This document shows positions 1 through 31,291 of a stretch of DNA of 31,291 nt, piece by piece. The DNA is from a virus. The notes beneath the pieces were generated by a model. That model saw nothing but the letters and a program-made list of their open reading frames with translations. It did no database searches and was not told the origin of the DNA. Both the position numbers and the translations under genes were made by a program. Positions within the stretch are counted from its first letter, which is position 1; each line of letters starts with the position of its first letter. The stretch is from positions 1-31,291 of the IMG/VR virus record IMGVR_UViG_3300032893_000220; one strand, written 5' to 3'.

Positions 1-908
1 GCGACAGCGGCGGCAGAATTTTTGCCGGTGGCTTCGTGCTTCGAGTAGTTACCTGACGACGCGTGCTTCGAGGAGTTACCTGACGACGCGTGCTTCGAGT
101 AGTTACCTGACGACGCGTGCTTCGAGTAGTTACCTGACGACGCGTGCTTCGAGTAGTCACCTGACGACGCGTGCTGCGAGCAGTCACCTGACGACGCGTG
201 CTTCGAGTAGTTACCTGACGACGCGTGCTGCGAGCAGTCACCTGACGACGCGTGCTTCGAGTAGTCACCTGACGACGCGTGCTTCGAGTAGTCACCTGAC
301 GACGCGTGCTGCGAGGAGTTACCTGACGACGCGTGCTGCGAGGAGTTACCTGACGACGCGTGCTTCGAGTAGTCACCTGACGACGCGTGCTTCGAGGAGT
401 TACCGTCAGAATTTTTTACCGCTGCGGCAACTTCTGGCTGTTTTGCCATTTCCTGCACGCACGCGTGAAACCCATCGCGCAACATAGCTAACGCACCAGC
501 AAATGTTCCGTCGTAGCGAATGACGCCAGCACGAAATTTGCATTTCCATCCGTTCTCTAGTTCGCCAATTACGTCGGCTGGTTTTGCACCGATAACTAAC
601 CATACGTCATCTAGATCGTAATCCGCGCCATCACCTAAGCCGAACCCCCACGGCCAGCCATGCAAGCCGCCACCACATTCCGATTTGGGATTCCAGCCAA
701 GCTTAAGATCGCTTGGCGCTATGCCAGTATCCCACCATTCTAATGGAGTTTCTACAACTGTGCCAATACCAGTCGGCCAGATAAAGCCGAATTTAGATGT
801 GCGATCCTTATTAATGCGACGTAGTATTAAAACCTCATCGCCGTTATGGGTGAAGTTGTGAGGCTCAACTGATGGGATTTTAGAGACCGTCTTTTTGATT
901 TTTTTCAT
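1..908 (-). CDS. 9-residue-repeat phage protein, C-terminus cut by window edge
   Basis: The reading frame starts at ATG 908 and stays open to base 1, so the C-terminus is missing. About 168 residues form a non-repetitive N-terminal domain rich in Gly and Trp, with the segment GGGLHGWPWGFGLGDG near residues 80-95. Then come 14 copies of a nonapeptide of the form ASSG(N/D)(Y/S/C)S(K/Q)H. The frame runs out of the array into HEATGKNSAAAV. The architecture (unique head, ASATGD-type nonapeptide array, ATGKNS exit) matches, from memory, a widespread phage family near DUF7666, whose repeats are expected to stack as a beta-solenoid. The biochemical role is unknown. It is the last visible gene of the leftward accessory operon, 65 bp after the previous stop. 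The repeat region had to be read directly because it is low-complexity; the frame is unambiguous since 27 bp keeps phase. Confidence 0.8.
   Translation of the reverse strand, partial: MKKIKKTVSKIPSVEPHNFTHNGDEVLILRRINKDRTSKFGFIWPTGIGTVVETPLEWWDTGIAPSDLKLGWNPKSECGGGLHGWPWGFGLGDGADYDLDDVWLVIGAKPADVIGELENGWKCKFRAGVIRYDGTFAGALAMLRDGFHACVQEMAKQPEVAAAVKNSDGNSSKHASSGDYSKHASSGNSSQHASSGNSSQHASSGDYSKHASSGDYSKHASSGDCSQHASSGNYSKHASSGDCSQHASSGDYSKHASSGNYSKHASSGNYSKHASSGNSSKHASSGNYSKHEATGKNSAAAV
36..404 (-). repeat. 27-bp coding minisatellite, 13 full units plus a partial one
   Basis: Thirteen complete 27-bp units cover 36-386 and a partial 14th covers 387-404. All are in phase with the minus-strand frame, so each adds nine residues. 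The ASSG and terminal H codons are identical in every unit. Variation is confined to three codons: AAC/GAC, TAC/TCC/TGC and AAG/CAG. TGC (Cys) occurs only together with GAC and CAG. Near identity at the DNA level, including third positions, indicates recent expansion or homogenisation. Confidence 0.95.
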
Positions 909-973
909 GAGATTAGTTTTCTAGCGGCGTGGCATGCCGTCTAGGCGGGGTTTTTGAGGTATTGATATGTGGA

Positions 974-1303
974 TCATTTAAAATCTCCTTCCGTCCACAC
1001 CCAGAACGCATACGCGCATGTTGCAATTTTAGATTCGTGCGGTGGTGAGAAGCTTCTCAGCCATGCTTTCACTGCGCGCATTGCCTTTTCATGGTTAACG
1101 CACTCTTGAAACCTAGGTAGTAGCCCACCGTTAAAAAATAGTTTCTCTACGGCTACTTCGTAATGTTTTGGTACGTGTGGCAGGTTCTCTCGGCTAAAGT
1201 AGTCCTTCTCATCTGCACCGAATGCAATCGATGCATCGTCGAACTCCGGAATCGGCCAGAACGTCAATCCGTCTAGCATCAAGCTTGGTTTTGTTGTAGG
1301 CAT
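974..1303 (-). CDS. hypothetical phage protein, about 109 aa
   Basis: I do not recognise this protein. It is soluble, with no membrane segment, and fairly rich in aromatic residues (FWPIPEF near the N-terminus, AYAFWVWTEGDFK at the C-terminus). It overlaps the upstream gene by 25 bp if started at ATG 1303. A second in-frame ATG at 1279 overlaps the upstream TGA as ATGA, the coupling arrangement used elsewhere in this operon, and would give 101 residues. The 1279 start may therefore be the real one. Neither start has a clear Shine-Dalgarno site. Confidence 0.65.
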   Translation of the reverse strand: MPTTKPSLMLDGLTFWPIPEFDDASIAFGADEKDYFSRENLPHVPKHYEVAVEKLFFNGGLLPRFQECVNHEKAMRAVKAWLRSFSPPHESKIATCAYAFWVWTEGDFK

Positions 1304-1482
1304 GGGATAATGTAAAACTTTTCAGCCTGCGCTGACTTTATCGGTGTTGCCGGTGGTTCCCACCGTCCTGTCCAGTGGTTAAAGAATCTCGCCGAAAGCG
1401 GCAACTCTTGTCCGCGTACTGCGAATCTCCAGCCAGGCGGAACGGGTGCAGATTCGATTCGGTGTAATAAGTTGGCGACCAT
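1279..1482 (-). CDS. hypothetical phage protein, 67 aa
   Basis: This short basic protein has no recognisable domain. It starts at ATG 1482 with an AAAGG-like ribosome site just upstream. Proline and tryptophan are frequent (VPPGWRFAV, HWTGRWEPPATP), which is common in small phage proteins. Its stop overlaps an ATG of the next gene as ATGA at 1279, supporting translation of both. No function can be assigned. Confidence 0.6.
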   Translation of the reverse strand: MVANLLHRIESAPVPPGWRFAVRGQELPLSARFFNHWTGRWEPPATPIKSAQAEKFYIIPCLQQNQA

Positions 1483-1512
1483 GTTAGCCTTTAGTTTTGT
1501 CGATGGTTATTT

Positions 1513-1722
1513 TTAATTGCATAAAAGGTGTGCGTGGTAGCGGGCATTTGCGCTGTACTTTCTTAACCACTCCCAACCCGGATAGCAGCCGGCCTGTTTA
1601 TAATAATCTGCAAGGTATTTCCTGAACAGGTAGCGCTTGCATGATGTTTCTCCGTAGGAAGTCTGCGATGGTGGCAAAAGTTGGGTGTTTAGGTCGGCAA
1701 GATTCATTTCGATTTTCCGCAT
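1513..1722 (-). CDS. hypothetical phage protein, 69 aa
   Basis: Small basic protein in the leftward operon, not recognised. The C-terminal half (KQAGCYPGWEWLRKYSANARYHAH) is rich in Tyr, Trp, His and Lys. It has no membrane segment and only three cysteines, not arranged as a zinc site. A GGGTGG/CCACCC inverted repeat (1730-1735 and 1757-1762) lies just upstream of its ATG and spans the end of the previous gene, so the start may be partly masked in the mRNA. No clear Shine-Dalgarno site is present. Confidence 0.55.
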   Translation of the reverse strand: MRKIEMNLADLNTQLLPPSQTSYGETSCKRYLFRKYLADYYKQAGCYPGWEWLRKYSANARYHAHLLCN

Positions 1723-1739
1723 TGTACCGGGGTGGTGCG

Positions 1740-1916
1740 TTAGGGTTTAAGGTTAGCCACCCTGTGCTTCACACGCTTCAGCTCTAGTTCTAGCGTGTGG
1801 ATTCGGTTGAGTGCATTAACAAGCGCTAGGCATATGTCGTTATTGGATACAGCGTTATTTTGTACCTCAAGAAGCTTAGCAGCCTGTAGCGCTGTTCCTA
1901 TGCGTAGAGTTTGCAT
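1740..1916 (-). CDS. hypothetical helical protein, 58 aa
   Basis: I chose ATG 1916 because it has a purine-rich AGAAAG just upstream; the frame extends to TTG 1937, which would lengthen the overlap with the previous gene from 19 to 40 bp. The protein is predicted by eye to be mostly helical, with a Leu/Ile heptad-like stretch (LVNALNRIHTLELELKRV) that could form a short coiled coil. It follows directly on another coiled-coil gene, so the two products might associate; this is inference. No family recognised. Confidence 0.55.
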   Translation of the reverse strand: MQTLRIGTALQAAKLLEVQNNAVSNNDICLALVNALNRIHTLELELKRVKHRVANLKP

Positions 1917-2233
1917 ATTCTTTCTGCTTTCTCGCAACGAGCTTTGATGCTATTAAGCGCTTTCAGCGTTTGTTCATGTTTTTCGTGTTCTTTTTTAAGA
2001 TCGCTTCGCAGCTCTTCGTTGTCCCATCCGAGCTGATCATTTTTTGATTCTAACCGCCAGTTTTCGTCTTCTAGGTTTTCGACCTCAAGCTTAAGATCGG
2101 CAATTATCTCAGGCTCTTCTATCTCGAATACAATCTTTGTGCCGATATTAGACACGGATTGCACGTTCGTCTCACAATGGCCTTCGTTATAGAGCAGTCG
2201 GTATAGTTCGGTTTTTAGGTCTTCTAGTTTCAT
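1898..2233 (-). CDS. coiled-coil phage protein, 111 aa
   Basis: The N-terminal 45 residues look globular. Residues of about 45-105 form a highly charged coiled coil rich in Glu, Lys, Leu and Asn (LEVENLEDENWRLESKND, then LKKEHEKHEQTLKALNSI). There is no signal peptide, membrane segment or nuclease motif. ATG 2233 overlaps the upstream TGA as ATGA, so translation is probably coupled. It belongs to the left-reading accessory operon. Function unknown; an oligomerising structural or adaptor protein is the most that can be said. Confidence 0.7.
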   Translation of the reverse strand: MKLEDLKTELYRLLYNEGHCETNVQSVSNIGTKIVFEIEEPEIIADLKLEVENLEDENWRLESKNDQLGWDNEELRSDLKKEHEKHEQTLKALNSIKARCEKAERICKLYA

Positions 2234-2436
2234 GGCGTCTTTCCATCTAGCACGGCAAGCACCGCGCGAATCTGCCGGACCATTGTTTCACGGCTTCCTT
2301 TGCCGTTCTCTAGGTCGTTTGCAATCGCCTCGAGGTCTTGCACGCTTTCCATGTGGGCGAAGTTCAGCAGTCGGGTGATAAGTTCGGCGTCGGCCACCTG
2401 AGTCCCATCTGAGAGCAGTTCATTGAATGTTTTCAT
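2230..2436 (-). CDS. hypothetical phage protein, 68 aa
   Basis: A small acidic, probably all-helical protein with ATGA overlaps at both ends (2433-2436 and 2230-2233), so it sits inside a strictly coupled gene chain. No motif, membrane segment or cysteine cluster is visible. The sequence LAHMESVQDLEAIANDLE-type helix followed by RETMVRQIRAVLAVLDGK resembles many phage early proteins in composition only. No function assigned. Confidence 0.6.
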   Translation of the reverse strand: MKTFNELLSDGTQVADAELITRLLNFAHMESVQDLEAIANDLENGKGSRETMVRQIRAVLAVLDGKTP

Positions 2437-2723
2437 AACCAGTCGTCATCCTTTGTTTTTGCTGCATCAATTAGTGGTTTTAGTACGGCTTTTAATCCAT
2501 AGGTTATTTTTTCGCGCTCTTCGGCTGCGCCTTTTAACTTACCTCTCTTAAATTGATCTAGACCGTAGGGAATAATGAATTCTACTGTATCTTTTAACTG
2601 TGTCTCGTTAAGGCATGCCGGAAGCGCTAACCATAATTCTCCTTCCTTGTTATACAAACGCCAAAACTTTTCTCCAGCTTCTCTGCGTGCTCTTAAGCCA
2701 TAGTTTAATGTTAGTTTTTTCAT
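2433..2723 (-). CDS. hypothetical phage protein, 96 aa
   Basis: The frame is open from 2771, but I place the start at ATG 2723, which is preceded by AAAGGG, one of the better ribosome sites in this operon. The upstream part would translate a GC-rich hairpin and looks non-coding. The protein is basic and helical (MKKLTLNYGLRARREAG at the start, KRGKLKGAAEEREKITYGLKA later). No domain recognised. Its stop overlaps the next start as ATGA. Confidence 0.6.
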   Translation of the reverse strand: MKKLTLNYGLRARREAGEKFWRLYNKEGELWLALPACLNETQLKDTVEFIIPYGLDQFKRGKLKGAAEEREKITYGLKAVLKPLIDAAKTKDDDWL

Positions 2724-2741
2724 ATCCCTTTGCCGCTTAAA

Positions 2742-2768
2742 CCCCGCTGCGCATAGGCACGAGCGGGG
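2742..2768 (-). promoter_or_regulatory. GC-rich hairpin ahead of the 2723 gene
   Basis: CCCCGCT (2742-2748) and AGCGGGG (2762-2768) form a perfect 7-bp stem with a 13-nt loop in the leftward mRNA. It ends 19 nt before the ATG at 2723. There is no following U-tract, so it is more likely an mRNA stability or translation element than a terminator. Similar C4/G4 stems lie ahead of the genes starting at 4201 and 12667. Confidence 0.5.
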
Positions 2769-2792
2769 CATGGGTCGGTGGTTTGATGAAGG

Positions 2793-3326
2793 TTAGCAGC
2801 ACACCGCAAGCCCGCGGGTATAATAACAGGATAGCTTCCATTGTAGGCGCGTTTCCTCGTTCTTGAGTGGCCACTCTCCAGAATGCTTACGCATGTCTTC
2901 ATCCGTTGTATTAGGTAGATCCTTGGCTTGCACTAAATATAAAGAGCAGCCCCTTGGGTCAGTTTGATGGTAGGGATGAATCCAATTCAACGCATTGGCC
3001 TTTATTGTTGGCGTGACATGAGCGTGCTCACGTTCATTACGTGCATCTACAATAGCCTTTAGCCGTTTCAGCGCTCCACTCTCACGGTCGGCAATCGGAT
3101 AGCGGCGCATTTTTCCTGTGCGCGGATACACGCAGCGATAGGGCTTATTTGTTGTCTCATCGCGCTCAATCGACCAGCTTTGATAGTCGTTGCTGTCTCC
3201 GCATTCCTGCTCGGACCAGCGCTTAAGTGTCATCTCAATACGGCGCAGCTGTACTGCCTCTTCGTAGGTAAAGCCTAGATCTGCTAGGCGGGAATAGAGT
3301 TCAAACTTTGCTTTTTGTGTGCTCAT
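2793..3326 (-). CDS. conserved-looking phage hypothetical protein, 177 aa
   Basis: One of the larger proteins of this operon. The N-terminal half is helical (LADLGFTYEEAVQLRRIEMTL), with a middle segment rich in charged and aromatic residues. The segment HPYHQTDPRGCSLYLV near residues 117-132 resembles, from memory, a conserved YHQxDPRGCALY block found in uncharacterised phage proteins. No catalytic motif can be named. The start is ATG 3326 without a clear ribosome site, after a 91-bp spacer that holds a small AAGTC/GACTT hairpin and no evident terminator. Confidence 0.65.
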   Translation of the reverse strand: MSTQKAKFELYSRLADLGFTYEEAVQLRRIEMTLKRWSEQECGDSNDYQSWSIERDETTNKPYRCVYPRTGKMRRYPIADRESGALKRLKAIVDARNEREHAHVTPTIKANALNWIHPYHQTDPRGCSLYLVQAKDLPNTTDEDMRKHSGEWPLKNEETRLQWKLSCYYTRGLAVCC

Positions 3327-3417
3327 ATATTTTCGTTTTAAGTCTGATCCGACTTGGGTTTATTGTTAGCTATCGAAATTTACTTCGTCACATGCTCTGC
3401 TTTCTTAAGCGCTTTCT

Positions 3418-3684
3418 TTAGTTCTCTGTTACAGACACGTCGCCGGTCACGTTGTGGCGCTTGCCGTCGCTATCGATGAACCACACTCCACCGTTCGTGG
3501 CCTCATATGTATCCACATAGAACGTCTCATTGGGCTCGCCGGCATGCCGTACTATTATAGTGTACTTACGAACCCCCTGGTTGTGATCGCGCGCCTTTGG
3601 GAGTGTTTGAATAGCCACCGCAGCGAGCAAGCCGATAATGACCACGACGATCATGACTTCTACAAGGGTGAATGCTTTATTCAT
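3418..3684 (-). CDS. type IV pilin-like (prepilin N-terminus) protein, 88 aa
   Basis: Residues 1-27 are a textbook class III prepilin leader and hydrophobic helix: a short basic leader MNKA, then FTLVEVMIVVVIIGLLAAVAI. The Glu at mature position 5 is present. The residue before the predicted cleavage is Ala, not the usual Gly. Such proteins are processed by prepilin peptidase and sit in the inner membrane or a pilus or secretion pseudopilus. The remaining 60 residues are short for a pilin globular domain and look like a soluble small phage protein (FYVDTYEATNGGVWFIDSDG). ATGA overlap with the upstream gene supports real expression. Activity is unknown; a membrane-anchored accessory protein or a pilus-interacting protein are both possible. 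Confidence 0.8.
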   Translation of the reverse strand: MNKAFTLVEVMIVVVIIGLLAAVAIQTLPKARDHNQGVRKYTIIVRHAGEPNETFYVDTYEATNGGVWFIDSDGKRHNVTGDVSVTEN

Positions 3685-3941
3685 GGGCTTAGCGTTGCTT
3701 TGGCGATGGCGGTTTTAAGGTTTAAATGCACAGCGTTAGCAGCGTCGCCAAGGTTCCTCGACGCAAAGTAGGCCGAAGCGTCAAGGGCTGCAGCAAGCAA
3801 GGTCGGCGCGGCGGCGATCAGGCGGGCGTTGGCTTCGTCTGAAAGGCTGAAGGCATAGCAGAAGCGTTTGTCCGCGGGGTGAACCTCAATTCGGGCGACT
3901 GTCTTGTGTAAGACCGACGGTCCTGGTGTGTGCGTGCTCAT
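3681..3941 (-). CDS. ANARLIAAAP-type phage protein, 86 aa
   Basis: The protein starts STHTPGPS and carries EANARLIAAAPTLLAAALDAS near residues 36-55. Both are hallmarks of a very common group of small phage proteins of unknown function that begin with HTPGPW and contain ANARLIAAAPELL. Length matches the group. ATGA overlaps link it to the genes on both sides. It gives good evidence that this operon is of phage origin, but no biochemical role can be assigned. Confidence 0.8.
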   Translation of the reverse strand: MSTHTPGPSVLHKTVARIEVHPADKRFCYAFSLSDEANARLIAAAPTLLAAALDASAYFASRNLGDAANAVHLNLKTAIAKATLSP

Positions 3942-4201
3942 GGCTCTTTGATCTCCACTGCCTTAAGTAGCTGTGTTGCCCGATCCGTGAACTGTGGCGC
4001 TATACTGGCGATCGTCGTACTGTTGGCCACCTCTTGAATAAAATTCAGTATCTCATTCGTCACATTGCGCGCCTGTGCCTGGCCGATCAATCCCGCTATG
4101 TCGTGGGCAATGTCTACGGCCTGCGTGATAGTCTTGCCATCGCTCAGGTGGTACTTGTGGGCGATCGTCGCCGCTGCTTTAAGTTCATTCATATGTGTCA
4201 T
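3938..4201 (-). CDS. hypothetical phage protein, 87 aa
   Basis: A helical, soluble protein with no recognised domain. ATG 4201 has GGGAGG at a good distance, one of the strongest ribosome sites in the operon. An in-frame ATG follows three codons later. Upstream lies a long inverted repeat (4223-4293) whose left arm ends about 22 nt before the ATG, so translation could respond to mRNA folding. Its stop overlaps the next start as ATGA. Confidence 0.65.
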   Translation of the reverse strand: MTHMNELKAAATIAHKYHLSDGKTITQAVDIAHDIAGLIGQAQARNVTNEILNFIQEVANSTTIASIAPQFTDRATQLLKAVEIKEP

Positions 4202-4265
4202 AGGTCCTCCCGTTGAATTGAATTCCCCGCCCTGCTCCTACTTTTCTCAGGCCCCATTTGCTCAT
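4185..4265 (-). CDS. possible 26-aa leader-type peptide
   Basis: ATG 4265 is preceded by a purine-rich GAGAGTGAGAA and opens a 26-codon frame encoding a basic peptide (MSKWGLRKVGAGRGIQFNGR and six more residues). The frame starts in the loop of the 4223-4293 inverted repeat, reads through its distal arm and ends 16 bp inside the 4201 gene. It could be a tiny phage gene or a leader peptide controlling that gene. Evidence is limited to the ribosome site and position. Confidence 0.3.
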   Translation of the reverse strand: MSKWGLRKVGAGRGIQFNGRTYDTYE

Positions 4266-4293
4266 TTCTCACTCTCAACGTCAGGGCGGGGAA
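4223..4293 (-). promoter_or_regulatory. 12-bp inverted repeat in mRNA leader
   Basis: TTCCCCGCCCTG (4223-4234) and CAGGGCGGGGAA (4282-4293) are perfect inverted copies separated by 47 nt. In leftward mRNA this forms a very stable stem, lying between the genes ending at 4325 and starting at 4201. No U-tract follows. It may limit or couple translation of the downstream operon, or act as an RNA-stability element. Confidence 0.55.
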
Positions 4294-4324
4294 ATTGGTT
4301 AAAATTGTTTCCGTGTTATTTGGG

Positions 4325-4525
4325 TTACTCCTGAACGTTCACTTCAAACTCAGGATTCTTCGCCTGGATCTCCAGCCGCACAGTCTCAGAGCTCGTGCTC
4401 GAGGTGTACGCCGTCGGTAGCGTATCCGTTCCAAACAGCACCCGCACTGCCGGGTCACTGTGCCGCGCCATCCACTGGCCGTTTACCAGCTTCAGCGTAA
4501 TTGTCTTACTGTTCATCGTCATCAT
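4325..4525 (-). CDS. hypothetical phage protein, 66 aa, first gene of left operon
   Basis: This is the promoter-proximal gene of the leftward operon. ATG 4525 has AGAGAGG upstream. The sequence TLKLVNGQWMARHSDPAVRVLFGTDTLPT resembles, from memory, small phage proteins of unknown function with the block HSDPxVRELFGTDTLPT. It is beta-rich by eye, soluble and slightly acidic. The stretch 4586-4602, 61 bp upstream, is a perfect palindrome shared with the XRE gene region, so the operon is probably repressor-controlled. Confidence 0.7.
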   Translation of the reverse strand: MMTMNSKTITLKLVNGQWMARHSDPAVRVLFGTDTLPTAYTSSTSSETVRLEIQAKNPEFEVNVQE

Positions 4526-4585
4526 GGGTGCCTCTCTTTATCGGGTTAGTATCTCGCTTTCGATGTTTCCACTAGATCAGATGTA

Positions 4586-4602
4586 GTCTTGTATTACAAG
4601 AC
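4586..4602. promoter_or_regulatory. operator-like palindrome GTCTTGTA-T-TACAAGAC
   Basis: A perfect 8+1+8 bp inverted repeat. Its core TCTTGT-N3-ACAAGA recurs at 12925-12939 and 12971-12985 next to the XRE regulator, and with one mismatch at 5437-5451. Position 61 bp upstream of the first gene of the leftward operon fits a repressor site. Confidence 0.7.
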
Positions 4603-4627
4603 AGGGTTTTTTGACGTTTTGCTACTG

Positions 4628-4657
4628 TTGACGGACTAATGGGTTAAGCTTGATAAT
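4628..4657 (+). promoter_or_regulatory. candidate rightward promoter (TTGACG-18-GATAAT)
   Basis: TTGACG (4628-4633) and GATAAT (4652-4657) are separated by 18 bp and face the gene at 4980. The match is reasonable, but the leader would be over 300 nt long. Another TTGACA at 4919-4924 is nearer the gene but has only TATCAT at a 20-bp spacing. Confidence 0.3.
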
Positions 4658-4979
4658 AGTTTTTGTCAAAACAGCCGGTTTTCGTCAAAATCGCTAATCT
4701 TTGTTTCGTTTTGTTGGTTAGCAGCCAAACCTTTTCGCATCTCTAACACTAACCACTAAACATCGTTAATAACCATTAAGTTGATTCAAAATAATCACAA
4801 TACTTACGTAACTTGTTGGTCCATTAACTCGCACGACTACTGATTAACAGCTATCTTTATACCAATACCACTCTCTAATCATAAACACCTTACGAAACAT
4901 TACTTGCGGAACTAAGCTTTGACAAAAAGACGGTCGAAACCTCCTATCATCTCGCGCACACCCGCACTTTCCACGAACT

Positions 4980-5423
4980 ATGGTCGCCAAAAAAGAAGAA
5001 GAAACAGCACAACTAGCCCCAGCATCCGGCGCAGGCATCGGTAAGGTTTTTGCGGAGGGATTAATTGCTGACCCCTCCTTTAAAAAGGAGCTAATTGCCG
5101 TGGCGATGCGTGGCCTTAGAGCGCAAACACCGCGCCGATGGGACAAAGACCTGCGCGAATGGGTTCAAGACGATGACATGCGCGTGCAGATTCAAACCCT
5201 CGCGCTGATTCTTGCCCACATGGAAGGCGAACCGATCAAGCGCGTCGTACATCAGCACCTAGGCGCGCCGGCCATGGACCCATTTCAAACCATGCAGGAT
5301 AGCCCAGCAGCGCGAGAAGCAATGCGCAGGCTGCTCGACAAGGCAGAGCGTGGCGAAGCGGTTGGAATGGCAGCAGCAAAGAAGCTCAAGGCTATCAAAG
5401 AAACCGCCGTCGAAGTGGACTGA
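4980..5423 (+). CDS. possible terminase small subunit / phage DNA-packaging-type protein, 147 aa
   Basis: A basic, mostly helical protein. The central block (VQIQTLALILAHMEGEPIKRVVHQHLG, residues about 70-96) resembles, from memory, uncharacterised phage proteins encoded beside terminase genes. The N-terminus is charged and low-complexity, and the C-terminus is an Ala/Lys/Glu-rich helix, as in many small terminase subunits. No large terminase is visible within the window, and no helix-turn-helix can be named with confidence, so the assignment is tentative. ATG 4980 lacks a Shine-Dalgarno site. It is followed by a long gene-free stretch with repeats. Confidence 0.55.
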   Translation: MVAKKEEETAQLAPASGAGIGKVFAEGLIADPSFKKELIAVAMRGLRAQTPRRWDKDLREWVQDDDMRVQIQTLALILAHMEGEPIKRVVHQHLGAPAMDPFQTMQDSPAAREAMRRLLDKAERGEAVGMAAAKKLKAIKETAVEVD

Positions 5424-5436
5424 GCGTTTCGTGTCG

Positions 5437-5451
5437 TCTTGTTATACGAGA
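5437..5451. promoter_or_regulatory. near-match copy of the TCTTGT-N3-ACAAGA operator
   Basis: TCTTGTTATACGAGA differs from the palindrome found at 4586, 12925 and 12971 by one base in the right half-site. It lies 14 bp after the stop of the 4980 gene and about 430 bp upstream of the strong rightward promoter, so a direct role there is uncertain. Confidence 0.4.
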
Positions 5452-5532
5452 TTATATCGTGACGGTCGTTTAAATACGCAGTTATAGCCGTAGTTTCAGG
5501 CCACAAACTGGCAATTAACGCATCGCCACAGG

Positions 5533-5719
5533 CCATAAGGCGCGCCGAATAGCCAATAAAAGCGCTGCGATCGAGCTATGACGCTAGGTCTAGCCTATGG
5601 TGGGGGTGGATTTTCGGCCTCTTTTTCGATTCTTTTTAAAATTCCGACCCTACCTATGCCCCCGCTCAGCGAGGCTACGTGATGGCCATAGCGAGAACCA
5701 CACAGACCTGTAGCTATGG
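5533..5719. repeat. cluster of CTATG(G)/CCATA words
   Basis: CTATG or CTATGG occurs at 5576-5580, 5595-5600, 5654-5658 and 5714-5719. The inverse CCATA occurs at 5533-5537 and 5686-5690. The pair CCATAGC (5686-5692) and GCTATGG (5713-5719) forms a 7-bp inverted repeat with a 20-nt gap. Spacing is irregular, so this may be an iteron-like or packaging-recognition region, or chance. Confidence 0.35.
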
Positions 5720-5882
5720 ATAAAATTCCTGCTGGAGTATTCTAGTCCGAAAAGCCTTTGAAACTTGGGGTGGGGAAAAATTTTAAAAATAAAAATCTGA
5801 CGTGTGTCTTTTTTTTACAATTGTATTTTATTGGTTAAGAACGTTTTAATGTTTTTTACAGTATTTGATTGTTAGGAATGCC

Positions 5883-5910
5883 TTGACAGAGCACTGGTAA
5901 GCTATACAAT
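5883..5910 (+). promoter_or_regulatory. strong sigma70-type promoter TTGACA-16-TACAAT
   Basis: A consensus -35 hexamer (5883-5888) and a five-of-six -10 hexamer TACAAT (5905-5910) are separated by 16 bp. Transcription would start near 5917, within the left arm of the following hairpin. It reads toward the 6113 operon, giving a leader of about 200 nt. This is the best promoter match I find in the window. Confidence 0.7.
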
Positions 5911-5970
5911 CTGACTGCAAGGAAGCGCGGGGGGGGTGCAATCCCCCGGAGCGCATCCCTGCAGTCTCAG
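5911..5970 (+). ncRNA. GC-rich stem-loop just after the promoter (structured leader or small RNA)
   Basis: GACTGCA (5913-5919) pairs with TGCAGTC (5960-5966). Inside it, GCGC (5925-5928) pairs with GCGC (5951-5954), and a run of eight G (5929-5936) faces five C (5943-5947). Together they form one long interrupted stem. No U-tract follows, so it is not a simple terminator. It could be a stable 5' leader element, a small RNA or, as DNA, a cruciform at an origin. The family is not recognised. Confidence 0.4.
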
Positions 5971-6055
5971 ATTTGTATAACTGACCGAGGGGCTAAGGAC
6001 GACACTCCATATATTGCAGTGTGTTGCTTTATAGAAGTACGATGTAGTTATTAGT

Positions 6056-6074
6056 TAATAGGAACGTTCTATTA
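6056..6074. promoter_or_regulatory. AACGTT-centred palindrome upstream of the 6113 operon
   Basis: TAATAG-G-AACGTT-CTATTA is an inverted repeat with one extra G. A similar element with the same extra G, TTAA-G-AACGTT-TTAA, lies near 5835-5849. The two flank the promoter and hairpin and could bind a regulator of the rightward operon. Confidence 0.35.
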
Positions 6075-6112
6075 GGAATAAGTTTTTTAAGTCATTTATT
6101 TTCAAGGGTCCG

Positions 6113-6844
6113 GTGGTTTCTCGCTTAAAAGGTCTTGATTTAATTTGTCATGATGCTTTACTACAAACGATGAAAACTACTATTGTGTACGAAGAAAACG
6201 TAAGGAGCCGACGTTATGGTTCGTTTGATGAGCTTCTTAAGTCGGTGCGTGAGAATGCACTGACAGCTAACTATGTTATAGACATGCTGTTGGAGCGCGG
6301 ATGTCTGGTGGCACGGCCTGACGGAAGCTGGCATGGTATTCCTGTCCAGACAGAGCTTGGGAGTGTTCCGACGAAGCGCGGTTCAACGCCAGCACTATGG
6401 TCGCCGAAGTGGCCCACGCGCCAGTCGATCATCGATATCCTTCGAGAAGGCGATACGCCATTCCTAATTCTCGTGCGCAAGCTGATCGATGCTAAGCAAC
6501 CTGCCAATCATTGGTTCACTGTGCATGCGCTGAAGTATCTAATGCGTGAGGGCACAGTTATTAAAGCTAGGAATGGGAAGTACGCGCTATCCAAAGCTGA
6601 GGCTTCAGGAGTATTTGTAGACACATCGGTGATTGATATGACAGCCGATCAGCAGAAGAAGTACGATGAGATTACCGCTAAATATGGGGCAGTCTTGGAT
6701 TCAGTTAATGAGGTTTGCAGTATTGATCCTCAGAAAGTGAAAGACAATCTGGAGGCGCGGGGATTACTTAGGAATCACACGCTCCATAGTGTTAAGGTCG
6801 CAATCGCTGAGTTGGATAACGTCGGGGCGTTCAATTTACTATGA
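6113..6844 (+). CDS. phage protein with winged-helix-like segments, 243 aa
   Basis: First gene of the rightward operon. GTG 6113 has AAGGG just upstream; an alternative ATG lies at 6170 without a clear ribosome site. Two segments look like winged helices by eye: about residues 38-75 (SFDELLKSVRENALTANYVIDMLLERGC...) and about 100-160 (RQSIIDILREGDTPFLILVRKLIDA, then YLMREGTVIKARNGKYALS, a typical wing). The C-terminal 70 residues are helical. Placed before a gene that shares a domain with the helicase, it may act in replication initiation or transcription control; this is inference. No named family recognised. Confidence 0.65.
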   Translation: MVSRLKGLDLICHDALLQTMKTTIVYEENVRSRRYGSFDELLKSVRENALTANYVIDMLLERGCLVARPDGSWHGIPVQTELGSVPTKRGSTPALWSPKWPTRQSIIDILREGDTPFLILVRKLIDAKQPANHWFTVHALKYLMREGTVIKARNGKYALSKAEASGVFVDTSVIDMTADQQKKYDEITAKYGAVLDSVNEVCSIDPQKVKDNLEARGLLRNHTLHSVKVAIAELDNVGAFNLL

Positions 6845-7341
6845 GCTATAAACTCCAAATGAGACTTGCGCTGGCTACTATGCCGGCACTTTCGGGAAGC
6901 TTTGATGGCGATATTCATAGCGAACTATCTGAGTGGGTCGCTAATCAGCCATGGTGTAAAGAGGCGCTCGTGCTGTGGTTCGTACAAGATGTGATTAAGA
7001 AATCGGATATCGTGGATTACGATTCCGAATCCAAGAAATGGCACGGTATCTACACCAAAATTCCGATCCCTGCACCACGGGAGGAAGAGAAAAAGCCAAA
7101 AGCAAAGCTAACGACCATCATTGAGATTCAGCCGATCCATATGAAGCTTCTACCGGAATCTGGTAAACCAGGTATGACGTTTAGTAAGATCCAACGGATG
7201 TTTAGTGAGCACGGAATTCAATCAAAAACAGAATATGTGACTAAGGCGCTAAAAGAATTTGAGATGGTGCAATTGATCACAAAGACCATCGGAAGCAATG
7301 ATTGCCTCCTCTACAATCAGGCACCGGAGGTCGTAGAATGA
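6841..7341 (+). CDS. protein sharing a C-terminal winged-helix module with the helicase, 166 aa
   Basis: ATG 6841 overlaps the upstream TGA as ATGA. The N-terminal 75 residues are globular, followed by a Pro/Lys/Glu-rich linker (residues about 76-100). The C-terminal segment (about 110-158, beginning GMTFSKIQRMFSEHG) aligns with the C-terminus of the helicase encoded at 10940-12667 (GRSFNEIQRMFSTNG): 18 of the first 40 aligned residues are identical by eye. The module looks like a small winged helix. Sharing it implies a common partner or DNA site, perhaps at the replication origin. No enzyme motif is present. Confidence 0.65.
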   Translation: MSYKLQMRLALATMPALSGSFDGDIHSELSEWVANQPWCKEALVLWFVQDVIKKSDIVDYDSESKKWHGIYTKIPIPAPREEEKKPKAKLTTIIEIQPIHMKLLPESGKPGMTFSKIQRMFSEHGIQSKTEYVTKALKEFEMVQLITKTIGSNDCLLYNQAPEVVE

Positions 7342-8417
7342 ACTACTACAATGAGATCGACCCAAAGATGGCCGCGTGGATACGTGAGCTCATTAAGGCA
7401 GGTCTGATCCCAGATGGCGTAGTAGACGAACGAAGCATTAAAGATGTCAAAGCAACTGAACTTTCTGGATACACTCAATGTCACTTCTTTGCCGGAATCG
7501 CCGGCTGGAGTTTCGCCTTGCGGCTCGCCGGATGGCCCGATGATCGCCAGGTCTGGACCGGAAGCTGTCCCTGCCAACCCTTCAGCGCAGCCGGTAAGCA
7601 GATGGGTAGCGCTGATTCGCGCCATCTATTCCCAGCGTTCCGCCGCCTTATTGCGCGCTGCCAACCTGCAGTCGTGTTTGGAGAGCAAGTTGCGAGCGGC
7701 CTTGGACGTGAATGGTTCGCCAGAGTACGACTTGAAATGGCGACACTGGGATATGCCACACGGGCATCCGATCTGTGTGCTGCGAGCGTCGGCGCGCCGC
7801 ACATCCGACAGCGGCTTTATTGGGTGGCCGACCGCAACAGTGAACGATTCTCGGGGCGGACGGAACAGGACTTCGGGTCGCTCGAATCCGAACAGCCAGC
7901 ATCACGACGGCCTGACTCTGTGCGATGCAGTAACGCTAGTGGGCTGGAATACACCGAGAGCGACGGACGGAAGCAACGGCGGCCCGAACCAAGCCGGGGG
8001 TGCTCTATCAGCGGATGCAGCACTGGTGGGATGGCCTACGCCGAACGCTGGAGACGAGAAATGGAGGTGCAGCAATGCACAAGCGGCGTTGCGTCGGATG
8101 GATTCGGGAAAACAGGTAAGCCTAGAAGTCGCGGCGCATTTGGCGAGTTGGGCAACACCAACGGTTCAGGATTCGGAGAACACGGCGGGGCCGTCGCAAT
8201 TCCACAGAAACAGCCTGCCGCTGAACTGCCAAGCAACCTTGGTTTCTGGTCCAACTTCGAACTTATCCAATGCACAGACGGAAAACAGAGGCGCATTGAA
8301 TCCGGCTCATTCCCGTTGGCTCATGGGATTTCCGGCCGCGTGGGACTCTTGCGGGGATACGGCAATGCGATCGTGCCGCAAGTCGCGGCGGAATTCATCA
8401 AAACCTACCTGACATGA
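7338..8417 (+). CDS. C5 cytosine DNA methyltransferase
   Basis: Transfers a methyl group from S-adenosylmethionine to cytosine C5 in DNA. Motif I is FFAGIAGWSFAL (residues 50-61), motif IV is GSCPCQPFSAAGKQ with catalytic Cys79, motif VI is VFGEQVAS (EQV instead of the usual ENV), motif VIII is PHIRQRLYWVA (155-165) and motif X is GYGNAIVPQVAAEF near the C-terminus. The target recognition domain (about 166-315) is low in hydrophobic residues. Length 359 aa is normal for the family. ATG 7338 overlaps the preceding TGA as ATGA. An orphan enzyme with no restriction gene nearby, so it probably protects phage DNA or marks sites. The second frame of the same DNA is open for 322 codons (see separate entry). 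Confidence 0.93.
   Translation: MNYYNEIDPKMAAWIRELIKAGLIPDGVVDERSIKDVKATELSGYTQCHFFAGIAGWSFALRLAGWPDDRQVWTGSCPCQPFSAAGKQMGSADSRHLFPAFRRLIARCQPAVVFGEQVASGLGREWFARVRLEMATLGYATRASDLCAASVGAPHIRQRLYWVADRNSERFSGRTEQDFGSLESEQPASRRPDSVRCSNASGLEYTESDGRKQRRPEPSRGCSISGCSTGGMAYAERWRREMEVQQCTSGVASDGFGKTGKPRSRGAFGELGNTNGSGFGEHGGAVAIPQKQPAAELPSNLGFWSNFELIQCTDGKQRRIESGSFPLAHGISGRVGLLRGYGNAIVPQVAAEFIKTYLT
7444..8412 (+). CDS. possible overlapping protein with GWPTP-type repeats inside the methyltransferase gene
   Basis: A 322-codon frame lies entirely inside the methyltransferase gene, shifted by one base. It begins at ATG 7444 and stops 5 bp before the methyltransferase stop. It encodes four GWPTP-like motifs (IGWPTATVND, VGWNTPRATDG, VGWPTPNAGD, ASWATPTVQD), an N-terminal segment with SLESKLRAAL and SPEYDLKWRHWDMP, and a C-terminal NPAHSRWLMGFPAAW. 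From memory, uncharacterised phage proteins with the same ordered blocks are deposited in databases. They could be a real overlapping gene family or recurring shadows of methyltransferase motifs. There is no strong ribosome site. Function unknown. Confidence 0.35.
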   Translation: MSKQLNFLDTLNVTSLPESPAGVSPCGSPDGPMIARSGPEAVPANPSAQPVSRWVALIRAIYSQRSAALLRAANLQSCLESKLRAALDVNGSPEYDLKWRHWDMPHGHPICVLRASARRTSDSGFIGWPTATVNDSRGGRNRTSGRSNPNSQHHDGLTLCDAVTLVGWNTPRATDGSNGGPNQAGGALSADAALVGWPTPNAGDEKWRCSNAQAALRRMDSGKQVSLEVAAHLASWATPTVQDSENTAGPSQFHRNSLPLNCQATLVSGPTSNLSNAQTENRGALNPAHSRWLMGFPAAWDSCGDTAMRSCRKSRRNSSKPT

Positions 8418-8779
8418 ACCACTCCAAACACATTAACATCCCGATATACCCAGTGACGATTCTGGTCTGCGTTTCTGATGATCCGGTGGCTGAGCGGAAA
8501 CAACTCTCAGATAAGCTCGGCGCTTATCATGGCCCGGATAAGTTCCACGGATGCGCCGTTGAGCACAAAGGTAAGTTCGGATTGTTCATCGACCGAAAGA
8601 GCCTGACCAACGAAGTCATCGCCCACGAGGTCTACCATCTGACCCAGATGATCATGAAGTACCTCGGCGCGCAGATCGATAACGAGCCTGCCGCGTACCT
8701 GGCCGGTTGGCTAACCCAAGAGGTCTACGGCCTGTGCAATAAATGGAGAGAGAGAATTTCGAATAAAAAACTGATATGA
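8414..8779 (+). CDS. zincin-like HExxH phage protein, 121 aa
   Basis: ATG 8414 overlaps the methyltransferase stop as ATGA. Residues around 75-82 contain the zinc metalloprotease signature HEVYH (NEVIAHEVYHLTQMIM), followed about 15 residues later by NEPAAYLAGWL, where a Glu could be a third zinc ligand in the gluzincin manner. Small phage proteins with AHExxH and a later E-AYL block are common, from memory, but are uncharacterised. It lacks a signal peptide. A peptidase acting in the cytoplasm or a degenerate metal-binding fold are both possible. Confidence 0.65.
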   Translation: MNHSKHINIPIYPVTILVCVSDDPVAERKQLSDKLGAYHGPDKFHGCAVEHKGKFGLFIDRKSLTNEVIAHEVYHLTQMIMKYLGAQIDNEPAAYLAGWLTQEVYGLCNKWRERISNKKLI

Positions 8780-9102
8780 AAACACAACTCAGAATCCACG
8801 CTCAGCGTGAGCCGTTCATTAATGATCTGATCTCAATTAGGATCGCCGCCATCACGGATACGCCAAAAGGCCAAACAACCTCGATCGCAGCACCGATTGA
8901 ATTCAGACTTTTAACTGAAAAAGATATGGCTGTCATCCAGCCGGCGACGCTCGACATAACGCCATCCAGTGCCCAGCAGTTCATGGACGAGCTCTGGCGC
9001 TGTGGTATTCGACCTACCGAGGGCGCTGGCAGTGCAGGCCAGATGGCCGCGACTGAGCGCCACCTAGAGGATATGCGTAAGCTAGTGTTTGAGAAAAAAT
9101 GA
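8776..9102 (+). CDS. conserved small phage protein, 108 aa
   Basis: ATGA overlaps link it to both neighbours. The C-terminal block (QQFMDELWRCGIRPTEGAGSAGQ, then ATERHLEDMRKLVF) resembles, from memory, a very common uncharacterised phage protein with the same GIRPTEGAGSAG...ATxRHLEDMR order. The N-terminal half is beta-rich. No catalytic motif or membrane segment is visible. Good phage marker; function unknown. Confidence 0.75.
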   Translation: MKTQLRIHAQREPFINDLISIRIAAITDTPKGQTTSIAAPIEFRLLTEKDMAVIQPATLDITPSSAQQFMDELWRCGIRPTEGAGSAGQMAATERHLEDMRKLVFEKK

Positions 9103-9278
9103 TCGGTGATCGTAATACCCCGCTAGCCCGCGCAATCCTATCGGATCTGCGCCGCGCCAAGTCTCAACCAAAACTCATCGCCTATAATCACAATGTCAGC
9201 AGCGCGTATGTCTGTCAGATCGGCTGCCGCAATAACATCAGATTCAGGAAACCAAGATGTCTAAATCAATCAAAGTAA
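9099..9278 (+). CDS. small helix-turn-helix-like protein, 59 aa
   Basis: ATG 9099 overlaps the previous TGA as ATGA. The 59-residue product has an N-terminal helix (ARAILSDLRRAKSQ) and a segment AYNHNVSSAYVCQIGCRNNI that fits a helix-turn-helix of the type seen in Hin-like recombinase tails and small phage DNA-binding proteins. It is basic. It may bind DNA, possibly serving the recombinase two genes downstream; this is inference. Confidence 0.55.
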   Translation: MIGDRNTPLARAILSDLRRAKSQPKLIAYNHNVSSAYVCQIGCRNNIRFRKPRCLNQSK

Positions 9279-9346
9279 CTAAGCCCAAGCCCAAGCCAAC
9301 GAATCGTCCGCTCACTGGGCTAAAGAGATCGGCGGTGTCCCCGTGA
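9257..9346 (+). CDS. possible 29-aa basic phage peptide
   Basis: ATG 9257 lies inside the end of the previous gene and its TGA overlaps the GTG start of the next as GTGA at 9343. It therefore bridges a gap of 64 bp in the coupled gene chain. The peptide is strongly basic with a Lys-Pro repeat (TKPKPKPTNRP). It may be a real mini-gene or only a coupling frame. Confidence 0.4.
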   Translation: MSKSIKVTKPKPKPTNRPLTGLKRSAVSP

Positions 9347-9612
9347 TCCCGGCCAAATTCGACCAATCAAATCAAGTACTCATTCCACCAGGTGAGTTCG
9401 ATGAAAACCAGTGCAAGCCAATTCATGCCTGCGTCGGAAAAGCAGTAGGAGGATCATGTGACGGAGCTCGTGTGGTCATCACAGCATGGAAGCCAACCGA
9501 CGATGAGCTATATGATATCATGCAGGGCAACCCAATCTTCCTGACCTGCATCGGCGGACTCCAACCACACTTCCTATCAACCAGTTTCGAGCAAGCAATA
9601 AGGCCAGCATGA
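9343..9612 (+). CDS. conserved small phage protein, 89 aa
   Basis: The start is GTG 9343. The order QCKPIHACVGK, GSCDGARVVITAWKPTDDEL and NPIFLTCIGGLQPHFLSTSFEQA resembles, from memory, a widespread small phage protein of unknown function with GSxDGAxxVVxAWxP and PIFLxxxGGLxPHxLST. Beta-rich, soluble, with a few cysteines. Its stop overlaps the recombinase start as ATGA. No role can be assigned. Confidence 0.7.
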   Translation: MIPAKFDQSNQVLIPPGEFDENQCKPIHACVGKAVGGSCDGARVVITAWKPTDDELYDIMQGNPIFLTCIGGLQPHFLSTSFEQAIRPA

Positions 9613-10223
9613 ACATCGCCTACGCCCGCGTCTCCACGGCGAGCCAGACGCTAGAGCCACAGCTACGCGAGCTGCGCAATTACGCAGCACTGCGCGGTAT
9701 CACAATCGACGAGGAGATCACTGATGTCATCTCCGGATCGAAATCTTCCCGCGCCGGCCTTGATCGGCTGATGTCGCTTGTACGCAGTGGTAAAGTGAAA
9801 ATCGTTTTGGTCAGCAAGCTCGATCGGATAGCCCGTTCAATGAGTCACTTCGCTGCCGTGGTGGCCGAACTCAATAAGCTGAAGGTCGCGCTGATCGTCC
9901 CTGGCCAGAACATCGACACGTCTGAATCAAATCCGGCGTCGAGGTTCCTGATCTCTATTCTCGGCAGCGTTGCCGAGCTTGAGCGAGATCTTATCCGAGA
10001 ACGTACGATCGCTGGCCTGGCGGTGGCGCGTGCAAACGGTAAGACGCTTGGAAGGAAATCGAAGACTCTGGTACGCGGTGGAACCCAGGCCGATATCATC
10101 AACCGCTGGCGTACGAATAAGGCACGCACTTATAGAAAGCTCGCTCAGGAACTACACTGCTCGATCGGGACTGCATGGCGAATTGAGCGCGCTACGCCAC
10201 AGGTCATGGAGGTTGAAGTCTAG
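9609..10223 (+). CDS. small serine recombinase (resolvase/invertase family)
   Basis: Cuts and rejoins DNA at specific sites through a phosphoserine link. The N-terminal catalytic domain has YARVST with nucleophile Ser9 and the conserved Arg7, the SGSKSSRAGLDRLM block, KLDRIARS and the long E-helix region LGSVAELERDLIRERTIAGL. The C-terminal 50 residues (YRKLAQELHCSIGTAWRIER) form the helix-turn-helix. At 204 aa it has resolvase/invertase size, without the large C-terminal domain of serine integrases. It could resolve phage dimers, invert a segment such as a fibre gene or serve lysogeny. I found no pair of crossover-like inverted repeats in the window. ATGA-coupled to the upstream gene. Confidence 0.92.
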   Translation: MNIAYARVSTASQTLEPQLRELRNYAALRGITIDEEITDVISGSKSSRAGLDRLMSLVRSGKVKIVLVSKLDRIARSMSHFAAVVAELNKLKVALIVPGQNIDTSESNPASRFLISILGSVAELERDLIRERTIAGLAVARANGKTLGRKSKTLVRGGTQADIINRWRTNKARTYRKLAQELHCSIGTAWRIERATPQVMEVEV

Positions 10224-10258
10224 CTGGAAATCTCGGCAATTCCTGGTAGGGTTCAGAT

Positions 10259-10447
10259 ATGAACTCTCATCCAGGTTTTGCTGGGGCTGCTCGATCAGTG
10301 GCCGCACGGGAACATCTCCCGATGAAAAATGCCGCGGCTATCATCGCCGCTTCCTCACGTAATGCTTCACCCACCGCCAAGCGCGCTAATCCGCGGCTCA
10401 AGAAGATCCGCGGTCATGGGAAGACTGGCTTAAGTAAAATCTACTGA
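10259..10447 (+). CDS. small basic phage protein, 62 aa
   Basis: ATG 10259 is preceded by GGTAGGG at good spacing. The segment LPMKNAAAIIAASSRNASPTAKRANPRLKKIRG resembles, from memory, the C-terminus of small phage proteins that end in ASPAAKRANPNLKRVKG. Strongly basic, so probably nucleic-acid or protein binding. It is the last gene of the rightward block; its stop overlaps that of the converging gene by 7 bp. Confidence 0.6.
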   Translation: MNSHPGFAGAARSVAAREHLPMKNAAAIIAASSRNASPTAKRANPRLKKIRGHGKTGLSKIY

Positions 10448-10725
10448 GAGTCGTGTGGGCGCCAGACTTTGATGCTGTCGGCCCAGAGTTTCACGCGCAC
10501 GATCAAGCTATTGTCGCAGACCGTGTGGACCACGCGAGTATCCGCTGCTGAAATAATGTCTAGGTTATCGGCCATGATCGTATCGCTAGCTGTCTGTATT
10601 TGAGCTAGTGATACAGATCTGATTATGTCGATATGCTCCTGGCCAACGCTTTTTGATTTGCCGACAAGCTGCTTACCGATCGCTGCTGCTGCGTCGGTTA
10701 TGGCCTTCGCCTTTGATAAGTTCAT
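10441..10725 (-). CDS. hypothetical phage protein, 94 aa
   Basis: Last gene of the leftward helicase operon. It is helical in the first 70 residues (SKAKAITDAAAAIGKQLVG, SLAQIQTASDTIMADNLDII) with a beta-rich, Trp-containing end (VRVKLWADSIKVW). No family recognised. ATG 10725 overlaps the upstream TAA as TAATG. Its 3' end overlaps the converging plus-strand gene, so there is no room for a terminator between them. Confidence 0.6.
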   Translation of the reverse strand: MNLSKAKAITDAAAAIGKQLVGKSKSVGQEHIDIIRSVSLAQIQTASDTIMADNLDIISAADTRVVHTVCDNSLIVRVKLWADSIKVWRPHDSQ

Positions 10726-10943
10726 TAATGCATCCTCTGCTCGACAGGTCTAATTGAATAGCGCCACGGTTTGGCTGGATTGTTCCAAAAGAAGTTAGCT
10801 GCTGCGTCTGCTGACCGTTTCAACTCTGCTATCGATATGCGGCGTCCTTTTTCGACAATGATCTTCATGCCGAGATCTGGATGCCCGGATTTTAGGTTCA
10901 TTTTGGCAGCACTTGTTGCGCTGCCCGGATTCATGCCACTCAT
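10725..10943 (-). CDS. hypothetical phage protein, 72 aa
   Basis: ATG 10943 overlaps the helicase stop as ATGA. A basic protein, with a middle GMKIIVEKGRRISIAELKRSADAAANFFWNNPAKPWRY. The helix ISIAELKRSADAAANFF and short length suggest a small DNA-binding or helicase-accessory protein, but no motif proves this. A second in-frame ATG lies three codons after the first. Confidence 0.6.
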   Translation of the reverse strand: MSGMNPGSATSAAKMNLKSGHPDLGMKIIVEKGRRISIAELKRSADAAANFFWNNPAKPWRYSIRPVEQRMH

Positions 10944-12667
10944 GGTTGTCTTAGGTTGTACGTTTTCCTATCGTTTATTATGGCCTCAGTTATGAAGCCT
11001 TCGTTAGTGAATTTGGATAATATTGCTGTTATTTTCTCGGTGCGAGAGGGGAGTCCGTTCGTTGAGAACATTCGTTGGATCTCATTAAATGATCGGCCTG
11101 GTTTATCTGCAGGAGGAAACGCGAACATGAAATCGTGGAATATATACTTGTCCGCTGGGGCCTTTGGCGATGAAGGCTTCGATTCTTCTGGCTGAACTTC
11201 GCGCGGTTCCCAGTAGATCTTAGGGATACCGTTGGCGATGCCAGGAATGTTTTCGAATCTTCCGGTGGCATGTTTTAGTGGGATCGTTGTGACGGGCTCT
11301 AGGCGAGTGCCCATGCCATGGGGAACTTTCTTCGTTACGCCCGCCCGGCGTCCACGCTTGGCTAGTACGAGATTGAAGTTTCCCTCTACTTCATCGGCCC
11401 GCAGTGAAATGATTGCTCTAGCCCAGTTGATCAACTCCGCACCCCCAGCCATATCGTACATCACCTCATGCCATAAACGCTCTGACTTCTCTTTGCCGGT
11501 TGCCGGCTTTGTTGTGTGATGGATGACGATATAGCCGAATGTCGCTGGTTCGTTTAGGCTGTTAAGTCCCTCGCGAAGAAACTTACCTAGGTCTCGCCCA
11601 TCGGTAACGTCGCCATCCATGAATGCCTGTAGTGGATTTACGAATACTAGATCGGGCTTGAACTCGGCGATCTGTTTTTTAAGTTCGGCTAGGAACCTAT
11701 CCCCGCGGTTTACGCGATCGGATATGACGCGAACCGATGAATTCACGAATGCTATTTGCTCCTGAGTGAGCCCGAGAACCTGCTGGAGCGAATATCCTAC
11801 CTCGGCTACGTCACCATCGGAATCTTCAGACTGAACGATAAGGCTGCGCAGCGGGCCGTTCCCTTGAATTCCGAATGGGCCTTTATTGAGTGCGAGCTCG
11901 GTGGCCATCTGGATAGCCATAGCTGACTTTCCCATGCCAGACGTAGATACGATGATGGCACCATCACCACGGCTAAGATAGCGGTTCCCAAGCAAAATCG
12001 AATAGTCTTTATCCTTCGCTAACGGAAATTCGAAGAGTCCACGGCTCTTGAGCTTGGCTGGCGTAGCGGTGAATTCTGCTACGGATTGCAGGCGGGCTTG
12101 TGCATCGGCTATGAATTCTTCGACGTCTCCTTGTTCCGCATAGGCCCGTTCTACAATTCCTGTGGCCTCTGTAATTGCTTTCCGTAAGGCATGTAAGTCC
12201 TTTATCTTTTTGATAAAGTAACCAGCCTGAGCGGTCGTTGGGATACGTCCGCTAATATGAATTAGATACGCATATCCGCCTATTTCGTCGAGTTGCTTGG
12301 AGGCTTTTAATTCCTCGGCAAGAATAGCCAGCTCTATTGTTGTAACCTTACGTCTATAGAGTTCTGAAAGCTTTTCGTAAACGAGCCGATTTGCCGGACC
12401 AAAGAATGCAGCCGGGGTAAGCCTTTCATCAAGGCATCGACCGACTGTTTCGCTTCCATCTAATAAGCAACAGCCAAGTAAGTATTCCTCGGCCTCGGTC
12501 GAATGTGGCAGCGTCCTGCCTACTTCTTGCTGACCATTTTTACCGTTGGTTATTTTGGCGATACGGTTAACCGGGACCACGGGAAGATCTTCAAACCGTA
12601 CAGATTCTTTTACAGGTGGTTTATCGTCTTCCCAGTCTACTTCTATTTCTGAGGGAGTCCCGCTCAT
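10940..12667 (-). CDS. replicative helicase with DnaB-type N-domain and RepA-like ATPase
   Basis: Unwinds DNA at the fork using ATP. Residues about 54-195 match the DnaB N-terminal domain (PHSTEAEEYLLGCCLLDG, AAFFGPANRLVYEKL, DEIGGYAYLIHI). Residues about 230-425 form a RecA-fold ATPase: Walker A STSGMGKS (241-248), Walker B-like PDLVFVNPL (338-346) and HHTTKP (383-388). This half resembles RepA/AAA_25 ATPases more than canonical DnaB. A C-terminal winged-helix module (about 520-570) is shared with the protein at 6841-7341. 575 aa is longer than DnaB. Start ATG 12667 follows a leader containing a long inverted repeat; two small genes follow in the operon. Confidence 0.85.
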   Translation of the reverse strand: MSGTPSEIEVDWEDDKPPVKESVRFEDLPVVPVNRIAKITNGKNGQQEVGRTLPHSTEAEEYLLGCCLLDGSETVGRCLDERLTPAAFFGPANRLVYEKLSELYRRKVTTIELAILAEELKASKQLDEIGGYAYLIHISGRIPTTAQAGYFIKKIKDLHALRKAITEATGIVERAYAEQGDVEEFIADAQARLQSVAEFTATPAKLKSRGLFEFPLAKDKDYSILLGNRYLSRGDGAIIVSTSGMGKSAMAIQMATELALNKGPFGIQGNGPLRSLIVQSEDSDGDVAEVGYSLQQVLGLTQEQIAFVNSSVRVISDRVNRGDRFLAELKKQIAEFKPDLVFVNPLQAFMDGDVTDGRDLGKFLREGLNSLNEPATFGYIVIHHTTKPATGKEKSERLWHEVMYDMAGGAELINWARAIISLRADEVEGNFNLVLAKRGRRAGVTKKVPHGMGTRLEPVTTIPLKHATGRFENIPGIANGIPKIYWEPREVQPEESKPSSPKAPADKYIFHDFMFAFPPADKPGRSFNEIQRMFSTNGLPSRTEKITAILSKFTNEGFITEAIINDRKTYNLRQP

Positions 12668-12924
12668 CGTGGTCGTAGTGTTAGTTGTGCGTGGAGTTTA
12701 AAATCGGCCCGACCCCATGCAGGGCTGCGACACACAACGGACTGCCTGATTTCGGTAATCCTCAACGCTAGGCGCTGATGCATGGGGCCGGGAATTGATT
12801 CTGGGGATCATAGCAAATTATCCGATAGTTCGGATGGGAATTCCCCTGACTGAAAATACGGTAGAAAAATCATAGTCCTTAACTTGCAATTGGCGTCGCA
12901 GCCTGATTGCAGGAGAAGAAACAA

Positions 12925-12939
12925 TCTTGTCACACAAGA
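12925..12939. promoter_or_regulatory. operator palindrome TCTTGT-CAC-ACAAGA
   Basis: A perfect 6+3+6 inverted repeat, 46 bp before its sister copy. A further ACAAGA half-site follows at 12939-12944. Probable binding site of the adjacent XRE regulator. Confidence 0.7.
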
Positions 12940-12970
12940 CAAGAGGAATCGTTCGATTAAGTGAAATTAA

Positions 12971-12985
12971 TCTTGTTTGACAAGA
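12971..12985. promoter_or_regulatory. operator palindrome TCTTGT-TTG-ACAAGA
   Basis: A second perfect copy, ending 9 bp before the XRE start at 12995. Binding here would block translation-region access or transcription start, as expected for autoregulation. Confidence 0.7.
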
Positions 12986-12994
12986 CTGAGGTAT

Positions 12995-13234
12995 ATGCGA
13001 ACCTTTATTTTGATGGCAAAGACGGAAGATAACAGTCAGCTTTTACTGCTCGCAAATCAGGTCAAAAAAAGACGTGAAGCGCTAGGTATTAGGCAGATGG
13101 ACTTCGCAGAAGAACTTGGTATTTCAAATAAAACGCTGGCTGGGATAGAGGCAGGTCGCTTCTGGCCATCTATGGCGCTTTACTTGAAGCTATGCCGGCG
13201 CCTTGGGTATGGGGATATCCCGTTGATCTCGTGA
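12995..13234 (+). CDS. XRE/Cro-C1-type transcription regulator, 79 aa
   Basis: A single helix-turn-helix domain: VKKRREALGIRQMDFAEELGISNKTLAGIEAGRFWPSMALYLKLCRRLG, residues about 22-70, with the usual Q-DFAEELGIS turn. There is no C-terminal dimerisation or LexA-like peptidase domain, so it is of Cro size. I start at ATG 12995, with GAGG just upstream; ATG 13013 and TTG 12977 are alternatives. Two palindromes lie within 70 bp upstream, and matching copies sit before the leftward accessory operon, so it is probably an autoregulated phage repressor. A GTGA overlap couples it to the next gene. Confidence 0.85.
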   Translation: MRTFILMAKTEDNSQLLLLANQVKKRREALGIRQMDFAEELGISNKTLAGIEAGRFWPSMALYLKLCRRLGYGDIPLIS

Positions 13235-13506
13235 GACCAGCATGGATACCAGATCGACCTGGCGATTGGCCGGAAGACTTCAAAGATGAAGACAATGGCT
13301 GCTACTGCCATAAATGCATTTCCTGCCAAAGAGAATTCACCGGACACAAGCATCGGCCATCAACGTGCAAGGTATGCGCAGATGCGGCAAAATCGATCTG
13401 GGATTCACTTTCTCCCGATGAGCAGAACGCAGTAACTAGCAGGAATGAGGCAGAGTTTATTCGAATAATGACAGAGTTTAGAGCACGCGATACTAATGGA
13501 AATTAA
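13231..13506 (+). CDS. small zinc-ribbon-like phage protein, 91 aa
   Basis: I start at GTG 13231, which overlaps the upstream stop as GTGA; the frame is open further, to ATG 13192. WPEDFKDEDNGCYCHKCISCQREFTGHKHRPSTCKVCADAA holds two CxxC pairs (HKCISC and TCKVC) and resembles, from memory, a common phage protein with NRCxxCGxxFxGHKRRxxCKxC. It probably binds one zinc ion. The C-terminal half is helical. Sitting beside the regulator it may affect early transcription or mRNA, but that is inference. Confidence 0.7.
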   Translation: MRPAWIPDRPGDWPEDFKDEDNGCYCHKCISCQREFTGHKHRPSTCKVCADAAKSIWDSLSPDEQNAVTSRNEAEFIRIMTEFRARDTNGN

Positions 13507-13798
13507 CCAAGAGGAAAAGGCCAAGGAAAAGATGCGGCAGGATATCATCGATATTCAGGCGCTTCGTAACTTCGAACCATTCAATAGGTATTTCGTTCGA
13601 CGGCTGAAAGAGAAACATGCTGAAATTGAAAAGCGCTTTAGAGATGATCCGGCTGAAAAGTGCTCATACGAAGAGCGCGAGATTCTGCGCAGGCTAATGA
13701 AAGAGTACGAAGATATTCTTCGTATGATGGAGCGCGAGGAAGTTACCTGTAAATCAAGCCTTGGCGGCAATCTTGCTGGGGCTGCTAAATGGGTTTAG
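13496..13798 (+). CDS. coiled-coil small phage protein, 100 aa
   Basis: A highly charged helical protein. The order RQDIIDIQALRNFEPFNRYFVRRLKEKH, FRDDPAEKCSYEEREILRRLMKEY and MMEREE resembles, from memory, an uncharacterised protein found in many phages (QxLRxSEPFxRYxLRRL, DPPxKCxxxEREALRR). It overlaps the previous gene by 11 bp. Its last 45 bp run over the end of the converging receiver-domain gene. Function unknown. Confidence 0.7.
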   Translation: MEINQEEKAKEKMRQDIIDIQALRNFEPFNRYFVRRLKEKHAEIEKRFRDDPAEKCSYEEREILRRLMKEYEDILRMMEREEVTCKSSLGGNLAGAAKWV

Positions 13799-14257
13799 AT
13801 TGGCCGGCATTCTGACGTTGTGCATGGCAAGCGCTAGTCGAACACTGTCGATAGTTATTGGTTTCTCGTCGATGCAGACAGGCCCGTGCTCTGTAATTCC
13901 TGTGACATTTAGGAATTGGCCTGAGATTAAAACCACCGGCTGGGGTGGCCATAGCTTGCGAATTTTTTCTAGCACCTCCATCCCACTTGAATCAGGCAGG
14001 CGCATATCGAGAAATATTAGATCAAACGGATGGGTAGTTACTCCAGTTTGAAATCTGCGCTCGTACATCTTTTGGTATAGTTCAGTGGCCTTTGACCCTG
14101 AGTTCGCGGTGCTGACGCTAAGGCCAAACGATGTGAGCATCTTCCGTATTACTTCAAGAATCATGTCATCATCATCTACGACCATTATTTCAGGGGGTAC
14201 AATCCAGTGGCGTACTAGGTCGTCTATGACCTGCACTGTATTGTTTGGGAGATTCAT
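13754..14257 (-). CDS. stand-alone response-regulator receiver (REC) protein, 167 aa
   Basis: I start at ATG 14257, eight bases after the previous stop; the frame is open to 14533 but that part overlaps another gene. The REC fold is complete: IMVVDDDD gives the acidic pair (D28/D29), FDLIFLDMRLPDSSG gives phospho-acceptor D84, VLISGQ gives S112 and DEKPIT gives K132. No output domain follows, only a 34-residue Pro/Ser/Ala tail. Such proteins take phosphate from a histidine kinase and signal by protein contact. No kinase is visible in the window, so it may plug into a host pathway. Its 3' end overlaps a converging gene by 45 bp. Confidence 0.88.
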   Translation of the reverse strand: MNLPNNTVQVIDDLVRHWIVPPEIMVVDDDDMILEVIRKMLTSFGLSVSTANSGSKATELYQKMYERRFQTGVTTHPFDLIFLDMRLPDSSGMEVLEKIRKLWPPQPVVLISGQFLNVTGITEHGPVCIDEKPITIDSVRLALAMHNVRMPANLNPFSSPSKIAAKA

Positions 14258-14264
14258 GGGTGGA

Positions 14265-14627
14265 TTACGGTAGCAATTTCTTGATGAGTGCTTCGGCCAG
14301 TTTACCAAGCATTCCGCTAGCCAACGTGGTAATAATAAACACAGCAATGCCAGAGTAAAGCGTGTATCGCATTGTGAGCGATTTTTTCCACCGCCGAACC
14401 CGTATGAGCTCCATCTCGAATTTGCGTTGCTGGCGGTTTGTTTCGATTGCTGCCTGAATGAGCCAGTCAACTTTTTGAGCGATAACATAAAATCCAAGAA
14501 GTAACTTTTGGTCACGTTTGTTGAAATCAGCAATATCAGATGCTGGCACGCTAGGCGAGAATTCTGGTGGTTTTAACACAGGCGTTGTAAGGCCATCTTC
14601 ATCGACGTCGTCGTTTTCGGGTGACAT
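14265..14627 (-). CDS. single-pass membrane protein, 120 aa (lysis-type candidate)
   Basis: The first 30 residues are acidic and Pro-rich. A helical middle (ADFNKRDQKLLLGFYVIAQKVDWLIQAA, then a basic stretch) precedes one membrane segment at about 89-108 (LYSGIAVFIITTLASGML), followed by an amphipathic KLAEALIKKLLP tail. It lies next to another membrane protein, so it may be a holin-like or membrane-scaffolding phage protein. There is no clear holin family match and only one membrane segment. Confidence 0.55.
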   Translation of the reverse strand: MSPENDDVDEDGLTTPVLKPPEFSPSVPASDIADFNKRDQKLLLGFYVIAQKVDWLIQAAIETNRQQRKFEMELIRVRRWKKSLTMRYTLYSGIAVFIITTLASGMLGKLAEALIKKLLP

Positions 14628-14677
14628 TGCTTGTTGGGTTGCTGGATATGTTGTGCTGGAAAATAAAAAGATCCATA

Positions 14678-15580
14678 CTAAAGCCTAAGATTTGCCTTAA
14701 CTTTTGAGATGGCTGCTTTCGCCTTATGATCATCACCCCACCATTCCTCTAGCTTTTGTTCGACATCATGGGCTCCGGTTGTAGCTAGGTGCTTAGCGTA
14801 TTCACCGGCCGCAACGGCATCGTGAAGCGTTGCTGTGGCCCCTCGGAGCTTCCATGAAACGATGAAAATAATCAGCAGGAGTGCTGATATGCCTATCAGT
14901 GCAGCCTTGAATCGCTGCGCTAGAGTTACGGCGCCATCAGCCCAGTTCTTGTTTTTAGCTGCTAGCTGTTCGGCGTGGCTTGTCGTATTTATGATCGTGG
15001 TCGTCTGGGCTGATAGCTCGCTGGTTAATAGGGCTACGTGCGCATCTGCTGCTAGCGCGTGGGCGTGCTCAGCATCCTTTCCGGCTGCGAGCGTGGCGGC
15101 ATTCGCGCGCGCCTCGGCTAACTGGCGCTCTACTTCGGCGTTGTGCTGGAGTAACGGTACAACGCGCTTTGCCCAAGCTATGCGCTGCTCTGGGGTTGAT
15201 TTGATTCCGAGTGATGCATCGACCGAATCACACATACCAATTGCGATTAAAGTGTATGGTGATGGGTTCGGGTCTGCCTCTAGTAATGCCTTGCTCTGGC
15301 CGTTGAAGTCAGAGGCGTTCTTATCCATTTGATCGCGATCGGCGATTTCTTTGGCATGCGCTGCAGCGGCTAGTGTAGCAGCAGCTTTTGTTTCTTCGGC
15401 TAAACGCTGGGCTTCTTGCGCCTGCTTTTTTGCCTGCTCGGTGGCTACCGCTATCTGATCTGCGACTTTTTTATTTCTGGATGACGCAGTAACACGTTGA
15501 AATGCCCACCCACCAACTACAATGGCCCCTATGACTATCCATGTGATTGGATCAGCTACGCCTCTATTTGTCTTTTTCAT
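14678..15580 (-). CDS. two-membrane-segment coiled-coil protein, 300 aa
   Basis: A membrane segment at about residues 13-27 (TWIVIGAIVVGGWAF) is followed by a long Ala/Glu/Lys-rich coiled coil (about 35-80), a globular section (SPYTLIAIGMCDSVDASLG), a second coiled coil (about 145-215) and a second membrane segment at about 228-246 (IGISALLLIIFIVSWKL). The C-terminal 60 residues are charged and cytoplasmic or outside depending on topology. Such a layout could span or brace the envelope, as in spanin-like lysis proteins, but no family is recognised. It overlaps the upstream gene by 17 bp. Confidence 0.6.
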   Translation of the reverse strand: MKKTNRGVADPITWIVIGAIVVGGWAFQRVTASSRNKKVADQIAVATEQAKKQAQEAQRLAEETKAAATLAAAAHAKEIADRDQMDKNASDFNGQSKALLEADPNPSPYTLIAIGMCDSVDASLGIKSTPEQRIAWAKRVVPLLQHNAEVERQLAEARANAATLAAGKDAEHAHALAADAHVALLTSELSAQTTTIINTTSHAEQLAAKNKNWADGAVTLAQRFKAALIGISALLLIIFIVSWKLRGATATLHDAVAAGEYAKHLATTGAHDVEQKLEEWWGDDHKAKAAISKVKANLRL

Positions 15581-15752
15581 TTAGTGTTTTGTTGGCAGCT
15601 TTCAGCTCTTCTAGCTCTTTGATCGTATTGTTTATCCATGTCTCTAGCTGGTTAGCTAGATGACGAGCTTCGTCATGAATTCGTGCAGGAACCGCAGCTT
15701 GTTCGCCGCGTTGATGGATGGTTTGCAGGGCTTGAAGGGGATGGATTTGCAT
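15564..15752 (-). CDS. hypothetical helical protein, 62 aa
   Basis: An almost fully helical protein: residues 25-60 (IHDEARHLANQLETWINNTIKELEELKAANKTLNEKDK) form a charged coiled coil. It is soluble and has no membrane segment. It overlaps the membrane coiled-coil gene that follows by 17 bp, so the two may be translated together and their coiled coils might pair. No clear ribosome site: AAGGA lies too far upstream. Function unknown. Confidence 0.55.
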   Translation of the reverse strand: MQIHPLQALQTIHQRGEQAAVPARIHDEARHLANQLETWINNTIKELEELKAANKTLNEKDK

Positions 15753-15769
15753 AAAAGTATTTTTAATCC

Positions 15770-18088
15770 TTAGTCATTAGTTGTTTTAGCAGCTAAGTAA
15801 AACGTAGTCCCATCAACCTCCAACTCTATAGTCCGATTTGGTGAGGTTGGTGAAACTGCGGAACTTTTCCCCAACTTCCATATTTTTGCAGTTCCGCCTG
15901 ACGGCGCTCCTGTTTGAATTCCCGGAGGTAAGACCATTACCCCCGTTCCGGTAGGCAGCACCGCCGCAGCACTACCTCCGTGATCTGCTAAATAAAAATC
16001 ATAGGTAGATCCTGTTTTAGCGGTCAGCACAGTTCCGAGTGATGCGGAACTATATAATCTACCCTGTGCATATGAGCCACCTATCATTTCTACACCGGAA
16101 AATTGAGGTAGCGCGTTTGATTTAACGCTTTGATTTAGCCAATCATTAGACGATAAATTACCCGACGCATCGGCTATTATAGCCCCAGCCCCATAAGTGC
16201 TAAATCTGATCACATCCCCAATCCGTAGCCTTTCAGTTCTACTGGTCGCACCGTTGGATGTTGTTGCTATGGCGTAATAACTTCCGTGAGCAGACCCATT
16301 GTAGTTTTCAGATGCGAAGGATATAATAGATGCAGAATTCGCGAACGCACCACCATCATATCCAGAACTAACCATTACTCCGAGTCTATCGCCATTCTGA
16401 ACGGCCGAGGGGGACGTCGCGGTACCCCGTCCTCGATATGAATTAAACCCCGGAGAATCTCCTGCTGAATTACTATACGATTGAAAGGTTAAATAGGATG
16501 ACGAATTTAAAGAAATGCCGAAAATAGTACCTGACTCAAATCCGCTAGAAGGGTCTAACCCAATTCTAAACGTAAGGTCTGACGTACCTGTAAACCAGTT
16601 TTTATTACCGTCATCATAAAACCCATAATTACTTAAAGAACCTTTATTGAGTAGCGCTACATGGAATCCATGTTGGTTACTCACTGCACCGGCTCCAGTA
16701 GCATCGTCAACCCAAGCACCATATAGATTGGTCACGGTCCCAGCATTTATAGAAGCACCGTGGAATAACCCGTATAAATTTGCAGTCACTCCAGAAGACC
16801 CAAAGGCAGGTAGACTTTGGAATCCAACATAATGATCGAAATTGTTTGATCCACTTGTTGTTATTCTGGCATCAAATGAATTATAGGAAACCCCGCCCGA
16901 GCGAGCAAAATTCGATGAATCGGAAAAACAATGTGCATTCCCAGACCCAGAGTTTATGTTCCGGCTTATGGTAAGTTGGGGGTCGACACTATTAACGGCT
17001 CCAAGGGCGCCAATTTTAATGGGGCCAATTAAAACACCTACGGTAGTTAAGTTATTCGACCCCGCCCACGTCGACAGCGCGGTATTCTCCACACTACCAA
17101 GCCCGACATCTGCACTAGTTAGTGTAACCGCACCAGTCCTCCCTGCGACAGAAGTAACCGGAGCCGTAGGGTAGCTTAACTGCGTCCATGAGCTGATTAC
17201 AGATGGCGGTGTACCTGTGATAACCCACGTAGTCCCAAGATCGGTTCGAATACACCAATCACCTTGTTCCCCGACAAGAGCCAGCATTGCCGCCTGATTT
17301 GCAACTGAACCTAGGTACTCGACTATGGCGATAGAGGGAAGTTGAGATGTTAGCAGTTTAGCGCTGGCATCTAGTGTGGCAACTCCAAGCGCTGTGGCCA
17401 TTTCTGTTCGCTTAACCTGTGCGTCATTAGTTACGTTACCAAGTCCTACATCTGTTTTTGTTACCGTTACATCAGAACTGAGTGCATGGCCGTTTACCTG
17501 GCGTGTTGTTGGAACGCCACCAAGTCCAGCCAATGTAATAGCTGCTGCAGCCCCGGCAGGATCTGCTCCTACGTCAGAATAGGTCGGAGTCGAATATACT
17601 AGGTTTCCAGTGCCGTCGTTATGTAGCCATCCTGATGAATTAGCTAGTGATGCGAACGATGAAAGCTTAGAACTGAGAGGCTGATATACTGAGCTAAGAT
17701 CAGGAATATCAGAAGCGAGTATAGATCTAAATGTTGGTGTTGCATCGGCGCCGCTTGATGGCCCCGAAAGGAATGTCTTTTGAGGCTGATTCGTAAGCGC
17801 GAATGTTAACGCTGGGGTCGTTGTGGGTGTAGCAACGCTGGATGAAAACAATGGCGATAAGTCCCCTGCAGTAAAATTAGTAACAGTTCCTGATCCACCA
17901 CCTCCACCAGTAGCGTTTAGCGTGTCACCTGATAGGGTTAAATTTGTTCCAACCTTAACCCTGAACGGACGCTTACTTGAATCAAACCCCCAGAGTGAGT
18001 TTGCATCTGGGGCTATAAATCTGTCTTCGTAGGCCGGATGTGGCGTTACGTGTGTGACTTGTGAAACCTTTACATCATCAACATTCAC
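15770..18088 (-). CDS. tail fibre-like protein, 772 aa
   Basis: A long Ser/Thr/Gly/Asn-rich beta-structured protein. The start is GTG 18088, immediately after the upstream TGA. The head contains LSGDTLNATGGGGGSGTVTNFTAGDLSPLF, seen in many phage fibre proteins. Two fibre-type repeats follow: VNGHALSSDVTVTKTDVGLGNVTN and VAGRTGAVTLTSADVGLGSVENTALSTW. The C-terminal 40 residues (WKLGKSSAVSPTS..TIELEVDGTTFYLAA) look like a trimerisation tip. It probably binds a host receptor. It ends a block of four virion-surface genes. Confidence 0.8.
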   Translation of the reverse strand: MNVDDVKVSQVTHVTPHPAYEDRFIAPDANSLWGFDSSKRPFRVKVGTNLTLSGDTLNATGGGGGSGTVTNFTAGDLSPLFSSSVATPTTTPALTFALTNQPQKTFLSGPSSGADATPTFRSILASDIPDLSSVYQPLSSKLSSFASLANSSGWLHNDGTGNLVYSTPTYSDVGADPAGAAAAITLAGLGGVPTTRQVNGHALSSDVTVTKTDVGLGNVTNDAQVKRTEMATALGVATLDASAKLLTSQLPSIAIVEYLGSVANQAAMLALVGEQGDWCIRTDLGTTWVITGTPPSVISSWTQLSYPTAPVTSVAGRTGAVTLTSADVGLGSVENTALSTWAGSNNLTTVGVLIGPIKIGALGAVNSVDPQLTISRNINSGSGNAHCFSDSSNFARSGGVSYNSFDARITTSGSNNFDHYVGFQSLPAFGSSGVTANLYGLFHGASINAGTVTNLYGAWVDDATGAGAVSNQHGFHVALLNKGSLSNYGFYDDGNKNWFTGTSDLTFRIGLDPSSGFESGTIFGISLNSSSYLTFQSYSNSAGDSPGFNSYRGRGTATSPSAVQNGDRLGVMVSSGYDGGAFANSASIISFASENYNGSAHGSYYAIATTSNGATSRTERLRIGDVIRFSTYGAGAIIADASGNLSSNDWLNQSVKSNALPQFSGVEMIGGSYAQGRLYSSASLGTVLTAKTGSTYDFYLADHGGSAAAVLPTGTGVMVLPPGIQTGAPSGGTAKIWKLGKSSAVSPTSPNRTIELEVDGTTFYLAAKTTND

Positions 18089-18373
18089 TCAGGATGAGGA
18101 TTTGAACCACACCTTTGTGTTGGTTAAGTCATTGTAATCGTTAGGCCTCTGCACGCCTTCTGACGTAGCGGCGGTACTGGTCAATAGCTGCCAAAGTTGA
18201 GAAGTCCCATCCGACGCCTGTATCCATTGGCGAATGGCAGGCGCGATAAGATTTACCGTTGCCACAGCCGCAAGATCGGCCAGCGATGTGATCCCTGGAT
18301 CAATCGACGCTGATGGTCCAGACCCAGGGGTTCCTGGCGGATTATAGACTGCGCGGCCTGGGCGGGTTTTCAT
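18089..18373 (-). CDS. small virion-associated phage protein, 94 aa
   Basis: Gly/Pro-rich N-terminus (PPGTPGSGPSASIDPGITSLADLAAVA) followed by a beta-rich part with IRQWIQASDGTSQLWQLLTSTA and QRPNDYNDLTNTKVWF. The final block resembles, from memory, small phage proteins ending in RPxDYNxTNAKVWxxxS that precede fibre genes. It may be a fibre base or chaperone. No Shine-Dalgarno site precedes ATG 18373; the stop abuts the fibre GTG. Confidence 0.65.
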   Translation of the reverse strand: MKTRPGRAVYNPPGTPGSGPSASIDPGITSLADLAAVATVNLIAPAIRQWIQASDGTSQLWQLLTSTAATSEGVQRPNDYNDLTNTKVWFKSSS

Positions 18374-18458
18374 GTTATTTTCTATTTGTATATTATGCAG
18401 TATTTTTGCGTCAATACTTTAATGTTCCATTGTAGTTCCGCTGTTTTAGCGGATTGAT

Positions 18459-19670
18459 TTAAAATGAAGAATATACTGTAACTTGATTCTGACTTCCTAA
18501 TTCCGCCATTGCCTGATTCATTTCGGAGATATAATGACCAAAATTAGTATAAGCGGTATAAGTTGCAGCAATTCCTGTTGCTATGAGAGTGTTATTATGC
18601 ACGATTAGCAACGGACTGCCGGAGTCCCCGCTTGAAGTCTCCACTTGTTCCTGATTATTATTATCGTAATAGGGCATCCAGCGGGAATCGTTCTCAACGT
18701 TAGCACTTTGATATTGATATGCCGGGTCGTTTAACAATTTGGAATGTACGGTAGAGGGATCGCCTTGGACGAAATCAGCAGGACTAATTAGTGTGGTAAA
18801 TAAATTATTGTAATGGTTGGACCAAATTGTGTAAAATCTGCCGTTGGGAACTTTCAGGTAGAAGTCGCTTGGAATGACTTGAAGTATGTCCAATGTGGTT
18901 ATTGGACTACTTAAGAGATATAGTCTAATGTCTCCAAGGGCAATAGAGCTATTGTCGGAATCTATATGTCCAATAATAGTGCGAGTTATTACTGTATTAT
19001 TCAAATCTAAAAAATATACAGTTGTCCCATTAGGAGATAAATTAGCATGTTTGGCTTGTACTATAACATCAGGAGCTAGCAGCGAAAACCGTAGTGCCCC
19101 ATTCATACTCAATGCGGTAAGACCGCTACAACCATAAATAGGACTTGTCGTATTCCAAAAATTCTGAATGCCAGAATCTGGCCAACTGCCAGTCATCAAA
19201 GCGCGACCCGATTGAGTATTTTTACCTATACATAAATTTAACAAGGCTTCCCTAAGTAGATTAAGTAAGGAATCTGAAACCGCACTATAAAAAGTATCAA
19301 TATTGCGAGAAAATAAACTGAGAGAGAAATTGTATTGTCTACCCGAAAGGCAATGGAATGTAACATTAGCCGGGGTAAATACTTCAAAATCACTTGTTGC
19401 ATCCCCGACCGTAGAAGACAATATGAAATCCGTCAAATTAGCGTCGGATGTATTTAAAACACAATTAGATATCTGTTCTTTGGCGTGCTGATAAGCTTCT
19501 TTTAAGTATATGAAATAGTTATATACTTGACGCGTCCGATCAAAAATCGTATCGAAATCTGTGATCTGCTTATCTATTCGTGTAGGTTCTCTATACGAAT
19601 AGTCCCCTCCTGTGGATAGAGCAGGCAGTTTTTGCTCTTTTACGCTCAAGCACCAGGGGAATATAGACAT
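18459..19670 (-). CDS. trypsin-like (chymotrypsin-fold) serine protease in the virion gene block, 403 aa
   Basis: The C-terminal half has a full catalytic set in the right order: His208 in DVIVQAKHANLS, Asp247 in SIALGDIRLYLL and Ser350 in SSGDSGSPLL. GDSGSP is the S1-family serine signature. VYFLDLNNTVITRTIIG after the His fits the barrel strands. The first 180 residues are helical and unique (KEAYQHAKEQISNCV), with no signal peptide at the start. From memory, similar proteins occur in Verrucomicrobiota and their phages. Lying between a beta-helix and fibre gene it is probably virion-bound and cleaves host surface proteins or matures the fibre. The gene is A+T-richer than its neighbours. No ribosome site. 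Confidence 0.78.
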   Translation of the reverse strand: MSIFPWCLSVKEQKLPALSTGGDYSYREPTRIDKQITDFDTIFDRTRQVYNYFIYLKEAYQHAKEQISNCVLNTSDANLTDFILSSTVGDATSDFEVFTPANVTFHCLSGRQYNFSLSLFSRNIDTFYSAVSDSLLNLLREALLNLCIGKNTQSGRALMTGSWPDSGIQNFWNTTSPIYGCSGLTALSMNGALRFSLLAPDVIVQAKHANLSPNGTTVYFLDLNNTVITRTIIGHIDSDNSSIALGDIRLYLLSSPITTLDILQVIPSDFYLKVPNGRFYTIWSNHYNNLFTTLISPADFVQGDPSTVHSKLLNDPAYQYQSANVENDSRWMPYYDNNNQEQVETSSGDSGSPLLIVHNNTLIATGIAATYTAYTNFGHYISEMNQAMAELGSQNQVTVYSSF

Positions 19671-19682
19671 TAGTATGTAATG

Positions 19683-21080
19683 TTAATTCCAGCCAGAGGG
19701 TGAAATCGCACAGAAGCCATCAGCTAATGTGCTACGCGCATAGGATAAATTTGCTGGTGTACCCCAATTCGACGGCAAAGAACAGCAGAATAGATCTACT
19801 GTACCGGCAGCAGCAAGCGGCATAGGAGCGGTAAAAGTGCAATTTCTGAATCTTGGCTTACTCCCGCCCGCAATGGTTTGATTCCCACTCGGAGTAACAG
19901 TAGCGCCCGACACTAAAATAGAACCTATTGTAAGGCCCAGCAATGTAACAGTCCCGCCAACAACAGCCTGCGCTGTAAACCCTAAACTGTTCGCTGTTGA
20001 GAAGGAAATCTTACAATTATAGAAAAAAGCCGATCCGTTTATGGATGATTGAGTATCGGCAACTTTGACAGTTATATTATTATATATTCCATCAATAATA
20101 GAAGCCCCAGCATACAGCGATACGTCAGTATTTATAAACTGTGCTCCGCTTAGCCCGCAACTCTGGTCATCAGTCGTTCCGTAAAAAGTAACATGTTTGC
20201 CTATGGCAAGCTCCGAAGGAATATAGCAATCTAAAAAAACGCATCCTGTAGTAAGTATTGAAACGCCCCGGAAAGCGTGATCGAACGAACAATTATAAAA
20301 TTCCAATCCACTATCAAATTGAGGCCCGCTTGTTGCACCGCCTCCGTTTACAATGTTAATACCCACGAAATTACAGTCATCAAAACGTATATTGCGAACC
20401 GGGTTGACTGAGTTTTGAGGGAAACGAATTGCGCTTGAGTGATCGTCTGCGTCCGCTGTATTGGCGGTAGAAGCGTATAATTGTTGAAAAGTTATTCCTC
20501 GGAACCAGAGTCCAGAGCCATGATTAGCAGTGCCGTCATCCGCGCTGATCACAACAGGCGCACCCCCATCAGCAGATTGCGTCCCTCGAATCGTCACTCC
20601 AGTACCTAATGCGAACAGATAAATAAAAGGTGTATCAAATGCTAAGTAGCTAGCACCAGTATCTATCACCGCAGGCGGCGCGATGATGATAACAGGGTTT
20701 GCCGCCGATTTTGCTGCCCCATTCGGGGTTTTAGATCGAGCGGTAGTCAATGCAGCTTGAAGATTGGTGAAATTGGTAGACGGACTACTTGAAACTTGTA
20801 CCATCATGAAATTTTCACCTGTCCAGTTAGGAAAGGTGGTTGGATCTAAAAGGCCGTCAGTCCCAATCTTAAATCCAGCGTTGAATAACGCATATGGCGT
20901 AATACTAGTAGTGGTGTCTAAGCCCGCTATAACCTGACTTGGTGAAGACGCGACAAATTGCCCTAAAATTGTAGAGCAAGGAAACCGTTGCAAAACATTC
21001 GGACTTCCGGGACGATATCCGACGAAATAATCCGTACTTTGTGGGGTAGAGGCATTAAATTGTGCGAAGTTTGTGCTCAT
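19683..21080 (-). CDS. beta-helix tailspike-like protein, 465 aa
   Basis: After a short N-terminal head (FAQFNASTPQSTDYFVGY), the protein carries a long series of beta strands and turns typical of a right-handed parallel beta-helix: GVTIRGTQSAD, GLWFRGITFQQLY, IRFDDCNFVGINI, LEFYNCSFDHAF, GCVFLDCYIPS and PRFRNCTFTAPMPL. Asn and Cys stacks recur (xxNC/DCxF). Such folds occur in phage tailspikes and polysaccharide-binding or -degrading proteins. No catalytic residues can be picked. Probably part of the adsorption apparatus with the fibre and protease genes. Confidence 0.75.
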   Translation of the reverse strand: MSTNFAQFNASTPQSTDYFVGYRPGSPNVLQRFPCSTILGQFVASSPSQVIAGLDTTTSITPYALFNAGFKIGTDGLLDPTTFPNWTGENFMMVQVSSSPSTNFTNLQAALTTARSKTPNGAAKSAANPVIIIAPPAVIDTGASYLAFDTPFIYLFALGTGVTIRGTQSADGGAPVVISADDGTANHGSGLWFRGITFQQLYASTANTADADDHSSAIRFPQNSVNPVRNIRFDDCNFVGINIVNGGGATSGPQFDSGLEFYNCSFDHAFRGVSILTTGCVFLDCYIPSELAIGKHVTFYGTTDDQSCGLSGAQFINTDVSLYAGASIIDGIYNNITVKVADTQSSINGSAFFYNCKISFSTANSLGFTAQAVVGGTVTLLGLTIGSILVSGATVTPSGNQTIAGGSKPRFRNCTFTAPMPLAAAGTVDLFCCSLPSNWGTPANLSYARSTLADGFCAISPSGWN

Positions 21081-21081
21081 G

Positions 21082-21228
21082 TTATGAGAAATTTATGATT
21101 ATATCGCCAGTGAATGTAACTAATGGATCGCCTTGAAATGTAACTATTTGATCAGATGGAGGCGGAGGTGGCGTAGAACTAGGCAAGCCACTTGTCGCTA
21201 TACTAAGATCTGTCCCTAGGGATGGCAT
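21082..21228 (-). CDS. small proline-rich phage protein, 48 aa
   Basis: ATG 21228 overlaps the upstream TAA as TAATG. The product starts MPSLGTDLSIATSGLPSS, has a run TPPPPPSDQ and ends in a beta-rich VTFQGDPLVTFTGDIIINFS. The Pro-linker plus short beta tail is typical of small virion connector peptides. It is not homologous to anything I recognise, and the evidence is overlap and context. Confidence 0.5.
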   Translation of the reverse strand: MPSLGTDLSIATSGLPSSTPPPPPSDQIVTFQGDPLVTFTGDIIINFS

Positions 21229-21515
21229 TATGATCTATATGCTATTACTGAGCCAGTTGCTAGTGTTATAGATGTGTATTTTCCGTAGATTGTAGTTCCG
21301 GCTGCGAGTGTTACTGTGCTCATATCAGCCCCATCATTTTCTGGGCATATGAGTGTTGAGAATGTACATGCAGCTATGCACTGTATTGCATTCCATTCGC
21401 CCGTTTTAGGGGTTGTATCGTTGATGAATGTAATTCCGTTTTCACCTTTTAAGTTTGCGACGGATACGAGTTGTGCTGCTGTTTTGGGGCTAGACCCGTA
21501 GAGGTGTGTGCTCAT
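21228..21515 (-). CDS. probable virion decoration-type protein, 95 aa
   Basis: Contains GITFINDTTPKTGEWNAIQCIAACTFSTLICPEN and TVTLAAGTTIYGKYTSITLATGSVIAYR. The order INDTTxxTGxWxAI ... LxAGTxIYGxFTxITLxSGxVxAYR is, from memory, frequent in uncharacterised phage structural proteins. It is beta-rich and soluble. It sits between neck and tailspike genes, so it is probably a minor virion component. An AGG element lies a little ahead of ATG 21515. Confidence 0.65.
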   Translation of the reverse strand: MSTHLYGSSPKTAAQLVSVANLKGENGITFINDTTPKTGEWNAIQCIAACTFSTLICPENDGADMSTVTLAAGTTIYGKYTSITLATGSVIAYRS

Positions 21516-21517
21516 GA

Positions 21518-22399
21518 TTAAAATCCTAGTGGTGTGAAGATACGATTGGTTGGAGATGCCGGCTGGCCTGGTTGATTCTTGAGGAACGCGATACCGTTCT
21601 CGGCGCGAGCAATGACAGCATTCTCGTCGTTCAATGATTTATATGCCGGTGACGACATGAATGCTCTAATCGCCAGAGGAATTAAGGCTGTTTCAATAAA
21701 CTGGTCTGGAACCGGAAGCGTGGTGGCTGCATCATAATCGGCGAGCGTAAGGCGCTTAGGCCAGAATGACAACCGAACGTTCATGGCGTAAGCGATATCT
21801 GGGGCTGGTGCGAATTTCAATACCATGAGCGGTTCATTGCCTTGGGAGTTTCCGAGCATCTGTACCCACCACGTCTGAGGAATTCCTACGGTCTGCTGCC
21901 ACGGCCAAACATTCGGAGTATTGTTGGCCTTCATCAGCTCACGGCGCATCAGAAATGCACTGTTCTGGTTAGCGAACATAGGGTTCCCGATGATCCTATC
22001 AAACGGGTACCGCATCGAATAAACGGAATCCCCATATAGCGTTCCATTCACAGTTCCTGTTGGCCCAAGATATGGGTTGAGTAATGCATTTGTAGCGATC
22101 ACTTGGTTCCAACCTGGATCGCCATCTAATAGCACAGATCGGCCAATCTGTGTATCGGTGAATACGTCTGAAGATAGTTGGTTGGAATTATTCACAACCG
22201 ACAATGTGATAGGCTGTGGTGCCGGAAGTACGAACCCCTCGGTGATCTCTTTGAAGTAAGCAGGCAGCGCATTGTAGACTTCCTGGATGGCGCTGTTTGC
22301 CGCCTCCGCAATGTCGGTCTGTTCCGTCATCGACAGTTTTGTAAAGTCGCCGCCAGCCGCGCGGCGCCCAATGCGATGGAATAGCTGGATAGTTGTCAT
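21518..22399 (-). CDS. neck/adaptor-type phage structural protein, 293 aa
   Basis: A globular protein starting with a helical region (LSMTEQTDIAEAANSAIQEVYNAL), typical of phage adaptor proteins that begin with helices binding the portal, then a beta-rich body (PITLSVVNNSNQLSSDVF, IGRSVLLDGDPGWNQVI) and a helical C-terminus (IPLAIRAFMSSPAYKSLNDENAVIARAENGIAFLK). The ending is the strongest pointer to connector/tail-tube adaptor families. It overlaps the preceding gene as ATGA, and follows the capsid gene by two genes, the expected order. Confidence 0.65.
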   Translation of the reverse strand: MTTIQLFHRIGRRAAGGDFTKLSMTEQTDIAEAANSAIQEVYNALPAYFKEITEGFVLPAPQPITLSVVNNSNQLSSDVFTDTQIGRSVLLDGDPGWNQVIATNALLNPYLGPTGTVNGTLYGDSVYSMRYPFDRIIGNPMFANQNSAFLMRRELMKANNTPNVWPWQQTVGIPQTWWVQMLGNSQGNEPLMVLKFAPAPDIAYAMNVRLSFWPKRLTLADYDAATTLPVPDQFIETALIPLAIRAFMSSPAYKSLNDENAVIARAENGIAFLKNQPGQPASPTNRIFTPLGF

Positions 22400-23112
22400 C
22401 CTTCAGTTTTCCTTTCGGGTGCCGGCACATCTACATTTGGGAATCCGCCTGATAAGCCAAGCGCTTGTAGCGCGCGCTGGCCATCTTGTTCGAGCTGCGC
22501 TAGTAGATCTGGCCGGCTGAACTGCGAGGAGCGAGTGATAAGTAGACGAGCTATCGGGAGGAAAATGCTCTCGGTATAATTTTGTGCTACCGGTAAGACA
22601 TTGGTGCTTGTAAGGTCTGCGACGACATACGATGGAGCATCGTTCACGACCTCCGCTACAAGAGAGCCTGCAGGCGATGAAGGTGCAGGAGCCAGCCTGA
22701 ATGAAATCGCACAGATATCGCCCTGCGTTCCGCTCCTAAGATATTTTACAAAATAGGCGATTGGGTTTCCATCGGCTCCTATTCCGTAGTCTGTGCCTCC
22801 GTTGAATATGCGGTCGAATTGATCTAGTTCGCCTTCGCTCGTTAGCCCGCGTAGTGGTTTTACATTGTTCCAGCGGACTGGTCCAAGAACTGATTGCACC
22901 GATGCCGGGACCGTATAAATAGATGTGCCGGCTGATAGTGCTATTGTTAGGATCTCTCGAGTGAAGTAGTCCTGCCCTGCGGTCTGCAGAAGCTGCATTG
23001 CCCCATTCAAAGCGATCACAACATCCTGTAGTGCCAGCGCAGGGGCTAGCGTTGCATCCTCAATTCCGAGTTTGCTTAGCAGATCATTGCGAGCTTGGAT
23101 GATTTGGAGCAT
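22396..23112 (-). CDS. second neck/adaptor-like structural protein, 238 aa
   Basis: Helical N-terminus (IIQARNDLLSKLGIEDATLAPALALQDVVIALNGAMQLLQ), beta body (SAGTSIYTVPASVQSVLGPVRW, AISFRLAPAPSSPAG) and helical end (SIFLPIARLLITRSSQFSRPDLLAQLEQDGQRALQALG). The layout is the same as in the next gene, and both may be duplicated adaptor folds, though I cannot align them residue by residue. It probably joins portal to tail. ATGA overlap couples the pair. Confidence 0.6.
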   Translation of the reverse strand: MLQIIQARNDLLSKLGIEDATLAPALALQDVVIALNGAMQLLQTAGQDYFTREILTIALSAGTSIYTVPASVQSVLGPVRWNNVKPLRGLTSEGELDQFDRIFNGGTDYGIGADGNPIAYFVKYLRSGTQGDICAISFRLAPAPSSPAGSLVAEVVNDAPSYVVADLTSTNVLPVAQNYTESIFLPIARLLITRSSQFSRPDLLAQLEQDGQRALQALGLSGGFPNVDVPAPERKTEG

Positions 23113-23116
23113 TGCA

Positions 23117-23467
23117 TTACGCGACTTCTAGTGCCGGTTTAGGTCCTGGCTTTTTCTTGAGGCGTTCAGGGGCGAGACGTTGTAGTACTTCCTCTGCTTT
23201 ATCGGCGGTGATTTCTTGTGGCTTAACAGGTTCTGCGGGTGGTGGTTCAATGATCGATATATTTCGAATCTCAACGACCTTCACGCGAGGATTCATGTCT
23301 GAGTTGTTACGCGTAGCCTTTTCGTATGTCTCGTTGAACTTAGAGGCGTCGATCTCAGATCCGCCGTAGATATAGCACTTGTGGATTTCTGACCAGATGA
23401 ACTCGCGCTGCTTGTACCCATTCAGCAGTGGTTTACCTGGAACCCAGATGATTAATTTTGCTGACAT
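23117..23467 (-). CDS. hypothetical structural-block protein, 116 aa
   Basis: A beta-rich N-terminal part (LIIWVPGKPLLNGYKQREFIWSEIHKCYIYGGSEIDASKFNETY) is followed by a Pro/Glu/Lys-rich tail ending KKKPGPKPALEVA. The tail looks disordered and basic. The gene lies directly after the capsid gene, so a head-completion or capsid-associated role is likely, but there is no family match. ATG 23467 lacks a ribosome site. Confidence 0.6.
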   Translation of the reverse strand: MSAKLIIWVPGKPLLNGYKQREFIWSEIHKCYIYGGSEIDASKFNETYEKATRNNSDMNPRVKVVEIRNISIIEPPPAEPVKPQEITADKAEEVLQRLAPERLKKKPGPKPALEVA

Positions 23468-23524
23468 AAAGGGGAAATCTGCCGGGGTATTGTCTCCCCG
23501 GCAGATAAACGAACTAGCTTTACG

Positions 23525-25012
23525 TTACGAAGTAACGGTTGGTAGGCCGAGTTCAGGGTAGCTGATTGCGTGGCGGAGGCGAACGAAGCCAGGGTACTTA
23601 CCGTTGACATTCTTGCGGAGTTGCTGACCGAAGACTGTCAGGATGTACTTGCGGGTAACGAACGCATCGACGAACCACTGATCACGCTTGTTACGGTATT
23701 TGCCGTAACCGCGGAGCATGGACATTGCGCCCATCATCACGGTGTCACCGATCGGAACGCCCTTGGCGTTACAGAGGATGATCGTGGCGCCAATCGGGTG
23801 TGTCTGCGTGTGGCGGTTAGCCCATACGCCGGTATTCCAAACGACATCGCCGATTTGGATGAGAGCAACTGGACCATTCTGCACAGGCGCGAGGCGCTTT
23901 GTGATCGTGATCTTGTTACCGTTGTTGCCGGTCGTGTAGGCGTACATACCGACTTTGCCTGGGTCAACGGCAGCATTGCGCGGGTTGACGATGAGCAGGT
24001 ACTGCTCGGTAGATCCGGGCGAGTAGATGTCATTCGGCAGGAACTCGAACGCGAAGTTCGGGAAGAAGCGGAAGTACTCGATGTTGGTGATCGCAGCAGC
24101 AGCGGCAGAACCACCACCAGTGATGTCGAACGCCGCGGTACCCGCGGTGATTGCAGTACCAAGGAACGCCTTAGCATTGAACCACGAGCCAGACCATGCG
24201 TAGCCGTCTGGATCGATCGGGTTGAACTCAGTTATACGATGACCGTCGATATCGACGTAACCGCCTTGGAACAGAGGATTCTCATCGTAAGCAGCTTCAC
24301 GGGGAGCGGCTTCGCGGAGGACTTGCTTGTAGTCCGAATCCTGTTTCAGTGAAAACAGTCCGGGAGTCGTACCGACAACGCAGTACTTGTAGACCGGCGA
24401 TCCCTTGATTGTGGCGACTTCACAAGGACGGCCACCCATTGGCTTGAGTGCCTGGCCCATGTAGAGAATGTCGTTATAAACGAGGCCATCTGCTGTGAGA
24501 AGGTTGGCTTCGCTGGTCTTGCCGCCGCCGATCAGTAGATTTTCAGGTCCACCCTTCAGAACGAAGGTCATGCCGGCGCGGGCAGATTTTTCACGGCCCA
24601 TCCACTTGCCGAGCTCTTCAGCCTGGCCATCGACGAGCTCACCTTGCATACCCATATACTCGTCGGTACGGAGCGATGCAGAGGCGGCATTGCGGAGATA
24701 ATCGCAATCCAGCTCGTTGTTGTTGATAACGTCTGTTGCGAAATCATCCTGATCGATGAAGAGACCTTCACCGGACTTGCCCTTGTTGTAGTAACCGGCG
24801 CGGGAGGTGATGCGGAATTTTAGACCGCGATCAACCGACGTGTCGTTAATTGTCATGATAGGCGAATCTTTTGATTCGCCTTCGAATCTAGCAAAGAAGT
24901 CTTCCGTTTGTTCAAACGTATCGACCGTCTTCTGCCAGAGAATGCGTACCGACTCCGGCGACATTGCTGCCAACGCGGTAGCGGTATTATTTGTGCCTGG
25001 TTCCCAGCTCAT
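23525..25012 (-). CDS. major capsid protein (N4-gp56-like / DUF4043-type candidate), 495 aa
   Basis: Shell protein of the phage head. Length, position between a scaffold-like gene and neck genes, and sequence character (Ala/Gly-rich, YNKGKSGEGLF, MGREKSARAGMTFVLKGG, NIEYFRFFPNFAFEFLPNDIY, VFGQQLRKNVNGKYPGFVRLRHAISYPELGLPT) fit N4-gp56/DUF4043-type capsid proteins, which keep an HK97-like fold; the subfamily is from memory. A long antisense frame exists but is a shadow. The 70-bp leader has TATAAT-like boxes and no Shine-Dalgarno sequence, unusual for the most abundant virion protein. Confidence 0.82.
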   Translation of the reverse strand: MSWEPGTNNTATALAAMSPESVRILWQKTVDTFEQTEDFFARFEGESKDSPIMTINDTSVDRGLKFRITSRAGYYNKGKSGEGLFIDQDDFATDVINNNELDCDYLRNAASASLRTDEYMGMQGELVDGQAEELGKWMGREKSARAGMTFVLKGGPENLLIGGGKTSEANLLTADGLVYNDILYMGQALKPMGGRPCEVATIKGSPVYKYCVVGTTPGLFSLKQDSDYKQVLREAAPREAAYDENPLFQGGYVDIDGHRITEFNPIDPDGYAWSGSWFNAKAFLGTAITAGTAAFDITGGGSAAAAAITNIEYFRFFPNFAFEFLPNDIYSPGSTEQYLLIVNPRNAAVDPGKVGMYAYTTGNNGNKITITKRLAPVQNGPVALIQIGDVVWNTGVWANRHTQTHPIGATIILCNAKGVPIGDTVMMGAMSMLRGYGKYRNKRDQWFVDAFVTRKYILTVFGQQLRKNVNGKYPGFVRLRHAISYPELGLPTVTS

Positions 25013-25082
25013 TTTAGTAAATTATATTATTTGATTACCAGCTACACGCTGGCGATGGCGATTATACTAGATAGGTGTACGC
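25013..25082 (-). promoter_or_regulatory. A/T-rich leader of the capsid gene with TATAAT-like boxes
   Basis: Reading leftward, TATAAT occurs at 25066-25061 and again at 25026-25021, without a good -35 element at 17 bp. CCAGC (25038-25042) and GCTGG (25048-25052) can form a 5-bp hairpin. The bases just before ATG 25012 (TTTACTAAA) carry no ribosome site. It may be a late promoter with weak -35 recognition. Confidence 0.3.
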
Positions 25083-26282
25083 TTAATTTCGGAGTCCCAG
25101 TTGCTTGCGCAAATCTCTAAGTCCTTGAACTGTATTAGGCGTATTTCTGATCTTCGTTTCAATCGCGGAAGGTTGATTGATTGGCGGTGGGGTTGTCCTA
25201 CTGCCACCACCTGGCAGTACTTGCTTCTTAGCAGGAGTAGTCTGGGGTGCCGGTGCAGCGGCCTTAGCCGGCGCGGCGGGTGCTCCTTTCCGACGTGGAG
25301 CGATATGTAATTCGGCTGCAACCATCTGAGCAATACGAAGTGGCTTATCAGGACTGTAGTAGAGCGGGTCCTCTGCATCTTTTAGATCAGCCTCGATTTC
25401 TCGCATGCGTTTACCTCCTGGGCTTTCGGGGTCTGCCGCGAATGCATAGAGGTCAACCGCTTTAGATTCCGAGCTGGTGAACTTTTGGTCGTAGGCTTTC
25501 GCTTCTGCGATTTCTTGTTGCTCAGCTTGGCGCTCTAGCGTGAATCGATGCTGTAGAAGGTCTTCTACCTTGTCGGCGAGATCAGATGCATCTTCGAATC
25601 GAAGCTCAGTATTTGCCTTCCTCCGCTCTGCCCGAAGTCTGGCTATTTCAGCCATCGTTTCATCAACTGATTTCGGTAGATTGGATTCAGGTACTGGAAC
25701 TTTTTCTTCAGCTTGCGTCTGATTATTTAATCCGAGCTGTGATCGAGCTCTGCTAACAGCTTCTTCCATTGGCATATCCCGGTTGCGTTTCATGAGGGAC
25801 GCGGCGAGGCGTCCAACCTTGTCGTCCTGGGCTAATCGGAGATGAGCTCGTTTACCAGTGATTGGTGTGACGGGGCCATCGCCTCCGTCGTCCTCTTCAC
25901 TGATATCGTCTGCAGGCTCCTGCGCCTCTGGCGTTTCGTTCTGATCCGTTATTGCAGTTTCGGCTGTCTGTTCCTCGGCAACCTGAGTCTCCTCCGGAGC
26001 CTGGTTTTCAGATGGCTGATCCTGTGGTACTTCGGCTGGCGGTGGAGTGGCGGGCTTAGCCTCACCTGGTTTCCATCCGTCCGGCTTACGAAGTGTTTCC
26101 TGGATCGCAGAACGCTGCTGTGAAATGATTGCTCTAATTTCAGCTGGCGAATTTGCTTTCTGAATTTTACTTGTAAGGTCTGGTTGCTGCAAAGAACTAG
26201 AGGGGACTTGAGAAGCCGTCCCCGAATTAGCGGGTGCTACTACTGGTTGCTCGGGTGTCCCACGAGCTGGACTTGTTTCCAT
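25083..26282 (-). CDS. scaffold-like acidic phage protein, 399 aa
   Basis: Start ATG 26282; the frame extends two codons to TTG 26288. The first 150 residues are Pro/Glu/Gln/Ala-rich and disordered (EVPQDQPSENQAPEETQVAEE, DDISEEDDGGDGP). Residues about 200-300 are a helical, charged region (DETMAEIARLRAERRKANTEL, LLQHRFTLERQAEQQEIAEAK). The last 90 are Ala/Pro-rich, ending in a short basic helix (LRDLRKQLGLR). Length, acidity, coiled coil and place directly upstream of the capsid gene fit an internal scaffold whose C-terminal basic helix binds the capsid. The family is not recognised. Confidence 0.65.
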   Translation of the reverse strand: METSPARGTPEQPVVAPANSGTASQVPSSSLQQPDLTSKIQKANSPAEIRAIISQQRSAIQETLRKPDGWKPGEAKPATPPPAEVPQDQPSENQAPEETQVAEEQTAETAITDQNETPEAQEPADDISEEDDGGDGPVTPITGKRAHLRLAQDDKVGRLAASLMKRNRDMPMEEAVSRARSQLGLNNQTQAEEKVPVPESNLPKSVDETMAEIARLRAERRKANTELRFEDASDLADKVEDLLQHRFTLERQAEQQEIAEAKAYDQKFTSSESKAVDLYAFAADPESPGGKRMREIEADLKDAEDPLYYSPDKPLRIAQMVAAELHIAPRRKGAPAAPAKAAAPAPQTTPAKKQVLPGGGSRTTPPPINQPSAIETKIRNTPNTVQGLRDLRKQLGLRN

Positions 26283-26372
26283 AAACAATGGCTGAGATTA
26301 ATATCAAAGAGTGTCAACAAGTCTTGTCGGTAGAATTAGTCTTGGCGTGACATTTGTTGAAAACGGGATCAA
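26283..26372. promoter_or_regulatory. short divergent spacer with ACAAG-T-CTTGT palindrome
   Basis: This 90-bp gap separates the leftward scaffold gene from the rightward block. ACAAGTCTTGT (26317-26327) is a perfect 11-bp palindrome. It carries one TCTTGT half-site like the XRE operator but with a different arrangement, so common control is unproven. No good promoter hexamers were found. Confidence 0.3.
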
Positions 26373-27782
26373 TTGGATTGCGTGGCAAATCTGGACCTCC
26401 AAAACAGGGCACCATCGGTCACGCGATTACCCGACTTTAGGCAACGCGTAGAGCGCAGGTATGATGTATTGAATTTTATACCGAAAGATCCAGCTAAGAT
26501 TCTTGCAGAATGCTGGCTTCCATTAGGTACAACAGATGTTGCTTATACTAATTGCTATCTAATCGATCAGCGAGTTGAGGGGATTGGCGGTGGCCATTCA
26601 CATGGGAATTATTATGAGCCAAATAAGTTTCCACCTGTTTTGCTTAGAACATTCGAAGAGCTTAGTCCTACCGGCGAGACTCAAGTTGGCCAACCTGGAG
26701 TTGAGCTAGACCAGTATAACAATAGGATCGTAACGATAGACTATCTTCAGCTCAATGTTGGCACTTCGACCTACCAGATCCCTGGTACAACGCCAGCGCC
26801 ATCCCCATTTAGTGACTGCATCTTAAAAACGGAGGAACGAAAGAACGATGGTACGCTGATGCGGATACATAGGACCTATATTAGCAGTGGCCAGCTTACA
26901 CAGACAGATGACATAAAGTTTGGGGGAAAAGTTTTAGTAAGATCCGTTAGCTCTATAGGAGTTGAGCCAGTAACGCCAGTTGGGTGGACAGTTATAACGC
27001 AGAATGTCGAATTTGTTAACGGACTTAAGGTATATCGATATGAGTTCGTACTTGGAGATGGATTAATAGAAGAGGCAATAAACTCAAGGCAGGATGGCCT
27101 TCGCGAGGTAACAGATATTTCATTTGGAACAAAAGTAATTCCTGCCGGTGTCGTTATTAGAGACGAGTACCGAGAGTCTGATGGTTATAAAATATACACA
27201 GTAACGTCAATTCAGAGTGATAGTGGAAGCGCTCCAACAAGCGGATCATATTCTGTTCAGCGCATAGTTGACTTTCCTTACCCAGGAAGAGCGAAGTTAT
27301 TTACCGAGACGTATAACAGCAGGACATCATTGGATATTTACATGAGTCCTCCTGTGCAAATGCGAGTCGTAGCCACTATATCCGTCTCATATCAGAATAC
27401 TAATACGTTTTCTGTTCCAAGTGATTTATGGGCGCCAAAAGATTGGGCTGTTTCTCGGTCTCAATGGATTAGTTTCGGAAATAATCCGCACAATAAGGTT
27501 GAGGCGTTGCACGGATATTTGTTTATAGGATCTTCCTCTGCCACAGTTACTGCATCAAATGTTGCGCCAATAGATGCGGCCATTTTCGGGAATCCAATTT
27601 ATGGAGGAAGCACTGCTAAAATAACGTTGAGTGGTGGCCCTACTGATCCAGCCGGTACAACCAAAACATTGGAGGCATATCTCGATGAGAGACCTGCATT
27701 CATAAGTGTAACGGGAACTAAGTACTATAGATTAACAACAGTATCTATAGAAATTCCTACACCGCCATCTCTACCTGTTTAA
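26373..27782 (+). CDS. large phage structural-type protein, 469 aa
   Basis: The first usable codon is TTG 26373, since TGA lies in frame at 26358; GTG 26382 is the alternative. The start region (VANLDLQNRAPSVTRLPDFRQRVERRYDVLNFIPKDPAKILAECWLP) resembles, from memory, a family of uncharacterised proteins from freshwater phages, which share long beta-rich repeats like FGGKVLVRSVSSIG. The rest is strongly beta-structured (VQRIVDFPYPGRAKLFTE, AKITLSGGPTDPAGTTKTLEAYL). Probably a virion surface or tail protein. A+T-richer than the replication genes. Confidence 0.65.
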   Translation: MDCVANLDLQNRAPSVTRLPDFRQRVERRYDVLNFIPKDPAKILAECWLPLGTTDVAYTNCYLIDQRVEGIGGGHSHGNYYEPNKFPPVLLRTFEELSPTGETQVGQPGVELDQYNNRIVTIDYLQLNVGTSTYQIPGTTPAPSPFSDCILKTEERKNDGTLMRIHRTYISSGQLTQTDDIKFGGKVLVRSVSSIGVEPVTPVGWTVITQNVEFVNGLKVYRYEFVLGDGLIEEAINSRQDGLREVTDISFGTKVIPAGVVIRDEYRESDGYKIYTVTSIQSDSGSAPTSGSYSVQRIVDFPYPGRAKLFTETYNSRTSLDIYMSPPVQMRVVATISVSYQNTNTFSVPSDLWAPKDWAVSRSQWISFGNNPHNKVEALHGYLFIGSSSATVTASNVAPIDAAIFGNPIYGGSTAKITLSGGPTDPAGTTKTLEAYLDERPAFISVTGTKYYRLTTVSIEIPTPPSLPV

Positions 27783-27786
27783 TAGT

Positions 27787-28068
27787 ATGCCAAGTGAACC
27801 AGATGATGATAAGTTTGTACCATCTTCTTGGATAGAAGATAAGAAAAAGCCTATCCTTCCAGATCATAATCCATTTATTGAGGCAAGGAAGAGAACAGAT
27901 GATGCACTAGCCAGGATTGCAAGAGCAACCGAAATGGCTAATCAGGTTAAGAGTACGTATGATGATATCAATAATATCATAGCTAGGATTAATCGCATAG
28001 AACAGATGATCGAGGGTGCATCAATATCTTGTAGCGGAAGTACGATTACGCTTACATGGGGAACATAG
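27787..28068 (+). CDS. coiled-coil linker protein, 93 aa
   Basis: An acidic N-terminus (PSEPDDDKFVPSSWIEDKKK) is followed by a long helix (DALARIARATEMANQVKSTYDDINNIIARINRIEQMIEGA) with heptad-like Ile/Leu/Ala spacing, then a short beta strand (ISCSGSTITLTWGT). It looks like a trimeric coiled-coil stalk between virion proteins. It ends one base before the ATG of the next gene, so the two are cotranscribed. No ribosome site. Confidence 0.6.
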   Translation: MPSEPDDDKFVPSSWIEDKKKPILPDHNPFIEARKRTDDALARIARATEMANQVKSTYDDINNIIARINRIEQMIEGASISCSGSTITLTWGT

Positions 28069-28069
28069 T

Positions 28070-29245
28070 ATGGCATCGTCAATTTCATTCACTCCATGCG
28101 GATGCTGTAGCGGTTCCCCTGCATGGTTCTGGGGTTATGAGTATAGCGGTAATGCCGGGAATGGCGCCGATGATGAAGTGGTTTATACTCCAGGTCCCTA
28201 TCTTGGAGTCTCGGGGTTGTTGAAAATATTGCCTGGGGCAAATGGTGGTGGAAATTCATGGGGGATTGGGTTAAAATCTGATCATACTCTATGGTTTTGG
28301 GGTTCTAATAGATATGGATTAAATGGGAACGGTTCAGATGATGGTTGGACTATATATGTAGCATATCACATACTTAGTGGAACATTTTGGTATGATATAT
28401 CATCATGCCCAATTGAATTTGCCGGGGCTTATTTTCATGCAATTGCGATTAAAGATAATGGTACATTGTGGTTCTGGGGTAATAATAACGCAGGTTCCGA
28501 CGGTAGCGGTACTACGGATAGTTTAATCCATACACCGACCCAGATAGGTTTAGCAAACGATTGGATAAGTGTTGTTGCCTCAGAATATAACGATATAGCT
28601 TTAAAGTCTGATGGTACTTTATGGTTTTGGGGTACAAACGATTATGGCCAAAACGGAACAGGTATTGTTGATAATTTAGTTTACGTACCAACGCAGATCG
28701 GTACGGATACTGATTGGATAGCCGTTTATCTTGCGCTTACTTACGTAATAGCGATAAAAACAGATGGTACCTTGTGGTTTTGGGGTACAAACAGTGGTGG
28801 GCAAAACGGTAGTGGGCTAGATGATGGGTTGGTTTATGCTCCTATGCAAATAGGGTCTGATACTAACTGGATGTCTATATCAGTTTTAATGCAGGGAGCG
28901 GGAGGTTTTGATAGAGCTGGTGTTATTGGTCTTAAAACAGACGGCACGATATGGCATTGGGGGAAGAATGTATATGGTGAAAATGGCTCTGGTGGATCAG
29001 ATGCAGTTGTTCATGTTCCAACTCAGATAGGCGTAGCAAATAATTGGACAAATATATCTGGGAATGGTGTATGTGTAATTGGATTAAAGGCTGATGGGAC
29101 TATATGGTTTTGGGGAACTAATAGCGAAGGCCAAAATGGAAATGGCCTTGAAGATAATTTAATTTACGCGCCCATGCAAATAGGTGCAGCCACTGACTGG
29201 ACTGGTATATTTTCTGGTCCTTTGTGGATTCTTGGGACTAAATAA
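28070..29245 (+). CDS. RCC1-type seven-bladed beta-propeller protein, 391 aa
   Basis: The start is ATG 28070, one base after the previous stop; the frame is open from GTG 28016. Seven copies of a roughly 50-residue repeat centre on (A/L/I)W(F/H)WG-N-YGxNGxG..D..x.P.QIG: examples are LWFWGSNRYGLNGNGSDD, LWFWGTNDYGQNGTG and IWHWGKNVYGENGSGGSD. Seven repeats, with the terminus PLWILGTK completing the last blade, predict a closed RCC1-like propeller. RCC1 repeats usually mediate protein or nucleosome contact. As a secreted-type phage protein it probably binds a receptor or decorates the virion. The gene is A+T-rich and its blades are also similar in DNA. Confidence 0.85.
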   Translation: MASSISFTPCGCCSGSPAWFWGYEYSGNAGNGADDEVVYTPGPYLGVSGLLKILPGANGGGNSWGIGLKSDHTLWFWGSNRYGLNGNGSDDGWTIYVAYHILSGTFWYDISSCPIEFAGAYFHAIAIKDNGTLWFWGNNNAGSDGSGTTDSLIHTPTQIGLANDWISVVASEYNDIALKSDGTLWFWGTNDYGQNGTGIVDNLVYVPTQIGTDTDWIAVYLALTYVIAIKTDGTLWFWGTNSGGQNGSGLDDGLVYAPMQIGSDTNWMSISVLMQGAGGFDRAGVIGLKTDGTIWHWGKNVYGENGSGGSDAVVHVPTQIGVANNWTNISGNGVCVIGLKADGTIWFWGTNSEGQNGNGLEDNLIYAPMQIGAATDWTGIFSGPLWILGTK

Positions 29246-29520
29246 TGAATCCGACTCTACAGCTAAAGGTTATAAATCTCCAGCGCGAGCTACGGATTTG
29301 GGGTACGAAGGGGTTTCCTTTGGCGACTGAAGCGCAACGCGCAGAGCGTGCTTCTACTTGTGAAGTTTGCAGTTATTACGATCCAAGGGGGAATATGTGG
29401 CTTGGTGAATGCCGTGCGCCAGGCTGCGGATGCACACGGTTTAAGTGGTGGCTGGCGACTGCTAAGTGTCCACATCCGGAAGGATCGAAGTGGCCGGATA
29501 TTGATTTGACCAATTTGTAA
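29245..29520 (+). CDS. zinc-site phage protein, 91 aa
   Basis: ATG 29245 overlaps the upstream TAA as TAATG. Six cysteines lie in CEVCSYYDPRGNMWLGECRAPGCGCTRFKWWLATAKCPHPEG, giving two CxxC-like pairs that would hold one or two zinc ions. From memory, many phages encode short proteins with RCxxCxxxxPxxxLGECxxCGCTRLKxWWATxxCP; they are uncharacterised. The N-terminal helix is basic. A structural or assembly role is likely given the neighbours. Confidence 0.7.
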   Translation: MNPTLQLKVINLQRELRIWGTKGFPLATEAQRAERASTCEVCSYYDPRGNMWLGECRAPGCGCTRFKWWLATAKCPHPEGSKWPDIDLTNL

Positions 29521-29552
29521 AAATATACGAGTAACAATCAACCGTTCATACA

Positions 29553-30260
29553 ATGCCTGTACCTCTAACACGAACATACCGCGGAAGGCAGCAATCCTCT
29601 CTCTTCCAATCCACCCCAGTTGGAGCCACAAATGTACTTCAGTCGCCGGCAATGGCTTCAGCTCCGCGCGCTCAGTCTATCGTTACTCCTGTTCGTCCTG
29701 CTGTACGCAGAATAACGCCGAATAGCGGCGGGACGATGACGCGAGGTGGTATCACAACCAACGTAGCGCCAAGCGCGTTTGGGTCATCCAATCTTTCCCC
29801 GACACAAAATAGTGGTGGCACGCTTACGCGCAATGGAATCACTCGCGTCGTTCCTCCAAGTCCAGTAAGCAACCCAGCGATTAATAGCGGAGGCACACTA
29901 ACCAAGGATGGCGTCACAAAAGTAGTTCCAGCTACGCAGGCGCTGACGCAACCAGACCCAGTGGATGAGCCTTCTGAAGAGACAGACGAATCGCAGCCGA
30001 CATCTAAGCAGCCGGCGCAAAACAATCCGTTAACCAACGACACAGGATCAGAGGCGCTTCCTGGTGATCAGGAGGAAATTGATCCTGCAAAGCAAATGGG
30101 GTTCAGCCAGAAGGGGTCGGCTATTCCGCGCGGTATGGATGCATCCGGTGATGGCCACATAGGCGGCACCGGTCTATATGCCAAGAAGTTCTCAAATCCT
30201 CGATCTGCCGATCTATACGGCAGCTACGTAAAGAAGCTGTTTGGAAATGGTGCAGCTTAG
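29553..30260 (+). CDS. repeat-containing structural-type protein, 235 aa
   Basis: Ser/Thr/Pro/Gly-rich, probably extended. Three similar segments begin NSGGTMTRGGITTNV, NSGGTLTRNGITRVV and NSGGTLTKDGVTKVV, about 25-30 residues apart, followed by an acidic linker (PDPVDEPSEETDESQP) and a Gly-rich end with GMDASGDGHIGGTGLYAKK. The last block suggests a tail or capsid peptide. Its stop TAG overlaps the stop of the converging helicase gene. No family recognised; no ribosome site. Confidence 0.6.
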   Translation: MPVPLTRTYRGRQQSSLFQSTPVGATNVLQSPAMASAPRAQSIVTPVRPAVRRITPNSGGTMTRGGITTNVAPSAFGSSNLSPTQNSGGTLTRNGITRVVPPSPVSNPAINSGGTLTKDGVTKVVPATQALTQPDPVDEPSEETDESQPTSKQPAQNNPLTNDTGSEALPGDQEEIDPAKQMGFSQKGSAIPRGMDASGDGHIGGTGLYAKKFSNPRSADLYGSYVKKLFGNGAA

Positions 30261-31291
30261 GTTGTAGCTCTCTGGAGCTTTTTCTCAGCCATAGCGTGAT
30301 CGATCGCAATGGCTGCTTCTTTCATTGTGAGCGTTGAGCATGTGTGCTCATCAAGTCCTAGTTGGCGCATGAGCGATAACTGGCGCCCTGTAGCGAGGCC
30401 CATGTTGACGCGAGATACGACACGGCCAATTAATTTATGAGCGAGCCCCTTGTATTTTATCTTCTCAGTATCGATGCCCTGCTTTTTAAGGAAGCTTATT
30501 TGGCCTTCGGTTGGTGCATCGGACTCCCAGTTATCGGCAGGATGGAAATCAGCTAGCGCTTCATCACCAACCATGACGGACCATTGAAGAGGGTCGATGA
30601 CGCGGGCTTGTTTACGCGCGTGTTTACGTGCTTCCTTCTCTAGTGATTTTATCAGGTCTCGCTCGGCCTGGCGCGCGGCATCTTCGGATGGCTGTCCAAG
30701 CTTCTTCATCCGCTCCTTTATCTCAGGCTTATCTGTGAACAAATCGTAGGCATCGCATAGGTCTATTCGGTCAGACACCCAAAGCGGATCTAGGATTAGC
30801 AGCGTCGGTTTTGAACTAGCAGCTATCGCTGCACGCCTTAATTCTGGAGTAGGTAATCCGTCTACGATTCCTGGAAGAACTCGAGTTCCACGGCCAATCA
30901 TTTGTCGGTAGAAGCCGGTCGATTTAGTTGCCCTGGCGACTACCACGCATGACGTGTCCGGGAAGTCGGCTCCCTCAACGTACAGCGCACAGTTGCACAA
31001 TACGGTACCGCGCCCAGCTTTTCGGTACGTCTCTGTTTTCTCATCTACATCTAGGCAATCGCCAGACACAAATATCCCCTTAAGTCCGTGACGACTTATT
31101 GCATCGGCCAATATTCTTGCGCACTCCACAGAGGGTACGAACGCCATTGTCTTTTCGTTCGATGCTATTTGGCATATCTGTTCAGCTAGCGCCTCAAGCA
31201 CAGGTACAAGGCGTTCGCTTAAATCATCCATCTTGAAGTCACTGCCATTTGGGGTACGCCCCGGCCTTAGCCCTCTGATATCTATCTTGAG
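30257..31291 (-). CDS. superfamily 2 DEAD/DEAH-type helicase, C-terminal part (5' end off window)
   Basis: The frame is open to base 31291, so the N-terminal ATPase lobe with the Walker motifs is outside. Residues visible here cover helicase lobe 2: motif IV-like TMAFVPSVECARILADAI, motif V VLCNCALYVEGADFP and motif VI STGFYRQMIGRGTRVLPG with the arginine fingers. After a charged helical linker (KEARKHARKQARVID) comes a roughly 100-residue C-terminal region with APTEGQISFLKKQGID and ATGRQLSLMRQLG, two copies of a TxxQxxxLxxxGI motif common in phage helicases. It probably acts in replication or recombination. Confidence 0.85.
   Translation of the reverse strand, partial: LKIDIRGLRPGRTPNGSDFKMDDLSERLVPVLEALAEQICQIASNEKTMAFVPSVECARILADAISRHGLKGIFVSGDCLDVDEKTETYRKAGRGTVLCNCALYVEGADFPDTSCVVVARATKSTGFYRQMIGRGTRVLPGIVDGLPTPELRRAAIAASSKPTLLILDPLWVSDRIDLCDAYDLFTDKPEIKERMKKLGQPSEDAARQAERDLIKSLEKEARKHARKQARVIDPLQWSVMVGDEALADFHPADNWESDAPTEGQISFLKKQGIDTEKIKYKGLAHKLIGRVVSRVNMGLATGRQLSLMRQLGLDEHTCSTLTMKEAAIAIDHAMAEKKLQRATT

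Follow-up and report, generated by a model that had tools for sequence, protein, structure and literature searches.

A Predicted Trypsin-Fold Protease Encoded beside a Tailspike-Like Gene, and Its Largely Viral Family

The Locus and Its Structural Block

The window analyzed here is an entire virus record of 31,291 bases, in which the structural genes form a block on the minus strand with the following order: a 401-aa gene, the major head protein, a 116-aa gene, an adaptor of SU10 type (its match lies just under Pfam's cut-off), a 293-aa gene, a 95-aa gene, a 48-aa open reading frame (ORF), a tailspike-like gene, the protease, a 94-aa gene, and a fibre of 772 aa. The features of this block on which we focus are listed below.

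23525-25012, minus strand: major head protein (PHROG match), the query for collecting related phages
21228-21515, minus strand: 95-aa conserved gene, left flank of an accessory slot
21082-21228, minus strand: 48-aa ORF, left border of the slot; its start codon (ATG) shares bases with the 95-aa gene's stop, and L002 and L004 have a similar start
19683-21080, minus strand: P0002, 465-aa putative beta-helix protein resembling the Sf6 tailspike (low-confidence model, Z 14.9)
18459-19670, minus strand: P0001, 403-aa predicted trypsin-fold serine protease (ORF, fold model, family alignment)
18089-18373, minus strand: 94-aa conserved gene, right flank of the slot
15770-18088, minus strand: 772-aa tail fibre or minor tail protein (tail-protein matches)

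The stop of the tailspike-like gene lies 12 bp before the ATG of the protease. The preliminary description of this DNA had located the 403-aa ORF correctly, on what we now specify as the minus strand, and had called it richer in A+T than its neighbors, which it is: with 38.8% G+C overall and a GC3 of 33.9%, against about 43-55% G+C for the surrounding genes, no other gene in the structural block is as rich in A+T, the spike gene having 45.4% G+C. The same description had set the protease between a beta-helix tailspike-like gene and a fibre gene. Its tailspike-like neighbor and its position in an adsorption region stand, whereas the 772-aa fibre is not adjacent but separated from it by the 94-aa gene.

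The space between the 95-aa and 94-aa genes varies among related phages. In L002, L004, and L012, the head proteins of which are 95-96% identical to that of the window, this slot is occupied by a single unrelated gene:

L002, 11975-12901, and L004, 13920-14717: unrelated slot gene of 308 or 265 aa in the closest relatives

In more distant relatives, such as L006, the two flanking genes adjoin and the slot is empty. No protease appeared within the stretches fetched for the 25 relatives collected by head protein. A comparable arrangement was found in contig 172, from a genome of the Verrucomicrobiota sample, which has homologs of the head protein (642 bits), the 401-aa protein, the adaptor, the 293-aa protein, and DnaB, followed downstream by a fibre gene, then by a gene for 515 aa in which SGNH-esterase-like motifs were recognized by eye, and, after a gap of 6 bases, by the gene of a 391-aa protease of the family described below, with the motif GDSGNP. 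Hence, two distant phages of this group have an adhesin or depolymerase plus a protease in the same region, with unrelated partners. Contig 172 also suggests a verrucomicrobial host for the group, with the qualification that metagenome binning can assign a viral contig to the wrong genome; relatives of the head protein were searched for in Planctomycetota genomes and none was found.

Three other genes of the window may be recorded here. An RCC1-repeat protein (28016-29245, plus strand) lies beside a 469-aa gene (26373-27782, plus strand); both run opposite to the structural genes, and the latter is conserved in almost every related phage. A response-regulator receiver domain occurs in a protein of 259 aa (13754-14533, minus strand) that is retained in the close relatives L002, L004, and L012.

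Fold and Catalytic Residues of the Protease

The AlphaFold2 model of P0001 has a mean pLDDT of 69, with most strands of the catalytic core above 80, and divides the protein into the parts given below together with the catalytic codons.

Residues about 9-130: N-terminal beta domain
Residues 135-147: helix
Residues about 155-391: catalytic domain
19047-19049, minus strand: codon of catalytic His208 (family and trypsin alignments)
18930-18932, minus strand: codon of catalytic Asp247 (family and trypsin alignments)
18621-18623, minus strand: codon of catalytic Ser350, within GDSGSP (family and trypsin alignments)

Residues 155-391 of the model align with delta-chymotrypsin (1dlk_B) with a VIA-align Z of 16.0 over 178 residues (rmsd 3.1), and all the top structure matches are proteases of the chymotrypsin fold, Foldseek matching elastase at E 2.5e-7. 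Among viral models, Foldseek returned a full-length match to an uncharacterized protein of an uncultured Caudovirales phage. The proposal of a trypsin-like protease had been tied to a chymotrypsin fold, and the double beta-barrel on which it depended is present in the model. The family profile, run against the PDB, matched trypsins, chymotrypsinogen C, and factor IX at weak E-values (0.003-0.1).

The residues named earlier as the catalytic set, His208, Asp247, and Ser350 with GDSGSP, are all in place and occur in the order His, Asp, Ser, with a long stretch between Asp and Ser. All three are kept in 79 of 79 relatives, and Gly348, the equivalent of Gly193 of the oxyanion hole in the GDSG around the nucleophile, in 75 of 79. 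In a 32-row family alignment, the invariant columns are H208, D247, L253, P267, D349, S350, and P353. When bovine trypsin is placed on the family profile, its His57 and Asp102 fall in the triad columns, as does its Ser195 (GDSGGP) in a second segment. The assignment of the triad thus follows from conservation, alignment, and fold taken together. By predicted fold, triad, and GDSG motif, P0001 is a member of the chymotrypsin-fold serine proteases (MEROPS clan PA, S1 type), with which it has in common the double beta-barrel, the His-Asp-Ser order, the GDSG motif, and the alignment of its triad with that of bovine trypsin. Unlike these proteases, it has an extra N-terminal beta domain followed by a helix, a long Asp-Ser stretch, and a phage adhesin context. 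As a sequence, P0001 lies outside the Pfam families Trypsin and Trypsin_2, although the fold is present; PF00089 and PF13365 did not match it even at E 10. Retention of the triad throughout all 79 relatives would be expected only under selection for catalysis, and P0001 is very probably an active protease. A chance occurrence of the catalytic motif was considered and ruled out by this conservation and by the profile score reported in the next section (E 3e-18).

A Family of Proteases in Phages and Bacteria

Direct searches gave little. P0001 returned nothing usable from Pfam, PHROGs, and NCBIfam, nothing by phmmer from the PDB, and no confirmed relatives in viral contigs, GTDB genomes, phages (at a strict threshold), or plasmids, nor did a two-row alignment of P0001 and P0005 used as query. 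At a lax threshold, tblastn gave one match (E 3), to a hypothetical protein in the podovirus record MW202510.1, covering the GDSGSP region and a common block, NNTVITRT. As a lead we used the motif ISPRH...GDSG[SN]P...DLSxF (ISPRHV), which we took to occur in proteins of environmental viruses, and examined it by pattern scan, profile, and structure. The scan of DNA for this pattern picked out 8 stretches, 7 of them with such a protein, four of the 7 being identical. An alignment of two of the motif proteins then led to 93 viral relatives, 80 of them fetched, and to six loci from bacterial genomes. On a family profile trained on 65 relatives, with P0001 and the MW202510.1 protein left out, P0001 scored 65 bits (E 3e-18), while neither 3000 shuffles nor the reversed ORFs produced a match; P0001 is consequently a divergent but secure member of the family. 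It is among the most divergent members, and the tree leaves its closest relative unsettled because its branch is very long.

With over 90 viral relatives, the family extends also to copies in Verrucomicrobiota, Planctomycetota, and Anabaena. At E 1e-20 it was found in 21 of 288 Verrucomicrobiota genomes, 3 of 294 from Planctomycetota, and 1 of 292 from Cyanobacteriota, seed genomes included, these three phyla being the ones sampled. Inspected by eye, some of the bacterial copies (L117, L119, L120) lie in phage regions, and others (L116, L118, L121) look cellular and secreted, with N-termini resembling signal peptides, as would be expected of an enzyme working outside the cell. The protein from podovirus ct3Et533 (MW202510.1), UOF78081.1, belongs to the same family while being only about 27% identical to P0001; annotated as "hypothetical protein", its gene shares 4 bp with that of an upstream beta-helix protein annotated as rhamnogalacturonan lyase. 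The fold and the chemistry of these proteins are known, and the family is new to Pfam, PHROGs, and NCBIfam. We found no literature on it, including under S-layer and protease, in the open-access papers searched, which is weak evidence of novelty.

Two further features of the membership deserve mention. Some phage-borne or phage-like members (L061, L062, L064, L120) begin with signal-peptide-like sequences, which suggests that the host cell exports some of them. A group of members from marine contigs (L076-L111) are shorter, without the N-terminal domain, and lie beside small genes rather than adhesins; a few are fused to other parts, glycosyltransferase-like in L093 and propeller-like in L105 and L110.

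The N-Terminal Domain

In the model of P0001, beta strands run from residue 9 to 130 at a confidence of about 40-72, preceding the helix, on which S134-L135 is conserved in relatives. Ahead of the catalytic part, these relatives have a helix and domains of Ig-like (Big_2) type: Big_2 (PF02368) matches there at E 8e-4, under its cut-off, one relative (P0010) matches a PHROG of Ig-domain structural proteins, and the family profile picks up intimin and a short tail fibre from a phage in the same region. The preliminary description had regarded the first 180 residues as unique and as a possible anchor to the virion or inhibitory domain. That they lack relatives has to be rejected, given that S134, L135, and the Ig-like region recur, even if the match of P0001 there is weak; the anchoring function, in turn, is consistent with an all-beta domain predicted at modest confidence and with the Big_2 or Ig-like domains of relatives. 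We consider this part a variable, Ig-like domain of surface type rather than a unique one, a view supported for P0001 itself by the model and by a weak similarity in sequence.

The Upstream Partner and Its Counterparts

Sequence searches found no relatives of P0002. Its single-sequence model is poor (mean pLDDT 43.5) and aligns over residues 93-462 with the Sf6 tailspike at a Z of 14.9 over 311 residues, and also with other tailspikes and beta-helix lyases. P0002 is, on this model, likely to be a beta-helix protein with a predicted fold similar to that of the Sf6 tailspike and other phage beta-helix depolymerases; it is a putative enzyme.

In relatives, the protease gene often lies no more than 30 bases from an upstream gene on the same strand, or overlaps it. 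By our own count, the upstream protein is large and adhesin-like in about 22 of the 64 readable cases, several of these being mutually related. A scan of ten of the proteins gave Mtd_N above its cut-off in 5, YadA_head repeats in 1, and a weak endosialidase-barrel match in 1, and a PHROGs search of the upstream proteins added one more tail protein. Genes with Mtd_N-like motifs directly precede 6 of 50 proteases, as opposed to 2 of 522 other genes at the same loci (Fisher p 8e-6, the loci not being fully independent). Two loci (L030, L053) have adhesin-protease pairs in tandem, two in a row. By eye, L094 and L112 combine a beta-helix-like region and the protease in one polypeptide, and other fusions include FN3, LRR-like, LamG-like, and propeller-like parts. 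Partners with YadA-like or beta-roll repeats (L030, L053, L040, L056, L034) have a similar C-terminal region, GDAQ...SNT.NV.LT...IRWVA, next to proteases that are very different. From these associations, we consider it probable that the protease has a function linked to the adhesin.

Where Does the Protease Act?

The reading that we favor is that the protease and the upstream tailspike make up an accessory cassette of two adsorption genes, which were probably gained together. The protease would be displayed on the virion by its beta-rich N-terminal domain, beside a spike that may bind or trim surface polysaccharide, and there it could cut a protein of the envelope or a receptor, thereby easing access or committing the particle; its presence in the virion, its substrate, and the timing are all suppositions of this scheme. 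Whether a virion-associated protease acts in this manner, together with the spike and upon the envelope of the host, not upon proteins of the phage, we judge to be about an even matter. The large marine group of relatives located away from adhesins weighs against it, as does the strong divergence of P0001 from other members. An S-layer or other proteinaceous barrier, which had been suggested as the target, found no support; the open-access literature searched yielded nothing on the family.

The main alternative is a protease of maturation, which would make a single cut, in the adhesin partner or in itself, while the particle is being assembled, perhaps freeing an assembly domain, and would have no part in attack. 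Assembly helpers, too, are encoded immediately behind fibre genes. The gene order is that of a dedicated helper, the protease following its adhesin at once, in many cases with an overlap, and each adhesin of a tandem having its own protease; the Mtd_N segment common to many partners might provide a shared site. Against this speak the unrelated folds of the partners (beta-helix, YadA roll, LRR-like, SGNH-esterase-like), the Ig-like domain that relatives possess themselves, the occasional fusion of relatives to adhesion domains, and the secreted-looking cellular versions that occur without any phage fibre. Self-processing of the 772-aa fibre, proposed previously, has the further difficulty that the consistent partner is the tailspike gene upstream, not the fibre downstream. 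We regard maturation as rather unlikely, and favor action on the envelope over action on the phage's own spike because of the unrelated partner folds, the adhesion-type domain of relatives, the fusions, and the secreted-looking cellular relatives.

Export from the infected or lysogenic cell is a different matter: the enzyme, not being part of the particle, would alter the host surface, by excluding other phages or releasing nutrients. Members such as L061, L064, and L120, as well as the cellular copies, start with signal-peptide-like sequences as this would predict, whereas P0001 and P0002 have none that can be recognized by eye and are encoded in a structural block beside head, adaptor, and fibre genes, so that for the window this explanation seems improbable. 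Least probable is that the trypsin fold serves purely as a structural adaptor for adhesins, for which a precedent is UmbA of the Streptomyces umbrella toxin particles, in which a trypsin-like domain is joined to surface-binding lectins but is described as an inactive adaptor (PMC13274773), as opposed to the His, Asp, and Ser kept intact in 79 of 79 members of the phage family.

Implications for Phage Adsorption

Sugars or peptidoglycan are the main targets of the enzymes known from the tailspikes and tail tips of phages. A large family of active-looking trypsin-fold proteases encoded directly behind tail adhesins would imply that the cutting of proteins is a common step, so far overlooked, either in adsorption or in the maturation of the spike. 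A broader generalization, which we advance tentatively, is that each receptor-binding or depolymerase protein of this kind comes with its own trypsin-fold protease in swappable cassettes that are widespread among environmental phages, proteolysis being as regular a part of host recognition as the cleavage of polysaccharide is for known tailspikes. That several phages of the proposed adhesin-protease class are linked to Verrucomicrobiota and neighboring phyla is, as a joint reading, similarly doubtful at present. The absence of the family from the three general protein libraries searched means that its members are counted as "hypothetical protein" in phage annotation; proteases of this sort could reveal the surface proteins that are used by phages of poorly studied phyla.
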